From: Algibacter marinivivus
Lineage (GTDB): Bacteria > Bacteroidota > Bacteroidia > Flavobacteriales > Flavobacteriaceae
NCBI RefSeq assembly: GCF_003143755.1
Contig: NZ_QFRI01000001.1
Span: 1,324,051 to 1,388,050 of the forward strand
Reading direction: 5' to 3'
DNA length: 64,000 nt
Shown here: positions 1 through 64,000 of the stretch, piece by piece
Layout of the letters: each line of letters begins with the position of its first letter
How positions within the stretch are numbered: the stretch's first letter is position 1
Notes under the pieces: generated by a model
The model's input: the letters and a program-made list of their open reading frames with translations, nothing else
What the model was told of the DNA's origin: nothing
The model's database searches: none
Position numbers and translations under genes: made by a program

Positions 1-80
1 GTTTTTCTGATAAAACCAAGTGCTGTATAAAGTGGTTATTAAATTTGAAGCGTCTAATAGTTTTAATGGGAGTTAATAAT

Positions 81-107
81 AGCCCGCTCCTTTTCTGGTA
101 ACGCCCA
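81..107 (-). repeat. Partial copy of GGGCGTTACC repeat family
   Basis: Read on the minus strand this stretch begins GGGCGTTACC and continues into a GCGGGCT block, as in the longer copies at 9586-9878, 31858-32010 and 38005-38093. The CAATCCCTAACGC end block is absent, so this is a remnant or truncated copy. It sits just beyond the ppc terminator. I see no gene in positions 1-116. Confidence 0.6.
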
Positions 108-116
108 AAAAACAAA

Positions 117-145
117 AAAGCCCTCACGTTTTAAATGAAGGCTTT
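117..145 (-). terminator. Intrinsic terminator of ppc
   Basis: AAAGCCCTCA pairs with TGAAGGCTTT with one mismatch, and on the minus strand the hairpin is followed by a T-rich run (A-rich at 105-119 on the plus strand). It lies 24 bases past the ppc stop codon. Confidence 0.75.
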
Positions 146-168
146 CGTTTTTAATATTTTAAAATGGT

Positions 169-2760
169 TTATGCAGAATTTCTACTGGCATTAATATTAC
201 CAAATAGAGAACGTGTTACAATCTTTTCGAAAATTAACTTTTCAGGATCGTCTGCAGCTACACCAGCTTTTTCAAACTCTTGTATTTTTTTAAGCGCGTA
301 TTGCTGTATAGTTAATAACGGTAAAACAATAGACTCTCTTACCTCAATAGAAGCTTTTCCAGAAGGCTCGTTTTCCATTAATTCTGTATAACCTGTTAGC
401 TTTAACAACAATCTTTTAGTGGTTTTGTATTCTTCAAAAATGATGTTCCAAAAACCACCAAATTCTTCGTCTTTAGACATGTATTTTGTTAAATCGAAGA
501 ACGATTTTGTTAAGGACATCATACTGTTTTCTAAAAGTGTTTTAAAGAATTTAGAGTTATGGTAAAGTTGCTCTACTTTATGCCATTCGTTATTATCTTC
601 ATAAACTTTTAATGCTGTACCAACACCATAAAAACCAGGAACGTTTTGTTTTAACTGACTCCAAGACCCTACAAAAGGAATGGCTCTTAAGTCTGAAAAC
701 ACTAGTTTATCTGATTTCCCACGTTTTGATGGTCTACTTCCAATATTGGTTTTTGCATAATATTTTAAAGTACTCATGCGCTCCAAATAAGGAATGAACA
801 TAGCGTGACTTTTAAAATCTTTATAAGTTTGGTAACTTGTTTCTGCAAGATCATTCATCACCGCTCTATCTTCATCAGATAAACGATTCTTTTCGCCATC
901 AATTCTATTTTTAATACCAGAACTTATTAATTGCTCTAAGTTATATTGTGAAGAATCATTGGTTCCGAAATTAGAACTTACTGTTTGTCCTTGAATGGTA
1001 ATTTGTACTTCTTTATCCTCAATGGTTGGCCCTAAAGATGAGTAGAAGTTATGTGTTTTTCCACCACCACGTGCTGGAGGTCCACCACGACCATCAAAGA
1101 ATATAACCGTAATATCGTATTTTCTAGACATCTCAGTTAGTAACTCTTTGGCTTTGTAAATACCCCAGTTGGCCATTAAATAACCACCATCTTTTGTGCC
1201 ATCAGAGAATCCTAACATAATATGTTGTTTGCTTCCTCTTGCTCTTAAATGAGCCATATATTCTGGGTTTAAGTACAATTGTTCCATAACCCCTGGTGCA
1301 TTTTCTAAATCAGGAATAGTTTCAAATAAAGGCGCAACATCTACAGTTAAATCGTCTTTAAAAGCAACCATTCTTAACATAGCAAATAATTGCATCACAT
1401 TTAATGCTGTTTGGTTGTTACTGATAATGTATCGGTTAGCACCACGCTCTCCATTGCTTTCTTGAATGTCTTTTATTATGGCTATGGTTTTTAATGTATT
1501 CCTTACCATTTCATCTTCAAAAGCATCTAAATCTCCAACATCATCGGTAGCTTTTGATAAAATTTCAATTTGTTCAGATTCAGATAAATCATGATAATTA
1601 TCTGGAAAAGATGATTTTCCCGTAGCAATCAAAGCATCTATAACTGTAGTAAATACACTGTGGTGTATTCTACTATCTTGTCTAATATCCAGAGATGCAA
1701 ATCTGTAATCAAAAAGATGTACTCTATTTATTAAGTTGTTAACCTCGTTTACATATAAAGATTGGTGCTCTTCAACAATAACATCTCTAATACTTAAAAG
1801 CTCTGCTCTTAGTTCTTTGGCGCTAATGGCTTTTTTAGTTTTTAAGTCGATGCTATACTCATACATGATAGTTTCAAGACGAATAATACGCTCTTCAACA
1901 CCTCTAAAAGTTAATTTTTTTCTTAAGCCTCTTAAGTCTTGGTAATATTTTTTAAGAATAGATTTTTTTAATTTTTTGGCAACTTTTAAAGTAGTTTCTG
2001 GCTTTACAAACGGGTTTCCATCACGGTCTCCACCTGGCCAGAATCCAATATTTATAATATCGTTATGCTTTTTACCATCATCATAAATACTAGTTTGTAT
2101 GTAATTATAGATATCACCAAATGATTTATAAAATACATTTTCAAGATACCACATTAAGCTTTTTGCTTCTTGATAAGGCGTTGGCTTTTTATGCTTGAAA
2201 AAAGGTGTTTTTCCTAATTGACCAAATAGATTATTTATTCCATTTAAATCATTATTCTTTATAGCTTCTGTTAGGTTTGTAATAATTCCTAAAACCGACC
2301 CTGGATAAAATTGTGTTGGGTGAGCAGTTAAAACAATACGAACCTTAAATTCTTCAAGAAAATCTTTTAGTTCTTCAAGATTTCCTTCAGATTTAGCAGA
2401 GCCTTTTAGGTTTCTTAAAGTACCTACGCCATCCATATTATTTACAGTAGAAAATGCTGCATCTTCAATGGCATCAAATAAAACAACTTGTCTTTCTATA
2501 TATTGAATAAATCTAAACAATAAGTTTATCTGACTTTCCTTATTTCGTCTAGCCTGATATTTTTCAAAAAAGGTATCAACAATTGTTGTAGGATCATCGC
2601 CATTACTAAATCCTTTTTTACAAGTTTCATGGAATAAAGGAAGTAAAACTCCAGTTTTTGTTACAGCATCAAAAGGTAATGTCATAAATATACTATTGTA
2701 TATTTGATATTTTGATAAAACGCTTTGATTGAATCTAGTTAATTTTGGCTCTACGGACAT
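169..2760 (-). CDS. ppc: Phosphoenolpyruvate carboxylase
   Basis: Cytoplasmic anaplerotic enzyme that carboxylates phosphoenolpyruvate with bicarbonate to oxaloacetate. At 863 residues it has full family length. Visible family motifs are VLTAHPTQ (catalytic His147), GGDRDGNP near residue 240, GFSDGTKDGG near 530 and FDGRGGPPARGGGKTH near 570, the last two being the glycine-rich active-site loops. The His motif ends in Gln where the E. coli enzyme has Glu (TAHPTE), and the C-terminus ends RNSA rather than RNTG. It is monocistronic: its own terminator lies downstream and ssb lies about 220 bases upstream with its own terminator. A TATTTTTA box about 35 bases upstream of the start is a possible promoter. 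The start is the first Met of the open frame. Confidence 0.96.
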   Translation of the reverse strand: MSVEPKLTRFNQSVLSKYQIYNSIFMTLPFDAVTKTGVLLPLFHETCKKGFSNGDDPTTIVDTFFEKYQARRNKESQINLLFRFIQYIERQVVLFDAIEDAAFSTVNNMDGVGTLRNLKGSAKSEGNLEELKDFLEEFKVRIVLTAHPTQFYPGSVLGIITNLTEAIKNNDLNGINNLFGQLGKTPFFKHKKPTPYQEAKSLMWYLENVFYKSFGDIYNYIQTSIYDDGKKHNDIINIGFWPGGDRDGNPFVKPETTLKVAKKLKKSILKKYYQDLRGLRKKLTFRGVEERIIRLETIMYEYSIDLKTKKAISAKELRAELLSIRDVIVEEHQSLYVNEVNNLINRVHLFDYRFASLDIRQDSRIHHSVFTTVIDALIATGKSSFPDNYHDLSESEQIEILSKATDDVGDLDAFEDEMVRNTLKTIAIIKDIQESNGERGANRYIISNNQTALNVMQLFAMLRMVAFKDDLTVDVAPLFETIPDLENAPGVMEQLYLNPEYMAHLRARGSKQHIMLGFSDGTKDGGYLMANWGIYKAKELLTEMSRKYDITVIFFDGRGGPPARGGGKTHNFYSSLGPTIEDKEVQITIQGQTVSSNFGTNDSSQYNLEQLISSGIKNRIDGEKNRLSDEDRAVMNDLAETSYQTYKDFKSHAMFIPYLERMSTLKYYAKTNIGSRPSKRGKSDKLVFSDLRAIPFVGSWSQLKQNVPGFYGVGTALKVYEDNNEWHKVEQLYHNSKFFKTLLENSMMSLTKSFFDLTKYMSKDEEFGGFWNIIFEEYKTTKRLLLKLTGYTELMENEPSGKASIEVRESIVLPLLTIQQYALKKIQEFEKAGVAADDPEKLIFEKIVTRSLFGNINASRNSA

Positions 2761-2935
2761 ATATCGTTCTGTTGAAAATTAACCATAAAAATAGTGAAGC
2801 TTGAGTTAAAGAACACGTTGTTTAAAAAGATTTATCGATTTTTTTACATTCAGGATTTATGATTGTGAATAATTAAAAAAAAGTGATAATAAATAGGAAT
2901 CTTCATAATAGAATTATCCTAGTAGATAAAATAAA

Positions 2936-2964
2936 ACAGGGCGTAACTTAAAGTTGCGCCCTGT
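2936..2964 (-). terminator. Intrinsic terminator of ssb
   Basis: Arms ACAGGGCGTAAC and GTTGCGCCCTGT form a 12-position stem with one wobble or mismatch around a 5-nt loop. It lies 20 bases past the ssb stop, with a T-rich stretch following on the minus strand. Confidence 0.85.
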
Positions 2965-2983
2965 AAAAAGATGTTATGAGAAT

Positions 2984-3316
2984 TTATTTTCCAAGCATTA
3001 ACAATTCGCCACAAACAATTTCTGTGATGTAACGCTTGTTGCCATCTTTATCATCATAACTTCGCGATGTTAATTTTCCCTCAATCGCAACCTCTTTTCC
3101 TTTAGTTACATATTTCTCAATAATTTGAGCTGTTTTACCCCATGCAATAATATTATGCCATTGGGTATCTGTTATTTTTTCACCTTTGTTATTAGTGTAA
3201 CTTTCATTTGTAGCAATATTAAATTTTGCTAATGTTTTTCCTGATTCTAGATTGATTATTTCAGGATCATTTCCTAAGTTACCAATCAACTGTACTTTGT
3301 TTCTAAGTGTGTTCAT
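2984..3316 (-). CDS. ssb: Single-stranded DNA-binding protein (short form)
   Basis: An OB-fold SSB that coats single-stranded DNA. The whole 110 residues align with the SSB core: N-terminal NKVQLIGNLGNDPE, central TQWHNIIAWGKTAQI, and VAIEGKLTSRSYDDKDGNKRY near residues 75-95. It lacks the glycine/proline-rich linker and the acidic DDDIPF-like C-terminal tail that recruits repair and replication proteins in canonical SSB, so it is likely a secondary paralogue. Upstream on the minus strand is a GATATTTG box (about 3375) and an array of 10-bp repeats (3415-3464) shared with the divergent gene at 3509. A strong terminator follows the stop codon. Confidence 0.93.
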   Translation of the reverse strand: MNTLRNKVQLIGNLGNDPEIINLESGKTLAKFNIATNESYTNNKGEKITDTQWHNIIAWGKTAQIIEKYVTKGKEVAIEGKLTSRSYDDKDGNKRYITEIVCGELLMLGK

Positions 3317-3414
3317 AATTTTAAATTTTTTCGTTAAACAGTTAATACTATCGAGTTCTTATGTTTCGACACTGCAAATATCTAACGGCTTCCAAATTTT
3401 ATTCGGTTATTACT

Positions 3415-3464
3415 TGTTTAAATTCGTTTGTAAATGTTTGTAGTCGTTTGTAAACGGTTTAAAA
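3415..3464. repeat. Five-unit 10-bp tandem array between ssb and a membrane gene
   Basis: On the plus strand five successive 10-mers resemble each other: TGTTTAAATT, CGTTTGTAAA, TGTTTGTAGT, CGTTTGTAAA and CGGTTTAAAA. Two units are identical. The 10-bp period puts each unit on the same face of the helix. The array ends 8 bases before a perfect -7 box for the plus-strand gene and lies about 40 bases upstream of the ssb promoter region. It looks like a cooperative regulator site for one or both divergent genes; the regulator is unknown. Confidence 0.6.
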
Positions 3465-3480
3465 ATTTTGCTTACATTTG
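3447..3480 (+). promoter_or_regulatory. Promoter for membrane gene at 3509
   Basis: TACATTTG at 3473-3480 matches the Bacteroidetes -7 consensus TAnnTTTG, with a TTTG at 3447-3450 at about the -33 position. Transcription would begin near 3486, which rules out the longer open frame starting at 3434. Confidence 0.65.
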
Positions 3481-3508
3481 CATGAAATCAATTGTAATAA
3501 GGGTTATC

Positions 3509-4075
3509 ATGCAAATGCAACAAATAAAAGAGACGTTAAAAAGTGTTGCAAGAACTATTTTGTCTCCTATTGAAGAATTGCGAAAAAGGTTAATGACTTT
3601 GGAGATTTCATTGTCTATTTTATTGATTTTAACACCAGCAATTTTAATTTGGTTGGATGGTTCGATAAGATCTAGCATTAGTAATTATGCATACTCAGAT
3701 AGAAGCGAATGGTTTGTTTTTTTAATAACACTTGCCGCGTCTATGTTTATATATAATGGCACCGCTTGGAAAACTAAATGGTACAACATTATTCTAGGAA
3801 TTACATTAGTAGGAGTTGTATTAACACCTCACTTAGAATTTGAAATTATACATTTAATATTTGCTATATTATTTTTTGCAGGCAGTGTTTTTGTTATGAT
3901 ATATTTTAGCTCAAAAAAGCAACGCTTAGCTAAAATTATTTGTGGGGTATTTATATTATTTGGTATAGCTAGCTATTATCTGTTTGAATGGTATTCATTA
4001 TTTTGGGCTGAGTGGATAGGGATGTTACCTATATGTGTACATTTTATTGGAGAATCTTTAGGGAAAATAGATTAA
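3509..4075 (+). CDS. Multi-pass membrane protein, function unknown
   Basis: I do not recognise the family with certainty. From the chosen start the product has 188 residues, a short basic N-terminus (EELRKRL) and five or six hydrophobic segments: near residues 33-50, 66-82, 91-105, 107-127, 133-150 and 155-175. This predicts an inner-membrane protein. The open frame extends upstream to 3434, but the -7 box at 3473-3480 places the transcript start after that, so the Met at 3509 or the one at 3515 is the likely start. It is followed 6 bases later by the acetyltransferase pseudogene on the same strand. It shares its upstream region with the divergent ssb gene. Confidence 0.7.
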   Translation: MQMQQIKETLKSVARTILSPIEELRKRLMTLEISLSILLILTPAILIWLDGSIRSSISNYAYSDRSEWFVFLITLAASMFIYNGTAWKTKWYNIILGITLVGVVLTPHLEFEIIHLIFAILFFAGSVFVMIYFSSKKQRLAKIICGVFILFGIASYYLFEWYSLFWAEWIGMLPICVHFIGESLGKID

Positions 4076-4081
4076 CAAATT

Positions 4082-4612
4082 ATGATATTTGAAATAGAAA
4101 CAGAGCGACTTATCTTGAGAGATATGAGACTAACTGATATAGACAGTATGTTTGAATTAGATTCAGATCCTGAAGTTCATAAATACCTTGGGAATAAACC
4201 TGTTAAAACTAAAGAAGAATCAAGGCGTATTATAGAAGGCGTTCTTAAACAGTATGAAGAAAGGGGTATTGGTCGATGGGTAGCCATTGAAAAAAAGACA
4301 GGAGAATGTATTGGCTGGTCGGGAATTAGATTAAACAATGAATATAACATGAATGGTTTTGATGAGTATTATGATGTTGGTTATAGGTTGATAAAACGAT
4401 TCTGAGGAAAAGGTTATGCCACCGAATCTGGTAAAGCTGCAGTGGATTATGCATTTAATACTCTTAAATTATCAGAAATTTATGGAATAACAGAAATAGG
4501 GAATGAAGCATCTCACAATGCACTTTTAAAAATAGGATTACACTATGTTGAAGATTTTTATTTTGAAGAAGAAAAAATGAATCTTCGCTGGTATAAAATG
4601 GAAAATAAATAG
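4082..4612 (+). pseudogene. GNAT acetyltransferase broken by one in-frame TGA
   Basis: A RimJ/RimL-type GNAT N-acetyltransferase of 176 codons starting MIFEIETERLILRDM. The frame is interrupted at codon 108 by TGA (4403-4405) and continues without any frame change to TAG at 4610-4612. The context reads GYRLIKRF-stop-GKGYATESGKAA, where intact relatives carry Trp before GKGYATE, the acetyl-CoA pyrophosphate-binding loop. A single G-to-A change from TGG explains it. The second half (ALLKIGLHYVEDFYFEEEK) is otherwise normal, so the lesion is recent, a sequencing error, or is read through. The truncated 107-residue product would lack the acetyl-CoA site. Confidence 0.88.
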
Positions 4613-4963
4613 ATGGAACAAAAACAATGTTTAGAATGTGGCGACAAGATTGTTGGCAGAATTGATAAAAAATTCTGTAGTGATGGTTGCCGTAATGCGT
4701 ATAATAATAAGGTTAATAAAGACAGTAAAAACTTAATTAGAAATACTAATAATAGATTGAGGAAAAATTACAGGATTTTAGAAGCACTAAATCCAAATCA
4801 AAAAACAAAAACATCTCGAGCAAAATTGATTGAAGCTGGTTTTGATTTTAATTATTTTACAAGTATTTACACTACAAAAGCTGGAACTATATATTACTTT
4901 GTATATGATCAGGGATATTTGCCTCTTGAAGGAGATTATTATGCTTTGGTAAAACGGGAGTAA
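4613..4963 (+). CDS. Zn-ribbon protein, DUF2116-like N-terminus
   Basis: A 116-residue protein whose first 30 residues hold a treble-clef or ribbon motif, CLECGDKI...KKFCSDGCRNAYNN, with four cysteines placed to bind zinc as in DUF2116-type N-terminal ribbons. The middle is basic and asparagine-rich (residues 33-60). The C-terminal part (FDFNYFTSIYTTKAGTIYYFVYDQGY) looks like a small beta-rich domain. The ATG follows the stop of the broken acetyltransferase with no gap, so translation is probably coupled to it. Function unknown; nucleic-acid binding is possible but not shown. Confidence 0.75.
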   Translation: MEQKQCLECGDKIVGRIDKKFCSDGCRNAYNNKVNKDSKNLIRNTNNRLRKNYRILEALNPNQKTKTSRAKLIEAGFDFNYFTSIYTTKAGTIYYFVYDQGYLPLEGDYYALVKRE

Positions 4964-5029
4964 TTTTACCGTAACTTTTGTGCTTAATTTTATACTAATA
5001 AGCAATAACAAAAACCTATAAACTAAAAA

Positions 5030-5722
5030 ATGAGCACACCAATTATTGTTACTATAGCTATTTGTGTTATTGCGTTATTGGCTTTTTTAATTTATTACTA
5101 CCAGCCAAAAACAATTATATTAAGACGCTTAAAACACTTACCAAGTCAGCGTATAGGCAGTTTGAAAACTAAAACGTATTCTAAAGTTGAAGGGAAAGCT
5201 TTAAATATTGAAGAACCATTAATTGCGCCTTTAAGTAAACGTAAATGTGTGTTTTATAAAATGAAGATTCAAAAAAAAGTAAGTACTGGTAAAAGTTCTC
5301 ATTGGAAAACAATTGTTCAAGAAGAGCATGTTCAAGATTTTTTTATTGAACAAACAGGAGAACGTATTGTTGTGCTCCCAACTGAATCTCCAAAAAATTA
5401 TTACGATTATTTAGTAACTGATAAAAAAACAAGTTCTGGCTTATTTAAAGAACTCACGCCAGAATTTGCAGAACTTTTAAAGGCTTACAATATTAAAACT
5501 GAAAATATATTGGGTTTTAATAAACAGCTCCGTTACTCAGAAGCCATTGTAGAAGTTGGAGAGCGTATTACTGTAGCTGGTTATGTTAATTGGATGAAGT
5601 TAGATAATCCTGTAAAAGATTATAAATATTCTAGTATTGCATCAGTTACTGCAAAAGGGAAAGATAAAATTCTGATAACTGATAGTCCAGATGCATTAAA
5701 GCCTAAACACGGACGTGTATAA
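5030..5722 (+). CDS. GIDE-domain membrane protein
   Basis: A 230-residue protein with one N-terminal membrane helix (residues 4-24, IIVTIAICVIALLAFLIYYY) and a large soluble part. Residues 50-200 match the pattern of the GIDE (MUL1-like) domain: VEGKALNIEEPLIAPLSKRKCVFYKMKI, a later tryptophan-containing strand, DFFIEQTGERIVVLP, and YSEAIVEVGERITVAGYV. In eukaryotes this domain lies between two membrane helices of mitochondrial E3 ligases; here there is no RING finger and no clear second helix. The role in bacteria is not known to me. A hairpin terminator follows directly, so it is the last gene of its unit. A TAACTTTTG box lies about 55 bases upstream. Confidence 0.72.
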   Translation: MSTPIIVTIAICVIALLAFLIYYYQPKTIILRRLKHLPSQRIGSLKTKTYSKVEGKALNIEEPLIAPLSKRKCVFYKMKIQKKVSTGKSSHWKTIVQEEHVQDFFIEQTGERIVVLPTESPKNYYDYLVTDKKTSSGLFKELTPEFAELLKAYNIKTENILGFNKQLRYSEAIVEVGERITVAGYVNWMKLDNPVKDYKYSSIASVTAKGKDKILITDSPDALKPKHGRV

Positions 5723-5759
5723 AAAAAGCTTTAGGTTATAGATAACCAAAAGCTTTTTT
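5722..5759 (+). terminator. Intrinsic terminator after GIDE gene
   Basis: AAAAAAGCTTT-GGTTAT pairs with ATAACC-AAAGCTTTTTT, a long A/U-flanked stem that starts at the stop codon. The A-run and U-run on its two sides let it work in both directions, also for the convergent CBS gene. Confidence 0.85.
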
Positions 5760-5829
5760 ACGGTTAATGATAGATTGTATTTGTTAACCTTGTAATTTTA
5801 CTCTAAAAAAAAGAATCAGAAAAACATGT

Positions 5830-6297
5830 TTACTTCCAATTTTGCCCTTTTAACTGCATGGCAGCTTTAAGAACATCTTTTTGACTTATTTGTCCAACTA
5901 ATTTTCCATTTTCTACAATAGGAAAACGTCTGCGTTTAGCTTCTAAAAACTTTTTTGCAGCATCAAAAATATTCATATTACCATCAATAGTTTCAACATT
6001 ACCTGCCATATGCTTCTCAATGGTTTGGTCTTGCATGGGCATGTTGTAATATCTACTTTCACTTATTTGCTTTATACAATCACCTTCAGAAATTATTCCG
6101 ATAAGTTCATTTTTTTCATTAACAACTGGTCCTCCAGAAATTCTGTGTTTAATCAAAGATTGCATCACACTTTCAATGGATTGGTCAGGAGTAAATGTTA
6201 TCAAACTTGTAGTCATGTAGTCGCTCACTGTTAACGACGTCGTGTCAGCAGTATTAGATTGCTGCCTTCTTGCTCCTTGAAAACTCTTTATTCCCAT
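5830..6297 (-). CDS. Tandem CBS-domain protein
   Basis: A 155-residue cytoplasmic protein made of two CBS repeats, roughly residues 22-83 (VSDYMTTSLITFTPDQSIESVM... ISGGPVVNEKNELIGIISEGD) and 92-150 (HMAGNVETIDGNMNIFDAAKKF... RRRFPIVENGKLVGQISQKDVL). Such pairs form a Bateman module that binds adenosine nucleotides and usually senses energy charge. The first 20 residues are a polar lead. No catalytic domain is attached, so it presumably acts on a partner that cannot be identified here. It is convergent with the GIDE gene. Confidence 0.85.
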   Translation of the reverse strand: MGIKSFQGARRQQSNTADTTSLTVSDYMTTSLITFTPDQSIESVMQSLIKHRISGGPVVNEKNELIGIISEGDCIKQISESRYYNMPMQDQTIEKHMAGNVETIDGNMNIFDAAKKFLEAKRRRFPIVENGKLVGQISQKDVLKAAMQLKGQNWK

Positions 6298-6491
6298 AAA
6301 TATTTATTTTTTAGTAATCTTAAATATAGCTTTTTTTTTTGAAAATTCCTAAAACTCCTTTTGATTGTTAACCCAAAATGTATCAGATTATATAAGAATA
6401 ATGTTATTTTTCCATAAATAATTAGCATTCTTTTAAGAGTTTAACTGCTATTTTTTTTTAGTTTTAGCCACTGAAATTAAATTTTATTAAA

Positions 6492-7202
6492 ATGAAAAAA
6501 TTATTTGGATTGGTTTTATTGACGGTTAGTTTTATGGCGGGTGCACAAACTAACTCAGAATTATTAAAACATTATGAAGCTTATTACAAGCAAATGAAAT
6601 CTCAAGGAGATACTCAAGGGATTATTAATGCTATGACGCATTTGAACATATTAACACCATCTGAGGGAAGAAAAGATACCTTGGCGTATATATATATGAG
6701 TGGTAATCAATATATGCAAGCCCTTAATACCATTGGAATAGAGCAGAAAGCTACAGATTCTGATATTGCAGTTGAGGTTAAAGCAGTGTCTTTAAAATCT
6801 CTTAAACAACCTAAACTTGCTATTGAGCATTTTGATGAAATGTTTAAAAGACAACCAAATGCATTAATAGCTTACGAATTAGCAGAACTTAATATGCAAA
6901 TTAAAAATGTAGCAGAAACAGATAAGCATATTGCGTATGGTTTAGCAAATTCTAAAGCAGAGGATAAAAAAGCTTTTTATGAAACTCAAACACCTTACGA
7001 GGTGCCATTAAAAGCAGCTTTTATGTATTTAGATGCATTATCAACATTTGGTAAAGACAACAAAGCTAATATTGATGCAGCTGTTGATATTTTAGATGCA
7101 ACCCTGAAAGAAGCTCCTAACTTTAACTTAATTCAAATTACAAAAAACGAATTATTAAGGCAAAAGCAAGTATTACAACAAGCGGCTCAACCAAAAAACT
7201 AA
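6492..7202 (+). CDS. Secreted TPR-like protein, function unknown
   Basis: A 236-residue protein with a signal peptide (MKKLFGLVLLTVSFMAGAQ, cleavage near residue 19) and a helical body with tetratricopeptide-like repeats: alternating helices such as DTLAYIYMSGNQYMQALNTIG and KAVSLKSLKQPKLAIEHFDEMFKRQP. This predicts a periplasmic or outer-membrane-associated scaffold. A TAGTTTTA box at 6459-6466 is a near-consensus -7 element. The terminator at 7221-7259 separates it from the convergent lipoprotein gene. I cannot assign a partner. Confidence 0.78.
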   Translation: MKKLFGLVLLTVSFMAGAQTNSELLKHYEAYYKQMKSQGDTQGIINAMTHLNILTPSEGRKDTLAYIYMSGNQYMQALNTIGIEQKATDSDIAVEVKAVSLKSLKQPKLAIEHFDEMFKRQPNALIAYELAELNMQIKNVAETDKHIAYGLANSKAEDKKAFYETQTPYEVPLKAAFMYLDALSTFGKDNKANIDAAVDILDATLKEAPNFNLIQITKNELLRQKQVLQQAAQPKN

Positions 7203-7220
7203 CACCAGTAAGTAAAAACA

Positions 7221-7259
7221 AAAAAAGGAGTTTCTAATATATTAGAAACTCCTTTTTTT
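7221..7259. terminator. Bidirectional terminator
   Basis: A near-perfect palindrome: AAAAAAGGAGTTTCTAAT paired with ATTAGAAACTCCTTTTTT. It lies between two convergent genes and has A and T runs suited to both directions. Confidence 0.92.
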
Positions 7260-7273
7260 GTTTAATTTAAATT

Positions 7274-7792
7274 CTAAGGCCGCTCAATAGAACGATTATC
7301 AAATTCTACTTTTTTATTCATTTGGAAACTTAGTGTGTAAAACGACACAAAAAATTCTTTTATAGTTTCTAGAAGTTCTTCTTTACTAGTAGTAGATAAA
7401 TTTGTTAAACTCTCTAGCTTAAGAATTTTAGTTTCCAAAACCAAAACTCTAGCTGTAATGGATGGAGAGTTCACCTGTTCAGGAATATTATCTTTTAATT
7501 CTCTTAAAAGTAATTTTACAGTTGCCTTACTATCATCAAAAAAAGTTAAATCTCCTTTTTTAATATCTGCTACTAAATCTTCAACTTGTATATATTCATC
7601 CCAATCTGCAATAATGTCTTCCGTTTTAGAGTCTAAAGCATATTCAATATACTTTAATTTAGAAACGTCTAACTCTGTAATTTCTTGACTTTTTGTTTGC
7701 TCAATTTCCGTTTCATCAGTAATTTCTTGAGTTTTTTTACAAGCGGAGAATAATAATAAAAAACTTAAAATATATAAGGGTTTAGCAAACAT
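7274..7792 (-). CDS. Small lipoprotein, function unknown
   Basis: A 172-residue protein with a lipoprotein signal peptide (MFAKPLYILSFLLLFSAC, Cys18 as lipidated residue). The mature part starts with an acidic Thr/Glu-rich stretch (KKTQEITDETEIEQTKSQEI) followed by helices. No enzyme motif is visible. It is convergent with the TPR gene and shares the terminator at 7221-7259. Confidence 0.75.
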   Translation of the reverse strand: MFAKPLYILSFLLLFSACKKTQEITDETEIEQTKSQEITELDVSKLKYIEYALDSKTEDIIADWDEYIQVEDLVADIKKGDLTFFDDSKATVKLLLRELKDNIPEQVNSPSITARVLVLETKILKLESLTNLSTTSKEELLETIKEFFVSFYTLSFQMNKKVEFDNRSIERP

Positions 7793-7917
7793 TACGCATC
7801 ATTTAAAAAGTAGTATAGTGCAAATATATAGTAAACGTTTATTTTTTAATTGATTAACTAAAAATGAAATTGATAATATTTCGAATTTTTAATGCATTAT
7901 TATCAATAAAAACTTAT

Positions 7918-7925
7918 TATTTTTG
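7918..7925 (+). promoter_or_regulatory. -7 box of tdh
   Basis: TATTTTTG matches TAnnTTTG and lies 29 bases upstream of the tdh ATG. Confidence 0.55.
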
Positions 7926-7954
7926 AAATATCTTTATAATACAATGATTTAACA

Positions 7955-8920
7955 ATGTCTAAAATACTAATAATTGGTGCTGGTGGACAAATTGGTTCGG
8001 AATTAACCTATAAGCTTAGAAGTCTATATGGTGATGATAATGTTGTAGCTACAGATATTAATCAGAACAATTTAGATATTGTTAATTCTGGTATTTTTGA
8101 AATTCTTGATGCTAAAGATTATGATGGCATAAAAAGCTGTGTTGAAAGACATGATATTGATACCGTATATTTAATGGCAGCCATGTTAAGTGCAACTGGT
8201 GAAAAATTTCCAGAAAAAGCTTGGAATTTAAACATGGACTCTCTGTTTCATGTACTGAATTTAGCACGAGATAAGTTTATAAAAAAAATATTTTGGCCGT
8301 CAAGTATAGCTGTTTTTGGTCCTACAACACCAACAAAATACACACCACAATATACAATCATGGAGCCATCAACAGTTTATGGGATTACCAAACAAGTAGG
8401 AGAACGTTGGTGTGAATATTACTATAATAAATACGATGTAGATGTTAGAAGCATCCGTTATCCTGGGATAATTAGCTGGAAAGCATTACCAGGTGGAGGT
8501 ACAACCGATTATGCAGTAGAAATATATCACGAAGCTGTAAAAACAAAATCGTACGAATGCTTTTTGAAACCAGATACAGAACTTCCTATGATGTTTATGG
8601 ATGATGCTATAAAAGCAACTCTTGATATTATGGCAGCCCAATCTGCTGATATAAAAATAAGATCGTCTTACAATTTAGCAGCCATTAGTTTTACACCCAA
8701 AGAAGTTGTAGAATCTATAAAAAAGCAAATTCCAGAGTTTAATATAACGTACAAACCAGATTACAGGCAAGATATTGCAGATAGCTGGCCAAAAAGCATA
8801 AACGACTCTTATGCAAGACAAGATTGGAACTGGAAACATGCATTTTCTCTAGAAGATATAACCGAAGAAATGATTTTTCAACTTAACAAAAAGTATAACA
8901 GTATTTCAGAAACCTCATAA
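7955..8920 (+). CDS. tdh: L-threonine 3-dehydrogenase, epimerase-like (SDR) type
   Basis: A 321-residue extended short-chain dehydrogenase. The N-terminus carries the NAD-binding glycine motif GAGGQIG (residues 8-14). The catalytic set is visible as PSSIAVFG and YGITKQVGE (YxxxK). The signature PGIISWKALPGGGTTDYAVEIY near residues 168-190 is typical of the UDP-galactose-epimerase-like threonine dehydrogenases rather than of sugar epimerases. It oxidises L-threonine to 2-amino-3-ketobutyrate, the first step of threonine breakdown to glycine and acetyl-CoA. A -7 box lies at 7918-7925. The next gene has its own promoter. Confidence 0.9.
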   Translation: MSKILIIGAGGQIGSELTYKLRSLYGDDNVVATDINQNNLDIVNSGIFEILDAKDYDGIKSCVERHDIDTVYLMAAMLSATGEKFPEKAWNLNMDSLFHVLNLARDKFIKKIFWPSSIAVFGPTTPTKYTPQYTIMEPSTVYGITKQVGERWCEYYYNKYDVDVRSIRYPGIISWKALPGGGTTDYAVEIYHEAVKTKSYECFLKPDTELPMMFMDDAIKATLDIMAAQSADIKIRSSYNLAAISFTPKEVVESIKKQIPEFNITYKPDYRQDIADSWPKSINDSYARQDWNWKHAFSLEDITEEMIFQLNKKYNSISETS

Positions 8921-8929
8921 ACCGAGACT

Positions 8930-8961
8930 TTTGTGGAGCACTCGGTTAATTTGTATATTTG
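8930..8961 (+). promoter_or_regulatory. Promoter of HupE/UreJ-like gene
   Basis: TTTG at 8930-8933 and TATATTTG at 8954-8961 with a 20-nt spacer match the Bacteroidetes -33/-7 promoter. The start codon follows 22 bases after the -7 box. Confidence 0.7.
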
Positions 8962-8983
8962 GCTACCCTAAATCTTAATTATT

Positions 8984-9574
8984 ATGCTAGAAAATTTTTG
9001 GTTTAATGTAGAATACGGCATCAATCATGTGCTAGATATTAATGCCTACGATCACGTTTTATTTCTTATCGTTTTAACGGTACCATATGTATTTAAAGAT
9101 TGGAAACGTGTATTATTACTCGTTTCTATGTTCACACTTGGGCATACGCTATCATTAGTTTTAGCGGCTTACAATGTGGTAAGTGTAAACGCCACCGTTG
9201 TAGAATTCCTTATACCTATTACCATTTTAATAGTCGCTCTTTTTAACGTATTTACCTCAGGTAAAGGTGCACAACGAGAAAAAGTTGGTGTGCTATTCTT
9301 GTCTACCCTATTTTTTGGTTTAGTGCACGGTTTAGGTTTTGCACGCGAGTTTCAAATGCTATTGGGAGACACCGATAACAAACTCGTTTTACTTCTAGAA
9401 TTTGCCCTTGGTATCGAGCTTGCACAAGTCATCATCGTATTTGTCGTCCTCTTTTTAGGCTACGTAGTACAAACCATTTTCAGGTTCACAAAACGCGATT
9501 GGATTATGGTTATTTCCGCCATTGTAGTCGGTTTGGTTATCCCCATGATTTTAAATTCCGATTTCCTGTCTTAA
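8984..9574 (+). CDS. HupE/UreJ-family membrane protein
   Basis: A 196-residue integral membrane protein with about six helices. Family motifs are GINHVLDINAYDHVLFL (residues 13-29), FTLGHTLSL (51-59) and FGLVHGLGFA near 110-119; the His and Asp residues in membrane segments are thought to bind metal in this family. Relatives near hydrogenase or urease genes are nickel permeases, but no nickel enzyme is in view, so the substrate is open. Flavobacterial members often sit alone like this one. The stop codon is followed within 12 bases by a repeat element. Confidence 0.82.
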   Translation: MLENFWFNVEYGINHVLDINAYDHVLFLIVLTVPYVFKDWKRVLLLVSMFTLGHTLSLVLAAYNVVSVNATVVEFLIPITILIVALFNVFTSGKGAQREKVGVLFLSTLFFGLVHGLGFAREFQMLLGDTDNKLVLLLEFALGIELAQVIIVFVVLFLGYVVQTIFRFTKRDWIMVISAIVVGLVIPMILNSDFLS

Positions 9575-9585
9575 AAAATTATTTG

Positions 9586-9878
9586 AGCGTTACCACAAGG
9601 GTCGGGCTTTCATTACTCGCTCCTCCTTTGGTCGGGAGCTCAAACATACCATTCAATCCCTAACGCGGGTTAGGTGCTTTAAACCAAACTTTCGTAAAAC
9701 TTTAACGCATTTAGCGTTGTAATTAAAATACTAACTAACTATATTCGTTATACGAGAAGTGCGTTAAGGATAGAAGCGGCATCCTTTTGCTTTTTCTGCA
9801 AAAGATATAGCGGATAGCCTGACCCGAATTACTATAAACCTCAAGATTTACTAGAAATATTAAATGAGGGTAACGCCC
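9586..9878. repeat. Two convergent copies of GGGCGTTACC repeat; fills the gap 9575-9891
   Basis: The left copy (9586-9668) runs GAGCGTTACC, then GGGTCGGGCTTT, then CAATCCCTAACGC. The right copy (9761-9878) is inverted and on the minus strand reads GGGCGTTACCC, a spacer, GGGTCAGGCTATCC, a TCTTTTGC/GCAAAAGG hairpin, and a CTTAACGC end. Together they form a composite bounded by inverted GCGTTACC ends. No gene is present in this 317-base gap. The copies start directly after a gene's stop codon, as do others in this window. Confidence 0.75.
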
Positions 9879-9891
9879 AAATAAAAAGTTA

Positions 9892-10323
9892 ATGCCAAAA
9901 AACAAACAACTTAAGTACGATAAAGCCTATTTAAGAATTGCGCAAGAGTGGGGAAAATTATCGTATTGCAAACGGAAGCAAGTAGGTGCGATAATTGTTA
10001 AGGATAGAATGATAATTTCGGACGGGTACAACGGCACACCATCGGGCTTTGAGAATTTTTGTGAAGACGAGGAAGGTTACACTAAGTGGTACGTGTTGCA
10101 TGCAGAGGCTAATGCTATTTTAAAAGTGGCAGCATCTACACAATCATGCAAAGGTGCAACGCTTTATATTACATTATCACCATGTAAAGAATGTAGCAAA
10201 CTAATACACCAAGCGGGTATTGTAAAAGTGGTTTATAATAAAGGTTATAAGGATGATTCTGGTTTAAAATTTTTGGAAAGAGCGGGGATTGAGTTAGAAC
10301 TTATTGAAGATTTAAAAGCATAA
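9892..10323 (+). CDS. Deoxycytidylate (dCMP) deaminase family protein
   Basis: A 143-residue zinc deaminase. The zinc and catalytic residues are His70-Ala-Glu72 (HAEANAI) and Cys98/Cys101 (PCKECSKL). The conserved SYCKRKQVGAIIVKD and ISDGYNGTPSGF segments match dCMP deaminases (ComEB type), which supply dUMP for thymidylate synthesis. It lacks the extra N-terminal zinc site of some phage forms. Its stop overlaps the protease start by one base (TAATG), so the two are translationally coupled. The upstream region is a repeat element and no clear -7 box is seen. Confidence 0.9.
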   Translation: MPKNKQLKYDKAYLRIAQEWGKLSYCKRKQVGAIIVKDRMIISDGYNGTPSGFENFCEDEEGYTKWYVLHAEANAILKVAASTQSCKGATLYITLSPCKECSKLIHQAGIVKVVYNKGYKDDSGLKFLERAGIELELIEDLKA

Positions 10324-11912
10324 TGGCGTTTCAAAAAAAATATTTACCCTTAGTTTTAGGTGTTGCTATTGCAATAGGCATTTTAATTGGCGGAAAATTA
10401 GATTTTGCCGACTCGCCAGATCGCTTATTTTCTACAAATAGTAAAAAAGATAAACTTAACAGACTTATAGATTACATTGAATACGATTATGTTGATGATG
10501 TAAATACGGATAGCATTGTAGATGTAACGGTTAATGGTATTTTAGATAATCTAGATCCGCACTCGGTTTACATTCCTGAGGAGGAAATGGCTCGTGCTGC
10601 AGAAGAAATGAAAGGCGATTTTGTAGGTATTGGCGTTAGTTTTTACACCTACAGAGATACTATAGCTGTAATTCGCGCTATTGAAAATGGACCAAGTGCA
10701 AAAGCAGGCATAAAAGGAGGTGATAGAATTATAACTGCAAACGGCGATTCTTTATTTGGAAAACACCTTGAAGACGGTGAGCTTATAAAGAAGTTAAAAG
10801 GCGAAATAAACTCTAAAGTAAAACTGGAAGTTTACAGGCGCGGAGAGCCAGAACTTTTAAAATTTACAGTAAAACGTGGTACCATACCTATTAAAAGTGT
10901 TGATGCAGCGTATATGCTAACCGAGAAATTGGGATATATAAAAATCAATCGTTTTGCAGAGTCTACTTATAAAGAATTTAAAGCAGGAATTGAAAAATTA
11001 GAAGCTCTAGGTGCTACAGAAATAGCATTGGATTTGCGTGATAATCCTGGAGGTATTTTAAACATTTCAAAACAAATTGTAGATGAATTTTTAGAAGACG
11101 ATAAACTCATTTTGTTTACTAAAAATAAACGGGGTGATGTTGAAAATTATTATGCTACAAGCAAAGGCGATTTTGAAGATGGTAAGGTCTATGTTTTGAT
11201 AGACGAGAATTCTGCTTCGGCAAGCGAGATTGTTGCGGGGGCTTTACAGGATCATGATAAAGGTACCATTGTTGGGAGGCGCTCTTACGGAAAAGGACTC
11301 GTACAACGCGAAATGGATTTAGGAGATGGTAGTGCTATACGTTTAACAGTGTCTCGTTATTACACGCCAACAGGTCGTTCTATTCAGCGGCCTTATAATA
11401 ATGGTAATAAAGATTATTACGATGAGTATTTTGAAAGGTTAAATAGCGGAGAATTGCTAGATCCTGAAAAAATAAAAGTTGACGATTCTTTAAAATTCAG
11501 AACCCCAGAAGGTAAAATTGTTTATGGTGGTGGCGGTATTATTCCAGATGTTTTTGTGCCTATTGATAATAGCATGCAAAACGAAACGTTGTCTTTTTTA
11601 AGACGACGCGGATTTTTTGGAAATTTTGTATTTGAAGAATTGGAAAAAGACCGCCATGTATATGATGATGCTACCAGACAAGATTTTATAGATACTTTTG
11701 AAGTAGGAGACGATTTAGTTTTTGCATTTCAAGATTACTTAAACCTCAGAACCGAATCTAAAGTTACTTTTGTAGCCTATCATGAAGAAGTAAAACAATA
11801 TATAAAAGCCACTCTTGCAGATCAGCTTTTTGGTGCTGGTGCTTTTGAAGAGGTTTTTAATCAGCGCGATATTATGATTGATGAGGTGATTAAATTGAGT
11901 GATGGGAAATAG
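10323..11912 (+). CDS. S41 C-terminal processing peptidase (CtpA/Prc type)
   Basis: A 529-residue periplasmic serine protease. An N-terminal uncleaved anchor or signal (LPLVLGVAIAIGILIGG, residues 8-24) is followed by a PDZ domain (about 95-180, FVGIGVSFY... GPSAKAGIKGGDRI) and the S41 core. The Ser/Lys dyad is Ser297 (DENSASASEIV) and Lys324 (SYGKGLVQ). Such enzymes cut unstructured C-termini of envelope proteins. It overlaps the dCMP deaminase gene by one base, a pairing that makes no obvious metabolic link. A palindromic repeat follows 4 bases after the stop. Confidence 0.92.
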   Translation: MAFQKKYLPLVLGVAIAIGILIGGKLDFADSPDRLFSTNSKKDKLNRLIDYIEYDYVDDVNTDSIVDVTVNGILDNLDPHSVYIPEEEMARAAEEMKGDFVGIGVSFYTYRDTIAVIRAIENGPSAKAGIKGGDRIITANGDSLFGKHLEDGELIKKLKGEINSKVKLEVYRRGEPELLKFTVKRGTIPIKSVDAAYMLTEKLGYIKINRFAESTYKEFKAGIEKLEALGATEIALDLRDNPGGILNISKQIVDEFLEDDKLILFTKNKRGDVENYYATSKGDFEDGKVYVLIDENSASASEIVAGALQDHDKGTIVGRRSYGKGLVQREMDLGDGSAIRLTVSRYYTPTGRSIQRPYNNGNKDYYDEYFERLNSGELLDPEKIKVDDSLKFRTPEGKIVYGGGGIIPDVFVPIDNSMQNETLSFLRRRGFFGNFVFEELEKDRHVYDDATRQDFIDTFEVGDDLVFAFQDYLNLRTESKVTFVAYHEEVKQYIKATLADQLFGAGAFEEVFNQRDIMIDEVIKLSDGK

Positions 11913-11915
11913 GTT

Positions 11916-11942
11916 TGTCATTCCTGCGCAGGCAGGAATCTC
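11916..11942. repeat. TGTCATTCCTGC...GCAGGAATCTC palindromic repeat
   Basis: ATTCCTGC (11920-11927) and GCAGGAAT (11932-11939) form a perfect 8-bp stem with a 4-nt loop, preceded by TGTC and followed by CTC. A related copy is at 15951-15975, and a third flavour (GTCATTGCGAGGAG) is at about 31906. This is a widespread type of short interspersed palindrome. No gene is seen between 11943 and 12142. Confidence 0.75.
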
Positions 11943-12142
11943 TTAAATTGAAACTCAAAGTTAAAAAATTTTTCTTTATAAGACTGTATTTTATGGGTTT
12001 CTCACAGCGTCAATATGATTTTTCATAACTACTAAGTAGGAATTTACGATAAATTTATTAGATTTACTTCATAGCAAAATCTCTCTCTTAAAAGTTTAAT
12101 AGCATATAGTAATTAATTTATTAATCTTAATTATATATGTTT

Positions 12143-13774
12143 ATGAAAATTTATTTTAAAATGATCCCAAACCTCAAGACGTTACTTTTTTTTATGTTTA
12201 ATGGCTTTATTCTTTTTTGGTTGTGAAAAGGAAACTAATTTAGAACAAGTAGAAACCATAGAAGAATCTCAAGAGTCACCATTAAGTATTACAGTAGTTG
12301 GAAGTGATAAAATTGAACAGAATCAAGGTTTGTTTCAGCACTTACAAGGGTTTAGTAATAAAACCGAAGGTGTAAAAACATCTAATGAACATGATTTTGT
12401 AATAGATACTCATCATGTAAGTCATATAATTAATACCGATGAGGATTATGAATCTTATACGTTTCCAATTTATAGAGATGAATTTAATCCTAATAAGTTA
12501 GAGAATTTGTTAGTATCTGTTTTTCCAAATGGTACGTATAATACTATATTAGTTACCTACGGAAAAGTCGAAGGAGAAAACACATTTAGTGAAGTTATTG
12601 GAATAGAACAGGTTCAAAATAGTGAAGGTCTGTTTTCTAAATTAACGCAAACATGTGTGAATGTTGCTCATGAGTGTTGTTGGAAAGGAAACCATTCAGA
12701 CGGGAGGAACCCTGATGGAAGTAAATGTCTAGCACATTCCGTTTGTTATTCAAGGTTTTGCACTAGTGGAGGTGGTGGAAGTCCAACAGTCATTCCTACT
12801 TATAGTAATACAGGAAATACCTCAGGAGAAACAGGAGAGGAGGGCGTTCAAGTTCTGGACCCGCTGGAGATACAACAACACAAACTATTTCGCCAGTACA
12901 AGAAATTATGAACTGTATGGGTTCTAATTTATTAGAAATTGAAGGAGCAACTAACTGGTTGTCTAATTCAGATAATATATTTAAGGTTAGAGTAATAAAT
13001 GATTATTTAAAACAAAATAGTTGTAATGCTGAATCTAAAAATTTTAGTGAATTAGCTGTTGAGGCTTGGTTGAATGATGGGGATTTGGAATTTGAAAAAT
13101 TAGAGAAATTTTATGTTCAAATGAATAAAGAATGTCAAGCTGAGAAAGTTTTCGATTTAATAATCAATAGTAATGTATCTTTGACAAATTTTATTAAAAA
13201 TGAATTTGGAAAAAGTACTGAACATCATATACAATTTGAGGACATAGATTTACCTGATGATGTAATTGCTGGGACTATTTTCCCTGACGAACCAATTTTA
13301 AACGATGAAGGTCAAAATGGAATCATATTAAATTTTGATAACTCTTATTTAGATAATGCATCTAATTTATCAATAGTGTTAACGGCTGCTCATGAGTTTG
13401 TACATATTCGTTTGGGCTATTTATATATTAAAGGTGAATTGCTTAATGTATATCCAGATTATACAGATATAAATGATGCTTTTATAACTTATTATGATGA
13501 TAAGAGTAATGCGAATAGAACTGCCTTAGATCAATCAATGCACGATGTTTATGATGACTTTTTAGATGAAATAACAGATAGTGTATTTAATTATGCAACA
13601 AATAATAATATTACTGGTGCTACAAGAGATTATTGTGAAAAAATGGTCTTAGGTGCGCATCAAAATACTAATGCATTCCAAGGTTTAACTCCAGAACAAC
13701 AAACGGAATATTCAACAATAATAGTAAACGAAAATGAAGGTAAGGCAAATGCTAAAGGTTCTAAATGTGAATAA
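12143..13774 (+). pseudogene. Cys-rich HExxH metallopeptidase-like lipoprotein with two frameshifts
   Basis: Three frames join into one protein of about 543 residues. Segment 1 (from 12143) encodes MKIYFKMIPNLKTLLFF; removing one T from the T8 run at 12186-12193 joins it to LCLMALFFFGC, completing a lipoprotein signal peptide. Segment 2 (to 12911) carries a cysteine-rich patch (CVNVAHECCWKGNHSDG... CYSRFC) and a Gly/Ser linker. At about 12845 a missing base shifts to segment 3, whose frame is open upstream (SSSGPAGDTTTQTISPVQE) and continues into the 288-residue part starting MNCMGSNLLEIEG. Segment 3 contains AAHEFVHIRLGYL, an HExxH zinc-protease motif. As sequenced it would yield separate pieces (12201-12911 and 12908-13774). 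It may be a pseudogene, phase-variable, or affected by sequencing errors. The substrate is unknown. Confidence 0.75.
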
Positions 13775-14291
13775 AATTATAATGTTTATAATAATGATAA
13801 TCATCATTGTTTCTTGCTCATCTTCTGAAAAGAAGAGTGAAGACATCTCTTTATTGAAGGTCTATATAGAAAATTATAAAGACAAACAAAAGAAAGATTC
13901 TGTCTTCTTAGGTTTGGATAACACTAATAGCGAAGTATTTAAAATCATTAGAAAATATAATTCAAAATCTGAGGTTATACCTGATGAGTTGAAAAATGTC
14001 TTTACAAAAAAGAATTATGATTATTTGAAGAAGCAGATGACCAAAGAAAACAGTGTTTGGGAATTAGACTTCACTAATTTAGATAATGTTTTTTCTGTAA
14101 AAAATTATCCTCATAAAAATAATTTGGAAGTTATCTATTTATCTAAACCTATTTATACTGTTGATGGGGAATATGGACTCATACAGAAATTACAAAAGAC
14201 TGATGAAAATGTCTATTTTATATCTTCAGTTGAAGTTTATAAAAGGTATGATGAGATTTGGAAAAAAATTTCAGATATAAGTCGCTATTAG
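13767..14291 (+). CDS. Small lipoprotein overlapping the metallopeptidase-like gene
   Basis: I do not recognise the family. Starting at GTG 13767 the product is 174 residues with a lipoprotein signal (MNKIIMFIIMIIIIVSC, lipidated Cys17) and a charged, beta/alpha mature part. The open frame extends to 13734, but only the GTG start gives a proper n-region followed by the hydrophobic stretch. It overlaps the end of the upstream gene by 8 bases, so it is probably co-translated and functionally linked, for example as a partner or inhibitor of the HExxH protein; that link is inference from position only. Confidence 0.68.
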   Translation: MNKIIMFIIMIIIIVSCSSSEKKSEDISLLKVYIENYKDKQKKDSVFLGLDNTNSEVFKIIRKYNSKSEVIPDELKNVFTKKNYDYLKKQMTKENSVWELDFTNLDNVFSVKNYPHKNNLEVIYLSKPIYTVDGEYGLIQKLQKTDENVYFISSVEVYKRYDEIWKKISDISRY

Positions 14292-14371
14292 TAGGAATTT
14301 TTTTAAACTACTTTAAAAACATAACCTGCCGTCATTAGTCTTTAATAAATTGCGGTAAGAGTATGAACAAT

Positions 14372-14406
14372 AAAAAGCCACATTTTAGAACAAAATGTGG
14401 CTTTTT
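14372..14406. terminator. Bidirectional terminator
   Basis: AAAAAGCCACATTTT and AAAATGTGGCTTTTT are perfect 15-bp arms around a 5-nt loop, between convergent genes ending at 14291 and 14410. Confidence 0.93.
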
Positions 14407-14409
14407 ATT

Positions 14410-15021
14410 TTATAAGTTTTCAACCTTATCATGCACCTTAGCATGTTTCCCACCATTCCAAAGCGTTAAAATATCAGTAGCTACATGTGCGCCACTTCCA
14501 GAGGCCATAGCAAATTGACTGCGCCACCCTGCTAACGTTCCTGCAACATATAAATTCTTTTCAATTAAATGGTCTGTATTTTTTAACCAAATACGGTCTT
14601 TTTCAATAGCTGCTCTTGGATGCGGTTCAATATAATGTTCTAAACCTTTAATCGTCATTAAATTGGTGTAGCCAACAGCAATAACAACAATTTTAGTTTT
14701 GTACAAACTCTTGTTAGTCTTGATAAAAAAAGAGTCAGGGCCTTTTGAAATGGCTAAAACTTTTTCATTTTCAATTTGCTCAATATGTGGATACAAATTT
14801 GAAAGCTGTGCTTTTCCGCTTTCTAAAATTGAAGCGCCAGTTGTTCCAGGAGCTAATCCTAAAACGTTATTAAATAAAGCGGTTTGTAAATGCGAGGTTT
14901 TTTGATGCGTAATAATACCAATAGTTTTATTAGCTGCATAAGCTTTTGGTTTAGCAGATCCTAAAACCAAGGCGCAAGACATACCAGCGGCACCACCACC
15001 AATTATTAATGCATCATACAT
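14410..15021 (-). CDS. Thioredoxin-reductase-like FAD/NAD(P) oxidoreductase
   Basis: A 203-residue flavoprotein with an N-terminal FAD-binding motif (ALIIGGGAAGMSCAL, residues 4-18) and a C-terminal FAD loop (NLYVAGTLAGWRSQFAMASGSGAHVA). It is much shorter than thioredoxin reductase (about 310): the NAD(P)-binding insert is missing and there is no CxxC redox pair. It therefore cannot be a normal thioredoxin reductase; electron donor and acceptor are unknown. The frame is intact and the length is not due to visible damage. It follows the 67-residue membrane protein by 11 bases. Confidence 0.82.
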   Translation of the reverse strand: MYDALIIGGGAAGMSCALVLGSAKPKAYAANKTIGIITHQKTSHLQTALFNNVLGLAPGTTGASILESGKAQLSNLYPHIEQIENEKVLAISKGPDSFFIKTNKSLYKTKIVVIAVGYTNLMTIKGLEHYIEPHPRAAIEKDRIWLKNTDHLIEKNLYVAGTLAGWRSQFAMASGSGAHVATDILTLWNGGKHAKVHDKVENL

Positions 15022-15032
15022 AATTAAATTCT

Positions 15033-15236
15033 TTATTTCTTTCCTTTTACTTGGTCTTCAATACGTTTAGAAGTTCTTAAAATAGCCATCATAACTATTA
15101 CACAGAGTGAAGCAACAATGGTTATAATTGCAATAATACTATCACCTTCAAAAGGGGCATTAAAGTCAACTTTAGTAAAATTAAAAATGATTAATCCTAA
15201 AGCAATAACACTAAGTAGTATGGTGAAAATTTTCAT
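15033..15236 (-). CDS. Small two-helix membrane protein
   Basis: A 67-residue protein with two hydrophobic helices (residues 3-21 and 33-54) and a basic C-terminus (RTSKRIEDQVKGKK). Function unknown. It lies between marC and the flavoprotein gene on the same strand with gaps of 66 and 11 bases, so the three may be one transcript. Confidence 0.7.
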   Translation of the reverse strand: MKIFTILLSVIALGLIIFNFTKVDFNAPFEGDSIIAIITIVASLCVIVMMAILRTSKRIEDQVKGKK

Positions 15237-15302
15237 TTATTTATAACTTTTAATATCGTTTTACTAAGATAATCTTTGTTTTTCAAATACCTCTATTTGT
15301 AT

Positions 15303-15890
15303 TTAAGCAAGATCAAATAATGCTTTTATATTATGTGCAAATAATTTAACAGCTATAGCTAGTAAAATAACACCAAAAACTTTTCGGATTATATTAATAC
15401 CATTGGCACCCAAAAAACGTTCAATTCTAGAAGATGTTTTAAGTACAATGTAAATAATAACCACATTCATTAAAACGGCAACAATAATGTTTTCTATACT
15501 AAACTCAGCTCTTAACGAAAGTAGCGTTGTTAAACTACCAGGACCAGCAATAAGCGGAAATGCTAATGGGAAAACAGCAGTTGTCATTGATGCATTTTCA
15601 TCTTGCTTATAAAGTGTGATACCTAAAATCATTTCTAAAGCAATAAAAAATAATATAAAGGCACCAGCTACGGCAAAAGAGTTTACATCAATACCTATAA
15701 GATTTAAAATACTGTTTCCTAAAAACAAAAATATAATCAAAATAATACCTGCTATTAAAGAGGCTTTTTCACTTTGGATATGGCCAGCTTTTTTTCTTAA
15801 ATCAATAACAATTGGAATGTTTCCAACAATATCAATCACCGCAAACAATACCATGAATGCTGTGAATATTTCTTTGAAGTTAAACTGCAT
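15303..15890 (-). CDS. MarC-family (UPF0056) membrane protein
   Basis: A 195-residue inner-membrane protein with about six helices. Typical features are the N-terminal FMVLFAVIDIVGNIPIVIDL, the central AFPLAFPLIAGPGSLTTLLSL (residues 107-127) and the C-terminal KLFAHNIKALF. MarC proteins were once linked to multiple antibiotic resistance but their transport activity is not established. No terminator is seen between it and the downstream small membrane gene. Confidence 0.9.
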   Translation of the reverse strand: MQFNFKEIFTAFMVLFAVIDIVGNIPIVIDLRKKAGHIQSEKASLIAGIILIIFLFLGNSILNLIGIDVNSFAVAGAFILFFIALEMILGITLYKQDENASMTTAVFPLAFPLIAGPGSLTTLLSLRAEFSIENIIVAVLMNVVIIYIVLKTSSRIERFLGANGINIIRKVFGVILLAIAVKLFAHNIKALFDLA

Positions 15891-15950
15891 AATTTGAGCG
15901 TTTTATATTAAAAAAAGGTCTTGCATTTTTTTTGCAAATCCTATTGAATT

Positions 15951-15975
15951 GTCATTCTCGCGGATGCGGGAATCT
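15951..15975. repeat. GTCATTCTCGC...GCGGGAATCT palindromic repeat
   Basis: ATTCTCGC pairs with GCGGGAAT with one wobble. It has the same flanks (GTC before, CT after) as the copy at 11916-11942 and lies in the divergent gap between marC and the DUF3109 gene. Confidence 0.7.
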
Positions 15976-16070
15976 AAAATTAAAAATTCTAATTATAGAA
16001 GGTTTTTAATTTTCCGCAAAAGTATAGCATTATTAATTAAATATCTTAAAAAAGTACTCCAAAGTTTATC

Positions 16071-16078
16071 TATTTTTG
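16071..16078 (+). promoter_or_regulatory. -7 box of DUF3109 gene
   Basis: TATTTTTG, a match to TAnnTTTG, lies 23 bases upstream of the ATG at 16102. Confidence 0.55.
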
Positions 16079-16101
16079 CATAAGCTTTTAATATATTTTT
16101 T

Positions 16102-16665
16102 ATGTTTCAATTAGGGAAAACTATAGTTTCAGAAGACATTATAGAAAAAGATTTTATGTGCAATTTATCTGCATGTAAAGGAGCGTGTTGTGTTGATGGA
16201 GATGCAGGAGCACCACTAGATGCTGATGAAGCAAAAATTTTAAAAGAAATTTACCCAAAAGTGAAGCCTTTTTTGCGTCAAGAAGGCATTGAGGCTATAG
16301 AATCTCAAGGCGCATATATTACCACAGAAGAAGGTGAATTAGAAACGCCGTTAATTAATGGTGCAGATTGTGCCTATGTTATTTTTAATGAAAAAAAAGT
16401 GGCGCTTTGTGGTATTGAAGAAGCTTATAATCAAGGCGAGGTGACTTGGAAGAAACCTGTATCTTGTCATTTATATCCAATTCGTGTTCAAGATTATTCT
16501 GAATTTTCTGCAGTAAACTATCATAAATGGCAAATTTGTGATGATGCTTGTACACTTGGAAAAGAATTACAAATTCCTGTCTATAAATTTGTGAAAGAAG
16601 CGCTCATAAGAAAATTTGGTGAGGATTGGTATATGGAGCTCGAAAAAGTTGCAAAAAACTTTTAA
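16102..16665 (+). CDS. DUF3109 family cysteine-rich protein
   Basis: A 187-residue protein matching the DUF3109 pattern: CNLSACKGACCVDGDAGAPL at residues 19-38, then NGADCAYV, ALCGIE, a conserved KPVSCHLYPIRV and CDDACTLG. Eight or more conserved cysteines suggest a metal or iron-sulfur site, related in style to the YkgJ Fe-S oxidoreductase family. The function is not known. It is monocistronic with a -7 box at 16071-16078. Confidence 0.85.
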   Translation: MFQLGKTIVSEDIIEKDFMCNLSACKGACCVDGDAGAPLDADEAKILKEIYPKVKPFLRQEGIEAIESQGAYITTEEGELETPLINGADCAYVIFNEKKVALCGIEEAYNQGEVTWKKPVSCHLYPIRVQDYSEFSAVNYHKWQICDDACTLGKELQIPVYKFVKEALIRKFGEDWYMELEKVAKNF

Positions 16666-17071
16666 AAACAAGGCTAAAGTACTGTGAAAATAAGGCTTGC
16701 GACGCATGCAAATCTTTTATTTGAATTCCTTTTGTAATTCCAGTAAATTAATTTTAATAAATTGATTTACAGTGTATTACATTTTATTTTTTGGCAAACC
16801 AATTTTTTGTGTAAGATTTTACATTGTTAAAAACTTGTTGAAAACGTTTCATTAAGTTTCTTAAATCGTGTTAATCATTTTGCAATCTTTGTTGAGAGCA
16901 AAAAACAGAATATATTTTTGTTTTTTTTTCTGAAAAATAAAATTTTAATTTTTTTTTCATTTCACCTTTTTTCGAAGGAAATTATAACAGATTTTACGGA
17001 AATTACTGAAGAAGTTTAGAAACACACTAATATTCTTATGAATATTTAATCTTTTAAATTAAAAATATCTT
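16666..17071 (+). promoter_or_regulatory. nrd upstream region with promoter and repeat motifs
   Basis: A 406-base gap without a gene. A promoter is visible as TTTG at 16888-16891 and TATTTTTG at 16913-16920 with a 21-nt spacer, giving a leader of about 145 bases. About 40-55 bases upstream of the -33 box lie TTGTTAAAAAC and TTGTTGAAAAC in tandem (about 16828-16849), an 11-bp direct repeat. The leader is T-rich. No clear NrdR box (ACACnATATnTnG-like) was found by eye. Confidence 0.5.
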
Positions 17072-18346
17072 ATGGAAATTACGCAGATTATAAAAAGAGA
17101 TTATGAAACAAGCCCCTTTGTTTTAAATAAAATTTCTAATGCCATTGAAAAAGCAATGCTTTCTGTTGGGAATGGTACAAAAGAAGATGCGAATACAATT
17201 TCTGTAGATGTTTTAAAAACGTTATTAGAACGAAAAGGAAGAGATCATAAATATTTGCCTACAGTAGAAGAAGTGCAAGACCTTGTGGAAGAAAAATTAA
17301 TGGTAAGTTCTTTTCCTGGTGTAGCAAAAGCATATATTTTATACAGGGATGAACAAGCTAGAAACAGAAAAACAAATATTTTTGAAAAACGTATTAACTT
17401 AAAACCTTACGAATATCCTGCGCTTAACGAATATGTAGATGCTATTAGGCACTCTTATTGGATTCATTCAGAATTTAACTTCACAAGCGATATTCAAGAT
17501 TTTAAAACAAGACTTACTATAGTAGAGCAAAATGCTATTAAAAATACAATGCTTGCTATTTCGCAAATTGAAGTTGCAGTAAAATCATTTTGGGGCGAGA
17601 TTTATAATAAAATGCCAAAACCAGAAATAGGAGCGGTTGGAGCAACATTTGCAGAAAGCGAAGTACGTCATCACGATGCTTACTCACATTTATTAGAAAT
17701 ATTAGGCCTTAACAATGAGTTTAAAAACTTAAAGAAAAAGCCTGTAATAATGAGACGTGTTCATTATTTAGAAACCGCTTTAAAGAATGCAAAAAGTGAG
17801 GATAATAAAGAGTATGCAGAATCTATTTTATTGTTTTCGCTTTTTATAGAACACGTGTCTTTATTTTCTCAATTTTTAATAATCATGGCTTTTAATAAGC
17901 ATAAAAATATGCTTAAAGGAGTATCTAATGTTGTTGAGGCGACCTCTAAAGAAGAGCAAATTCATGGGGATTTTGGAATTGATATTATTAGAATTATTAA
18001 AGCTGAAAACCCAACATGGTTTGATGAAGAGCACAGTATTATAGTTAGAGAATTGTGTGAAGAAGCTTTTAAATCTGAAAGTAAACTTATCGATTGGATT
18101 TTTGAAGCAGGAGAATTAGATTTCTTACCTAAAGATGTTATTAATGAGTTTTTGAAAAACAGATTTAATAATTCTTTAGAAAGTATTGGTATTGAAAAAG
18201 TATTTGAAGTTAACGAATCATTAATAGCACAAACCGAATGGTTCGATGACGAAATTATAGGAACAAAACATGGAGATTTCTTCGTGAAACGTTCCATCAA
18301 CTATAGTAAAAGAACAAAAAGTATAACCAGCGACGACCTATTTTAA
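17072..18346 (+). CDS. nrdB: Ribonucleotide reductase beta subunit with N-terminal ATP-cone
   Basis: A 424-residue class I radical-generating subunit. Residues 1-100 form an ATP-cone (QIIKRDYETSPFVLNKISNAI... YLPTVEEVQDLVEEKL... AYILYRDEQA), the allosteric dATP/ATP switch usually found on NrdA. The rest is the ferritin-like domain: metal ligands in ISQIEVAV, ESEVRHHDAY, FIEHVSLF and SKEEQIHGDFG. The Tyr of RHHDAY aligns with the radical Tyr122 of E. coli. The arrangement matches the beta-cone type characterised in Leeuwenhoekiella blandensis, in which dATP makes beta form inactive tetramers. nrdA follows after 3 bases. The long leader and promoter are described at 16666-17071. Confidence 0.95.
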   Translation: MEITQIIKRDYETSPFVLNKISNAIEKAMLSVGNGTKEDANTISVDVLKTLLERKGRDHKYLPTVEEVQDLVEEKLMVSSFPGVAKAYILYRDEQARNRKTNIFEKRINLKPYEYPALNEYVDAIRHSYWIHSEFNFTSDIQDFKTRLTIVEQNAIKNTMLAISQIEVAVKSFWGEIYNKMPKPEIGAVGATFAESEVRHHDAYSHLLEILGLNNEFKNLKKKPVIMRRVHYLETALKNAKSEDNKEYAESILLFSLFIEHVSLFSQFLIIMAFNKHKNMLKGVSNVVEATSKEEQIHGDFGIDIIRIIKAENPTWFDEEHSIIVRELCEEAFKSESKLIDWIFEAGELDFLPKDVINEFLKNRFNNSLESIGIEKVFEVNESLIAQTEWFDDEIIGTKHGDFFVKRSINYSKRTKSITSDDLF

Positions 18347-18349
18347 ACT

Positions 18350-20146
18350 ATGAACAACCACATTAATCCAGACCTCGAACAAAAAGTGAATCAAGAAGCA
18401 ACAAAAACTTCTAACCACGATGAATTAATTAAAGCCAGAAAAGAAGCTATAAAAGAATTGAAAGCTGAACCAGAAATAAAATGGTTAACAGAGCATAGTC
18501 GTCAATTTTTAGCATCTGGTTACCTAACCGAAGGTACAACACCCGAAGAACGTATTAAGGAGATAGCCATTAATGCAGAAAAAATCTTAAAAATAGATGG
18601 TTTTGCAGACAAGTTTTATGGCTACATGGCAGAAGGTTATTATTCTTTAGCATCGCCTGTTTGGTCTAACTTTGGTAAAAAACGTGGCTTACCAATTAGT
18701 TGTTTTGGTTCGCATATTTCTGATGATATGGGTGATATCCTTTATACACAATCAGAAGTAGGTATGATGTCTAAATTAGGTGGTGGTACTTCTGGTTACT
18801 TTGGTAAACTTCGCCATAGAGGCGCACCAGTAAAAAATAATGGAGAATCATCAGGAGCAGTACATATTATGCAACTGTTTGAAAAAATGGTAGATGTTGT
18901 AAGTCAAGGTTCTGTGAGAAGAGGGCGTTTTTCTCCGTATTTACCTATTGAGCATAATGATATCAATGAGTTTTTAGAAATAGGAACAGAAGGTAATCCA
19001 ATTCAAGAGTTAACACATGGTGTTACAGTTGGTAATGAATGGATGCAAGAAATGATTGATGGTGATACTGAAAAAAGAGCTATTTGGGCAAAAGTTTTAC
19101 AACGTAGAGGAGAAATAGGTTACCCTTATATTTTCTTTAGAGATAATGCAAATAATGCTGCACCAGATTGTTACCAAGATAAGAAACATGAAATTTACGC
19201 AAGTAATTTATGTTCAGAAATCATGTTACCTACTAATGAAAAATGGTCTTTTGTATGTGTGTTATCTTCAATAAACCTATTGCATTATGATAAATGGAAA
19301 GATACAGATGCAGTTGAAACTATGGTGTATTTTCTAGATGCAGTTTTAGAAGAATTTATTACCAAGTTAGAAGTTTACAGAGATTCAACAGATCGTGATG
19401 ATAGACAAACATTCTTGTTTATGGAGAAAGCCTATAATTTCTCGAAAGAAAATAGAGCTTTAGGAATGGGCGCTTTAGGTTGGCACTCATTATTACAATC
19501 TAAAATGTTAGGTTTTGATAGTCAGGAGGCTTTTAATTTAAATAGTGAAATATTTAAAACGATTCAAGAAAAATCTAATAAAGCGTCAGTAGAATTAGCA
19601 AAATTATTTGGAGAGCCAGAAGTGTTAAAAGGATACGGAAGACGTAATACAACTTTAAATGCTGTAGCTCCAACAACATCTTCTGCTTTTATATTAGGAC
19701 AGGTATCACAAGGTATAGAGCCAATTTGGTCTAATAGTTATGTTAAAGATATTGCAAAAATTAAAACAACGATTAAGAATCCTTTCTTATTAGAGCTTTT
19801 GGAAGAAAAAGGAATGAATACACCAGAAATATGGAGAAGTATTCGTGATTACGATGGCTCTGTTCAACATTTAGAAGGTCTTACTGAGCATGAAAAAGAT
19901 GTATTTAAAACCTATTCTGAAATTGATCAAATGACTATTATTTATCAGGCAGCAAACAGGCAAAACCATATAGACCAGGGGCAATCCTTAAATATTATGG
20001 TGCACCCAGATATGCCAGTTAAGGATATTAATAAGATTTATGTTAACGCATGGAAACTAGGTGTTAAATCATTGTATTACCAACACAGTATGAATGCAGC
20101 ACAGAAATTTAAGCAAAAGAAAGAATGTGCTAGTTGTGAAGGTTAA
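18350..20146 (+). CDS. nrdA: Ribonucleotide reductase alpha subunit without ATP-cone
   Basis: A 598-residue catalytic subunit reducing ribonucleoside diphosphates to deoxy forms. Active-site features are the first redox Cys in LPISCFGSH, the ASNLCSEIMLPT loop with its Cys and Glu (radical and acid residues), the second Cys in SFVCVLSSINL, the radical-transfer tyrosines in SLYYQHSMNA, and the C-terminal CASCEG pair that shuttles electrons from thioredoxin. It is shorter than E. coli NrdA (761) because the N-terminal ATP-cone is absent; that cone sits on NrdB instead. Co-transcribed with nrdB. Confidence 0.95.
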   Translation: MNNHINPDLEQKVNQEATKTSNHDELIKARKEAIKELKAEPEIKWLTEHSRQFLASGYLTEGTTPEERIKEIAINAEKILKIDGFADKFYGYMAEGYYSLASPVWSNFGKKRGLPISCFGSHISDDMGDILYTQSEVGMMSKLGGGTSGYFGKLRHRGAPVKNNGESSGAVHIMQLFEKMVDVVSQGSVRRGRFSPYLPIEHNDINEFLEIGTEGNPIQELTHGVTVGNEWMQEMIDGDTEKRAIWAKVLQRRGEIGYPYIFFRDNANNAAPDCYQDKKHEIYASNLCSEIMLPTNEKWSFVCVLSSINLLHYDKWKDTDAVETMVYFLDAVLEEFITKLEVYRDSTDRDDRQTFLFMEKAYNFSKENRALGMGALGWHSLLQSKMLGFDSQEAFNLNSEIFKTIQEKSNKASVELAKLFGEPEVLKGYGRRNTTLNAVAPTTSSAFILGQVSQGIEPIWSNSYVKDIAKIKTTIKNPFLLELLEEKGMNTPEIWRSIRDYDGSVQHLEGLTEHEKDVFKTYSEIDQMTIIYQAANRQNHIDQGQSLNIMVHPDMPVKDINKIYVNAWKLGVKSLYYQHSMNAAQKFKQKKECASCEG

Positions 20147-20189
20147 TAGAATAATTTAATGTTTGAATTATAATATTAATATTGGGTTT

Positions 20190-20248
20190 GTTCCCCCGCA
20201 AGGGGGAACCCCAAATTTTTAGAAAAGCACCTCGGAAGAGGTGCTTTT
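20190..20248 (+). terminator. Double hairpin terminator of nrdBA
   Basis: The first hairpin GTTCCCCC/GGGGGAAC (20190-20209) has a GCAA tetraloop and no U-tail. The second, AAAAGCACCTC/GAGGTGCTTTT (20223-20248), is a perfect 11-bp stem with a U-run and is the functional terminator. The GC-rich first hairpin may be an interspersed palindrome. Confidence 0.85.
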
Positions 20249-20270
20249 TTATATCATAATGTTTAAAACA

Positions 20271-20298
20271 AAAAAGCATCCCAATGGGGATGCTTTTT
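20271..20298 (-). terminator. Terminator of OmpA-like gene
   Basis: AAAAAGCATCCC and GGGATGCTTTTT form a 12-bp stem with a 4-nt loop, 23 bases past the stop of the minus-strand gene at 20321. Confidence 0.88.
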
Positions 20299-20320
20299 AT
20301 AATATTAGTAATGGATTAAA

Positions 20321-21184
20321 TTAATCTAATATATTGTTTTCGGCAATTGTATTATCGTTTTCAGACATTAAAGCAAAAAACTTATCAATGTTTGGAAGGA
20401 TGATAATTCTTGTACGTCTATTTTTTGATCTGTTTTCTCTAGAATCATTCTCAGCAATAGGTTGGTAGCTACTTCTACCAGCTGCAATTAATTTTTCTGG
20501 AGCTACATTGTATTTCTCTTGTAGCTTACGAACAACAGATGTAGATCTTAAAACACTTAAGTCCCAGTTATCAGCAATGTGTCCAGTATTTATAGTTCTA
20601 GAATCAGTATGTCCTTCAACCATAACATCTAAGCTAGGTTCAGAGTTAATTACATCAGCTAATTTTTGTAAAACTGTATCCGCTTTAGAACTTAATCTAT
20701 AGCTACCAGAATTAAATAACATATTATCTGCAATAGAAATCATTACAACAGTTTCATTAATATTTACAGCAAAATCATCATCTTCATTCATGTTGCTTTC
20801 GCTAATTGTCTTTTCAAGATTATAGGCTACAGCCAAATTCATGGAATCTTTAAGTGTCTTTGCTTGAGCTAATTTATTGGCATCAACATTTTTTAAAGTT
20901 TCACGCATATTCTCTTTAGAAGCATTAGACATTACTGCTATATTACCAACAGCATCTAATTTAGTATTGTTTTCTTGTTTTAGAGAGGCTATTTTAGAAT
21001 TGTAAGCTTCAACTCTTGATTGAATTTTATCAAACTTTGCTTCTAAATCTTCTTTAGCAACTCTTGTTTTTTGTAATTCACTTTTAATCTCACCATTTTC
21101 TTGTTGTAAGGCTATATATTTCTTTTTTGAAACACAAGAAACAGTAAAAATTGTAACTAATAATAAAATTGAAATTTTCTTCAT
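20321..21184 (-). CDS. OmpA-family lipoprotein
   Basis: A 287-residue outer-membrane-linked protein. A lipoprotein signal (MKKISILLLVTIFTVSC, Cys17) is followed by a coiled coil (about residues 22-75, heptad-rich LQQENGEIKSELQKTRVAKEDLEAKF) and a C-terminal OmpA peptidoglycan-binding domain (about 145-265) with VEGHTDSRTI and SKNRRTRIIILP. It probably ties the outer membrane to the cell wall. It is monocistronic with terminators on both sides. Confidence 0.9.
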   Translation of the reverse strand: MKKISILLLVTIFTVSCVSKKKYIALQQENGEIKSELQKTRVAKEDLEAKFDKIQSRVEAYNSKIASLKQENNTKLDAVGNIAVMSNASKENMRETLKNVDANKLAQAKTLKDSMNLAVAYNLEKTISESNMNEDDDFAVNINETVVMISIADNMLFNSGSYRLSSKADTVLQKLADVINSEPSLDVMVEGHTDSRTINTGHIADNWDLSVLRSTSVVRKLQEKYNVAPEKLIAAGRSSYQPIAENDSRENRSKNRRTRIIILPNIDKFFALMSENDNTIAENNILD

Positions 21185-21260
21185 AATAATAACTTTAGGT
21201 TTGTATTATTTACGATAGAAATGAAAATATAGATGTTGGAAAAAATATTTTTTTCATAAA

Positions 21261-21286
21261 AAAAGCACCTCTTTCGAGATGCTTTT
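21261..21286 (-). terminator. Terminator of PiT transporter gene
   Basis: AAAAGCACCTC and GAGATGCTTTT pair with one mismatch; the minus-strand side has a T-run. It lies 29 bases past the stop of the gene at 21315. Confidence 0.8.
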
Positions 21287-21314
21287 ATGAGATTGATTTT
21301 ATAAAAATATTACA

Positions 21315-23588
21315 TTATTCTTCAGTATCAGAAATTGTTGCTGGTTCAACAGAACTATCATGAGAGTTATAATACTCTTCTAATAAATTCATGGTTGCCG
21401 TTAATAAATCTTTAGTTTCTAATAAAACTCCAAAATATAATGTTGTGTTTTTAGGACTAGATTCTTCTGTTCTTGTTCTAGAAACTTGTTTAACAATTTT
21501 AGATGTTACTAAATCGAATAGCTCTTTCTTACGATTAATTATAGAACCTATTTGTTCAAAAGATTGCGAGTCGAAAGCCACTTTAGTATCATTAAAAAGA
21601 GATTCAAGAGCATCATCAACTTCCTTCAATTCTTTAATCTGACTAAATTTAAGTTTCTTGTGATTATTATTAATATGCTTATGACTTGTTTTAGAGATGT
21701 ACTCTAAAGATTGTGTCATATCTTGTAAATACCCTAAAATATTAATGTAGAAACTACTTGCACGTAAGCTAGTTTCGTCTAGATTCTTAATGAAATAGAA
21801 GATATTATCACGAAGGTTATCAACCTCTTCGGATAGTTTATCAACCTGCTTTTTATTCTTTTTTAATAAGGTTAAATCTTGTTTAGCTAACCCATTTACA
21901 GCATTTGAATAAATTTTATTTCCACGTTTTACAACATTAGAAATATTTCCAGCACTTTCAAGAATAACACCCTGTACAGAACTACTACCAGTTGTTTTTA
22001 AACTATCTTCATCAGGAGTTTTAGACGATTTGTTTTTATGAGATTTGTAATTTCTGTATAATAAAATTGCAGTTAAAAGTAATAAAATTGGGATCATTAC
22101 TTTAGGATTCCAACTGATTAAGAATACCACAGTTCCTGCAGCAATAAATGCGCCAAGAGCAGTACCAAACCATCCACCAATTACGTTTAATACACCAGCA
22201 ACTCTATATACAGCACTTTCTCTTCCCCAAGCTTTATCAGCTAAAGAGGTACCCATTGCTACCATAAAAGTAACATAAGTAGTAGATAATGGTAATTTCA
22301 TTGAAGTGGCAATTGCAATTAATACACCAGCCACCATTAAGTTTACAGATGCTCTAATCATATCAAATGCAGGCGCATCTATACTCTGATCTTTAGTTAG
22401 AACTATTTCTGGTTTATCAAAGCTTTTAGCAAGCTTTTTCTGAACTGATTTTGGTAAAAGAACACTAAAATAGTTGGATAATTGAGTTGATCCTTTTACA
22501 ATTGATCTAGATAATAAATTAGGTTCAAATTTTTCGTGTGTCTCACCCTGGCGCGACAAACTTAATTCTGTTTCTGCAACTGTTTTTGCTTTTTTAGAAA
22601 ACCATAAGGTTAATACCATTATAGTACCAGCTATAAAAAGTAATAAAGGTTCTGCAGGTACTTTTTTGTCTAAAACTTCCATTGACATAGCTACATCCAT
22701 ACCGCCAGAAACCCAAGCTTCATAAGAATGATAAGCTGCCATTGGCACACCTATAAAGTTTACTAAATCGTTTCCTGAAAATGCTAAGGCTAATCCAAAT
22801 GTACCAATAGCAATTACTACAAGTAGTACAGTTTTTTTAGTCAATTTTTCGAATATGAATGAAAACAATGTCCAGAATACAAAACTTCCAAGAATGGTGT
22901 ATACCTCATTACCTTCTAATAATCCTTTTAATTCTTTATAGTAAGGTGTGCCTTTAAGTCCTTTTAAAAATATAAAGTAAGTAATTGCTGTAAGTGCAAC
23001 ACCTCCAAAGATGATTCCAAAACTCTTTATTTTTTTCTCGTAATTAAACGTAAAAATAAGTCTAGAGACCCATTGCACAATTGCACCTACTGAGAAAGCA
23101 ATAACAACAGATAATAAAATACCTGAGATAATTGTAATAGCTTTTTCAGTATTTATATAGTTGACCAAATCTGAAAAAGTTTCAGTTTCAGAATGACTTA
23201 TTTTAATTAATGACATTACTACAGCTGCTCCTAATAAATTAAATACAATTGAAACAGTTGTTGATGTTGGAAGCCCAAGTGTGTTAAAGAAGTCTAATAG
23301 TAAAATGTCAGTAATCATTACTGCCATAAAAATTAGCATAATCTCTCCAAACTCAAATTGTGCTGGAATAAATATACCTTTTCTAGCTACTTCCATCATT
23401 CCGCTAGAAAAAACGGCTCCAATAAAAATACCTAAACTAGCAACAATCATTATTGTTCTTAAAGACAATACTTTAGAACCAATTGCAGAATTCAGAAAAT
23501 TAATAGCATCATTACTTACGCCAACAATAATATCAAACACAGCTAGTGCAGTTATGGCAATTAGCATTAATAAATAAATATTATCCAT
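21315..23588 (-). CDS. PiT inorganic phosphate transporter fused to PhoU-like domain
   Basis: A 757-residue inner-membrane protein. Residues 1-520 are a PiT-type permease with about ten helices and the paired signatures GVSNDAINFLNSAIGS (residues 23-38) and GNDLVNFIGVPMAAY. Residues about 545-745 are a soluble helical bundle resembling PhoU (KIYSNAVNGLAKQDLTLLKKNK... LDETSLRASSFYINILGYLQDM), which in other bacteria is often a separate regulator. It follows the OprO/P-like gene by 72 bases and ends in a terminator, so the two form an operon taking phosphate across both membranes. Confidence 0.92.
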   Translation of the reverse strand: MDNIYLLMLIAITALAVFDIIVGVSNDAINFLNSAIGSKVLSLRTIMIVASLGIFIGAVFSSGMMEVARKGIFIPAQFEFGEIMLIFMAVMITDILLLDFFNTLGLPTSTTVSIVFNLLGAAVVMSLIKISHSETETFSDLVNYINTEKAITIISGILLSVVIAFSVGAIVQWVSRLIFTFNYEKKIKSFGIIFGGVALTAITYFIFLKGLKGTPYYKELKGLLEGNEVYTILGSFVFWTLFSFIFEKLTKKTVLLVVIAIGTFGLALAFSGNDLVNFIGVPMAAYHSYEAWVSGGMDVAMSMEVLDKKVPAEPLLLFIAGTIMVLTLWFSKKAKTVAETELSLSRQGETHEKFEPNLLSRSIVKGSTQLSNYFSVLLPKSVQKKLAKSFDKPEIVLTKDQSIDAPAFDMIRASVNLMVAGVLIAIATSMKLPLSTTYVTFMVAMGTSLADKAWGRESAVYRVAGVLNVIGGWFGTALGAFIAAGTVVFLISWNPKVMIPILLLLTAILLYRNYKSHKNKSSKTPDEDSLKTTGSSSVQGVILESAGNISNVVKRGNKIYSNAVNGLAKQDLTLLKKNKKQVDKLSEEVDNLRDNIFYFIKNLDETSLRASSFYINILGYLQDMTQSLEYISKTSHKHINNNHKKLKFSQIKELKEVDDALESLFNDTKVAFDSQSFEQIGSIINRKKELFDLVTSKIVKQVSRTRTEESSPKNTTLYFGVLLETKDLLTATMNLLEEYYNSHDSSVEPATISDTEE

Positions 23589-23660
23589 AATTTTTTAATT
23601 AAAATAAGTTTGCAAATATTACAATACTATGTGAGTATAAAGTTACCTAAATGTTATGTT

Positions 23661-24863
23661 TTAGAAATGAAAATCAAATCCTAATCTAAATGTAATGTTA
23701 TCATCGTTTCCATCAAGGGATGTATAGCTTATATCGCTTTGTACTTTTAATTTGTGCCCATGAACAAACTTATTAAAGCCTAAAGTATATTGTTTAACTG
23801 GAAGTGCATTTGTAATTGCTTCATAATCTAAAGTTGTAAACCTACCCGCAATCTCATAATTGCTTTTAAATAAATATCCAGCTTGTAAGTTTAATGCATT
23901 ACCTGTTAACACAACATCTCCAGTTGGTGTTACACCATCAAGTTCTGTAGCAATTTCATTATCTGCTGTTCTTTTAGCATACTCTCCCATAAAAGAGAAT
24001 CCATTGTGCTTATACATAGCATCTACAAATATAGTGGTTTGGTCTGTCTCGTATATAGAACCATCTGTTCTAATCATATAATCGCCAGCAAAACCTCTTT
24101 CTCTAACGGCATTTTCATTAAAGTTATAAGTGAATGTTAAAGATAGTTTTGGCTTTTCTTCTCTTTTTAAATCTGAAGCACTGTAATCGCCTTTAGACTT
24201 AAAAGCACCAAATGGTAACAATTCTAAACGTCCAGTATATTGTAATCCACCTTCGTTTCCTTCTGTAACATTTCTTCCTTCACCTTGAGAAAGTGCTACT
24301 TTTTCGCGTATTAAAAAGTTGTTACCTAAATAAAACTTATGACGTAATTGAACACCAATATCACGGTCTAAAGTAAAACGACTGTTAAGTAAAGAACGGT
24401 CTATAAGTTGAAGATTACCAGAAGATATTACACGCTCAACGTTACCAGGTAATTTAGTTTGGCCAGCCCAAAGCTCCCAGTTTTTGGCAAAGTGCCACAT
24501 TAAAACGGCATCAAGAATGTAACGCGGTGTATTTCGATTAAATTGATTACCACCAGATAAATCTCGGTTAGAAAGTCCTAACTCAATTTTGTATTTTAAT
24601 TTCGGGCTATAAGCAAAACCGTCAAATTTTAAACGTGCACGTCTTATAAGTATGTTATGTTCCGGAGCGCCATATTGATCTCCATCATGATTCCATGATC
24701 CCATATATCGCATTTGAAAACGAGGTGCAAATTTTATACTGAATGAGCTGTCTTTAGCTGTAAAATTGATTAGACCTTTCCCGAATGAAGTGTCACTTAT
24801 TTCCTGTGATGTAACTGTAAAAATAGCGCTAAGACATAGCACTAAGAAAAATTTTAATTTCAT
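23661..24863 (-). CDS. OprO/OprP-like phosphate-selective porin
   Basis: A 400-residue outer-membrane beta-barrel. A signal peptide (MKLKFFLVLCLSAIFTVTSQ) is followed by alternating strands, with FAPRFQMRYMGSWNHDGDQ, RRARLKFDGFAYSPKLKYKIEL and WAGQTKLPGNVERVISSGNLQLIDRS typical of phosphate-selective porin O and P. It ends in a strand with terminal Phe (FRLGFDFHF). It lies upstream of the PiT-PhoU gene in one operon. The upstream region carries 11-bp repeats, a GATATTTG box and a terminator-like hairpin within the likely leader, suggesting phosphate regulation and attenuation. Confidence 0.88.
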   Translation of the reverse strand: MKLKFFLVLCLSAIFTVTSQEISDTSFGKGLINFTAKDSSFSIKFAPRFQMRYMGSWNHDGDQYGAPEHNILIRRARLKFDGFAYSPKLKYKIELGLSNRDLSGGNQFNRNTPRYILDAVLMWHFAKNWELWAGQTKLPGNVERVISSGNLQLIDRSLLNSRFTLDRDIGVQLRHKFYLGNNFLIREKVALSQGEGRNVTEGNEGGLQYTGRLELLPFGAFKSKGDYSASDLKREEKPKLSLTFTYNFNENAVRERGFAGDYMIRTDGSIYETDQTTIFVDAMYKHNGFSFMGEYAKRTADNEIATELDGVTPTGDVVLTGNALNLQAGYLFKSNYEIAGRFTTLDYEAITNALPVKQYTLGFNKFVHGHKLKVQSDISYTSLDGNDDNITFRLGFDFHF

Positions 24864-24950
24864 TAGTAATTTATTAGTTTTTGTCGCTGCAAATAACCAA
24901 ATATTTTGTGGGTCTAATGTTTCCTTATTGTTAAATTATTTAACAAAAAA

Positions 24951-24975
24951 AGACTGCCTTGGCCAAAGGCAGTCT
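24951..24975 (-). terminator. Terminator-like hairpin in the porin leader
   Basis: AGACTGCCTT and AAGGCAGTCT form a 10-bp perfect stem; the minus strand then has seven T residues (24945-24951). It lies 88 bases upstream of the porin start and no minus-strand gene ends here, so it would stop transcripts from the promoter near 25055 unless anti-terminated, or would end a short RNA. Confidence 0.7.
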
Positions 24976-25065
24976 CATTAGAAATCATGATAATGTAGTC
25001 GACAAAAACTAATAGTTATATGAAATACTAATTGATTTTGTCTTAAGACATTACAAATATCGCTG

Positions 25066-25088
25066 TTTAAGATAATCTTAACGTAACC
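25066..25088 (-). promoter_or_regulatory. 11-bp repeat pair upstream of porin
   Basis: On the minus strand GGTTACGTTAA is followed directly by GATTATCTTAA, an imperfect 11-bp direct repeat, then by ACAGC and the box GATATTTG. The first unit matches GGTAACATTAA, seen upstream of the TonB receptor, at 9 of 11 positions. Confidence 0.5.
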
Positions 25089-25164
25089 TCAATATTAATT
25101 AATTATTAATATTCCAATGTTAAATCTTTAAAATTAAATATCTGACAAACAAATAGTTACGTCT

Positions 25165-25223
25165 TTAATGTTATCTTAATGTTAAGTAAAAGTTGTGTAA
25201 ATGTTATCGATTATATATCTTTG
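25165..25223 (+). promoter_or_regulatory. Candidate Pho box and -7 element for MORN-like gene
   Basis: Four successive 11-mers begin with GTT: GTTATCTTAAT, GTTAAGTAAAA, GTTGTGTAAAT and GTTATCGATTA (25170-25213). They end 2 bases before the perfect -7 box TATCTTTG (25216-25223), replacing any -33 element as activator sites do. On the minus strand the first part reads CTTAACATTAA then GATAACATTAA, nearly the motif at 29704-29758 and 30392-30446. Confidence 0.6.
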
Positions 25224-25250
25224 AGAGATAATGTTAAAACCCCCATAATT

Positions 25251-25568
25251 ATGAAGAAGTTATTATTTGTTTTTGCCTTTTTAATTACTGTGGTTTCTTT
25301 TGCTCAAGAGCAGAAGAGAGATTTAAAACTTAATAAAGACACGAATTTAATTGATGTAGTTTATTATCACGACAATGGTGTTGTAAGCCAAACAGGATCT
25401 TACACAGCAGATGGTAAACTTCAAGGTGTTTGGTTAAGATATGACACAGAAGGCAAAAAAACAGTTTCTGCAAATTATGATAATGGAAAAAAAGTCGGCA
25501 AATGGATCTATTGGATTGACGGAATTAAAAAAGAAGTCAATTACGAAAATAACGTAGCATCTCTATAA
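25251..25568 (+). CDS. Secreted MORN-like (YwqK-type) repeat protein
   Basis: A 105-residue protein with a signal peptide (MKKLLFVFAFLITVVSFAQ) and three MORN_2-type repeats, with the pattern YYHDNGVVSQTGSY, GKLQGVWLRYDTEG and GKKVGKWIYWIDG. Such repeats occur in proteins annotated as YwqK antitoxins but the function here is unknown. The open frame extends to 25179, but the -7 box at 25216-25223 and the signal peptide place the start at 25251. It lies inside the presumed phosphate locus and has repeat-type control sites. Confidence 0.82.
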   Translation: MKKLLFVFAFLITVVSFAQEQKRDLKLNKDTNLIDVVYYHDNGVVSQTGSYTADGKLQGVWLRYDTEGKKTVSANYDNGKKVGKWIYWIDGIKKEVNYENNVASL

Positions 25569-25591
25569 CTTTTATAGAAAAATGAAACACA

Positions 25592-25621
25592 AAAAAAGCA
25601 TCCTATTTAGGATGCTTTTTT
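25592..25621. terminator. Bidirectional terminator
   Basis: AAAAAGCATCCTA and TAGGATGCTTTTT pair perfectly, between convergent genes ending at 25568 and 25643. Confidence 0.9.
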
Positions 25622-25642
25622 ATTTTGTATTATTTAATGCTA

Positions 25643-26812
25643 CTACTTAGTCCAACCTGCTCCCCAAGTGGCATAATCTGTAGCTGTACCTGTACCTTCG
25701 CCAGTATAAAAATCTGCATCAGTAAAAGTTACTGTTGTATCGTTTTTCATGTTAGTTGTTACATCAACAAAGGTAACACCTGTTACTTGTAAGTCATCAC
25801 TAACTACTCCGTTTCCTGTATCTAAATCGTCAAGATCAAATCCTTCAATGTACCCTGTAATATGAACATTTGAAAAGATACCTTGTGTTCCTGCTCTTAG
25901 TCTTACAGCTTCTGAGTGTCCTGCAGCAGTTCCTTCGCCTACAATAGTTAAATTATTAACTATAGGTTTAGAGAATATACCTGTTGCATTACTGAAATCT
26001 GTATTGTATCCATCAGCTTCAATAGCTTTATCGTCAGTTATTCTGTTTGAAATATATACATTAGTTAATGTTCCTGAATATCCTTCAGTCCAATCTACTG
26101 AATCATCTTCTGCATTAATCACAGAAACAAAACTTGCATTTACAGTTCCTCCAAAAAATTCAATACCATCATCTTTTCCAGCGTAAGCTTGAATATAATT
26201 TACATCTGTTCCGTTTCCTACACCGTAAAAAGAAAATCCATTGTTTTCAGATTGTCCATCTGCTGCACCACCAGAATATTCAACGCGAACATAATTTAAA
26301 GATCCAGAGTTGTCATCTGCAACATTTCCACCGTAAGGTAAACTTGCTATTTCTGAAGTTGCTGTTGCAGTTCCTGTTACAGAGTTTATAGGTGCATTAC
26401 CTAATATAATTAAACCTCCCCAATCTCCAGATGCAGGACTAGAAGCATCAGAAGTGAAAACAATTGGATTATCAGCGGTACCATTAGCAATAATTTGAGC
26501 GCCTTGAGAAATAGCAACATAAACATCTGCTCCAGAAGCTAAAGCTTCAATAGTCATACCTGCTGGAATAGTTAATGTTGTTCCGCTTGTCATGATTAAC
26601 GACCCATTTAATTTGTAGGTATTATTAGCGTCTAGAGTTAAATCTTCTGTGTAAGTTCCAGATAAGAAAATAGTTGCAGAATTTGTTGTTCCTCCTCCTG
26701 TAGTGTTGTTCACAACGCTGTTATCGTTTATTACAATATCAGCAGTGTCGTCAGTTGAGCATGAGAATACCATTGAAACTAATGCTAAGCCTAAGATTAT
26801 TTGTTTTTTCAT
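25643..26812 (-). CDS. Surface lipoprotein with right-handed beta-helix-like repeats
   Basis: A 389-residue lipoprotein (MKKQIILGLALVSMVFSC, Cys18). The mature part begins with a Thr/Asn/Gly-rich linker and continues as short beta-strand repeats with aligned Asn, Gly and Val (ANNTYKLNGSLIMTSGTTLTIPAGMTIEA, SFVSVINAEDDSVDWTEG), as in parallel beta-helix proteins. It follows the TonB receptor gene by 37 bases in the same operon, a position like that of SusD-type surface partners, though it is not SusD. Involvement in phosphate or phosphoester uptake is inferred from neighbours and shared promoter repeats. Confidence 0.78.
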   Translation of the reverse strand: MKKQIILGLALVSMVFSCSTDDTADIVINDNSVVNNTTGGGTTNSATIFLSGTYTEDLTLDANNTYKLNGSLIMTSGTTLTIPAGMTIEALASGADVYVAISQGAQIIANGTADNPIVFTSDASSPASGDWGGLIILGNAPINSVTGTATATSEIASLPYGGNVADDNSGSLNYVRVEYSGGAADGQSENNGFSFYGVGNGTDVNYIQAYAGKDDGIEFFGGTVNASFVSVINAEDDSVDWTEGYSGTLTNVYISNRITDDKAIEADGYNTDFSNATGIFSKPIVNNLTIVGEGTAAGHSEAVRLRAGTQGIFSNVHITGYIEGFDLDDLDTGNGVVSDDLQVTGVTFVDVTTNMKNDTTVTFTDADFYTGEGTGTATDYATWGAGWTK

Positions 26813-26849
26813 TGTTATCGTTTTTAATTTAATTTTTGATTAATTTTTT

Positions 26850-29657
26850 TTAAAATTTATATTTAAGTTGAAGCCCTATGTTTAGCCCTCTTTTGTAATC
26901 TGTTACGCCTTTTCCGTTTGCAGAAACAACCAAAACATCTCCTAAGTTTTGATCTTCTCTTACGTATTGAATGGTTGGATTTAATATGTTTTTAGCACTG
27001 AAGTTGATTTCGAAATTTTCTTTAATAGTATTTTTCCAAATAAAATCTAGAGTAGGAACACTTTTTTCAACAATGTTTCCTAAATCTCCTGAACCTAATG
27101 CATCAATACGATCTGAAAAATATGAGAATACTAAATTGGCAACAGGCTTATAGTTTTTAAAGTTTGTTGGTGAATAACTAACATCTGCGTTTAATAAGAA
27201 TGGAGAAGCACCTTGTAATTCGTCTTCATTTCTATTGAATGCTAAATCGAAAGTCCCATCTATAGTTTCATATAAATCTTGCTTCGTATTCATATACGTA
27301 GCGTTTATTCCAAAAGAAAGATTGGTGTTTTCATCTTCATCAATTAAAAGATTTTTTCTTAGTTCTACTTCAAAACCATAAATAGTTGCTTGGTCTCCAG
27401 TTCTTACATAACGCTGTGTTCCTGTTGCATCACCAACTACTACTAAATTAATTGGATTGTCAATTTGTTTTGTAAAAGCCCCTAAAGAGAAGATTTCACT
27501 TTTTCCAAAAAACCACTCGTATTTTAAATCGATGTTTAAGATGTCTGAATATCCAAGGACATCTGGATTACCACCTATTCTTGTTGATACATCTTCATAA
27601 ACAAACGGAGCAATTTCCTTAAACTCAGGAGTAGAAACCGTTCTACTTGCTGATAAACGAAGGTTCTGCTCATCGTTTAATGCATATTTGATGTTTAAAC
27701 TAGGTAGGATGAACGTTTCTTTTGATGTTTTTGAATCGACTCCATCATTCCCTAAGTTAATTACATCATATGAAATATTTTGTTCAAAGCTTTCAAGTCT
27801 TACACCAGGGACAAACAACCATTTTTCTCCAGCAGTAATTTCTGCATCAGCATAACCAGAATAAATATTTAATTTTCCACTATACGTGTTTTCAAAAAGG
27901 CCTGGTCTGTTTGTGTTTGATAAACCTGGATAAGGATTGATAACTTTTAATTCATAAATTCCGTTAGAAGATTCATTAAGATTTAAATTTTCTAGGTTGA
28001 AAACTGAATCAAAATTATTTACATCAGTAATTTGATACCCACCTTCAACAATATCATAACCATACCTTATGTTATTAAACTGTCTTGTTTTATGGCGCCC
28101 ATTATATCCAAAATTCAATTTTAAATTATCATTGGCTTTGTAAGCTAAATTAATGCTACCATTATATTCATCGTCTTCAATTTTTTGAAAATAACGTTGG
28201 TTGTCAAATACTACATTACTGTAAAATGTTGGGTTAGTATTTGGGTCGTTATCTAGTGCAAATTGATAATTTTCAACACTAAAACGCTTTCTGTCAGGTT
28301 GATCTGAGAATACTTTATTGTATCCAAATCCCCAATCTAATTCTAGTTTACCAGATTTGTGATTTCCTAATAACTGATTTACAAACATTCTAGTTTGATC
28401 GAACTGTATGTTTTGTTGATAAAAACCTTGGTCTGTATCTAAAATAGCATCTCTGTTTCTACCATTTCCATCAATACCAAAATAACCAACTTCATCTGAA
28501 GAACTATTGATAAAAACCGAATTAAAACTCAAGCGATTATCATCATTAATTTTGTATTTTAAGTTAGCCATTGCTGTTGATGTAGTGCCGTATTCAAACT
28601 CTTCTGATTCTTCAAAAGCTTTCTTTTCTACAGTTGTAAAATCAACATTTTTTCCGCTTCTGTATTCATAGTTATTCTCAAAACTACCGGTAAAAAACAT
28701 GCTTAATTTAGAACCATTTTCAAATTTGAATGAATTTCCAATAGAGGCTCCATAAGCCACATTTACTGGAGTATCAACATTAACAGGATCTACACCATGC
28801 GATAAAATTATTGCAAAAGGATTGTGATCATATCTTCCATAGTATCCAAAATAACCTGACCCTTCGCTACGTACAAAATTTTTACCAATAGCGTTGGTGT
28901 TAAAACCAGTTCCTGAAAATACATCAACAAAGAAACCACCGTTGTGTTCTTTTGAAGTAATATCTACATTACCCGCAGCAAAATCACCATAAAATTGTGC
29001 AGCATAAGCTTTACTTATAGATACATTTTGAATCACATCAGAAGAGAATAGGTTTAAATCAATATTCTTTTTGTTTATATCATTTGATGGTAATGATAAA
29101 CCGTTCATGGTTGTATTTAAATATCTATCACCTAAACCACGCACGTAAACATTGCTTGACCCTTCTTGTTTTGAGACCCCCGAGATTTTTGCAACCGCCC
29201 CAGCAGCATCACTTACACCTTTTCTTGAAAGTTCTTGTGCACCAATACTTTGTTTAATCTCAACAGCTTTTCTTTGCTGAGTCAATAAAGCTTGTTCACT
29301 TTCTCTTGTAGTAGTGGTTGTAATAATTACTTCATCTAAAGATGCAGCACTAGCACTCATCGATACATTTACTTCAGTATTATTTCCAGCCGTAATTTCT
29401 ACTGGAATTTCTTGTGTTTCGTATCCAACAAAACTGAATACTAAAGTATAAGACCCTATTTCTAAATCATTAAAAGTATAAAGTCCGTCAAAATCAGAAG
29501 TGGTTCCTTTAGTTGTTCCTTTTATTAAAACATTAGCAAACGCTAAAGGCTCATTATTATATTCTTTATCAGTTAGCTTTCCGCTTACAGAACCTGTGTC
29601 CTGAGCATAAGTAAACGCAGTGATTAAGAGTGTAAATAACAGTATAAATTTTTTCAT
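26850..29657 (-). CDS. TonB-dependent receptor with CarboxypepD_reg-like N-terminus
   Basis: A 935-residue outer-membrane importer. After the signal peptide (MKKFILLFTLLITAFTYAQ) comes a carboxypeptidase-regulatory-like domain (residues 22-110, SGKLTDKEYNNEPLAFANVLIKGTTKGTTSDFDGLYTF), then the plug (from about 115, with YVRGLGDRYLNTTMNGLSLPS) and a 22-strand barrel ending with YKRGLNIGLQLKYKF. The substrate is not evident; the neighbouring phosphate genes and the 11-bp repeat promoter suggest a phosphorus compound. The beta-helix lipoprotein follows in the same operon. Its N-terminal domain is duplicated as the separate gene at 29961. Confidence 0.92.
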   Translation of the reverse strand: MKKFILLFTLLITAFTYAQDTGSVSGKLTDKEYNNEPLAFANVLIKGTTKGTTSDFDGLYTFNDLEIGSYTLVFSFVGYETQEIPVEITAGNNTEVNVSMSASAASLDEVIITTTTTRESEQALLTQQRKAVEIKQSIGAQELSRKGVSDAAGAVAKISGVSKQEGSSNVYVRGLGDRYLNTTMNGLSLPSNDINKKNIDLNLFSSDVIQNVSISKAYAAQFYGDFAAGNVDITSKEHNGGFFVDVFSGTGFNTNAIGKNFVRSEGSGYFGYYGRYDHNPFAIILSHGVDPVNVDTPVNVAYGASIGNSFKFENGSKLSMFFTGSFENNYEYRSGKNVDFTTVEKKAFEESEEFEYGTTSTAMANLKYKINDDNRLSFNSVFINSSSDEVGYFGIDGNGRNRDAILDTDQGFYQQNIQFDQTRMFVNQLLGNHKSGKLELDWGFGYNKVFSDQPDRKRFSVENYQFALDNDPNTNPTFYSNVVFDNQRYFQKIEDDEYNGSINLAYKANDNLKLNFGYNGRHKTRQFNNIRYGYDIVEGGYQITDVNNFDSVFNLENLNLNESSNGIYELKVINPYPGLSNTNRPGLFENTYSGKLNIYSGYADAEITAGEKWLFVPGVRLESFEQNISYDVINLGNDGVDSKTSKETFILPSLNIKYALNDEQNLRLSASRTVSTPEFKEIAPFVYEDVSTRIGGNPDVLGYSDILNIDLKYEWFFGKSEIFSLGAFTKQIDNPINLVVVGDATGTQRYVRTGDQATIYGFEVELRKNLLIDEDENTNLSFGINATYMNTKQDLYETIDGTFDLAFNRNEDELQGASPFLLNADVSYSPTNFKNYKPVANLVFSYFSDRIDALGSGDLGNIVEKSVPTLDFIWKNTIKENFEINFSAKNILNPTIQYVREDQNLGDVLVVSANGKGVTDYKRGLNIGLQLKYKF

Positions 29658-29679
29658 TAGTTCATTTAATTTCTTGCCG

Positions 29680-29758
29680 CAAAGAAACTACCGTATTGTA
29701 AATACTGTGTTACCTTAGGATTAAAGAACCGTAATAAAAGCGTTAGCTTAATGTTACC
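29680..29758 (-). promoter_or_regulatory. Candidate Pho-box array and promoter of TonB receptor
   Basis: On the minus strand from 29758 down, five 11-bp units follow each other: GGTAACATTAA, GCTAACGCTTT, TATTACGGTTC, TTTAATCCTAA, GGTAACACAGT. A TTTCTTTG box (29680-29687) follows after 16 bases. The order and phase of units match the array at 30392-30446. A further pair GTTAACTAAAT and GTAACCTTATA lies upstream (about 29778-29799). The rest of the 303-base gap holds the terminator at 29871-29911. Confidence 0.6.
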
Positions 29759-29870
29759 AATTTGGTACTGTTTTCCCTATAAGGTTACATTTAGTTAACA
29801 TTGAAAAATTATTTGCTATAAATCAGAATAGTTAAATGATTGAAGGAGAATAGAAAAACAGTATATAATG

Positions 29871-29911
29871 AAAAAAAGAAGCTTTCCTTTTTGAAGGAAA
29901 GCTTCTTTTTT
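29871..29911. terminator. Terminator of stand-alone domain gene
   Basis: GAAGCTTTCCTT and AAGGAAAGCTTC form a 12-bp perfect stem flanked by A7 and T6 runs. It lies about 50 bases past the stop at 29961. Confidence 0.9.
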
Positions 29912-29960
29912 AAAATGTATTTATTGTTAACTAGACAATAAATATGACTAACTAAACTAA

Positions 29961-30344
29961 CTAATTATTTACAGTAGAAGATGAGCTATTATCTGCGCTT
30001 GCCATTGTTGCAACTAAATCTTCTAAAGATATGGTACTTGCTTCTAAAACAATTTTAGCTGTAACTATTTTGTTTGAAGCAACTGTAATTTTTGTTTCCT
30101 TAGTATTATAGCCTGTAAAGCTACTTACTAAAGTATATTCACCATCGTTTAGGTTTTTAAACTTAAAAACACCTTTTTCATCAGATAAAACTGTAGCACC
30201 GGTTTCTTTAATTGAAACTTTAGCAAACATTAAAGGCTGGTTATTAGATTCAAAATCTAATAAGTTACCGTTTATAGAACCGGTACTCTGTGCATACGAT
30301 AGTGCAGAGATAAAAAATAAGGCTATATATAAAATTTGTTTCAT
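29961..30344 (-). CDS. Stand-alone CarboxypepD_reg-like domain protein
   Basis: A 127-residue secreted protein: signal peptide (MKQILYIALFFISALSYAQ) and one beta-sandwich domain. It is clearly similar to residues 1-115 of the adjacent TonB receptor: STGSINGNLLDFESNNQPLMFAKVSI against DTGSVSGKLTDKEYNNEPLAFANVLI, and YTLVSSFTGY against YTLVFSFVGY. It stops just where the receptor's plug begins (SLEDLV against SLDEVI). It thus looks like a duplicated and truncated receptor N-terminus kept as its own gene. The frame extends to 30377, but the -7 box at 30367-30374 and the signal peptide fix the start at 30344. Confidence 0.82.
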   Translation of the reverse strand: MKQILYIALFFISALSYAQSTGSINGNLLDFESNNQPLMFAKVSIKETGATVLSDEKGVFKFKNLNDGEYTLVSSFTGYNTKETKITVASNKIVTAKIVLEASTISLEDLVATMASADNSSSSTVNN

Positions 30345-30366
30345 TGTATTATTCAAAATTACACTG

Positions 30367-30374
30367 CAAAAATA
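30367..30374 (-). promoter_or_regulatory. -7 box of stand-alone domain gene
   Basis: TATTTTTG on the minus strand, a perfect TAnnTTTG, lies 22 bases upstream of the start and 17 bases downstream of the 11-bp repeat array. Confidence 0.65.
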
Positions 30375-30391
30375 CACTCAGACACCACAAT

Positions 30392-30446
30392 TATGTGTTA
30401 CCAAATTATTAAACAACCATGATTAAAATGTTACCTTAATGTTAAC
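30392..30446 (-). promoter_or_regulatory. Candidate Pho-box array of stand-alone domain gene
   Basis: Five 11-bp units on the minus strand from 30446 down: GTTAACATTAA, GGTAACATTTT, AATCATGGTTG, TTTAATAATTT, GGTAACACATA. Units 1, 2 and 5 are clear copies of one motif, and all five correspond in order to the array at 29704-29758. Confidence 0.6.
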
Positions 30447-30499
30447 TGATTTCTCAAGATATTTTTTACCGAATTTATTATCTTGCCGTAACTTAAAAA

Positions 30500-31846
30500 A
30501 TGACTATGAACTGGGAACAACTTCTCTCCTTAAAACGCTATGGCGACACCAATAAACGCATCCGTAAAGAACAAGATGAAACCCGTTTAGGTTTTGAGGT
30601 AGATTACGATCGTGTTATCTTTTCATCAGAGTTTAGAAGTCTTCAAGATAAAACGCAAGTTATTCCACTTTCTGAAACTGATTTTGTGCACACACGTTTA
30701 ACACACAGTTTAGAAGTAAGTGTTGTTGGGCGTTCGTTGGGTAGACGCGTAGGTCAAAAACTATTAGAAAAACACCCACATTTACAAAGTACGCTTGGGT
30801 ATCAAGCTAACGATTTTGGAGCCATAGTTGCAGCAGCAGCCTTAGCGCACGATATTGGAAACCCTCCTTTCGGACATTCAGGAGAAAAAGCCATAGGCGA
30901 ATTTTTTAAAACAGGAGAAGGTAAGCAGTTTAAAAGTCAACTAACCGATAAAGAATATCAAGATTTATGCGATTTTGAAGGGAATGCTAATGGGTTTAAA
31001 ATTCTAACTGAAAGCAGAGCAGGACGCGAAGGCGGATTACGATTAAGCTACGCCACTCTTGGTGCATTTATGAAATACCCAAAAGAGTCGCTACCTAAAA
31101 AGCCAACAAACCACATAGCAGATAAAAAATATGGATTTTTCCAATCCGAAAAAGAAGCCTTTCAAGACGTAGCAAACGAGTTGGGATTACTAAAACGTAG
31201 CGATAAACACATTAGTTATACACGTCATCCACTCGCATATTTAGTAGAAGCCGCAGACGATATTTGTTACACCATTATAGATTTTGAAGACGGTATAAAC
31301 CTAGGCCTCATTCAAGAAGAATTTGCGCTAGAATACCTCTCCAAAATTATTAGAGAAACCATCAAACCAGAAAACTATTATGCGCTTTCCACTAAAGAAG
31401 ACCGCGTAGGCTATTTGCGCGCTCTAGCCATTGGCTCGTTAATTAATGATGCTGTTAATATTTTTATGAAACACGAAGATGCTATTTTAAACGGCAATTT
31501 CGATTGCGCCTTACTAGATAAAAGCAAATACGAAGCCCAAATAAACGACATTATAAAAATTAGTATCGAAAACATTTACCAATCTACAGAGGTTATCGAT
31601 AAAGAAATTGCAGGTTATGGCGTTATAAACATGCTACTAAACACATACACAAACGCTGTAAATAATAGTTTTAACAACACTGCATCAAATTACGATAAAC
31701 TCATTTTAAAAGGTTTACCAAAAACTATCAAAACAAACAATTCTAGCCTATACAACCGCTTATCAAGCGTGTGTTATTACGTGTCTTTACTCTCCGATAG
31801 CAAGGCGATATTAGATTATAAAAAGATAAAAGGTATTAGTTTTTAA
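30500..31846 (+). CDS. dgt: dGTP triphosphohydrolase (HD domain)
   Basis: A 448-residue HD-superfamily enzyme that splits dNTPs, chiefly dGTP, to nucleoside and triphosphate. The N-terminal signature DYDRVIFSSEFRSLQDKTQV and the metal site HTRLTHSLEV with AHDIGNPPFGHSGE (His, His-Asp) are complete, and ADDICYTIIDFEDG carries the last Asp ligand. Start is ATG 30500 or 30506 (MTM). It lies divergent from the domain gene at 30344, and its stop is followed after 11 bases by a repeat element. Confidence 0.92.
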   Translation: MTMNWEQLLSLKRYGDTNKRIRKEQDETRLGFEVDYDRVIFSSEFRSLQDKTQVIPLSETDFVHTRLTHSLEVSVVGRSLGRRVGQKLLEKHPHLQSTLGYQANDFGAIVAAAALAHDIGNPPFGHSGEKAIGEFFKTGEGKQFKSQLTDKEYQDLCDFEGNANGFKILTESRAGREGGLRLSYATLGAFMKYPKESLPKKPTNHIADKKYGFFQSEKEAFQDVANELGLLKRSDKHISYTRHPLAYLVEAADDICYTIIDFEDGINLGLIQEEFALEYLSKIIRETIKPENYYALSTKEDRVGYLRALAIGSLINDAVNIFMKHEDAILNGNFDCALLDKSKYEAQINDIIKISIENIYQSTEVIDKEIAGYGVINMLLNTYTNAVNNSFNNTASNYDKLILKGLPKTIKTNNSSLYNRLSSVCYYVSLLSDSKAILDYKKIKGISF

Positions 31847-31857
31847 AAAGATTATTT

Positions 31858-32010
31858 GGGCGTTACCCCGAAAAGGGTCGGGCTTTACACTATATCTTTT
31901 TAAAGTGTCATTGCGAGGAGTGAGCGACGTGGCAATCTTTTAAATTATAGTTCTGTATAAACTTTAAGTTTTCTAAGCTTTAAAAAGGATGCCGTTGCAA
32001 TCCCTAACGC
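31858..32010 (+). repeat. GGGCGTTACC repeat copy with internal insertion
   Basis: The element reads GGGCGTTACCCC, GGGTCGGGCTTT, TATATCTTTTT, then about 75 extra bases, then AAAAAGGATGCCGTTGC and CAATCCCTAACGC. The extra bases begin with the palindromic repeat of the next entry and fall in what is a short hairpin loop in the copy at 9761-9878. It starts 11 bases after the dgt stop. I see nothing coding between 31847 and 32084. Confidence 0.75.
31905..31941. repeat. GTCATTGCGAGGAG palindromic repeat nested in larger repeat
   Basis: GTCATTGCGAGGAG...GTGGCAATCT has ATTGC and GCAAT ends and belongs to the same broad class as the GTCATTCC...GGAATCT palindromes at 11916 and 15951. It interrupts the repeat at 31858-32010. 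Confidence 0.65.
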
Positions 32011-32084
32011 AACTTTCCGCTAAAGAAGTTTTATCCTAAAAATATACTTTTATTTGCTATTGGGTGAACACCAAATTTTAGAAT

Positions 32085-32663
32085 TTCGTTTAACGTGAAC
32101 GTGTATGGTTTTGTTGCATCCGTACTAAGAAAACAAATAGTTGCGAACCCATTGTTCAGAAGCGATAGAATTTCCGATAAGAATTTCCGAGTAATGAACT
32201 ATACACTTTGTTTATTTTTAGAACATATCTTGGAATTCTTCACGACTTTTTTCATACTTCAGGAATTCCTCATGTGATAATTCAATTAGAACAGAACCAT
32301 ATTCTACATATTTTTCTAAGTGATTAGATTTTAAGTAATAAATTATTTGTTCATGAACTTGCGGATGATCAAGGTCTTTTAGTAAAAGCTTTGAATATCT
32401 TTTTCTAGATTTAGGATATTGTATCCAGAATCTTTTGTAATCACCATGTACTTCATTGGCAATTTTCCAACTGAGTGAGTTTACTATATTTTTCGGAACA
32501 TTTCCATTCGCTATGTTTATATAAAACTCAACAATTTTAGCGTGAAACTTTTGTCTTGATTCAACTCCATGTATTCCAAAAAGTAATCTTAGGCTCATAA
32601 ATTAACTACAATGTTTTTACGGATATGCGTCGTTTTAATGACTTAAATCCGACGTTAAACGAA
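32085..32663. mobile_element. 579-bp element with 12-bp terminal inverted repeats
   Basis: TTCGTTTAACGT at 32085-32096 and its exact reverse complement ACGTTAAACGAA at 32652-32663 bound a unit that holds a single gene (32218-32598, minus). Between the left end and the gene lies a long imperfect hairpin: GTGTATGGTT (32101-32110) against AACTATACAC (32197-32206). There is no transposase or integrase. It resembles a non-autonomous cassette or MITE-like unit. The core GTTAAAC also fits the integron GTTRRRY consensus, but the architecture is not a clear attC. No certain target-site duplication is seen. Confidence 0.5.
32218..32598 (-). CDS. Unknown 126-residue protein in inverted-repeat element
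   Basis: I do not recognise it. The product is soluble, rich in charged and aromatic residues (IANEVHGDYKRFWIQYPKSRKRYSKLLLKDLDHPQVHEQIIYYLKSN cannot be matched to a known motif) and mostly helical by appearance, without signal peptide or membrane segment. It fills the 579-bp inverted-repeat-bounded element and is not in an operon with its neighbours. Codon use looks like the surrounding genes. Confidence 0.6.
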   Translation of the reverse strand: MSLRLLFGIHGVESRQKFHAKIVEFYINIANGNVPKNIVNSLSWKIANEVHGDYKRFWIQYPKSRKRYSKLLLKDLDHPQVHEQIIYYLKSNHLEKYVEYGSVLIELSHEEFLKYEKSREEFQDMF

Positions 32664-32700
32664 GTTAGTTGATTTTTCTTAGAAAGTCAAGAAGAGGTCT

Positions 32701-34455
32701 TTACAAAAAACGCCTAAAGATGATATTCAAACTATCAGCGTCCAAACCAACATATTCTTGAAGTTCATCAACACTACCATGTTCAATAAAAGTATCAGGA
32801 ACCCCCAGTGTTTTAATAGTGTTTTTATAATTATTTTCAGAAGCAAACTCTAAAACAGCACTTCCAAAACCACCATTAATAGCGTTATCTTCAGCTGTAA
32901 TAACCGTATCGTGAGTTTTAAAAATGGTATGCAGTAAGTTTTCATCCAAAGGCTTTACAAAACGCATATCGTAATGAGAAACGTTTAAATTTTTAATGGC
33001 TTCAGTAACATTTCTATCTATGGTGCCCATACTTAAAATAGCAAGTTTATGTCCAGTTTTAAGCGCAACACCTTTTCCAATCTCTATTTTAGAAAAGGGT
33101 TGTTTCCAATTTATAGTAACACCACGTCCTCTAGGGTAACGTATAGCTATAGGTTGCTCTAAACCTAATTGAGCAGTGTACATAATGTTGCGTAGCTCCA
33201 TCTCGTTTCTAGGTGCAAATATGATAAGGTTTGGGATGCATCGTAAATAACTTAAATCGAAAACACCGTGGTGTGTGGCACCATCTTCTCCAACTAAACC
33301 AGCACGGTCTAAACAAAAAATAACAGGTAGTTTTTGTATGGCCACATCATGTATAATTTGGTCGTAAGCACGTTGTAAAAAGGTGGAATAGATATTACAA
33401 AACGGAATTAAACCTTGTGTTGCCATACCTGCTGCCATGGTTACAGCATGTTGTTCTGCAATCCCCACATCAAAAGCGCGGTCTGGAATTTCAGTCATCA
33501 TGTATTTAAGAGAACTTCCCGTTGGCATTGCAGGAGTTATACCCACAATGTTTTTATTTTGTTTTGCGAGTTCTACAATGGTATGTCCAAAAACATCTTG
33601 ATATTTTGGCGGCTGCCTAGAGGCAGTTTTGACAATTAAATCACCTGTTTTAGCATCAAATTTCCCCGGAGCATGATATTTTACTTGATTATCTTCAGCT
33701 TGTTTTAAGCCTTTACCTTTGGTAGTAATAACATGTAAAAGCTTTGGTCCTTTTACAGTTTTTAAACGTTCTAATTCTGAAATAACCGTATGTATATCAT
33801 GACCATCAATAGGCCCTGAATAGTCAAAATTTAAGGCTTCAAAAATGTTATCTTGTTTTTGAGTACCCTTTTTTACGTTGGTTAAATATTGCTTTAATGC
33901 GCCAACACTTGGGTCGATACCAATAGCATTATCATTTAAAATAACTAATATATTAGCATCGGTAACTCCGGCATGATTAAGTCCTTCAAAAGCCATTCCG
34001 CTAGCAATAGAAGCATCACCAATTACAGCAATATGCTGTTTGTTTTCACCTTTTAGTTGCGAAGCAATCGCCATTCCTAAAGCTGCCGAAATAGAAGTAG
34101 AAGAGTGCCCAACACCAAAGGTGTCATACTCGCTTTCTTCTCGTTTTGGGAAACCGCTAATACCATTTAATTGTCTGTTCGTATGGAAATTATCTTTTCT
34201 CCCTGTTAGTATTTTATGCCCGTAAGCTTGATGGCCAACATCCCAAATAAGTTGATCTGTTGGAGTGTTAAATACGTAGTGTAAAGCAATGGTGAGTTCT
34301 ACAACTCCTAAACTGGCTCCTAAATGGCCTTCTTTAGTGGCTACAATGTTTATGATAAATTCTCGTAACTCTTGTGCAAGTAGCGGAAGGTCTTTTTGGT
34401 TTAAAAGACGCAGCTCTTTGGGTGAATTTATATTGCTTAATAGACTTTTTTGCAC
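32701..34455 (-). CDS. dxs: 1-deoxy-D-xylulose-5-phosphate synthase
   Basis: A thiamine-diphosphate enzyme joining pyruvate and glyceraldehyde 3-phosphate, the first step of the MEP isoprenoid pathway. From the GTG start it has 584 residues. Visible are GHLGASLGVVELTIALHYVF, DVGHQAYGHKILTGR, the ThDP motif GDASIASGMAFEGLNHAG...LNDN, the catalytic Glu in DVGIAEQHAVTMAAG and the transketolase C-terminal domain. The open frame reaches an ATG at 34470, but TACTTTTG (34460-34467) is a perfect -7 box inside it, so initiation is more likely at GTG 34455 (MQKSLLSNINSP), making the mRNA almost leaderless. Confidence 0.93.
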   Translation of the reverse strand: MQKSLLSNINSPKELRLLNQKDLPLLAQELREFIINIVATKEGHLGASLGVVELTIALHYVFNTPTDQLIWDVGHQAYGHKILTGRKDNFHTNRQLNGISGFPKREESEYDTFGVGHSSTSISAALGMAIASQLKGENKQHIAVIGDASIASGMAFEGLNHAGVTDANILVILNDNAIGIDPSVGALKQYLTNVKKGTQKQDNIFEALNFDYSGPIDGHDIHTVISELERLKTVKGPKLLHVITTKGKGLKQAEDNQVKYHAPGKFDAKTGDLIVKTASRQPPKYQDVFGHTIVELAKQNKNIVGITPAMPTGSSLKYMMTEIPDRAFDVGIAEQHAVTMAAGMATQGLIPFCNIYSTFLQRAYDQIIHDVAIQKLPVIFCLDRAGLVGEDGATHHGVFDLSYLRCIPNLIIFAPRNEMELRNIMYTAQLGLEQPIAIRYPRGRGVTINWKQPFSKIEIGKGVALKTGHKLAILSMGTIDRNVTEAIKNLNVSHYDMRFVKPLDENLLHTIFKTHDTVITAEDNAINGGFGSAVLEFASENNYKNTIKTLGVPDTFIEHGSVDELQEYVGLDADSLNIIFRRFL

Positions 34456-34459
34456 AACA

Positions 34460-34467
34460 CAAAAGTA
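34460..34467 (-). promoter_or_regulatory. -7 box of dxs
   Basis: TACTTTTG on the minus strand is a perfect TAnnTTTG only 4 bases before the proposed GTG start at 34455. Confidence 0.6.
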
Positions 34468-34643
34468 CAAGAATTTATTAGGTAGTTTTTTTGTTTTTTT
34501 CTATTAATGTTAAAATGTGCATTTTGAAATAAAATTATGTTGTTTGTAGATATTAAATAAATAAACACATAAAAAAATAACGTAAAATCTTACAGGTTAA
34601 AAAAATGAAAATTATTGAATCATCAACAATTAACATGTTCTGT

Positions 34644-34675
34644 TGTTTTTTTTGCTATAATATCTTTATATTTGG
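34644..34675 (+). promoter_or_regulatory. Promoter of M36 metalloprotease gene
   Basis: TTG at 34644-34646 and TATATTTG at 34668-34675 with a 21-nt spacer; 22 bases then lead to the ATG at 34698. This excludes the longer frame beginning at 34605. Confidence 0.7.
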
Positions 34676-34697
34676 GCGACTAATTCAAAAAAATAAT

Positions 34698-37400
34698 ATG
34701 AAAAGAGATTACACAAAAATTGTAATGTTCTTGTTTGTGCTTGCATTTACTTTTTCTGTTAAAGGACAAAGTGAATTAAGTAAGTCAAAATACGCAGGAA
34801 TAATTACAAGCTACTTAAGCAGTAGTGAAAATGCATCAAAAGTATCTGGTTCAGACTTAACAGATATTTATGTTAATAGAGAAGTTTTCTCTAAGAAAAC
34901 TGGAATAGCAAATGTTTATTTAAATCAAAGATATAATGGTATTAAAATCTATAATGCTATTACTGCTGTTGGTATAAAAAATAATAAAGTATTCCATTTT
35001 GCTGAAAAATTTCAAAAGAACATTGAAGAAAGAGTAACTTCTAAAACACCTTTATTAAATGAAAGTCAAGCTATTGAAAAGGCTGCTACTTACTTTAAGC
35101 TAGGTGCAATAGGTGAAATTCAATACATAGAAAGTGAAAAAGGAAAAGCAGTTTTTTCTAAAGGAGCAATATCTCAAGAAAACATTCCAGTAGAACTAGT
35201 ATACACCGAAAATGAAGATGGTGATTTAGTATTAGCTTGGGATTTAAGTATTTATACGATAGAGAGTTCTCATTGGTGGAGTGTAAGAGTTGATGCAAGA
35301 ACAGGTGAAATTGTTAATCATAACGATTGGGTTATTAGCTGTAATTTTGATGGCAATCATTCTAATCATTCTGATAATCATAAAGCAGGAAATTATTCAA
35401 AATCTTCAGTTAACTTATTTAAGGCTGAATCTAATTCTCTTTATACACCTGCTGATGGTTCACAATATAATGTGTATGCATTACCTACTGAAAGCCCATT
35501 TCATGGACCAAGAAGTATAGTAACTCAACCTGCTGATGCTACAGCATCTCCATTTGGTTGGCATGATACTGATGGTATTGCTGGAGCTGAATATACAATT
35601 ACTAGAGGTAATAACGTATGGGCTCTTGATGATATTAATGATAATGACGGTACCGATGGTTTTTCCCCAGATGGTGGAGCAAGTCTGAATTTTGATTTTC
35701 CATTAAACCTAGATCAAAACCCACGCGGTTATCTAGATGTATCAACTGTTAATTTGTTTTACATTAATAATGTAATGCATGATATTTGGTATCAATATGG
35801 GTTTGATGAAGCAAGTGGAAATTTTCAAGAAAACAATTACGGAAAAGGTGGCGCTGCTTCTGATGCTGTAGCTGCTCAATCTCAAGATGGAGGCGGGCAG
35901 AATAATGCAAATTTTGCAACACCAGCAGATGGAAGTGCCCCAAGAATGCAAATGTATTTGTGGTTTGCTGCTGGTACTCCTGGAGATGCTTTAATTATTA
36001 ACAATGGTTCTCTTGCCGGAGGATATCAAGGTTTTACGGCAAGTTTCGGTGCTGTGTTATCTAGTCCAGTAACTGCAGATTTAGTTGTTTTAACTGATGA
36101 TGATGGAGGAGAGTCAACTGATCCTAATGATGCATGTGATTTAGTTACAAATGCTGCAGCATTAAATGGTAAAATAGCAGTAATTAGAAGAGGAACTTGT
36201 GAGTTTGGAGTAAAAATGTTGGCAGCTGAAAATGCAGGAGCTATAGCAGCGCTAGTTGTAACTGATGATAGAGAACCGGGGCCAATGGGACCAGGAGCTG
36301 TAGGAGACCAAGTTACTATTCCATCAATTATGATAGACAAAGCCACAGGAGATGCTATAATTGCATCTTTAGGGAATGGAGATACTATAAATGCTTCGCT
36401 TCAAGACGCTGGCCCTTATCAAAGAGATGGAAGTTTTGATAATGGTGTTGTTGCTCATGAATATGGACACGGTATTTCAACTAGATTAACCGGAGGAGCT
36501 GATAACTCGGGATGTTTAAACAGTAACTTCCAAATGGGTGAAGGCTGGTCAGATTGGTTTGGATTAATGATAACTATGAAACCAGGAGATGTAGGAACAA
36601 CAGGACGTGGTATAGGTACATTTGATTTGAACCAACCAAATGATGGTTTAGGAATTAGGCTTAGAAGATATTCTACTGATTTTGCAGTAAATGAATACAC
36701 TTTTGACGCTACTAATGACAATACCGTTGAAGGTCAAGATGTAGATGGAAATGATATTATAAGAAATAGACGTGTGCATTACATAGGAACGGTTTGGTGT
36801 ACAATGCTTTGGGATTTAACTTGGGCTTACGTTGATAAATATGGCTTTGATCCTGATTTATATAATGGAACAGGAGGAAATAATAGAGCGATGAGCGTTG
36901 TTATTGAAGGACTAAAATTGCAAGGATGTAATCCTGAATTTTTAGAAGGTAGAGATGGTATTTTAGCTGCAGATATGGCATTAACAGGAGGTGAAGACCA
37001 ATGTTTAATCTGGGATGTTTTTGCTAGAAGAGGTTTAGGAGTAAATGCTTCTAATGGTTTACCTTTCAGAAGAGAAGATCAAGTTGAAAATTTTGATACT
37101 CCAGATCCTGCGGATCCATCATTAGCAAATTGTACTACATTAAGTGCTGCTAAATTTAATGCTAGTGATTATAGCATCTTTCCTAATCCAGCATCTAACT
37201 TAGTTACAGTTAAGTCTAAAAAAGATTTAGGAGATGTTACTTTAAAACTAGTTGACATTAACGGAAGAGAAGTGCTAACCAAAAGAACATCTCTTATAGG
37301 AGAAGTTGAACTAGATGTTAAAGGATTACAGAGTGGATTATACATTTTAAATATTAAAGGCGATTATATTGATACAAATGAAAAGATAGTTATCAAATAA
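34698..37400 (+). CDS. Secreted M36 (fungalysin-type) metalloprotease with T9SS sorting domain
   Basis: A 900-residue extracellular zinc protease. Order: signal peptide (IVMFLFVLAFTFSVKGQ, cut near residue 26), FTP propeptide (about 30-170), catalytic M36 domain, a PA insert (about 415-560, with DPNDACDLVTNAAALNGKI) and a C-terminal type A sorting domain (FPNPASNL... LQSGLYILNIKGD) that directs export by the type IX system. The zinc site is HEYGH with His587, Glu588 and His591, followed by EGWSDWFGLM. It likely degrades external protein for nutrition. It is monocistronic with its own promoter and terminator. Confidence 0.93.
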   Translation: MKRDYTKIVMFLFVLAFTFSVKGQSELSKSKYAGIITSYLSSSENASKVSGSDLTDIYVNREVFSKKTGIANVYLNQRYNGIKIYNAITAVGIKNNKVFHFAEKFQKNIEERVTSKTPLLNESQAIEKAATYFKLGAIGEIQYIESEKGKAVFSKGAISQENIPVELVYTENEDGDLVLAWDLSIYTIESSHWWSVRVDARTGEIVNHNDWVISCNFDGNHSNHSDNHKAGNYSKSSVNLFKAESNSLYTPADGSQYNVYALPTESPFHGPRSIVTQPADATASPFGWHDTDGIAGAEYTITRGNNVWALDDINDNDGTDGFSPDGGASLNFDFPLNLDQNPRGYLDVSTVNLFYINNVMHDIWYQYGFDEASGNFQENNYGKGGAASDAVAAQSQDGGGQNNANFATPADGSAPRMQMYLWFAAGTPGDALIINNGSLAGGYQGFTASFGAVLSSPVTADLVVLTDDDGGESTDPNDACDLVTNAAALNGKIAVIRRGTCEFGVKMLAAENAGAIAALVVTDDREPGPMGPGAVGDQVTIPSIMIDKATGDAIIASLGNGDTINASLQDAGPYQRDGSFDNGVVAHEYGHGISTRLTGGADNSGCLNSNFQMGEGWSDWFGLMITMKPGDVGTTGRGIGTFDLNQPNDGLGIRLRRYSTDFAVNEYTFDATNDNTVEGQDVDGNDIIRNRRVHYIGTVWCTMLWDLTWAYVDKYGFDPDLYNGTGGNNRAMSVVIEGLKLQGCNPEFLEGRDGILAADMALTGGEDQCLIWDVFARRGLGVNASNGLPFRREDQVENFDTPDPADPSLANCTTLSAAKFNASDYSIFPNPASNLVTVKSKKDLGDVTLKLVDINGREVLTKRTSLIGEVELDVKGLQSGLYILNIKGDYIDTNEKIVIK

Positions 37401-37425
37401 TTTCGAATTATATTTTGATTTAAAG

Positions 37426-37451
37426 AAAGGCGAATATTTTTATTCGCCTTT
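37426..37451 (+). terminator. Terminator of metalloprotease gene
   Basis: AAAGGCGAATA and TATTCGCCTTT form an 11-bp stem with a TTTT loop and trailing T-run, 26 bases past the stop. Confidence 0.88.
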
Positions 37452-37454
37452 TTA

Positions 37455-37462
37455 TATTTTTG
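37455..37462 (+). promoter_or_regulatory. -7 box of tadA
   Basis: TATTTTTG, perfect TAnnTTTG, only 5 bases before the tadA ATG, predicting a leaderless or near-leaderless mRNA. Confidence 0.55.
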
Positions 37463-37467
37463 CTATT

Positions 37468-37917
37468 ATGATAGAACCTTTTGATGACACCTATTTTATG
37501 AAGAAAGCCCTACAAGAAGCTGAAATTGCTTTTGAAAAGGGCGAAATACCTGTTGGTGCTGTAATTGCTATTGATAATAGAATAATTGCCCGTGGGCATA
37601 ATTTAACAGAAACCTTAACCGATGTTACAGCACATGCCGAAATGCAAACCATAACGGCTGCTGCTAATTTTTTGGGAGGTAAATATCTTCAGAAATGTAC
37701 GTTATATGTAACGCTTGAACCCTGCCAGATGTGTGCAGGTGCTTTGTATTGGAGTCAGATTTCTAAAATTGTTTATGGTGCTAGGGATGAGCAACGAGGT
37801 TGTATTAATTTAAAAACAAAATTGCATCCAAAAACGACAATTTCTGGTGGCGTTTTGGCTGATGAAGCTTCTGCTTTGTTGAAACGTTTTTTTGTGGAGA
37901 AACGTAATTTGAATTGA
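37468..37917 (+). CDS. tadA: tRNA adenosine(34) deaminase
   Basis: A 149-residue zinc deaminase that converts adenosine to inosine at the wobble position of tRNA-Arg(ACG). The catalytic set is His56-Ala-Glu58 (HAEMQTI) and Cys86/Cys89 (EPCQMCAGAL). KGEIPVGAVIAI and SKIVYGARDEQRG are typical of TadA rather than of cytidine or guanine deaminases. The start is fixed by the family pattern MIEPFDDTYFMKKALQEAE. A -7 box lies 5 bases upstream. Confidence 0.94.
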   Translation: MIEPFDDTYFMKKALQEAEIAFEKGEIPVGAVIAIDNRIIARGHNLTETLTDVTAHAEMQTITAAANFLGGKYLQKCTLYVTLEPCQMCAGALYWSQISKIVYGARDEQRGCINLKTKLHPKTTISGGVLADEASALLKRFFVEKRNLN

Positions 37918-38004
37918 TTTTGGGGGTTGTCTTTTTGTTATTTTCTTACCCAACCTTGTATTTGACTATTATTTTTTTATTTTGGCTAATGGCTTCCTTG
38001 TCCA

Positions 38005-38093
38005 CGTTAGGGATTGAAGTGGATAGCCCAAAGCCTGACAAAGGAAGTGCGAGGACTTGTAACGGAAAGCCCGACCCTTTTCGGGTAACGCCC
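38005..38093 (-). repeat. GGGCGTTACC repeat copy
   Basis: On the minus strand: GGGCGTTACCCG, GGGTCGGGCTTTCC, an inner GTCC/CCTTTGTCAGG segment, GGGCTATCC, and CAATCCCTAACG. The arms of GGGTCGGGCTTT and AAAGCCTGAC can pair. It fills the convergent gap between tadA and the small membrane gene. The short open frame across 37914-38096 is repeat sequence, not a gene. Confidence 0.75.
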
Positions 38094-38098
38094 TAATA

Positions 38099-38335
38099 TT
38101 AATATTTTTTGCGCTTTTGATTTTCGCGCATTTGATCCAAGTTTTCTTTGGTGAGCATGTAATCTTTAATGTCTTTATTTTTCCAATGGTAATATGTGAA
38201 TAACGGGATAACCAAAAAAAATATTCCCAAAACCCCGAAACCAATAAGTTTTTGTGAATAATCAACTTCTAAAGTAAAGCCTAAAATGATGCTTGTTAAG
38301 GTTGCAATGGCTAGAAAAAGGATAAGATATTTCAT
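38099..38335 (-). CDS. Small membrane protein downstream of CLC gene
   Basis: A 78-residue protein with two hydrophobic helices (residues 2-20 and 29-49) and a charged C-terminal tail (KENLDQMRENQKRKKY). Function unknown. It starts 8 bases after the CLC gene stop on the same strand, so it is co-transcribed with it. Confidence 0.7.
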   Translation of the reverse strand: MKYLILFLAIATLTSIILGFTLEVDYSQKLIGFGVLGIFFLVIPLFTYYHWKNKDIKDYMLTKENLDQMRENQKRKKY

Positions 38336-38343
38336 GATTTTTA

Positions 38344-40131
38344 TTACTGTGTAAAATTAATTAATTGCTGCCTGTAGGCGGTTAGTAATTTTGATCTTGA
38401 GATGTAACCGTAATATTTTCCGTCTTTTATAACAGGTAAATTCCATGCGCCGCTGGATTTGAATTTATCCATAATGGTGTTCATATTATCACCATCGTAA
38501 TCTATTATGCCTGCATCGGCGTGCATGAGACTAGAGGCTTGTACCTTTTCGTAAAGGTCTGAATCGAACATCATGTGCCTGATATCATCTAAACGGATAA
38601 CACCTAAAAATTCATGCTCATCATTAACTACAGGAAAATGGTTTCTTGAGGATTTTGCTACAGCGTTTTTTAGAATATCGCCTAATTTCATTTCGGGTTT
38701 TAGTATAATAAAATTGGTTTCGATGACTTTATCGATGTCTAAAACCATAAGTACGTTTTTGTCTTTATCGTGGGTCATTAATTCTCCACGTTGTGCTAGT
38801 TTTAGCGTATAAATAGAATGTGAAACGTAGTATTTTGTGATGGCGAATGATATGGCTGAAACTATCATTAGCGGTACAAAAAGTTCGTAACCCCCTGTGA
38901 TTTCGGCAATAAGGAATATGGCTGTTAGTGGTGCGTGGAGTACACCTGCCATAAGTCCTGTCATTCCTATCAATGTGAAATTAGATTCTGATACATGGAA
39001 ATCTAATCCCATATTATTTATGATTTTTGCAAAGGCATTTCCAATGGCACTGCCCATAACTAGTGTAGGGATGAAAACACCACCTACGCCACCTGCACCA
39101 AAAGTAGTAGTCATGGCTATGGCTTTAAAAATGGCTATTCCCAGTAGTAATGCAATAACAATCCAGATGTTAGATAAGTCTAAATTAAAAGGCGTATTGC
39201 CAATGGCTGCTAGGTGATCACCTTTTAATAAATTATTCATTATGCCATAACCTTCACCATAAAGTGGCGGAATAAAATAAAGGATTGTACCGATAGCTAA
39301 ACCACCAATTAGAAGACGAACTGCTCTACTCTTAAATTGTTTGAAGAAATTTGTTATAGCAAAAAACACTTTTGAAAAGTATACTGATGCAAAAGCAGTT
39401 ACTAAACCTAATACGGCATAAAAAGCGATATCGTTGACTTCAAATTTATCAGTAAGCTCAAACCTTAGCAAAACATCTGTTCCTAAGAACATATATGAGG
39501 TTACAACTGCGGAAACGGATGCTAGTAAAAGTGGCACTAGTGATGTGAAAGCAATATCTAAACTAAATATTTCTATGGCGAATACAATAGCTGCGATAGG
39601 GGCTTTAAACATTGATGCCATAGCACCTGCTGCTGCACAACCAATTAGCAACATTCGCGTTTTGGTATTCATATGAAATAAACGTGCTGCATTTGAACCT
39701 AATGCTGAACCTACACTTACTGCTGGACCTTGTAACCCTACCGAACCACCAAACCCTGCGGTTAATGGTGCAGTTATTAAAGCTGCATAGATATTATATC
39801 TTGGAATAATACCATTGAGTTTTGAAATGGCATATAGGGTTGTTGATATACCATGACCAATATGTTTTTTTAACCATGTCTGTTTAATAATATAGACTAA
39901 TAGAAGACCAATTATTGGCAGAATGAAGTATAATGTACTTTGATAATCGTGAAAAATATATTGGCTAAAAAAATACGCTATATAGTGTGTAAGGTTTTTT
40001 AGAGTAACTGTTCCAAAACCTGCTAAAAAACCAACTAAAATACTGAGTACATAAATAAACTGGCGTTCTGAAACATGTTTGTATTTCCAGATTAAAAACT
40101 TGCGCAATAATTTATTAGAGCTTAAAGGCAT
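38344..40131 (-). CDS. CLC-family chloride channel with C-terminal CBS pair
   Basis: A 595-residue membrane protein: CLC core (about residues 25-425) and two CBS domains (about 450-590). Selectivity-filter motifs are GHGIST, GGSVGLQGPAVSVGSALGSN and GAGGVGGVFIPTLVMG. The external gating Glu of the GREGP motif (Glu148 in E. coli) is Gln here (GLQGP), and the internal proton-path Glu (Glu203) aligns with Ile in FAIEIFS. That predicts a passive channel rather than a Cl-/H+ exchanger. The open frame begins at 40158, but that Met lies inside the aspS terminator hairpin, so the Met at 40131 (MPLSSNKLLRKF) is chosen. Confidence 0.9.
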   Translation of the reverse strand: MPLSSNKLLRKFLIWKYKHVSERQFIYVLSILVGFLAGFGTVTLKNLTHYIAYFFSQYIFHDYQSTLYFILPIIGLLLVYIIKQTWLKKHIGHGISTTLYAISKLNGIIPRYNIYAALITAPLTAGFGGSVGLQGPAVSVGSALGSNAARLFHMNTKTRMLLIGCAAAGAMASMFKAPIAAIVFAIEIFSLDIAFTSLVPLLLASVSAVVTSYMFLGTDVLLRFELTDKFEVNDIAFYAVLGLVTAFASVYFSKVFFAITNFFKQFKSRAVRLLIGGLAIGTILYFIPPLYGEGYGIMNNLLKGDHLAAIGNTPFNLDLSNIWIVIALLLGIAIFKAIAMTTTFGAGGVGGVFIPTLVMGSAIGNAFAKIINNMGLDFHVSESNFTLIGMTGLMAGVLHAPLTAIFLIAEITGGYELFVPLMIVSAISFAITKYYVSHSIYTLKLAQRGELMTHDKDKNVLMVLDIDKVIETNFIILKPEMKLGDILKNAVAKSSRNHFPVVNDEHEFLGVIRLDDIRHMMFDSDLYEKVQASSLMHADAGIIDYDGDNMNTIMDKFKSSGAWNLPVIKDGKYYGYISRSKLLTAYRQQLINFTQ

Positions 40132-40147
40132 GTATAAAGCTAATAAA

Positions 40148-40169
40148 AAATCCTGCAAAAGCAGGATTT
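40148..40169 (-). terminator. Terminator of aspS
   Basis: AAATCCTGC and GCAGGATTT with AAAA loop; the minus-strand side runs into TTTTTTATTA. It begins only 4 bases past the aspS stop. Confidence 0.85.
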
Positions 40170-40173
40170 AATG

Positions 40174-41928
40174 TTATGATTTTAAATTAAGTTTTAAGCT
40201 TAATTCTGTTAATTGTTCATCATCTATTGGTGCAGGAGCATCTATCATAACATCGCGACCCGAATTGTTTTTTGGGAACGCAATAAAATCTCTGATAGTT
40301 TCTTGTCCGCCTAAAATAGCAACCAATCTATCCAACCCGAAAGCTAAACCACCGTGAGGTGGTGCTCCGTATTGAAAAGCATCCATTAAGAAACCGAACT
40401 GTGCTTTTGCTTCTTCTGGAGTAAAGCCTAAATAATCAAACATTAAAGCTTGTGTTTCTTTATCGTGAATTCTGATAGATCCACCTCCAATTTCGTTACC
40501 ATTTAATACTAAATCGTAAGCGTTTGCTTTTACTGAACCTGGATTGGTTTTTAATAATTCTAATTGCCCAGGTTTTGGTGATGTAAATGGGTGGTGCATC
40601 GCGTGGTAACGCTCTGTATCTTCATCCCATTCTAATAAAGGGAAATCCATAACCCATAATGGAGCAAATTGATCTGGTTTACGTAAACCTAAACGTTCTG
40701 CTAATTCCATACGTAGAGCACTAAGTTGTGCACGCACTTTATTTTTGTCTCCTGAAAGCACACAAACTAAATCACCAGCTTTAGCTCCTGTAACTTCTGC
40801 CCATTTTGCTAAATCGTCTTGGTCGTAGAATTTATCAACTGAAGATTTAAAACTACCATCATCATTACAACGAGAATAAACCATACCTAAGGCACCAATC
40901 TGTGGACGCTTTATCCAAGAGATTAGTTTATCAATTTCTTTTCTTGTAAAAGTATTTCCACCCGGAACAGCAATTCCAACAACTAATTCAGCAGAATTAA
41001 ATACATTGAAATCTTTATGTTGTGCGACTTCGTTAAGTTCACCAAACTCCATTCCAAAACGAATGTCAGGTTTGTCATTTCCATACAAACGCATCGCATC
41101 GTCATATAATATTCTTGGAAATTTTTCAACTTCAACACCGTTTACTTCTTTTAGTAAATGACGTGTTAAACCTTCAAAAGCATTTAAAATATCTTCTTGT
41201 TCAATAAAAGCCATTTCACAATCTATTTGTGTGAATTCTGGTTGTCTATCGGCACGTAAATCTTCGTCTCTAAAACATTTTACAATCTGGAAGTACTTAT
41301 CCATACCACCAACCATAAGTAATTGCTTAAAAGTTTGTGGAGATTGTGGTAATGCGTAAAATTGCCCCTCGTTCATTCTAGAAGGTACTACAAAATCACG
41401 AGCCCCTTCTGGAGTAGATTTAATTAAATAAGGTGTTTCAACTTCAATAAACCCTTCGTTAGATAAATAATTTCTAACTTCTTGAGTTACTTTATGTCTA
41501 AAAATTAAACTCTCTTTTACTGGATTACGGCGAATATCCAAGTAACGGTATTTCATTCTTAAATCTTCGCCTCCATCTGTTTTGTCTTCAATTGTAAAAG
41601 GCGGTAATTTAGCTTCGTTTAGAACAGTTAACTTAGAAACTAAAATTTCAATATCCCCAGTAGGGATGTTTGGATTTTTTGAAGCACGTTCTATTACAGT
41701 ACCTTTAACTTGAATTACAAATTCGCGTCCTAAGTTTTGAGCTTGTTCAATTAAATCTTTAGAAGTGCGTTCTTCATCAAATACCAATTGGGTTATACCG
41801 TAACGATCACGTAAATCAATCCAAACAATAAATCCTTTGTCTCTTGATTTTTGAACCCAACCCGCTAAGGTTACTTCATTATTTATGTTTGTAGCTCTTA
41901 ATTCACCACAATTATGACTTCTGTACAT
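40174..41928 (-). CDS. aspS: Aspartyl-tRNA synthetase
   Basis: A 584-residue class II synthetase. The N-terminal OB fold (about 1-105, [25 protein letters not shown]) binds the anticodon; motif 2 is [21 protein letters not shown] (about 215-235) and motif 3 [16 protein letters not shown] (about 525-540). The bacterial GAD insert domain lies between them. It is of bacterial type. The transcript ends at the terminator just downstream; the upstream gap (41929-42216) is shared with the divergent TonB receptor. Confidence 0.96.
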
Positions 41929-42107
41929 GTCCTAAATTTTGATTTTGCAAATTTAAGTAAATAGAATAGAGTATTAATTTTTAAAGTATTTTTTTTGAAA
42001 AGTAAATAAAATTAATAGTAACACTATTGATTTACAGGGATTTACTATTTTTTAAAGACTTCTTAATTTTGCTTCTTATTTGTAAGAATTTCGTAAAATT
42101 TTATAAA

Positions 42108-42115
42108 TATTTTTG
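42108..42115 (+). promoter_or_regulatory. -7 box upstream of second TonB receptor
   Basis: TATTTTTG matches TAnnTTTG and would give a leader of about 95 bases. A perfect -33 element at good spacing was not found. Confidence 0.45.
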
Positions 42116-42216
42116 AATAATAATCATATGCACGCATAGTATTTTAGATAATTTTAATTGTTAAACTCGATAATATGCATATATTAGCGTCAACTAATTC
42201 AAACTAAAATAAAATT

Positions 42217-44841
42217 ATGAGAAAATTACTTCATTTAAAACCATTGGTTTTTTTAATGTTCTTAGGAATGTCAAATTTAATTATGGGACAAAGTGTTTCT
42301 GGTGTTGTCAGTGATGATTCAGGAGCATTACCAGGAGTTTCTGTTGTTGTAAAAGGTACAACTACAGGTACAACTACTGATTTTGATGGAAACTATTCAA
42401 TAAGTGCAAACAATGGGGATACCCTTGTTTTTTCTTATGTAGGTTATGAAACTCAAGAAGTTGTAGTTTCAGGGAGTACATTAAATGTTACTTTACAGTC
42501 AGGTGTAGCATTAGATGCTGTAGTACTATTGGGTAACAGGTCTAAACCAAGAACTATTCTTGATTCCCCTGTACCAGTTGATAACATTAGTGCAGCAGAG
42601 TTAACAAGCGGAGGTCAACCAACTATTGAAGCTATGCTTACTTTCAAAGTGCCTTCTTTTAATGCCCAACCACAGGCAATTTCTGATGCAACTGCACATT
42701 ACGATCCAGCTGATTTACGTGGATTAGGACCAAGTAGAACTTTGGTTTTAGTTAACGGAAAGCGTAAAAATCAAAGTGCTCAAGTTTACCTAAATAGAAC
42801 ACCAGGTAAAGGTGAAGTTGGTGTAGATTTAAAGAGTATTCCAACTGCAGCTATTGAGCGTGTAGAGATTTTACGTGATGGAGCATCTGCTCAATACGGA
42901 TCTGATGCGATAGCAGGTGTAATTAATATGGTGTTAAAAAAAGATGCACAGTTTTCTACTTTTACTACCAAAACAGGTATAACATCTGAGGGTGATGGAT
43001 TTAACTTTGCTACAGATTTCAATACAACTTTTGGATTTGGTGATGGTGGATTTATAAACTTAACTTTAGGATACTATAACCAAAAATTAACCAACAGAGC
43101 GGGTACACCAGGAACTGCTGATTTACCAGGTGATGCTAGACCTAATGAGATTGCATGGGCTGAGAATAATCCTGATTTAGGGATGAAGGTAGGACAACCA
43201 GATTTAGAAAAAGGAGATATTTTTGTTAATATGTCTCATCCAGTAGGAGAGAACTCTGAGTTCTATTCATTCCACGGATATACTTTACGTACTGGACGTA
43301 GTTTTGCATATTACAGAGCGCCTTATTGGAGAAGAGATGTTGCAGATGCAGGATTTATTACTGCTCCAGGAGATTTTCAAGGATATCAACCAACTTTTGA
43401 AGCAAGAATTAAAGATCATATTAACTCTGCTGGTTTAAAAATGGATTTAGGTGAAGGCTGGAATGCTGATGCTAGTATTACATTAGGAAGAAACAGTGTA
43501 GATTATACAGTTAATAATTCTGTTAATAGAAATTATTTAGCTGATAATGGTACATCACCAAGAACATTTAATCCGGGTGGTTATAGTTTAAGTAATGTTA
43601 TTGGGAATTTAGATTTTTCTAAATCTTTCTCTGACATGGTAAGTGGTTCATTTGGGTTAGAATACAAAAGAGAAGAATTTGAAGCTAGAGAAGGTAATCC
43701 ATTATCTTATTATGGATCTGGATCTGATTCTTTTGCTGGTATTAAGCCTGAAGAAGCTGGAGAGTGGGATAGAAATAACTTTGCTGCTTATGCTGGTTTA
43801 GATTTTGATATTACAGAAGCTTTATTATTAGGAGTAGCAGGACGCTATGAAGATTTCTCTGATTTTGGAGATAACTTCTCTTGGAAAATCAATGGTCGTT
43901 ATAAATTAGGTGATGATGGAGCTATTAGAGGTTCATACAGTACAGGGTTTAGAGCACCAACGTTGCACCAACGTCATTTAACAAACAGTCAATATATAAT
44001 TGTTGCTAGTTCTCCTGAGCCATTATTACAAGGAACGTTAGCAAATAACAACCCAGCTGTTGAAGCTTTAGGTGTGCCTAATTTATTTGCAGAAACATCT
44101 AGAAATATGTCAGCAGGTATTACGTATAAATTTGATAGAAACTTTTCTGCTTCTTTAGATTTTTATAGTATTAATGTTGATGATCGAGTATTATTTTCTT
44201 CTCAAATTGGAGCAGATGGAGATGATACAACTACAAACCCTGTTGAACAAATTCTTGAAGATAACGGTGTTGTAGCAGTACAATTCTTTATTAATGCAGG
44301 AGATACTAAAACAACAGGTGCTGATTTTGTATTAAATTATAGAAATATTGAAATGGGTGCAGGTAAACTACATACAAGTTTAGCAGCAAACTTTAATAAA
44401 ACGACTATTGATGCAATTAATACACCTGATGCACTAGCGCAAAATGGATATGATATTTTTGCTAGAATAGAAAAAGGTTTAATTACTAGCGCAAGACCAA
44501 GATCTAAAGTGATTTTAGGATTAGATTATGAGTCTGAAAAAGTAAATATCGGTCTTTATAACACAATGTTTGGAAAAGTAACTATTACTTCTCCAAATGG
44601 AGCTGAATTTGACCAAGAGTTGTCTTCTAAGACAGCAACAGATTTAAGTTTAAGCTATAACTTTACTGATAAATTAAGCTTAACAGGAATAATAAACAAC
44701 ATTTTTGATGTTTATCCTGATGTAACTAAGGCTTCTACTGGAACAGCTCAAGCTGGAAGTAGATTTGTTTACTCATCTGAAGTACAACAATTAGGACAAT
44801 TAGGAACAAACTTTAGTATTGGATTAAACTACCAGTTTTAA
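42217..44841 (+). CDS. TonB-dependent receptor, substrate unknown
   Basis: An 874-residue outer-membrane importer. Signal peptide (FLMFLGMSNLIMGQ, cut near residue 25), a carboxypeptidase-regulatory-like domain (26-100, VSGVVSDDSGALPGVSVVVKG), the plug (about 115-250, LVNGKRKNQSAQVYLNRTP and EILRDGASAQYGSDAIAGVINMVL) and a barrel with a TonB C-terminal box ending FSIGLNYQF. The plug sequence with LVLVNGKRKN and GRSFAYYRAPYWR resembles receptors of the iron/siderophore or vitamin kind more than SusC. No SusD or iron genes are adjacent, so the substrate is open. It is monocistronic. Confidence 0.9.
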   Translation: MRKLLHLKPLVFLMFLGMSNLIMGQSVSGVVSDDSGALPGVSVVVKGTTTGTTTDFDGNYSISANNGDTLVFSYVGYETQEVVVSGSTLNVTLQSGVALDAVVLLGNRSKPRTILDSPVPVDNISAAELTSGGQPTIEAMLTFKVPSFNAQPQAISDATAHYDPADLRGLGPSRTLVLVNGKRKNQSAQVYLNRTPGKGEVGVDLKSIPTAAIERVEILRDGASAQYGSDAIAGVINMVLKKDAQFSTFTTKTGITSEGDGFNFATDFNTTFGFGDGGFINLTLGYYNQKLTNRAGTPGTADLPGDARPNEIAWAENNPDLGMKVGQPDLEKGDIFVNMSHPVGENSEFYSFHGYTLRTGRSFAYYRAPYWRRDVADAGFITAPGDFQGYQPTFEARIKDHINSAGLKMDLGEGWNADASITLGRNSVDYTVNNSVNRNYLADNGTSPRTFNPGGYSLSNVIGNLDFSKSFSDMVSGSFGLEYKREEFEAREGNPLSYYGSGSDSFAGIKPEEAGEWDRNNFAAYAGLDFDITEALLLGVAGRYEDFSDFGDNFSWKINGRYKLGDDGAIRGSYSTGFRAPTLHQRHLTNSQYIIVASSPEPLLQGTLANNNPAVEALGVPNLFAETSRNMSAGITYKFDRNFSASLDFYSINVDDRVLFSSQIGADGDDTTTNPVEQILEDNGVVAVQFFINAGDTKTTGADFVLNYRNIEMGAGKLHTSLAANFNKTTIDAINTPDALAQNGYDIFARIEKGLITSARPRSKVILGLDYESEKVNIGLYNTMFGKVTITSPNGAEFDQELSSKTATDLSLSYNFTDKLSLTGIINNIFDVYPDVTKASTGTAQAGSRFVYSSEVQQLGQLGTNFSIGLNYQF

Positions 44842-44868
44842 TTAATTCAATAACATATAGTGGAATCA

Positions 44869-44896
44869 AAAAGCCCCAACATTTGTTGGGGCTTTT
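44869..44896 (+). terminator. Terminator of second TonB receptor
   Basis: AAAAGCCCCAAC and GTTGGGGCTTTT form a 12-bp stem with ATTT loop, 27 bases past the stop. Confidence 0.93.
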
Positions 44897-44911
44897 CTTC
44901 GCTATTAACTA

Positions 44912-44969
44912 ATCCTTTTGATCAAAGAACAAAAGGATCTTTTTTAAACAACTTATAAGCAAGTTGTTT
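44912..44969. other. Two further hairpins between convergent genes
   Basis: ATCCTTTT/AAAAGGAT (44912-44938) and AAACAACTT/AAGTTGTTT (44946-44969) lie just beyond the stop of the RND pump gene. Neither has a good U-tail in the pump's direction, so whether they end the efflux operon transcript is uncertain. Confidence 0.45.
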
Positions 44970-44986
44970 AATTCTTCAAATAGAAA

Positions 44987-47900
44987 TTAATCTAATCGTT
45001 TATCCATATTAAAAACTTCCTGAGGAGCTAATTGTTCGTGAGTAGAAACTCTATCTTTATATAACCACATTTTAAATTTTGTGACAAGATAAAATAAAAT
45101 TGGTACAACTATTAAGGTTAAAAATGTTGCTACAAAAAGCCCATAAATAACAGTCCAAGCTAGAGGCCCCCAGAAAATTACATTATCACCTCCAACATAA
45201 ATATTGGCATCAAACTCACTAAAAAGTGTAAAGAAGTTGATGTTTAAACCTGTAGCCAAAGGAATTAAACCTAAAATGGTTGTAATGGCTGTTAATAGTA
45301 CAGGACGTAAACGCGCTTTTCCACCTTTTACAATGGCTTCAACAAGTTCGCTTTGAACCAAATATTGATCGTCTTCTAAGTTGTTTTTAACTTTTCGTCT
45401 GTCTATTAATAGTTGTGTGTAATCTAAAAGAACCACACCATTATTTACAACAATACCTGCTAGAGATATAATACCCATCATAGTCATCATAATAACGAAT
45501 GAACTACCCGTTGCCACAATACCACCAAATACACCGATTAAGCTCAAGAATATGGCTAACATGATAATACCCGGTTTTGAAACTGAGTTAAATTGAAATA
45601 TTAAGATGAAGAAAATTAAACCCAGACCAGTAAAGAATGCTCCCATTAGGAAAGCCATTTGCTTATTTTGTTCTTCAATTTGACCAGTATAATCAATCTT
45701 AACACCTTCTGGTTTTTCAGCAAAGCTTTGCATTTCGTTTTGAATTTTCGAAACAATGGCACCAGCATCAGTGAAACCAGGTGCTAAAGCAGAATAAAGT
45801 GTTACAACACGTTTTACATCTTTATGTTTAATGGCACTAAAACCAGAATTATTAGCTTGTTTAGCCACTGTAGAAACAGGAATCTCTTTTATTTGTCCTG
45901 AGGCCATGTCTCTAAATGTTATTTTCTGGTTAAAAATAGCACTAGTATTATATCTATTTTCTTCATTGAAACGCACATAGATATCATAATCTTCACCATC
46001 TTCTTTATAAATACCAGCTTTAGCTCCAAAGATAGAATTACGTAATTGTTGTCCAACTTGACCTGAAGTTACTCCTAACTCTCCTGCCTTTTTTCTATCA
46101 ACAACAACTTGCATTGATGGTTTAGATTTATTTACATCTATTTTTAATTCATCAATACCTTGAATATTTTTAGAATTGATATAATCGCGCATTTTTTCAG
46201 CAGTTGCAATTAATTCGCTATAATCCTCACCTTCTAATTCAACATTTATTGGATATCCAGCTGGTGGACCAACAGCATCTTTTTCAACTGAAATGGCAAC
46301 ACCTGGATAAATATCCTTTAAAGATTCTTGTACTTTTTTAAGAAGTTCTTGACTGTCTGCACCTTCTCTGAATTTATACTCGCGCATAGTGGCTGTAATT
46401 TTTCCACGATGCGGCATTTCTGCTGCAGATCCACCATCGGTTTGAGGATTTCCAGCGCCTTCTCCTACTTGTGATACAGCACTTTCAGTTAAAAAGTTGA
46501 AATCACCATGCATGTAAGCTTCATCATTTATAATTTTGTAAACACGCTGCTCAATATCTTTAGTAATGGCATTTGTTTTTTTGATATCAGTACCCTCAGG
46601 ATACTCTATATAAACTATAATTTGATTAGGGGTATTATCTGGAAAAAATTCAACTTTTGTACGTTGACTTCCAACAGAAGCTCCAAACCCCATAAAAGCA
46701 ATGAACAGAAGAATTACAGTTCCAATAGTAATAATTCCAGGCATTTTTCCGCTTAATGCTTTACGTAATGATTTTTCATAAAAACGTTCCCATTTTGGCA
46801 ATATTTTATTTTGAAAACCATTAGCCCAAGACCTTAAAAATAATCGGTATGCCCACAACAAAATTACAGTTACTACCATTAAGGTTCCTAAGCCTCGGTA
46901 TGCACCACCAAAAATTAATATGAGTAAACCGATACCTCCAACTATTGCTGAAATTTTAATGATATTTTTCAATGGCATGTCCTTATCTTCAATAGTCATG
47001 AATTGAGATACCATAACAGAGTTAAAGAAAATAGCAACAAAAAGAGATGATCCTAAAACAACAGATAATGTTATAGGAAAGTAAATCATGAATTGCCCCA
47101 TAACTCCTGGCCATAGACCTAAAGGAATAAATGCAGCAACTGTTGTTGCCGTTGAGATGATGATAGGAAACGCAATTTCACCAATTCCTTTTTTGGCCGC
47201 CTCAATTCTGCTCATGCCTTCTTCAGACATTAAACGATAAACGTTTTCCACAACCACAATACCATTATCTACAAGCATACCAAGACCCATGATTAATCCA
47301 AATAGAATCATCGTATTCATCGTATAGCCTAAGTAGTTTAATATCATGAGTGACATAAACATAGACATGGGGATAGCAAACCCAACAAATAATGCATTTT
47401 TAAACCCTAAGAAGAACATTAAAACGGTTACAACTAGAATAATACCAAATATGATATTGTTTACTAAATCATCAACTTGACCAATAGTTTTTGAAGATTG
47501 GTCATTGGCAATAGTAACTTTCAAGTCTGGTGGGAAAACATTCTCTATAGCATCATCAACAATAACTTGAATTTGTTCTGCTGCAGCTACCATGTTTTTT
47601 CCTGCTCGTTTTTTAACATCAAGCATTACAACTGGAACACCAAACTCACGAGCATAAGTGGTTTTGTCCTCGTCTTTAAACGTTACTTTTGCAACATCTC
47701 TTAAGTAAATAGGATTTTCGCGTTCAGATTTTACAACAAAGCTTTCAAGTTCTTTAGGGTCTTCAATTTCACCTAAAATTCTGATTGTTCTTCGTTGCCC
47801 GCTCGTAATTAAATTACCTGCGGACATAGTCATGTTTTCTCTGCTTATGGTATTAATAATATCATCAAAACTCACTTGAGCAGCCATCATTTTGTAAATA

Positions 47901-48517
47901 TCAACAGCTACTTCAACTTCTTTTTCTTGAGCACCACGAATATCAACTTGCTTAATTTCCTGAAGCCCTTCAATTTCATCTTCAAGGTATTCTCCATATG
48001 CTTTCAACTTATCAACAGGATAATCTCCAGAGATATTAATGTTTAGAATTGGAATTTCTTCAGACATACTTAAATCAAAAACATTAGGCTCAACCTTTGC
48101 ACCGTTAAAAGTAGGCCAGTCTTCACTTGAAGTTTCAGAATCTACTTCATCTTTCACCTTTTGTTTTGCAGCTTCAACTGAGATGTTTTCATCAAATTCT
48201 ACAATTACTATAGAATAATCTTCTTGAGAAGTTGAGGTAATTTCAACAACGTTACTAACCGTTTTGAGTTTATCTTCAATCGGGTCAGTGATTAACTTTT
48301 CGATATCTTCAGCAGTGTTCCCAGGATAAACCGAACTAATATAAATTTTAGTTTCTTTAATCTCTGGGAAATTCTCCCTAGGCATGCTAAAATATGCTCC
48401 AGCTCCTAGAAATAGAATAAGTGCGATTAAGACATACATTGTGGTTTTATTATTAATTGCCCACGATGATAATCCAAATTCCTTATCTACCTTTTTCTTC
48501 TTTTTATCTTTTACCAT
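44987..48517 (-). CDS. RND efflux transporter (AcrB/HAE1-like)
   Basis: A 1176-residue inner-membrane pump with 12 helices in two homologous halves and two large periplasmic loops. Typical are SSVYPGNTAEDIEKLITDPIEDKL near residue 45, the proton-relay helix FGLIMGLGMLVDNGIVVVENVYR (about 400-425) and the repeat half FIMMTMMGIISLAGIVVNNGVVLLDY (about 1010-1035). It is longer than AcrB because of an extra segment between the halves. It is the last gene of the TetR-TolC-MFP-RND operon, 19 bases after the fusion protein gene. Substrates cannot be told from sequence. Confidence 0.94.
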   Translation of the reverse strand: MVKDKKKKKVDKEFGLSSWAINNKTTMYVLIALILFLGAGAYFSMPRENFPEIKETKIYISSVYPGNTAEDIEKLITDPIEDKLKTVSNVVEITSTSQEDYSIVIVEFDENISVEAAKQKVKDEVDSETSSEDWPTFNGAKVEPNVFDLSMSEEIPILNINISGDYPVDKLKAYGEYLEDEIEGLQEIKQVDIRGAQEKEVEVAVDIYKMMAAQVSFDDIINTISRENMTMSAGNLITSGQRRTIRILGEIEDPKELESFVVKSERENPIYLRDVAKVTFKDEDKTTYAREFGVPVVMLDVKKRAGKNMVAAAEQIQVIVDDAIENVFPPDLKVTIANDQSSKTIGQVDDLVNNIIFGIILVVTVLMFFLGFKNALFVGFAIPMSMFMSLMILNYLGYTMNTMILFGLIMGLGMLVDNGIVVVENVYRLMSEEGMSRIEAAKKGIGEIAFPIIISTATTVAAFIPLGLWPGVMGQFMIYFPITLSVVLGSSLFVAIFFNSVMVSQFMTIEDKDMPLKNIIKISAIVGGIGLLILIFGGAYRGLGTLMVVTVILLWAYRLFLRSWANGFQNKILPKWERFYEKSLRKALSGKMPGIITIGTVILLFIAFMGFGASVGSQRTKVEFFPDNTPNQIIVYIEYPEGTDIKKTNAITKDIEQRVYKIINDEAYMHGDFNFLTESAVSQVGEGAGNPQTDGGSAAEMPHRGKITATMREYKFREGADSQELLKKVQESLKDIYPGVAISVEKDAVGPPAGYPINVELEGEDYSELIATAEKMRDYINSKNIQGIDELKIDVNKSKPSMQVVVDRKKAGELGVTSGQVGQQLRNSIFGAKAGIYKEDGEDYDIYVRFNEENRYNTSAIFNQKITFRDMASGQIKEIPVSTVAKQANNSGFSAIKHKDVKRVVTLYSALAPGFTDAGAIVSKIQNEMQSFAEKPEGVKIDYTGQIEEQNKQMAFLMGAFFTGLGLIFFILIFQFNSVSKPGIIMLAIFLSLIGVFGGIVATGSSFVIMMTMMGIISLAGIVVNNGVVLLDYTQLLIDRRKVKNNLEDDQYLVQSELVEAIVKGGKARLRPVLLTAITTILGLIPLATGLNINFFTLFSEFDANIYVGGDNVIFWGPLAWTVIYGLFVATFLTLIVVPILFYLVTKFKMWLYKDRVSTHEQLAPQEVFNMDKRLD

Positions 48518-48536
48518 TGGTTTTTAGTCTTTAAGA

Positions 48537-49715
48537 TTATTTAGCGGTTTCAACTACAAGGATTTTTACATCTTGACCATCTTTTACACTACGTGCACCT
48601 TCTTGAATTATTTCTTCTCCATTTTCAATACCAGAAAGTACTTCAATATAGTCTCCTTGTGTTCTACCAGTTTCAATAAACTCACGCTTAACTTTAGCTT
48701 TGTTTTCAACTTTATCTGTTATGGTATAAACATATTGTTTCCCCTCAGCATTTTCTGAAATAATACTTTGAGGAATTAAAATGGCATTCTCATTGGTATA
48801 ATCGTTAATCTTAAGTTTTGCAGTAAGATTTGGCTTTATGGTAATATCTTTATTAGGAAGTGCTACTTCAACCTTAAATGTTCTATTTGCAGGGTTTATA
48901 AAGTTCCCCGCTTGACGTACTTTAGCATCAACTTCTTTTCCTAAAACAGGGAAGTTTACTTTTACCACTTTACCTTTAATAATATCTGAAACGTAACGTT
49001 CTGGAACATCAGTTTCAATATACATATCATCAAGATTTACGATTCTGAATAGCATAGATTGTCCGGGAGCAACAACACTACCTTGCTCCGTAATGACATC
49101 GTCAATAGAACCAGAAAAAGGTGCACGAACTACTGTTTTACCAACTTGTTGTTGTAATTGTTTTGTGGCTTCAAGCTGAGCCTCATAGGTTGCTTTGGCT
49201 TGTAAATATTGAATTTCACTTCCTATTTTTTGATTCCACAAGCGTTCTTGACGCTCAAAAGTAGTTTTTGCTAAATCTGATTGAATTTTTAATTGTGATA
49301 GTTGTTGACTTAAACCACCATCATCAATTTTAGCTAAAATTTGTCCTTTACTTACTTTTTGTCCTTCTTTAACATAAACCCGAGATAACACACCCGAATA
49401 CTCTGGGTAAATAACTAAATTTTGCTTTGTGTTTACGTTTCCTTGTAATTCAACAAAGTGATTAAAAACAGTTTGTTTTGCAGGGAATGTGGTGATTAAT
49501 GGAATTTTTTCTTGCGGATCTAATTCCTTAATCGATTTTTCTAATTGTTTTAATTTTGTAGAAATTTCTTGAGCGGAAACATCTAATTCAGCTTTCTTTT
49601 TTCTGATTTGTTCTAAATCATTTGTTGCTATAATATCTTCTACAGATTTGTTCTTATCGCCTCCACAAGAGATTAAAAGTAAACTAGCTAATACGAGTGA
49701 ATATATATATTTCAT
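48537..49715 (-). CDS. RND membrane fusion lipoprotein
   Basis: A 392-residue periplasmic adaptor of the efflux pump. Lipoprotein signal (MKYIYSLVLASLLLISC, Cys17), a helical lead, a split biotinyl/lipoyl-like domain (VYPEYSGVLSRVYVKEGQKVSKGQILAKIDDG and VVRAPFSGSIDDVITEQGSVVAPGQ) around a coiled-coil hairpin (about 140-190), and a beta-barrel. It bridges the RND pump and the TolC-like channel. 11 bases separate it from the TolC gene. Confidence 0.93.
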   Translation of the reverse strand: MKYIYSLVLASLLLISCGGDKNKSVEDIIATNDLEQIRKKKAELDVSAQEISTKLKQLEKSIKELDPQEKIPLITTFPAKQTVFNHFVELQGNVNTKQNLVIYPEYSGVLSRVYVKEGQKVSKGQILAKIDDGGLSQQLSQLKIQSDLAKTTFERQERLWNQKIGSEIQYLQAKATYEAQLEATKQLQQQVGKTVVRAPFSGSIDDVITEQGSVVAPGQSMLFRIVNLDDMYIETDVPERYVSDIIKGKVVKVNFPVLGKEVDAKVRQAGNFINPANRTFKVEVALPNKDITIKPNLTAKLKINDYTNENAILIPQSIISENAEGKQYVYTITDKVENKAKVKREFIETGRTQGDYIEVLSGIENGEEIIQEGARSVKDGQDVKILVVETAK

Positions 49716-49726
49716 TTTGATTGATT

Positions 49727-51049
49727 TTAGTTGTTAATGGTGTTTAAAACAGTTTCTAATTCAGCTTTTTTATTAATAACATCAAGCATGGCTTGAAGAA
49801 ATTCTTGTTGAGAACTATAAAGTTGAGTTTGTGCTTGCCTCAAATCAAAACTTGAAGCAATACCTTCAAAAAACTTAGTTTGGTTTTTTTGTTCTATACG
49901 TTCAGCAAGATTTAAGTTTTTCTTTTTATTATCGTAATCTTCAATAGCATATTGATAATCACTTTTAGCTGAAGCTATTTGAAGTTTTAAGCGTTGCTCG
50001 ATTTCTGTTAAATCCTCTTTAGATTTTTCAAGATTTATTTTAGCACGTTGTGTAGCTGCTTTTTGTCCTAAGAAATTAAAAACGGGAATTTTTAAACTTA
50101 CACCAAAAGCTGCGGTTGGTACCCAAACTTGATCGCTATCTAAAAACCTAAATTTTTCGTTAAATCCTAAATAATTGGCATTTATAAAAGTGCTTAGTGT
50201 TGGTAAGAACTCACTTTTTTCAAGTTTTACCAGTAACTCTTTCGACTTTTTGTCATTTTCAGCTATTTTATAATCTACACTGTTAGTGATATCATAGGTG
50301 TCATTTAAAAGCCCTAATGATATGTTTTGAACTGTTAAGAGTTCTAAACTGTCACTTAATTTCAAGTCCGCATCAATATCACGTCCCATGGTTATGTTTA
50401 GCATTTGGTATGCTAAATCTTTAAGACGATTAACATTACTTAGATTGCTTTTTATTTCTGATAATGTGATTTGTAATTGCTCAACACTTTCTTCTTCTTC
50501 TAAACCGTTTTCATAAATTTTGGTTAATTCGTTTAAATTTTTAGTCAGTACTTCAACATTACGCTCTAAAATTTCAGAACTTGACTCAGCCAGTAATACA
50601 TTTCCATATGCATTTATAATGGCTTTTCTAACTTCTAAATCTGTCTTCTCTTTAGCATTTTTAGATATTTCTAAGAATACTTTTGCTGATTGTAAACCAA
50701 CTAAGTAAGAACCATCAAAAAGTAGTTGTGTTGCTCTAGCTGAAGCAGTAACAGTTTGTTTTGCTCCAAATTCTGGTACGCCATCTCCATCAAAGTCGAC
50801 AGCCCCAAATTGGCGTTCTATGTTATTTTGATAATCTATTCCAGCACTTATTTGAGGAAAACCAATTGTTGTAGTTTCCCATTTTTGTTTAATTGCTGAC
50901 TGAATATCAAGTGATGCGTTTTTTGCTGTTCTATTATGTTCTAAAGCAAAATCTATAGCTTCTTGTAACGTGAAACTCTGGCTATTTTCTTGAGAAAATG
51001 TAACCGTAAACCACAGTAAACTAAAAGCTAAAATAAGTTTGTTCTTCAT
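49727..51049 (-). CDS. TolC-family outer membrane efflux protein
   Basis: A 440-residue outer-membrane channel with signal peptide (MKNKLILAFSLLWFTVTFSQ) and two long helical repeats (about 25-220 and 240-435), for example LTEIEQRLKLQIASAKSDYQYAIEDYDNKKKNLNLAERIEQ is too long to quote whole but shows the coiled-coil pattern. Ends with EFLQAMLDVINKKAELETVL, typical for TolC. The start follows the TetR gene stop by one base. Confidence 0.93.
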   Translation of the reverse strand: MKNKLILAFSLLWFTVTFSQENSQSFTLQEAIDFALEHNRTAKNASLDIQSAIKQKWETTTIGFPQISAGIDYQNNIERQFGAVDFDGDGVPEFGAKQTVTASARATQLLFDGSYLVGLQSAKVFLEISKNAKEKTDLEVRKAIINAYGNVLLAESSSEILERNVEVLTKNLNELTKIYENGLEEEESVEQLQITLSEIKSNLSNVNRLKDLAYQMLNITMGRDIDADLKLSDSLELLTVQNISLGLLNDTYDITNSVDYKIAENDKKSKELLVKLEKSEFLPTLSTFINANYLGFNEKFRFLDSDQVWVPTAAFGVSLKIPVFNFLGQKAATQRAKINLEKSKEDLTEIEQRLKLQIASAKSDYQYAIEDYDNKKKNLNLAERIEQKNQTKFFEGIASSFDLRQAQTQLYSSQQEFLQAMLDVINKKAELETVLNTINN

Positions 51050-51050
51050 T

Positions 51051-51656
51051 TTATGATTGATTTGATTTGATAAACTTGTTCAATATATCTAGTCCTTTTG
51101 GAGAGCAAATACCACGTAAATGGTATTCTATATAATTATTCATTAACATATTCATGGAGAATTTTTTTAATGGGAACAGATCTTTGTCTTTAATACCAAG
51201 CATACCATTAAAATATATTCTTGCAATAAATTCTACATCTATACTATCTCTATATAAACCTTGAGTAATACCTCTATTTAAATTATCAGTGACGCAAGTT
51301 TGCATAACCTCAAACTGTTTACTTTTTAAAGTATTAAATATTTCAGGGTAATATTTTTGTAATTGATATTGAGGTGAAGATTTTTCATCTTTTAAATGTT
51401 CCATAACAAACTGCTTAATGCTGTAAATCTCCTCAATAGGATTTTTTTCTAATGAACATATATGGTCTATACCGCAAGAAATAGATTCAAACAAATTAAG
51501 GGTAGTAGCTTCTACAAGTTTTGTTTTATTATCAAAATGTTGGTAAATGGTTTTTTTAGAAACCCCTAAGGCGTTAGCTATATCATCCATAGTAACACTT
51601 TTAAACCCATAGTTTAAAAACAAATCAGTAGCGCCTAGTAATATTTTTTCTCTCAT
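51051..51656 (-). CDS. TetR-family regulator of efflux operon
   Basis: A 201-residue repressor. Residues 1-50 form the helix-turn-helix (REKILLGATDLFLNYGFKSVTMDDIANALGVSKKTIYQHFDNK); the rest is the ligand-binding helical domain. The frame extends to 51695, but the operator and -7 box at 51665-51706 show the transcript starts later, so the Met at 51656 is the start and the mRNA is nearly leaderless. It is the first gene of the tetR-tolC-MFP-RND operon and presumably represses the whole operon, with release by a pump substrate. Confidence 0.9.
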   Translation of the reverse strand: MREKILLGATDLFLNYGFKSVTMDDIANALGVSKKTIYQHFDNKTKLVEATTLNLFESISCGIDHICSLEKNPIEEIYSIKQFVMEHLKDEKSSPQYQLQKYYPEIFNTLKSKQFEVMQTCVTDNLNRGITQGLYRDSIDVEFIARIYFNGMLGIKDKDLFPLKKFSMNMLMNNYIEYHLRGICSPKGLDILNKFIKSNQS

Positions 51657-51664
51657 AATTGAGA

Positions 51665-51706
51665 CAAATTTACAATAGGAAACTTTTAAAACCAAAAAAG
51701 TTTCCT
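51665..51706 (-). promoter_or_regulatory. Promoter and TetR operator of efflux operon
   Basis: TAAATTTG (51665-51672, minus) is a perfect -7 box. Directly upstream a perfect inverted repeat AGGAAACTTTT (51677-51687) and AAAAGTTTCCT (51696-51706), 8 bases apart, covers the -33 region. Size, symmetry and place fit an autoregulatory TetR operator. Confidence 0.75.
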
Positions 51707-51822
51707 AAGTTTTAATAATTATTTAACATAAGCTTTACTTTATAAACGTTTTATAACTTGCCATTGGGGACATTTTTTTAATTACTTTCTTAAATAGGTT
51801 TTACATATCATATTAATTCCAT

Positions 51823-51830
51823 TATTTTTG
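51823..51830 (+). promoter_or_regulatory. -7 box of prenyl synthase gene
   Basis: TATTTTTG, perfect TAnnTTTG, 4 bases before the ATG at 51835; predicts a leaderless mRNA. Confidence 0.55.
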
Positions 51831-51834
51831 TTCG

Positions 51835-52809
51835 ATGCTTTCAATACAAGAATATCAAGAAGCGTTTATTAGTTACTTAAAGGACTATAAAACCATAAAA
51901 GAGCCTAAAAATCTTTACGAACCTATTGATTATATTTTAGATTTAGGAGGGAAACGTTTACGCCCTGTTTTAACTTTAATGACTGCCGATATTTTTAATG
52001 GCAATTATAAAAAGGCTTTAAATGCTGCCTTAAGCATTGAGGTTTTTCATAATTTTTCTTTAGTACATGATGATATTATGGATGATGCACCATTACGAAG
52101 AGGTGAAGAAACCGTACATGAAAAATGGGATATAAATACAGGTATTCTCTCTGGTGATGCAATGTTAATTATGGCATATCAGCTTTTTGAAAATTACGAC
52201 GCTAATACGTTTCAGGCTTTAGCTAAATTGTTTAGTAAAACGGCACTAGAAGTTTGTGAAGGGCAACAATATGATGTGGATTTTGAAACTAGAAATGATG
52301 TTACTATCCCTGAATATTTAAAAATGATTGAGTATAAAACTGCGGTTTTAGTTGGTGCTGCTATGAAAATGGGAGCTATTGTTGCAAATGCTTCTGAGGA
52401 AGACCAAAATAGTATTTATGAATTTGGACGAAACTTAGGTATTGCATTCCAACTACAAGATGATTATTTAGATGCTTTTGGAGACCCTAAAACATTTGGC
52501 AAACAAGTTGGAGGTGATATTATTGAAAATAAAAAAACGTATTTATATTTAAAAGCTTTAGAGTTTTCAAATGATACTGATAAGATTGAATTGACTCAGC
52601 TTTTTAATTCTAACCCAGATAATGTGGCTACCAAAATTGAGGTTGCAAAACAGTTTTTTGTTTCTACAGGTTCTGCTGATGCTACAAAACAAGCTATAAA
52701 AGATTATACTGCTAAAGCTTTTTTAGGTTTGGAATCTTTAAATATTTCTGAGAACAAGAAAGATCTTTTAAAAGCGTTTGGTAACAACTTAATGAACAGA
52801 ACTGTTTGA
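51835..52809 (+). CDS. Polyprenyl (isoprenyl) diphosphate synthase
   Basis: A 324-residue trans-prenyl transferase that adds isopentenyl diphosphate to allylic primers. Key residues: GGKRLRPVL (residues 39-47), first Asp-rich motif DDIMD (about 80-84) and second DDYLD (about 208-212). Small residues before the first Asp motif (FHNFSLVHDD) do not settle whether it makes C15, C20 or longer chains; a geranylgeranyl or longer product for carotenoid or menaquinone synthesis is likely. The next gene overlaps its stop by one base. Confidence 0.9.
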   Translation: MLSIQEYQEAFISYLKDYKTIKEPKNLYEPIDYILDLGGKRLRPVLTLMTADIFNGNYKKALNAALSIEVFHNFSLVHDDIMDDAPLRRGEETVHEKWDINTGILSGDAMLIMAYQLFENYDANTFQALAKLFSKTALEVCEGQQYDVDFETRNDVTIPEYLKMIEYKTAVLVGAAMKMGAIVANASEEDQNSIYEFGRNLGIAFQLQDDYLDAFGDPKTFGKQVGGDIIENKKTYLYLKALEFSNDTDKIELTQLFNSNPDNVATKIEVAKQFFVSTGSADATKQAIKDYTAKAFLGLESLNISENKKDLLKAFGNNLMNRTV

Positions 52810-53159
52810 TGCAATTACCAAATACTTTTGAGAGTTTAATTGAGGAAGCAAATCAATTAGATTTATACAGAAAATTAATTCTTCAACTTAATAAAGATTT
52901 TCTTTTGGCTAATATTGATTTAGACTTTCATGAGGAAGTTTTACCTTCAAGTTTAAAATTATTGCTCCATGAAACGGTTTACAAATTAATTCAGGAGAAG
53001 TTTACTGAATATTTGAATCTACTTTACATAATAGATGTTCCAGAAAAAGCAGTTAAAGCTTTGAATGGCGATGATACACTTAAACTATCTGAAAATGTTT
53101 CATTTTTAATTTTAAAACGTGAGTGGCAAAAGGTTTGGTTTAAGCATAAATATTCTTAG
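52809..53159 (+). CDS. Unknown protein coupled to prenyl synthase
   Basis: A 116-residue soluble protein, helical by appearance, without signal or known motif (MQLPNTFESLIEEANQLDLY at the start). Its ATG overlaps the prenyl synthase stop (TGATG), so the two are translated together; a TTG at 52806 is a less likely start. Function unknown; a role linked to isoprenoids is only suggested by position. Confidence 0.75.
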   Translation: MQLPNTFESLIEEANQLDLYRKLILQLNKDFLLANIDLDFHEEVLPSSLKLLLHETVYKLIQEKFTEYLNLLYIIDVPEKAVKALNGDDTLKLSENVSFLILKREWQKVWFKHKYS

Positions 53160-53204
53160 ATTTTTTTAAGAAAATTGCTATGCGTTTAAGTGAGACGAGA
53201 TGTT

Positions 53205-53310
53205 GGCGGACAGTTGCAAAAGCGATAGTAGTGGTTAGCTTTTGGCGAGGTAGTCCCGATAGTTATCGGGAAGCCAAAACTAGTAACGGATAGCGCGGTG
53301 GCTTGCCATT
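53205..53310. repeat. Nested-hairpin repeat element
   Basis: Inner stem TCCCGATA/TATCGGGA (53254-53271) lies within the outer stem TTTTGGC/GCCAAAA (53240-53279), further extended by GTTAG and CTAGTAAC. To the right it reads AACGGATAGCGCGG, similar to AACGGAAAGCCCGAC in the GGGCGTTACC repeats, so the two families may be related. It fills the convergent gap between 53160 and 53320; no gene is seen. Confidence 0.65.
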
Positions 53311-53320
53311 TGCCAAAATA

Positions 53321-53851
53321 TTAAAAGAAAAACCTAACGAAAGGTGCCCAAGGATCTGCATAAATACTTCGTTCATCATCATATAATACATCGTATCTAA
53401 TACCAAAAGTTACATTGCCGTTTCTGAAACCTGCTCCTAAATATAGTGCTGGAATCCAATAATTATCGTCTTCAATGTTCGTGTTAACGTTGAAGCGCCT
53501 ATTAACATTAAGTTGCTCAAATTCAGCTGAAATTTGTAACTCTCTTATGATGTTGTACAAGCCTACAAGACTACCTCCTAAAATAGTAGATTTGTAAACA
53601 TTTTTCTGATTGTTAAACGTAGCATTTAACCCTAAACCAGCGGCAAAATTATCATCAAATTGATATATGGCACTAGGTGCAACTGTGGCACTAAAAAAGC
53701 CATCTCCAAAGTTTAACCCAAGACCACCACCGTACCTAACATGTTTCCAAAAATCATTTTTTTCTTCTTGAGCATTGATTTTTAGAAAGCCTAAAAACAG
53801 AAAAATTAAAATTACTACGGTTTTTTTATTAATTGAAAGAAATAAATTCAT
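53321..53851 (-). CDS. Predicted outer-membrane beta-barrel protein
   Basis: A 176-residue protein with a signal peptide (about residues 1-27, TVVILIFLFLGFLKINAQ) and about eight amphipathic beta strands (YGGGLGLNFGDGFFSATVAPSAIY, STILGGSLVGLYNI, VTFGIRYDVLY), ending in WAPFVRFFF with a terminal Phe, the usual barrel signal. It is divergent from sucA. Relatives next to sucA are sometimes labelled alpha-ketoglutarate decarboxylase in databases, but nothing here supports an enzyme. Confidence 0.78.
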   Translation of the reverse strand: MNLFLSINKKTVVILIFLFLGFLKINAQEEKNDFWKHVRYGGGLGLNFGDGFFSATVAPSAIYQFDDNFAAGLGLNATFNNQKNVYKSTILGGSLVGLYNIIRELQISAEFEQLNVNRRFNVNTNIEDDNYWIPALYLGAGFRNGNVTFGIRYDVLYDDERSIYADPWAPFVRFFF

Positions 53852-53959
53852 AAGAATAGGAAATTATTAAAAAATTAACTCAAAATTAAACATATCCATT
53901 AAAGAGACATTATTTGTTATAAATATAACCAAAGAAACATCTAATTTTGGTAAATGTTG

Positions 53960-53967
53960 TATTTTTG
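53960..53967 (+). promoter_or_regulatory. -7 box of sucAB
   Basis: TATTTTTG, perfect TAnnTTTG; transcription would begin near 53973, so the sucA start is ATG 54007, not the upstream 53947. Confidence 0.6.
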
Positions 53968-54006
53968 ACAAAAATTTCACTAAATCGTTATAGTACAAAA
54001 ATAATA

Positions 54007-56751
54007 ATGGATAAATTTTCATTTTTAAATGCAGCACACACAGCTTTTTTTGCTGATTTGTATGAACAATATCTACAAAATCCAGATGCCGTTGAACCTA
54101 GTTGGAGAGCCTTTTTTCAAGGCTATGATTTTGGAAGTGAAAATTACGGTTTAGATGGCGAGATAATTGAAGGTGTTTCTACTCAAATACCAGAGCATGT
54201 ACAAAAAGAATTTCAAGTTGTAAAACTTATTGATGGTTACAGAATCCGTGGTCATTTGTTTACTGATACCAACCCTGTAAGAGAGCGCAGAACGTATACT
54301 CCAACTTTAGATATTAGTAATTTTGGTTTATCAGATAACGATCTAGATACGGTTTTTAATGCTGGAGATATATTAGGTATTGGAGCAAAACCTTTGCGAG
54401 AAATCATTTCTCATTTAGAGCGTATATATTGTAGTTCTATTGGTGTTGAATACATGTATTTGCGTAATCCGGAAGTTATTGAGTGGTGGCAGAGTCAGTT
54501 AAATGAAAATGATAACCAGCCAAATTATTCACCAGAGACAAAAAAATATATCCTATCAAAATTAAACCAAGCTGTTACTTTTGAAAACTTTTTGCAAACA
54601 AAATATGTTGGGCAAAAGCGTTTTTCTTTGGAAGGTGGAGAATCTTTAATTCCTGCTATTAGTAATGTGCTTTTTTACGCTGTTGAAAAATATGGTGTAA
54701 AAGAATGTGTCTTGGGAATGGCACACAGAGGGCGTTTAAGTACGTTAGTTAATATTTTTAGAAAACCAATGAATGAGCTATTTAGCGAATTTGATGGTAA
54801 AGATTTTGAAGATGAAAATATTGATGGAGATGTAAAATACCACTTAGGCTTAACACTTGATAAAACTTATCAAAACGGAAAAAATATCAAGATGAATTTG
54901 GTGCCTAATCCATCGCATTTAGAGACCGTAGCACCTGTTGCTGAAGGTATCACTAGAGCAAAAATTGATGACGATTATGATGGTGATGATTCTAAAATCA
55001 TTCCAATAATTGTTCATGGAGATGCTGCAATTGCAGGTCAAGGTGTGGTTTATGAAGTGGCACAAATGAGTCAGTTAAATGGCTATAAAACAGGAGGGAC
55101 AATTCATATTGTAGTAAATAATCAAATAGGATTTACAACTAATTATCTTGATGCGCGCTCAAGCACGTATTGTACTGATGTTGCTAAGGTTACATTGTCT
55201 CCAGTATTGCATGTAAATGCTGATGATGCTGAAGCTGTTGTTCATGCAGTTGAAATGGCTTTAGAATACAGAATGCGTTACAAAAAAGACGTTTATATAG
55301 ATTTATTAGGCTATAGAAAATACGGTCATAATGAAGGTGATGAACCAAGATTCACTCAACCAAAACTTTATAAAAACATATCAAAACACCAGAATCCTTT
55401 TAAAATTTATTCAGATAAGTTAATTGCTGAAAATACTATTGATAAGGCATACTCTAATAAAATTGTTGCAGAGTTTAAAGAAACTTTAGAAAGAGAATAT
55501 TCAAAATCTAAAGAAGCGAAATCTTCAAAGGTTAGAGAGTTTATGCAAGAACGATGGAAAGGCTTTGAAAGAAAAGGTGTTGATAGGATGCTTATAAGTG
55601 AAGATACATCCTATTCTAAAGACAGGTTAAAACATATTTCGAAAGTAATTTCTACAGTTCCTGATGGTGTTAAGTTTTTACGAAAAGCAGAAAGAATACT
55701 TCAAGGTAGGTCAAAAATGGTTTTTGAAACGGATACGCTTGATTGGGGTATGGGTGAAACTTTGGCTTATGGAAGTTTAATGGAAGAAGGTTTTAACGTT
55801 CGAATTTCTGGACAAGATGTTGAACGTGGAACCTTTAGTCACAGACATGCTATTTTACGTGATGAGATTTCAGAAGAACGTATTAATTTATTAAATACAA
55901 ACCCAGAGAATAAAGGTGAAATGTATATTTACAACTCATTTTTATCTGAGTACGGCGTGTTAGGTTTTGATTATGGTTATGCTATGGCAAATCCGAATAC
56001 CTTAACGATATGGGAAGCGCAATTTGGAGATTTTAGTAATGGGGCTCAAATAATATTTGACCAATATCTTTCTGCAGCAGAAGATAAATGGAAATCTCAA
56101 AATGGTATAGTTGTTTTATTACCTCATGGTTATGAAGGACAAGGTTCTGAACATTCATCTGCAAGAATAGAACGTTATTTGCAATTATGTGGAAAGGATA
56201 ATATGATAGTTACAAATTGTACAACACCAGCAAATTTTTTCCATTTGCTACGTCGTCAAATGAAACGTGACTATAGAAAACCTTTAATTGTATTTACACC
56301 TAAGAGTTTATTGCGTCATCCTAAAGCAGTATCGTCAATAAATGAATTAGCAAAAGGAGAATTCCAAGAAGTTATAGACGATTCAATTAATCCAAAGCAT
56401 GTTAAGAAATTAGTGTTCTGTACTGGAAAATTTTATTATGATTTATTGGCTGAAAGAGAAGAACTTAAGCGAGAAGATGTTGCTTTGGTTAGAATAGAAC
56501 AATTGTTCCCGCTTCATCTTGAAAAAATCCAGAATGTAATTGATAGGTATCCAAATGTTGAAAATTATGTTTGGGCTCAAGAAGAACCTAAGAATATGGG
56601 TGCATGGAGCCATATGTTACAGCGTTTAGATATTGTTAAGTTAGAAGTTTGCTCAAGATCTTACAGTTCTGTACCAGCACCAGGATCAAGTACTAGAGAT
56701 AAAAGAAGACAAAAACGTGTGATAGATGCCGTTTTTGATAAAGAAAATTAA
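54007..56751 (+). CDS. sucA: 2-oxoglutarate dehydrogenase E1
   Basis: A 914-residue ThDP enzyme of the TCA cycle that decarboxylates 2-oxoglutarate and passes succinyl to the E2 lipoyl arm. Visible: N-terminal NAAHTAFFADLYEQYLQNPDAV, the substrate/ThDP region VLGMAHRGRLSTLVNI, HLGLTLD, HGDAAIAGQGVVYE, VVNNQIGFTTN and the C-terminal GSEHSSARIERYLQLC and QEEPKNMGAWSH. The chosen Met starts the conserved DKFSFLNAAH. It forms an operon with sucB, 33 bases downstream. Confidence 0.95.
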   Translation: MDKFSFLNAAHTAFFADLYEQYLQNPDAVEPSWRAFFQGYDFGSENYGLDGEIIEGVSTQIPEHVQKEFQVVKLIDGYRIRGHLFTDTNPVRERRTYTPTLDISNFGLSDNDLDTVFNAGDILGIGAKPLREIISHLERIYCSSIGVEYMYLRNPEVIEWWQSQLNENDNQPNYSPETKKYILSKLNQAVTFENFLQTKYVGQKRFSLEGGESLIPAISNVLFYAVEKYGVKECVLGMAHRGRLSTLVNIFRKPMNELFSEFDGKDFEDENIDGDVKYHLGLTLDKTYQNGKNIKMNLVPNPSHLETVAPVAEGITRAKIDDDYDGDDSKIIPIIVHGDAAIAGQGVVYEVAQMSQLNGYKTGGTIHIVVNNQIGFTTNYLDARSSTYCTDVAKVTLSPVLHVNADDAEAVVHAVEMALEYRMRYKKDVYIDLLGYRKYGHNEGDEPRFTQPKLYKNISKHQNPFKIYSDKLIAENTIDKAYSNKIVAEFKETLEREYSKSKEAKSSKVREFMQERWKGFERKGVDRMLISEDTSYSKDRLKHISKVISTVPDGVKFLRKAERILQGRSKMVFETDTLDWGMGETLAYGSLMEEGFNVRISGQDVERGTFSHRHAILRDEISEERINLLNTNPENKGEMYIYNSFLSEYGVLGFDYGYAMANPNTLTIWEAQFGDFSNGAQIIFDQYLSAAEDKWKSQNGIVVLLPHGYEGQGSEHSSARIERYLQLCGKDNMIVTNCTTPANFFHLLRRQMKRDYRKPLIVFTPKSLLRHPKAVSSINELAKGEFQEVIDDSINPKHVKKLVFCTGKFYYDLLAEREELKREDVALVRIEQLFPLHLEKIQNVIDRYPNVENYVWAQEEPKNMGAWSHMLQRLDIVKLEVCSRSYSSVPAPGSSTRDKRRQKRVIDAVFDKEN

Positions 56752-56784
56752 AATAGAATTTAAGATACATTAAAATTATAAAGA

Positions 56785-57999
56785 ATGATTTTAGAAATGA
56801 AAGTCCCTTCACCAGGGGAATCTATTACAGAAGTTGAAATAGCAACGTGGTTAGTTGAAGATGGAGATTATGTTGAAAAAGATCAAGCTATTGCTGAGGT
56901 AGATAGTGATAAAGCAACCCTTGAATTACCAGCAGAAGCTAGTGGGACTATTACGCTTAAAGCAGAAGAAGGTGATGCTGTTGAAGTTGGGGCTGTAGTT
57001 TGTTTGATTGATACAAGTGCAGCTAAGCCAGAAGGAGGTGATGCTCCAAAAGAAGAAAAGAAAGCGGATGCTCCAAAAGCTGAAGCTCCAAAAGCACCAA
57101 CTGCTACAGAAACTAAAACATATGCTACAGGTAGTGCAAGTCCTGCAGCAAAAAAGATTTTAGCAGAGAAAGGAATGGATGCAAATTCAATTTCTGGAAC
57201 TGGTAAAGATGGAAGAGTAACTAAAGAAGATGCTGTAAATGCTGTACCTTCAATGGGAACGCCAACTGGTGGAAATCGAGGAACTTCTAGAAGTAAAATG
57301 TCTATGCTACGCAGAAAAGTAGCAGAGCGTTTAGTAGAAGCTAAAAATACAACGGCAATGTTAACGACTTTTAATGAAGTTGATATGTCTCCAATTTTTG
57401 CTTTAAGAAAAGAATACAAAGAAACATTTAAAGGAAAGCATGGTGTAAGTTTAGGCTTTATGAGTTTCTTTACTTTAGCAATTGTAAGAGCATTAAAAAT
57501 GTATCCAGCTGTTAATTCAATGATTGATGGCAAAGAAATGCTTTCTTATGATTTCTGTGATATTAGTATTGCTGTTTCTGGACCTAAAGGACTTATGGTA
57601 CCAGTAATTAGAAATGCTGAAAATTTAAGTTTTAGAGGTGTTGAATCTGAAGTGAAACGATTAGCGCTTCGTGCTAGAGACGGTCAAATCACAGTTGATG
57701 AAATGACAGGAGGTACCTTTACAATTACCAATGGTGGTGTTTTTGGAAGTATGTTATCTACACCAATAATTAATCCACCGCAAAGTGGAATTTTGGGTAT
57801 GCATAACATTGTTGAACGTCCAGTTGCTATTGATGGTAAAGTTGAAATAAGGCCAATTATGTACGTCGCATTATCTTATGACCATAGAATTATTGATGGA
57901 AAAGAAAGTGTTGGATTTTTAGTTGCTGTTAAAGAAGCTCTTGAAAATCCAGTAGAAATTTTAATGGCTAATGATGTTAAAAAAGCATTAGAGTTATAA
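56785..57999 (+). CDS. sucB: 2-oxoglutarate dehydrogenase E2 (dihydrolipoyl succinyltransferase)
   Basis: A 404-residue core of the 2-oxoglutarate dehydrogenase complex. One lipoyl domain (residues 1-78) with the lipoylated Lys in [13 protein letters not shown], an Ala/Pro/Lys-rich linker (about 82-112), the E3-binding domain (about 118-152, [22 protein letters not shown]) and the catalytic domain with [16 protein letters not shown] near the C-terminus (His/Asp active site). It starts 33 bases after sucA; the E3 gene is elsewhere. Confidence 0.96.
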
Positions 58000-58015
58000 A
58001 TTACTAATAGAAAAT

Positions 58016-58055
58016 AAAAAAGGGTGTTACATAATTTATGTAACACCCTTTTTTC
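58016..58055 (+). terminator. Terminator of sucAB
   Basis: AAAAAAGGGTGTTACAT pairs with ATGTAACACCCTTTTTT, a long stem with flanking A and T runs, 20 bases past the stop. It may also end minus-strand transcripts carrying the microprotein gene. Confidence 0.92.
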
Positions 58056-58081
58056 GTTATGGGATATGAGGCTCTAACTAA

Positions 58082-58198
58082 CTAAATAAAAAACATAACG
58101 ATATTTACTGTAATAACTATTACAACTAAAATTGATAATCCCACAATAATATATTTATTAAGAATATTATTTTCTTTTTCCATTTGAGCTTTAAGCAT
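58082..58198 (-). CDS. 38-residue single-helix membrane microprotein
   Basis: A short frame: a charged N-terminus (MLKAQMEKENNILNKY) then a continuous hydrophobic helix (IIVGLSILVVIVITVNIVMFFI) to the stop. The charged lead followed by a perfect membrane-spanning length is unlikely by chance in AT-rich noncoding DNA, yet it cannot be proven from one sequence. It lies 25 bases downstream of the second sRNA-like module on the same strand and ends before the sucAB terminator, so it could be expressed by read-through or from its own promoter. Confidence 0.5.
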   Translation of the reverse strand: MLKAQMEKENNILNKYIIVGLSILVVIVITVNIVMFFI

Positions 58199-58222
58199 TG
58201 GTTTGGGTTTTTAATATTTTGT

Positions 58223-58290
58223 TTAAAAACTCTGCACCATTACAGTGCAGAGTATCTAAAAAATTCTCTCTCAAAAGAATTAATTAATAG
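58223..58290 (-). ncRNA. Candidate small RNA, module 2
   Basis: On the minus strand a TAATTTTA box (58296-58303) precedes TGCTATTAATTAATTCTT and ends at the hairpin ACTCTGCAC (58229-58237) / GTGCAGAGT (58245-58253) with loop TGTAATG and T5. The predicted RNA is about 68 nt without an open frame. Palindrome TACGTAGAAGTGCGTA lies exactly 23 bases upstream of the box. It is a diverged tandem copy of module 1. Confidence 0.6.
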
Positions 58291-58326
58291 CAATGTAAAA
58301 TTAAGATAGGTTTAGGAGAAAAAAAA

Positions 58327-58342
58327 TACGCACTTCTACGTA
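58327..58342. promoter_or_regulatory. Candidate response-regulator site, module 2
   Basis: TACGCACTTCTACGTA, an imperfect 16-bp palindrome identical to 58473-58488. It lies 23 bases upstream of the -7-like box of module 2, a usual place for an activator. LuxR/NarL-type regulators bind such short inverted TAC...GTA sites. Confidence 0.5.
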
Positions 58343-58366
58343 TTTTAATATTGGAAGGAATGGGTT

Positions 58367-58436
58367 AAAAAAACGAAAGCTCTAAATCATTACAATTTAG
58401 AGCTTTCTATAATTCTCCCTAAGAACTAATTAATAG
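58367..58436 (-). ncRNA. Candidate small RNA, module 1
   Basis: On the minus strand a TATCTTTA box (58442-58449) precedes TGCTATTAATTAGTTCTT and ends at a perfect 13-bp hairpin GAAAGCTCTAAAT (58375-58387) / ATTTAGAGCTTTC (58395-58407) with loop TGTAATG and T7. The predicted RNA is about 70 nt with no open frame. The same 16-bp palindrome lies exactly 23 bases upstream of the box. Confidence 0.62.
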
Positions 58437-58472
58437 CACTGTAAAGATAAATGATATAAACGAAACAAAAAA

Positions 58473-58488
58473 TACGCACTTCTACGTA
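58473..58488. promoter_or_regulatory. Candidate response-regulator site, module 1
   Basis: TACGCACTTCTACGTA, identical to 58327-58342 and at the same distance (23 bases) from the -7-like box of its module. AAATACG/CGTATTT around it could also act as a weak terminator for the response regulator gene ending at 58501. Confidence 0.5.
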
Positions 58489-58500
58489 TTTTATACGCAA

Positions 58501-59133
58501 CTATAAAAAATCTTTGTTTATAGTTGCCCAAATTGAAAGTGAGGTGGGTTTATTGTCTAGACTCAATTTGTGTACAATATTACTTCTGTGTTTATCTACC
58601 GTTCTAACAGAAATAGATAATTCATCGGCAATATCTTGACTTGTATTATTTTCAGAAATAAGTTTAACAATTTTTAATTCAGATTTAGTTAGAGAATCTA
58701 GTGCTTCAGGCTTATTTTCTAAAGTACTGGCTTTTAAATAAGATGCTATTTCTTCACTAAAATATGGTTTGCCATTTACAACTTGACTGATGCAAGTTTC
58801 AATTTCTTCAATAGCAAATTCTTTTAAAATATAACCAAAAACACCAAATTCTAATGCTTGATCATATACTTCTTCTTCTTTATCAAAAGTTATTAGAATA
58901 ACTTTAGTAGGCAAATCATTTTTTTGACAAGCTTCTGCAATTTCTAATCCAGTCATATAAGGCATTCTTATATCTAGAATAGCAATTTCAGGTTTTAATT
59001 TAACAATAAGATTGTACGCGGTTTTACCGTCTTCTGCACTACCTATAATATTGTAGCCTTTTGAAGTTAAAAAATCTGTCAACCCTCGTAACATTAAAGG
59101 GTGATCATCAGCAATAACAATAGATGTATTCAT
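58501..59133 (-). CDS. NarL/FixJ-type response regulator
   Basis: A 210-residue two-component regulator. Receiver domain (residues 1-120) with acidic pocket DDH near residue 8, phospho-acceptor Asp in AILDIRMPY (about 55), switch Thr in LITFD and Lys in YILKEFA. The C-terminal LuxR-type helix-turn-helix (about 145-205) has LTKSELKIVKLISENNTSQDIADELSISVRTVDKHRSNI. No histidine kinase gene is adjacent. It is 33 bases after the retropepsin gene on the same strand. Directly downstream lie two identical palindromes and two sRNA-like modules that it may control. Confidence 0.93.
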   Translation of the reverse strand: MNTSIVIADDHPLMLRGLTDFLTSKGYNIIGSAEDGKTAYNLIVKLKPEIAILDIRMPYMTGLEIAEACQKNDLPTKVILITFDKEEEVYDQALEFGVFGYILKEFAIEEIETCISQVVNGKPYFSEEIASYLKASTLENKPEALDSLTKSELKIVKLISENNTSQDIADELSISVRTVDKHRSNIVHKLSLDNKPTSLSIWATINKDFL

Positions 59134-59166
59134 TTACTTAAAAGAGAGACTTGGTTTGCTATTAAT

Positions 59167-59607
59167 TTATAACTTTAAATATAGATATTTCTTTTCGTAA
59201 TCTATGATAGCTTTTCCTTTTTTTAAAATATCTGCACCAATGATGCCATCTACGGGTTTAGAGTTATGATTTATTAATGCCGTATTTACATGGGTAAGAT
59301 TAAATAAAACTAAGACAACTTTGTTGTTAGTCCATTTACCAATTTTCACATTATTTTTCTTAGCAGTTTTTGTATCCATATCTATGGCACCAGCGCCAGC
59401 AGCTTTAATTAAAGAATCTTCAGCATTTAATTTAAATGTTTCTATACCTTCAAAACCAACACAAGAACTAGATGCACCAGTATCTAAAATAAAACTACCT
59501 TTCACATTATTAATAGTTGCTTTTATTTCAAAATGATTGGTTTTGGTAAGTTTCAACTTTATTTTGGTATATCCTTTTTCTTCAAGAAATTCTTTCAGTG
59601 TTTCCAT
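59167..59607 (-). CDS. Retropepsin-like aspartic protease family protein
   Basis: A 146-residue single-domain clan AA protein. The active-site motif is FILDTGASSSCVG (Asp near residue 42) and the second family glycine motif is VDGIIGADILKKGKAIIDY. It would act as a dimer. There is no signal peptide, so it is cytoplasmic unless exported otherwise. It precedes the response regulator gene by 33 bases and is divergent from tatD. Target unknown. Confidence 0.85.
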   Translation of the reverse strand: METLKEFLEEKGYTKIKLKLTKTNHFEIKATINNVKGSFILDTGASSSCVGFEGIETFKLNAEDSLIKAAGAGAIDMDTKTAKKNNVKIGKWTNNKVVLVLFNLTHVNTALINHNSKPVDGIIGADILKKGKAIIDYEKKYLYLKL

Positions 59608-59682
59608 CTAAATTCATTTTAAACAAATATAATCCTATAAAACAATTATTTTTACAGAATAGTTTAACAAAAACTTTTTAAT

Positions 59683-60450
59683 TTGATAATTACGGATACC
59701 CATACTCATTTATATAGTGAAGCTTTTGATGAAGATAGAAATGCGATGATTAGTAGAGCCTTAGAAGAAGGTGTTTCTCGGTTTTTTATACCAGCAATTG
59801 ACTCTACTTACACAAATTCTATGTTAAAATTAGAATCTGATTATCCTGAACATGTGTTTTTAATGATGGGATTGCATCCAACTCATGTTAAAGCGAATTT
59901 TAAAGATGAATTAAAACACGTTGAAGAGATGCTTGCTAAACGAAAGTTTTATGCTGTTGGCGAAATTGGAATTGATTTATATTGGGATAAATCTACTCTA
60001 GATATTCAAAAAAAGGCATTTAAGCTTCAAATTCAATTAGCAAAAAAACATAACTTACCTATTGTTATTCATTGTAGGGAGGCATTTGATGAAATTTTTG
60101 AGGTTTTAGAAACTGAAAAGAGTGATGATTTATATGGTATTTTTCATTGCTTTACAGGCACGCTAGAGCAAGCTCATAAAGCTATTTCTTATAACATGAA
60201 ATTAGGAATTGGAGGCGTAGCAACATTTAAGAACGGGAAGATTGATCAGTTTTTAAATCAAATAGATTTGAAACATATAGTATTAGAAACTGATTCACCT
60301 TATTTATCACCAGTGCCGTATAGAGGAAAACGAAATGAAAGCGCTTACATAATTAATGTTTTAGAAAAGTTGTCCTATATATATGATACATCTAAAGAAT
60401 TTATAGCAGAAGTAACAACACAAAATTCTAAAGATGTTTTTAAAATTTAA
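59683..60450 (+). CDS. TatD-family metal-dependent hydrolase
   Basis: A 255-residue TIM-barrel hydrolase, probably a 3'-5' DNase/RNase. Metal ligands: ITDTHTHLYSEAFD (residues 3-16), Glu in AVGEIGIDLYWD, IVIHCREAFDE and FHCFTG, and VLETDSPYLSP. The start is TTG at 59683, as the conserved motif begins two codons later and no ATG is available upstream. The asparaginase gene follows 3 bases after its stop. Confidence 0.9.
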   Translation: MIITDTHTHLYSEAFDEDRNAMISRALEEGVSRFFIPAIDSTYTNSMLKLESDYPEHVFLMMGLHPTHVKANFKDELKHVEEMLAKRKFYAVGEIGIDLYWDKSTLDIQKKAFKLQIQLAKKHNLPIVIHCREAFDEIFEVLETEKSDDLYGIFHCFTGTLEQAHKAISYNMKLGIGGVATFKNGKIDQFLNQIDLKHIVLETDSPYLSPVPYRGKRNESAYIINVLEKLSYIYDTSKEFIAEVTTQNSKDVFKI

Positions 60451-60453
60451 AGC

Positions 60454-61485
60454 ATGAGTAAATCAAAAACAAGTATTTTACTTATCTATACTGGTGGAAC
60501 CATTGGTATGGTAAAAGATTTTAAAACTAATTCTTTAAAAGCGTTTAATTTTAAAAATCTTTTAGATAGAATTCCTGAACTACAACTTTTAGATTGTAAT
60601 ATAGATACGATTTCTTTTAAAAAACCAATAGATTCAAGTAATATGAACCCGGAATATTGGGTGCAAATTGCTGAAATAATCGAAAATCATTACGAAAAAT
60701 TTGATGGCTTTGTAGTTTTACACGGGAGTGACACCATGAGTTATACAGCTTCAGCATTGAGTTTCATGCTTGAAAATTTAGCTAAACCTGTTGTGTTTAC
60801 GGGGTCGCAATTACCAATTGGAGATTTACGAACTGATGCAAAAGAAAATTTAATTACATCTATTCAAGTTGCTTCATTACAATATAAAGGTAAGCCAGCA
60901 ATAAAAGAAGTTTGCTTGTATTTTGAATATAAACTGTATAGAGGTAATAGAACAACAAAACTTAATGCAGAACATTTTCAGGCTTTTGCATCGTTTAATT
61001 ACCCTGATTTAGCTGAATCTGGTGTTCATTTAAAAGTTAATCACGAATATGTTTTTAAACCTAATCTTAGAAAAAAATTAAGAGTACATAAAAAATTAGA
61101 TAAAAATATAGCCATTGTTAAATTGTTCCCAGGGATAACACCTACTTTGTTGAAGAGTATTTTTAGTACTTCAAATTTAAAAGCTATAATACTTGAAACT
61201 TATGGGGCAGGAAATTGTACAACTGAAAAATGGTTTATTGATATTTTAAAAGAAATTATTTCAAAAGGGATTCATATTATAAACGTTACTCAATGTTCTG
61301 GGGGAAGTGTTGCGATGGGACATTATGAAACAAGTAGCTTATTAAAAAAGATTGGTGTTATTTCTGGAAAAGACATAACTACTGAAGCTGCAGTTGCAAA
61401 ATTAATGTATGTGCTTGGGCAAAATATTTCTTCTAACAGCTTCAAAACCACGTATGAAGCGCCTTTAAGGGGCGAGATGACTTAA
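60454..61485 (+). CDS. ansA: Type I (cytoplasmic) L-asparaginase
   Basis: A 343-residue enzyme hydrolysing asparagine to aspartate and ammonia. Nucleophile Thr in LIYTGGTIGMV (about residue 15) and second catalytic motif VVLHGSDTMSYTASAL with Asp and Thr; Lys in DLRTDAKENL. No signal peptide, so it is the cytoplasmic low-affinity type. Co-transcribed with tatD (3-base gap). A tRNA gene follows 75 bases later. Confidence 0.92.
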   Translation: MSKSKTSILLIYTGGTIGMVKDFKTNSLKAFNFKNLLDRIPELQLLDCNIDTISFKKPIDSSNMNPEYWVQIAEIIENHYEKFDGFVVLHGSDTMSYTASALSFMLENLAKPVVFTGSQLPIGDLRTDAKENLITSIQVASLQYKGKPAIKEVCLYFEYKLYRGNRTTKLNAEHFQAFASFNYPDLAESGVHLKVNHEYVFKPNLRKKLRVHKKLDKNIAIVKLFPGITPTLLKSIFSTSNLKAIILETYGAGNCTTEKWFIDILKEIISKGIHIINVTQCSGGSVAMGHYETSSLLKKIGVISGKDITTEAAVAKLMYVLGQNISSNSFKTTYEAPLRGEMT

Positions 61486-61560
61486 AAATTAACGCTTTTA
61501 ATTTTAGACTTCAAAGTTTTTTTTGTTATTTGACCTCCAGTAATTATTAAAACCAATTAC

Positions 61561-61648
61561 AGAGAGGTGGCCGAGTGGCTTAAGGCGCACGCTTGGAAAG
61601 CGTGTATGCGTTAATAGCGTATCGAGGGTTCGAATCCCTTCCTCTCTG
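61561..61648 (+). tRNA. tRNA-Ser (GGA anticodon)
   Basis: Acceptor arms AGAGAGG (61561-61567) and CCTCTCT (61641-61647) with discriminator G. The anticodon loop is CTTGGAAAG with GGA, reading UCC and UCU. A long variable arm (about TATGCG...GCGTA) and the T loop GGTTCGAATCC are present, as expected for a class II serine tRNA of 88 nt. CCA is not encoded. Confidence 0.96.
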
Positions 61649-61721
61649 CTGTTTTTTTATTTTTTAATTGCTTTTTTTTTATATCTTTAACACTTTAACT
61701 AATAAAATTAAGATCGAGAAC

Positions 61722-62492
61722 ATGAAAAGATTATTTTCTATCCTTGCCATAACAGTAATGGTGGCATTCGGAACTGCTAATGCAACTACAATTGCTAACA
61801 CTAGTACAGCCGTAACAACAGTTACAACAATGACTCAAGATGATGCAGCACCAGCTGAAGAACTTGGATTTCATCAAGAATTAAAAAAGCGTTTTATTGA
61901 AGGAGGCCCTGGTTTTATGGGAATCGTATTATTATGTTTAATTCTAGGATTAGCGATTGCTATAGAGAGAATTATCTTTTTAAACTTATCAACTACTAAC
62001 ACTAAGAAGTTAACTCAAGATGTTGAGGATGCTTTATCTTCAGGTGGTGTTGAAGCTGCAAAAGAAGTTTGTAGAAATACTAAAGGACCTATTGCGTCAA
62101 TCTACTATCAAGGTTTAGATAGAGCAGATGAAAGCGTTGAGGCTGCTGAAAAAGCTGTTGTAGCTTATGGTGGTGTACAAATGGGACAATTAGAGAAAAA
62201 CGTATCTTGGATTTCATTATTTATTGCATTAGCACCGATGCTTGGTTTCATGGGTACAGTAATTGGTATGATTCAAGCATTTGATAAAATTGAAGCTGCA
62301 GGAGATATGCAACCATCACTTGTTGCAGGAGGTATTAAAGTGGCACTTTTAACAACAGTATTTGGTTTAGTAGTAGCTATTATACTTCAGATTTTTTACA
62401 ATTACATTATTGCTAAAATTGATAGTATTGTTAACAACATGGAAGATGCTTCCATTACGTTAATGGACCTATTAATGAGACATAAAAAGTAA
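61722..62492 (+). CDS. exbB: ExbB/TolQ/MotA family proton channel
   Basis: A 256-residue inner-membrane proton channel of the TonB energy system. An N-terminal signal-like helix (MKRLFSILAITVMVAFG) and a linker precede three core helices (about 62-82, 165-185, 200-225), with LAPMLGFMGTVIGMIQAF and the conserved Thr/Pro residues. The start is ATG 61722; the upstream frame from 61668 overlaps a TATCTTTA promoter-like box at 61682-61689. First gene of exbB-(unknown)-exbD-exbD. Confidence 0.92.
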   Translation: MKRLFSILAITVMVAFGTANATTIANTSTAVTTVTTMTQDDAAPAEELGFHQELKKRFIEGGPGFMGIVLLCLILGLAIAIERIIFLNLSTTNTKKLTQDVEDALSSGGVEAAKEVCRNTKGPIASIYYQGLDRADESVEAAEKAVVAYGGVQMGQLEKNVSWISLFIALAPMLGFMGTVIGMIQAFDKIEAAGDMQPSLVAGGIKVALLTTVFGLVVAIILQIFYNYIIAKIDSIVNNMEDASITLMDLLMRHKK

Positions 62493-62513
62493 TAATTTAA
62501 AAACTAAAAAATT

Positions 62514-62945
62514 ATGGGTTTACATAAAATTTTAAAAATTGTAGCTTTTGCTCTTGCCATTATTGGTGCCATTGTCGCACTTGTAATTATTGCAGGAGAC
62601 GAAGATACAGCTCAGAGTATGAGTGGTAATATGCTATTAATTGCTTATGCAGTATTAGGCATAGTGTTATTATTAGTTTTGTTATTCGTAATCAAAGGAT
62701 TGTTTGCTGGAGATATTAAAAAGACATTAATGACAGTTGGTGCATTTGCAGCAGTACTTATTATATCTTATGTTATATCATCAGGTTCAGATTTAGATTT
62801 ACAACCTTTCGTAGATAAAGGTGCTGATGTAACAGAAGCTACTTCTAAAAATGTTGGAGCTGGATTATATGCTTTTTATATACTTGCAGCAGTAGCAATA
62901 GGTTCTATGTTATTTGGTGGAGCTAAAAAAATGTTTAATAAATAG
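62514..62945 (+). CDS. Membrane protein of the exb operon, unknown
   Basis: A 143-residue protein with four hydrophobic helices (about residues 7-27, 40-63, 74-92, 115-135). No family recognised. It lies between exbB and exbD with gaps of 21 and 3 bases and is therefore probably an accessory part of the energising complex in this group; this is inference from position. Confidence 0.75.
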   Translation: MGLHKILKIVAFALAIIGAIVALVIIAGDEDTAQSMSGNMLLIAYAVLGIVLLLVLLFVIKGLFAGDIKKTLMTVGAFAAVLIISYVISSGSDLDLQPFVDKGADVTEATSKNVGAGLYAFYILAAVAIGSMLFGGAKKMFNK

Positions 62946-62948
62946 ATT

Positions 62949-63536
62949 ATGGCAAAAAGAGCAGCACCAGAAGTAAATGCAGGCTCAATGGCCGATATTG
63001 CTTTCTTATTATTAATATTCTTTCTTGTAACTACAACCATTGAAGTTGATTCAGGAATTAATAGAAAACTTCCTCCAATGGAAGAGTCTGAAGAAGATGT
63101 AATCATCAAGCAGAAAAATATTTTTACTGTATTATTAAATGGTAAAGATCAATTACTTGTTGAGGATGAAATCATGGAATTGAAAGACTTAAGAGCAGCA
63201 GCCATAGAGTTTTTAGATAATGGTGGCGATGGATCATGTGATTATTGTAAAGGAAAAAGAAACCCTTCTTCTTCTGATAATCCAGATAAAGCTATTATTT
63301 CTTTAAAGAATGAACGTGAAACATCTTATAAAACCTATATAGCTGTGCAGAATGAATTAGTTGCAGCTTATAACGTGTTAAGAGATGCCAGAGCACAATC
63401 CCTATATGGCAAGTCATTTGCTGATATGCAGGCAAACTACAAAGATGTGAATTGGCCAGGGAATAAAGAGAAGCTTAAAGAGAAAATTGATCAAATAAAG
63501 GTTGATTACCCTCAAAAGCTTTCAGAAGTACAATAG
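62949..63536 (+). CDS. exbD: ExbD/TolR family protein
   Basis: A 195-residue partner of ExbB. A short basic cytoplasmic N-terminus, one helix (residues 15-35, MADIAFLLLIFFLVTTTIEV) with the proton-carrying Asp16, then a periplasmic domain. The periplasmic part has an insertion with a CDYC motif (GDGSCDYCKGKRNP, about residues 94-107), which ordinary ExbD lacks. A second ExbD gene follows 24 bases later. Confidence 0.92.
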   Translation: MAKRAAPEVNAGSMADIAFLLLIFFLVTTTIEVDSGINRKLPPMEESEEDVIIKQKNIFTVLLNGKDQLLVEDEIMELKDLRAAAIEFLDNGGDGSCDYCKGKRNPSSSDNPDKAIISLKNERETSYKTYIAVQNELVAAYNVLRDARAQSLYGKSFADMQANYKDVNWPGNKEKLKEKIDQIKVDYPQKLSEVQ

Positions 63537-63560
63537 ATTAAAATTTAACATTTATTAAAT

Positions 63561-64000
63561 ATGTCTAAATTTAAAAAGAAAAAAAGTGGCGATATGCCGG
63601 CGGTTAACACAGCATCTTTACCAGATATTGTATTTATGCTATTATTCTTTTTTATGGTTGCCACAGTTATGAGGCAAAATACTTTAAAAATTGAAAATAA
63701 TTTACCTTTTGCAGATCAAGTTGAGAAACTAGATAAGAAAGATTTGGTAATGTATATTTATGCTGGAAAGCCAAGTCAAAATTATAAGCAGTTTGGTACC
63801 GAAGCTAGAATACAGCTTAATGATGATTTTGCAAGTGTAAAAGATATTGCTTCTTTTATAGCACAAGAACGTGCTTCAAAGCGTGAAGAGCTTATTCCAT
63901 TTCTTACTACAGCCTTAAAGGTTGATAGTGATGCTAATATGGGTTTAATAGGTGATATTAAACAAGAACTGCGTAAGGTTAATGCGCTTAAACTAAATTA
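63561..64000 (+). CDS. exbD: Second ExbD family protein, cut by window end
   Basis: 146 codons are visible with the frame open to the edge: basic N-terminus (MSKFKKKKSGDMPAVN), one helix with the conserved Asp (SLPDIVFMLLFFFMVATVM) and a periplasmic domain (EELIPFLTTALKVDSDANM). The last codons read ALKLN then TA, so the stop or a few more residues lie outside. The two ExbD genes form the usual flavobacterial tandem. Confidence 0.9.
   Translation, partial: MSKFKKKKSGDMPAVNTASLPDIVFMLLFFFMVATVMRQNTLKIENNLPFADQVEKLDKKDLVMYIYAGKPSQNYKQFGTEARIQLNDDFASVKDIASFIAQERASKREELIPFLTTALKVDSDANMGLIGDIKQELRKVNALKLN

Follow-up and report, generated by a model that had tools for sequence, protein, structure and literature searches.

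The nearest known relatives of the RNAs described here are the FopS sRNAs, by build and phylum, and the CiaR-dependent csRNAs and UvrY/GacA-controlled sRNAs, by logic. FopS is a paralogous sRNA family of Bacteroides thetaiotaomicron whose members are reported to have canonical sigma-ABfr promoters and to bind the RRM protein RbpB (PMC11697453). In streptococci, several highly similar csRNAs depend on a single two-component response regulator, CiaR (PMC3091779, PMC8186281). In the BarA-UvrY/GacA systems, the redundant sRNAs CsrB/RsmZ are turned on by a response regulator of the LuxR type and sequester CsrA/RsmA via repeated GGA motifs (PMC4682653). A conserved flavobacterial sRNA is also on record: Rfp18 of Flavobacterium psychrophilum is predicted to pair with metalloprotease mRNAs via its third stem-loop (PMC9723704).

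We analysed a 64,000-nucleotide stretch of the Algibacter marinivivus genome (the window), in which two tandem modules occupy positions 58217-58492 of the minus strand, as do all features given below for this locus. Immediately ahead of them ends a 210-aa response regulator gene (58501..59133) of the NarL/LuxR type (Pfam Response_reg 1.1e-25, GerE 5.7e-12), the product of which is the proposed activator. Directly upstream of the regulator gene lies a retropepsin-like aspartyl protease gene (Asp_protease_2, 2e-10; 59167-59607), an arrangement also seen in some relatives, for example at locus L035. Each module consists of an inverted repeat, 23 nt, a TAnnTTTA box, TGCTATTAATTA, a small hairpin and a terminator. 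The sequence TACGTAGAAGTGCGTA, found at 58473-58488 and 58327-58342, extends into a 24-bp inverted repeat, AAAATACG-tagaagtg-CGTATTTT, which forms putative operator A (58469..58492), whose midpoint is at -43 relative to the G of GCTATT, and, with the same repeat, putative operator B (58323..58346). Exactly 23 nt separate the repeat from the box in both modules. The box itself, TATCTTTA at 58442..58449 in module A and TAATTTTA at 58296..58303 in module B, is a candidate -7 element resembling the Bacteroidota TAnnTTTG, and the position of the module A box is kept in relatives.

Downstream of the box, both modules continue with TGCTATTAATTA and then (A/G)TTCTT. The predicted sRNA A (58367..58437; ~71 nt) and sRNA B (58217..58291; ~70-75 nt) share the predicted 5' end GCUAUUAAUUA. 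This is followed by hairpin 1 (58411-58427 in sRNA A, 58262-58281 in sRNA B) and by a terminator hairpin with the loop TGTAATG in both, the stem being GAAAGCTCTAAAT within 58375-58407 in sRNA A and ACTCTGCAC at 58229-58253, with a short U tract, in sRNA B. Both sequences fold much more stably than their dinucleotide shuffles, with z = -3.8 for sRNA A and z = -3.7 for sRNA B. A covariance model matched sRNA B with E 1.5e-5 and sRNA A with E 5.0e-11, the latter value coming from a model that includes sRNA A's own sequence. All parts of the layout that the earlier note had read from the sequence, namely the operator, the 23-nt spacing, TAnnTTTA, the 5' GCTATTAATTA, TTCTT and the TGTAATG terminator loop in two tandem minus-strand modules, are present. 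As to its statement that no open reading frame fits the ~70-nt transcripts, the module region does overlap with TTG-initiated ORFs of 24-33 aa, which look incidental.

We assessed operator geometry in 215 dereplicated modules from relatives, 127 of which have a strong upstream inverted repeat. In 126 of these 127 the palindrome centre precedes the G of GCTATT by 43 or 42.5 bp; the one palindrome off -43 was dismissed as an antisense artefact. A palindrome score of 12 was reached by 38% of modules versus 1% of shuffled upstream regions. This constant distance, together with an 18-nt core that occurs without mismatch only three times in the 3.3-Mb host genome, shows that the module layout did not arise by chance. 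The fixed distance also makes the G of GCTATT, or a neighbouring base, the likely transcription start. Class-II LuxR-type activators act from a lux box at -42.5, and the predicted operator at -43 matches this class-II position. The TACGTAG-n2-CTACGTA arrangement is similar to the 7-2-7 site of NarL. At the level of sequence, each copy has a candidate regulator site at a fixed promoter position.

Operator type and regulator type went together wherever an upstream regulator was found. TACGTA-type operators followed a NarL-type response regulator in 143 modules and TACTCAA-n-TTGAGTA operators followed a PAS-LuxR protein in 28, with no crossing in either direction (Fisher p ~1e-32, a value that ignores shared descent). 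What counts, p value aside, is that both operator classes hold across many genera. For seven TACGTA-type modules, the 1.5 kb upstream contained no response regulator; among them are far-end copies of long arrays, a lipoprotein mRNA and a Mangrovimonas-like case. In rarer cases, a TACCCA..TGGGTA operator follows another histidine kinase/response regulator pair, and an CTTACGGTAAGCCGTAAG operator follows another response-regulator-like gene. As copies stand beside different regulators, each with a matching palindrome, several sensors appear to feed one RNA output, an unusual wiring.

The terminator hairpins covary. In an alignment of 50 members, which is partly biased to the main class since a pattern containing hairpin 1 had been used to gather many of its members, double changes that keep pairing were found at 15 of 15 terminator pairs, and the terminators were in none of the search patterns. 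The terminator covariation score was 0.473 versus 0.240 for shuffled alignments and at most 0.174 with partners slid, and a terminator-like hairpin is present in 207 of 242 modules. The main class retains hairpin 1, and the changes seen there in alignment A1 are all one-sided (G-U to A-U and similar); some divergent copies have an intact, differently sequenced hairpin 1, and a subset with GCTATTAATCAATTACC..GGGA has no convincing one. Hairpin 1 is therefore not universal, and the family-wide parts are the first nine bases and the terminator only. The earlier note had pointed to compensatory change between the stems of the twins, and had suggested looking among relatives for the layout and for hairpin covariation. 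The twins alone are weak evidence of such change; the relatives provide strong evidence in the terminator hairpins, and the operator spacing is conserved among them. Comparison thus marks the modules as conserved units with predicted promoters and terminators, linked to their cognate regulators.

The host genome has further members. One more occurrence of CTTTACAGTGCTATTAATTAGTTCTTAGGGAGAATTATA, a 39-nt stretch of module A, is in a third copy (G of GCTATT at C1:547945, minus strand) that has the exact 5' domain and a different terminator and lies directly after a 256-aa PAS-LuxR gene. A probable fourth member, GCTATTAATCAGTTCATA, without a palindrome, lies at C1:1855934. GCTATTAATCAGTTCATA plus a terminator makes up a further sRNA-like class, seen at this host site and at L267 (2435, plus strand), where TTAATCTTTTTTAATAACACTTnnTCGAAAA is conserved upstream and a palindrome is lacking; this class is probably under the control of another regulator.

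The covariance model gave three matches in the host genome and up to five in relatives. Pattern matches with at most two mismatches, some of the two-mismatch ones being chance, were found in 38 of 149 genomes and 29 of 115 genera. The covariance model, which is stricter, placed the RNA in 22 of the 89 genomes examined, representing 14 of 68 sampled genera, every one within the Flavobacteriaceae. Across 295 genomes spread over the class, the sole covariance-model match outside the host genome (G231/L265, E 6.6e-4), which lies outside the Flavobacteriaceae, was rejected as a false positive made up of a gene end plus terminator. Named carriers include Algibacter, Tamlana, Lacinutrix, Olleya, Hyunsoonleella, Seonamhaeicola, Xanthomarina, Mangrovimonas, Flaviramulus and Formosa. 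Genomes of the genus have several copies each, and between one and four tandem copies were counted beside the response regulator, usually 130-160 bp apart. In an uncultured Bizionia the array is expanded, with six or more operator-plus-sRNA-like units in tandem behind a single response regulator (L171, 2251-4377).

An Rfam scan of positions 57900-59200 returned no family at gathering score and only sub-threshold chance matches. Text searches, which covered the open literature and few subscription papers, found no description of the RNA family, nor any relevant paper that prints the 5' element; the earlier note knew of no such flavobacterial sRNA pair. The pair belongs to a larger family than had been proposed, with several members per genome and paralogs apparently placed on other LuxR-type regulators with other operators. 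This ~70-nt RNA family of marine Flavobacteriaceae appears to be previously unlisted.

Set against the described systems, the Algibacter RNAs share with the csRNAs the presence of several highly similar sRNAs beside one two-component response regulator. CiaR, however, is an OmpR-type regulator that binds direct repeats, whereas the Algibacter regulators are of the LuxR/NarL type with inverted repeats, and different paralogs would answer different regulators. With CsrB/RsmZ they share a LuxR-type response regulator that would switch on redundant sRNAs. Pfam searches of the host genome, however, gave no match to CsrA/RsmA (PF02599), nor to Hfq (PF17209), with control genomes positive, nor to RRM-1 of the RbpB type (PF00076), with a control Bacteroides genome positive; in addition, module B has no GGA loop. 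A CsrA-type decoy, suggested by AGGGA in the loop of hairpin 1, was rejected, since the host search gave no CsrA and the AGGGA motif is missing from module B.

The likeness to FopS is one of build: multicopy RNAs of about 65-70 nt, in the same phylum, with a variable 3' half (PMC11697453). FopS RNAs have no described regulator-linked palindromes (PMC11697453), whereas the Algibacter RNAs have putative class-II LuxR-type operators and an extra 5' hairpin, and no RRM protein was found in the host genome. Scanning against Rfam 15 with hits allowed up to E = 5 gave no FopS match, the presence of a FopS model in that Rfam copy being unconfirmed. Rfp18 is likewise a conserved flavobacterial sRNA and is set apart by description, as the consulted part of its description reports neither a copy family nor a regulator link (PMC9723704). 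Membership of the FopS or Csr/Rsm families fails on the partner protein, whereas the predicted RNAs fit the kind of sibling sRNAs under two-component control on all features that sequence can test.

The 5' element is also found at the start of mRNAs. These begin with (G/A)CTATTAAT(C/T)A at the predicted +1, after a -7 box, and ATG follows 22-32 nt later; most encode signal-peptide proteins, as judged by eye in about a dozen gene families. In 10 genus genomes, the box-plus-element pattern gave 66 matches, some of them inside genes, versus 3-4 for the reversed control. One conserved lipoprotein gene (MRNLKQIM...TSC; L023; host C1:1853279-1853340) has, in several genus members, both a TACGTA-type operator at -43 and the leader (G/A)CTATTAATCA, and is therefore likely to be a co-regulated target of the response regulator. 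At L274 (690-3916), two large genes for exported proteins come after a histidine kinase/LuxR-type response regulator pair, and both have an AATCCCCAGTACTGGGGATT-type palindrome at or near -43 and an GCTATTAATTA leader. About five operator-driven promoters in relatives (L054, L134, L155, L197 and L253) have no GCTATTAAT at +1. The element is therefore unlikely to be a promoter or initiation requirement and is probably selected at the RNA level. None of 24 host-genome sites inspected held a convincing complement of the element at a start codon; in L219, one element-complement site precedes a further response regulator gene by ~65 nt.

Taking the evidence whole, we favour, at a probability of roughly 0.6, a family of multicopy ~70-nt trans-acting sRNAs that would be activated by the adjacent regulators and pair with mRNAs through the 5' GCUAUUAAU. 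The earlier proposal of duplicated sRNAs activated by the adjacent response regulator thus survives as the best reading, consistent with the covariation, the spacing and the pairing of operator with regulator types. Of the outcomes that the earlier note had named as refuting it, those open to sequence comparison, namely unconserved spacing or hairpins and palindromes that are nothing but terminator stems, were not borne out. The NarL/LuxR-type response regulator, presumably phosphorylated, would bind the TACGTA palindrome at -43 and activate each sRNA promoter as a class-II activator. RNA polymerase would start at or next to the G of GCTATTAATTA and stop at the intrinsic terminator, a step supported by the covariation. 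Paralogs elsewhere in the genome would be activated by other LuxR-type regulators via other palindromes, so that different signals would converge on RNAs with one 5' end. The unpaired, invariant GCUAUUAAU at the extreme 5' end would most likely pair with target mRNAs near their start codons, as in FopS. That the modules are regulator-activated sRNAs is highly probable; that the sRNAs act mainly by base pairing is favoured with some reserve. A pure antisense model has against it that the element itself, not its complement, begins several mRNAs, and the high A/U content of the 5' end would make pairing weak. The invariant 5' GCUAUUAAU is probably what carries the function, via FopS-like base pairing or as a leader decoy.

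In the decoy version, with transcriptional control as in the sRNA reading, the RNAs would copy the 5'-leader element of envelope-protein mRNAs and titrate a protein or RNA acting there, by the logic of CsrB/RsmZ and with a hypothetical partner. The element-led mRNAs with their mostly signal-peptide products and nearby ATG, the excess over the reversed control, the operator at -43 of the lipoprotein gene and a promoter that does not need the element all speak for it. We nevertheless regard it as rather unlikely: searches of the host genome gave no member of the CsrA, Hfq or RRM families, such mRNAs are few, and their bias towards exported genes was judged by eye. A different possibility arises from the small membrane-peptide ORF directly downstream of module B (58082..58198; MLKAQ-MEKENNILNKYIIVGLSILVVIVITVNIVMFFI; 38 aa, or 33 aa if counted from an internal Met at 58183). 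By tblastn, a ~33-aa single-span membrane peptide, MEKENNxLxKYxxIGLxxLVVxVIxINIxxxF, follows modules in many genera, so module B, whose terminator has a short U tract, may be both an sRNA and, through a leaky terminator, the leader of the 33-aa peptide. A mainly cis-acting role of the modules, as leaders or attenuators of this gene that release short RNAs as by-products, is improbable, given that PAS-LuxR-linked copies end facing an unrelated gene, that module A is followed by a second promoter and no ORF, and that the ORF at some loci has an apparent operator and box of its own without the 5' element.

Two further explanations, both very improbable, would do without regulatory RNAs. The palindromes could be only terminator stems of the response regulator gene, the outcome named in the earlier note as counting against it, and the rest chance or repeat debris; AAAATACG..CGTATTTTTT can indeed form an A/U-rich stem followed by T residues. 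However, a palindrome stands at the fixed -43 before every tandem copy, the TACTCAA-type palindromes have no T run and a similar palindrome is found at -43 of an mRNA promoter; operator geometry and the match of operator with regulator types already contradict it. Tandem expansion to several copies at some loci could likewise suggest a dispersed, REP-like repeat or mobile element that happens to hold a promoter and a hairpin, but copy number is low, synteny with cognate regulators extends across many genera and the sequences diverge while pairing is kept.

For the sRNA family favoured here, a wider role is conceivable, if doubtful: GCUAUUAAU would be common to several sRNAs, each on its own LuxR-type pathway, and to the leaders of envelope-protein mRNAs, with the sRNAs acting as leader mimics that titrate a factor independent of Hfq, CsrA and RRM proteins. 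If true, several signals would tune one envelope programme. Regulatory RNAs of the Flavobacteriaceae are poorly known, and the RNA chaperones searched for were not found in the host genome. The family offers a defined RNA, a defined operator, a named adjoining regulator and at least two natural operator-regulator pairs, so that the operator specificity of LuxR-type regulators and sRNA action without a chaperone can be tested in culturable genera, among them Algibacter, Tamlana and Olleya.
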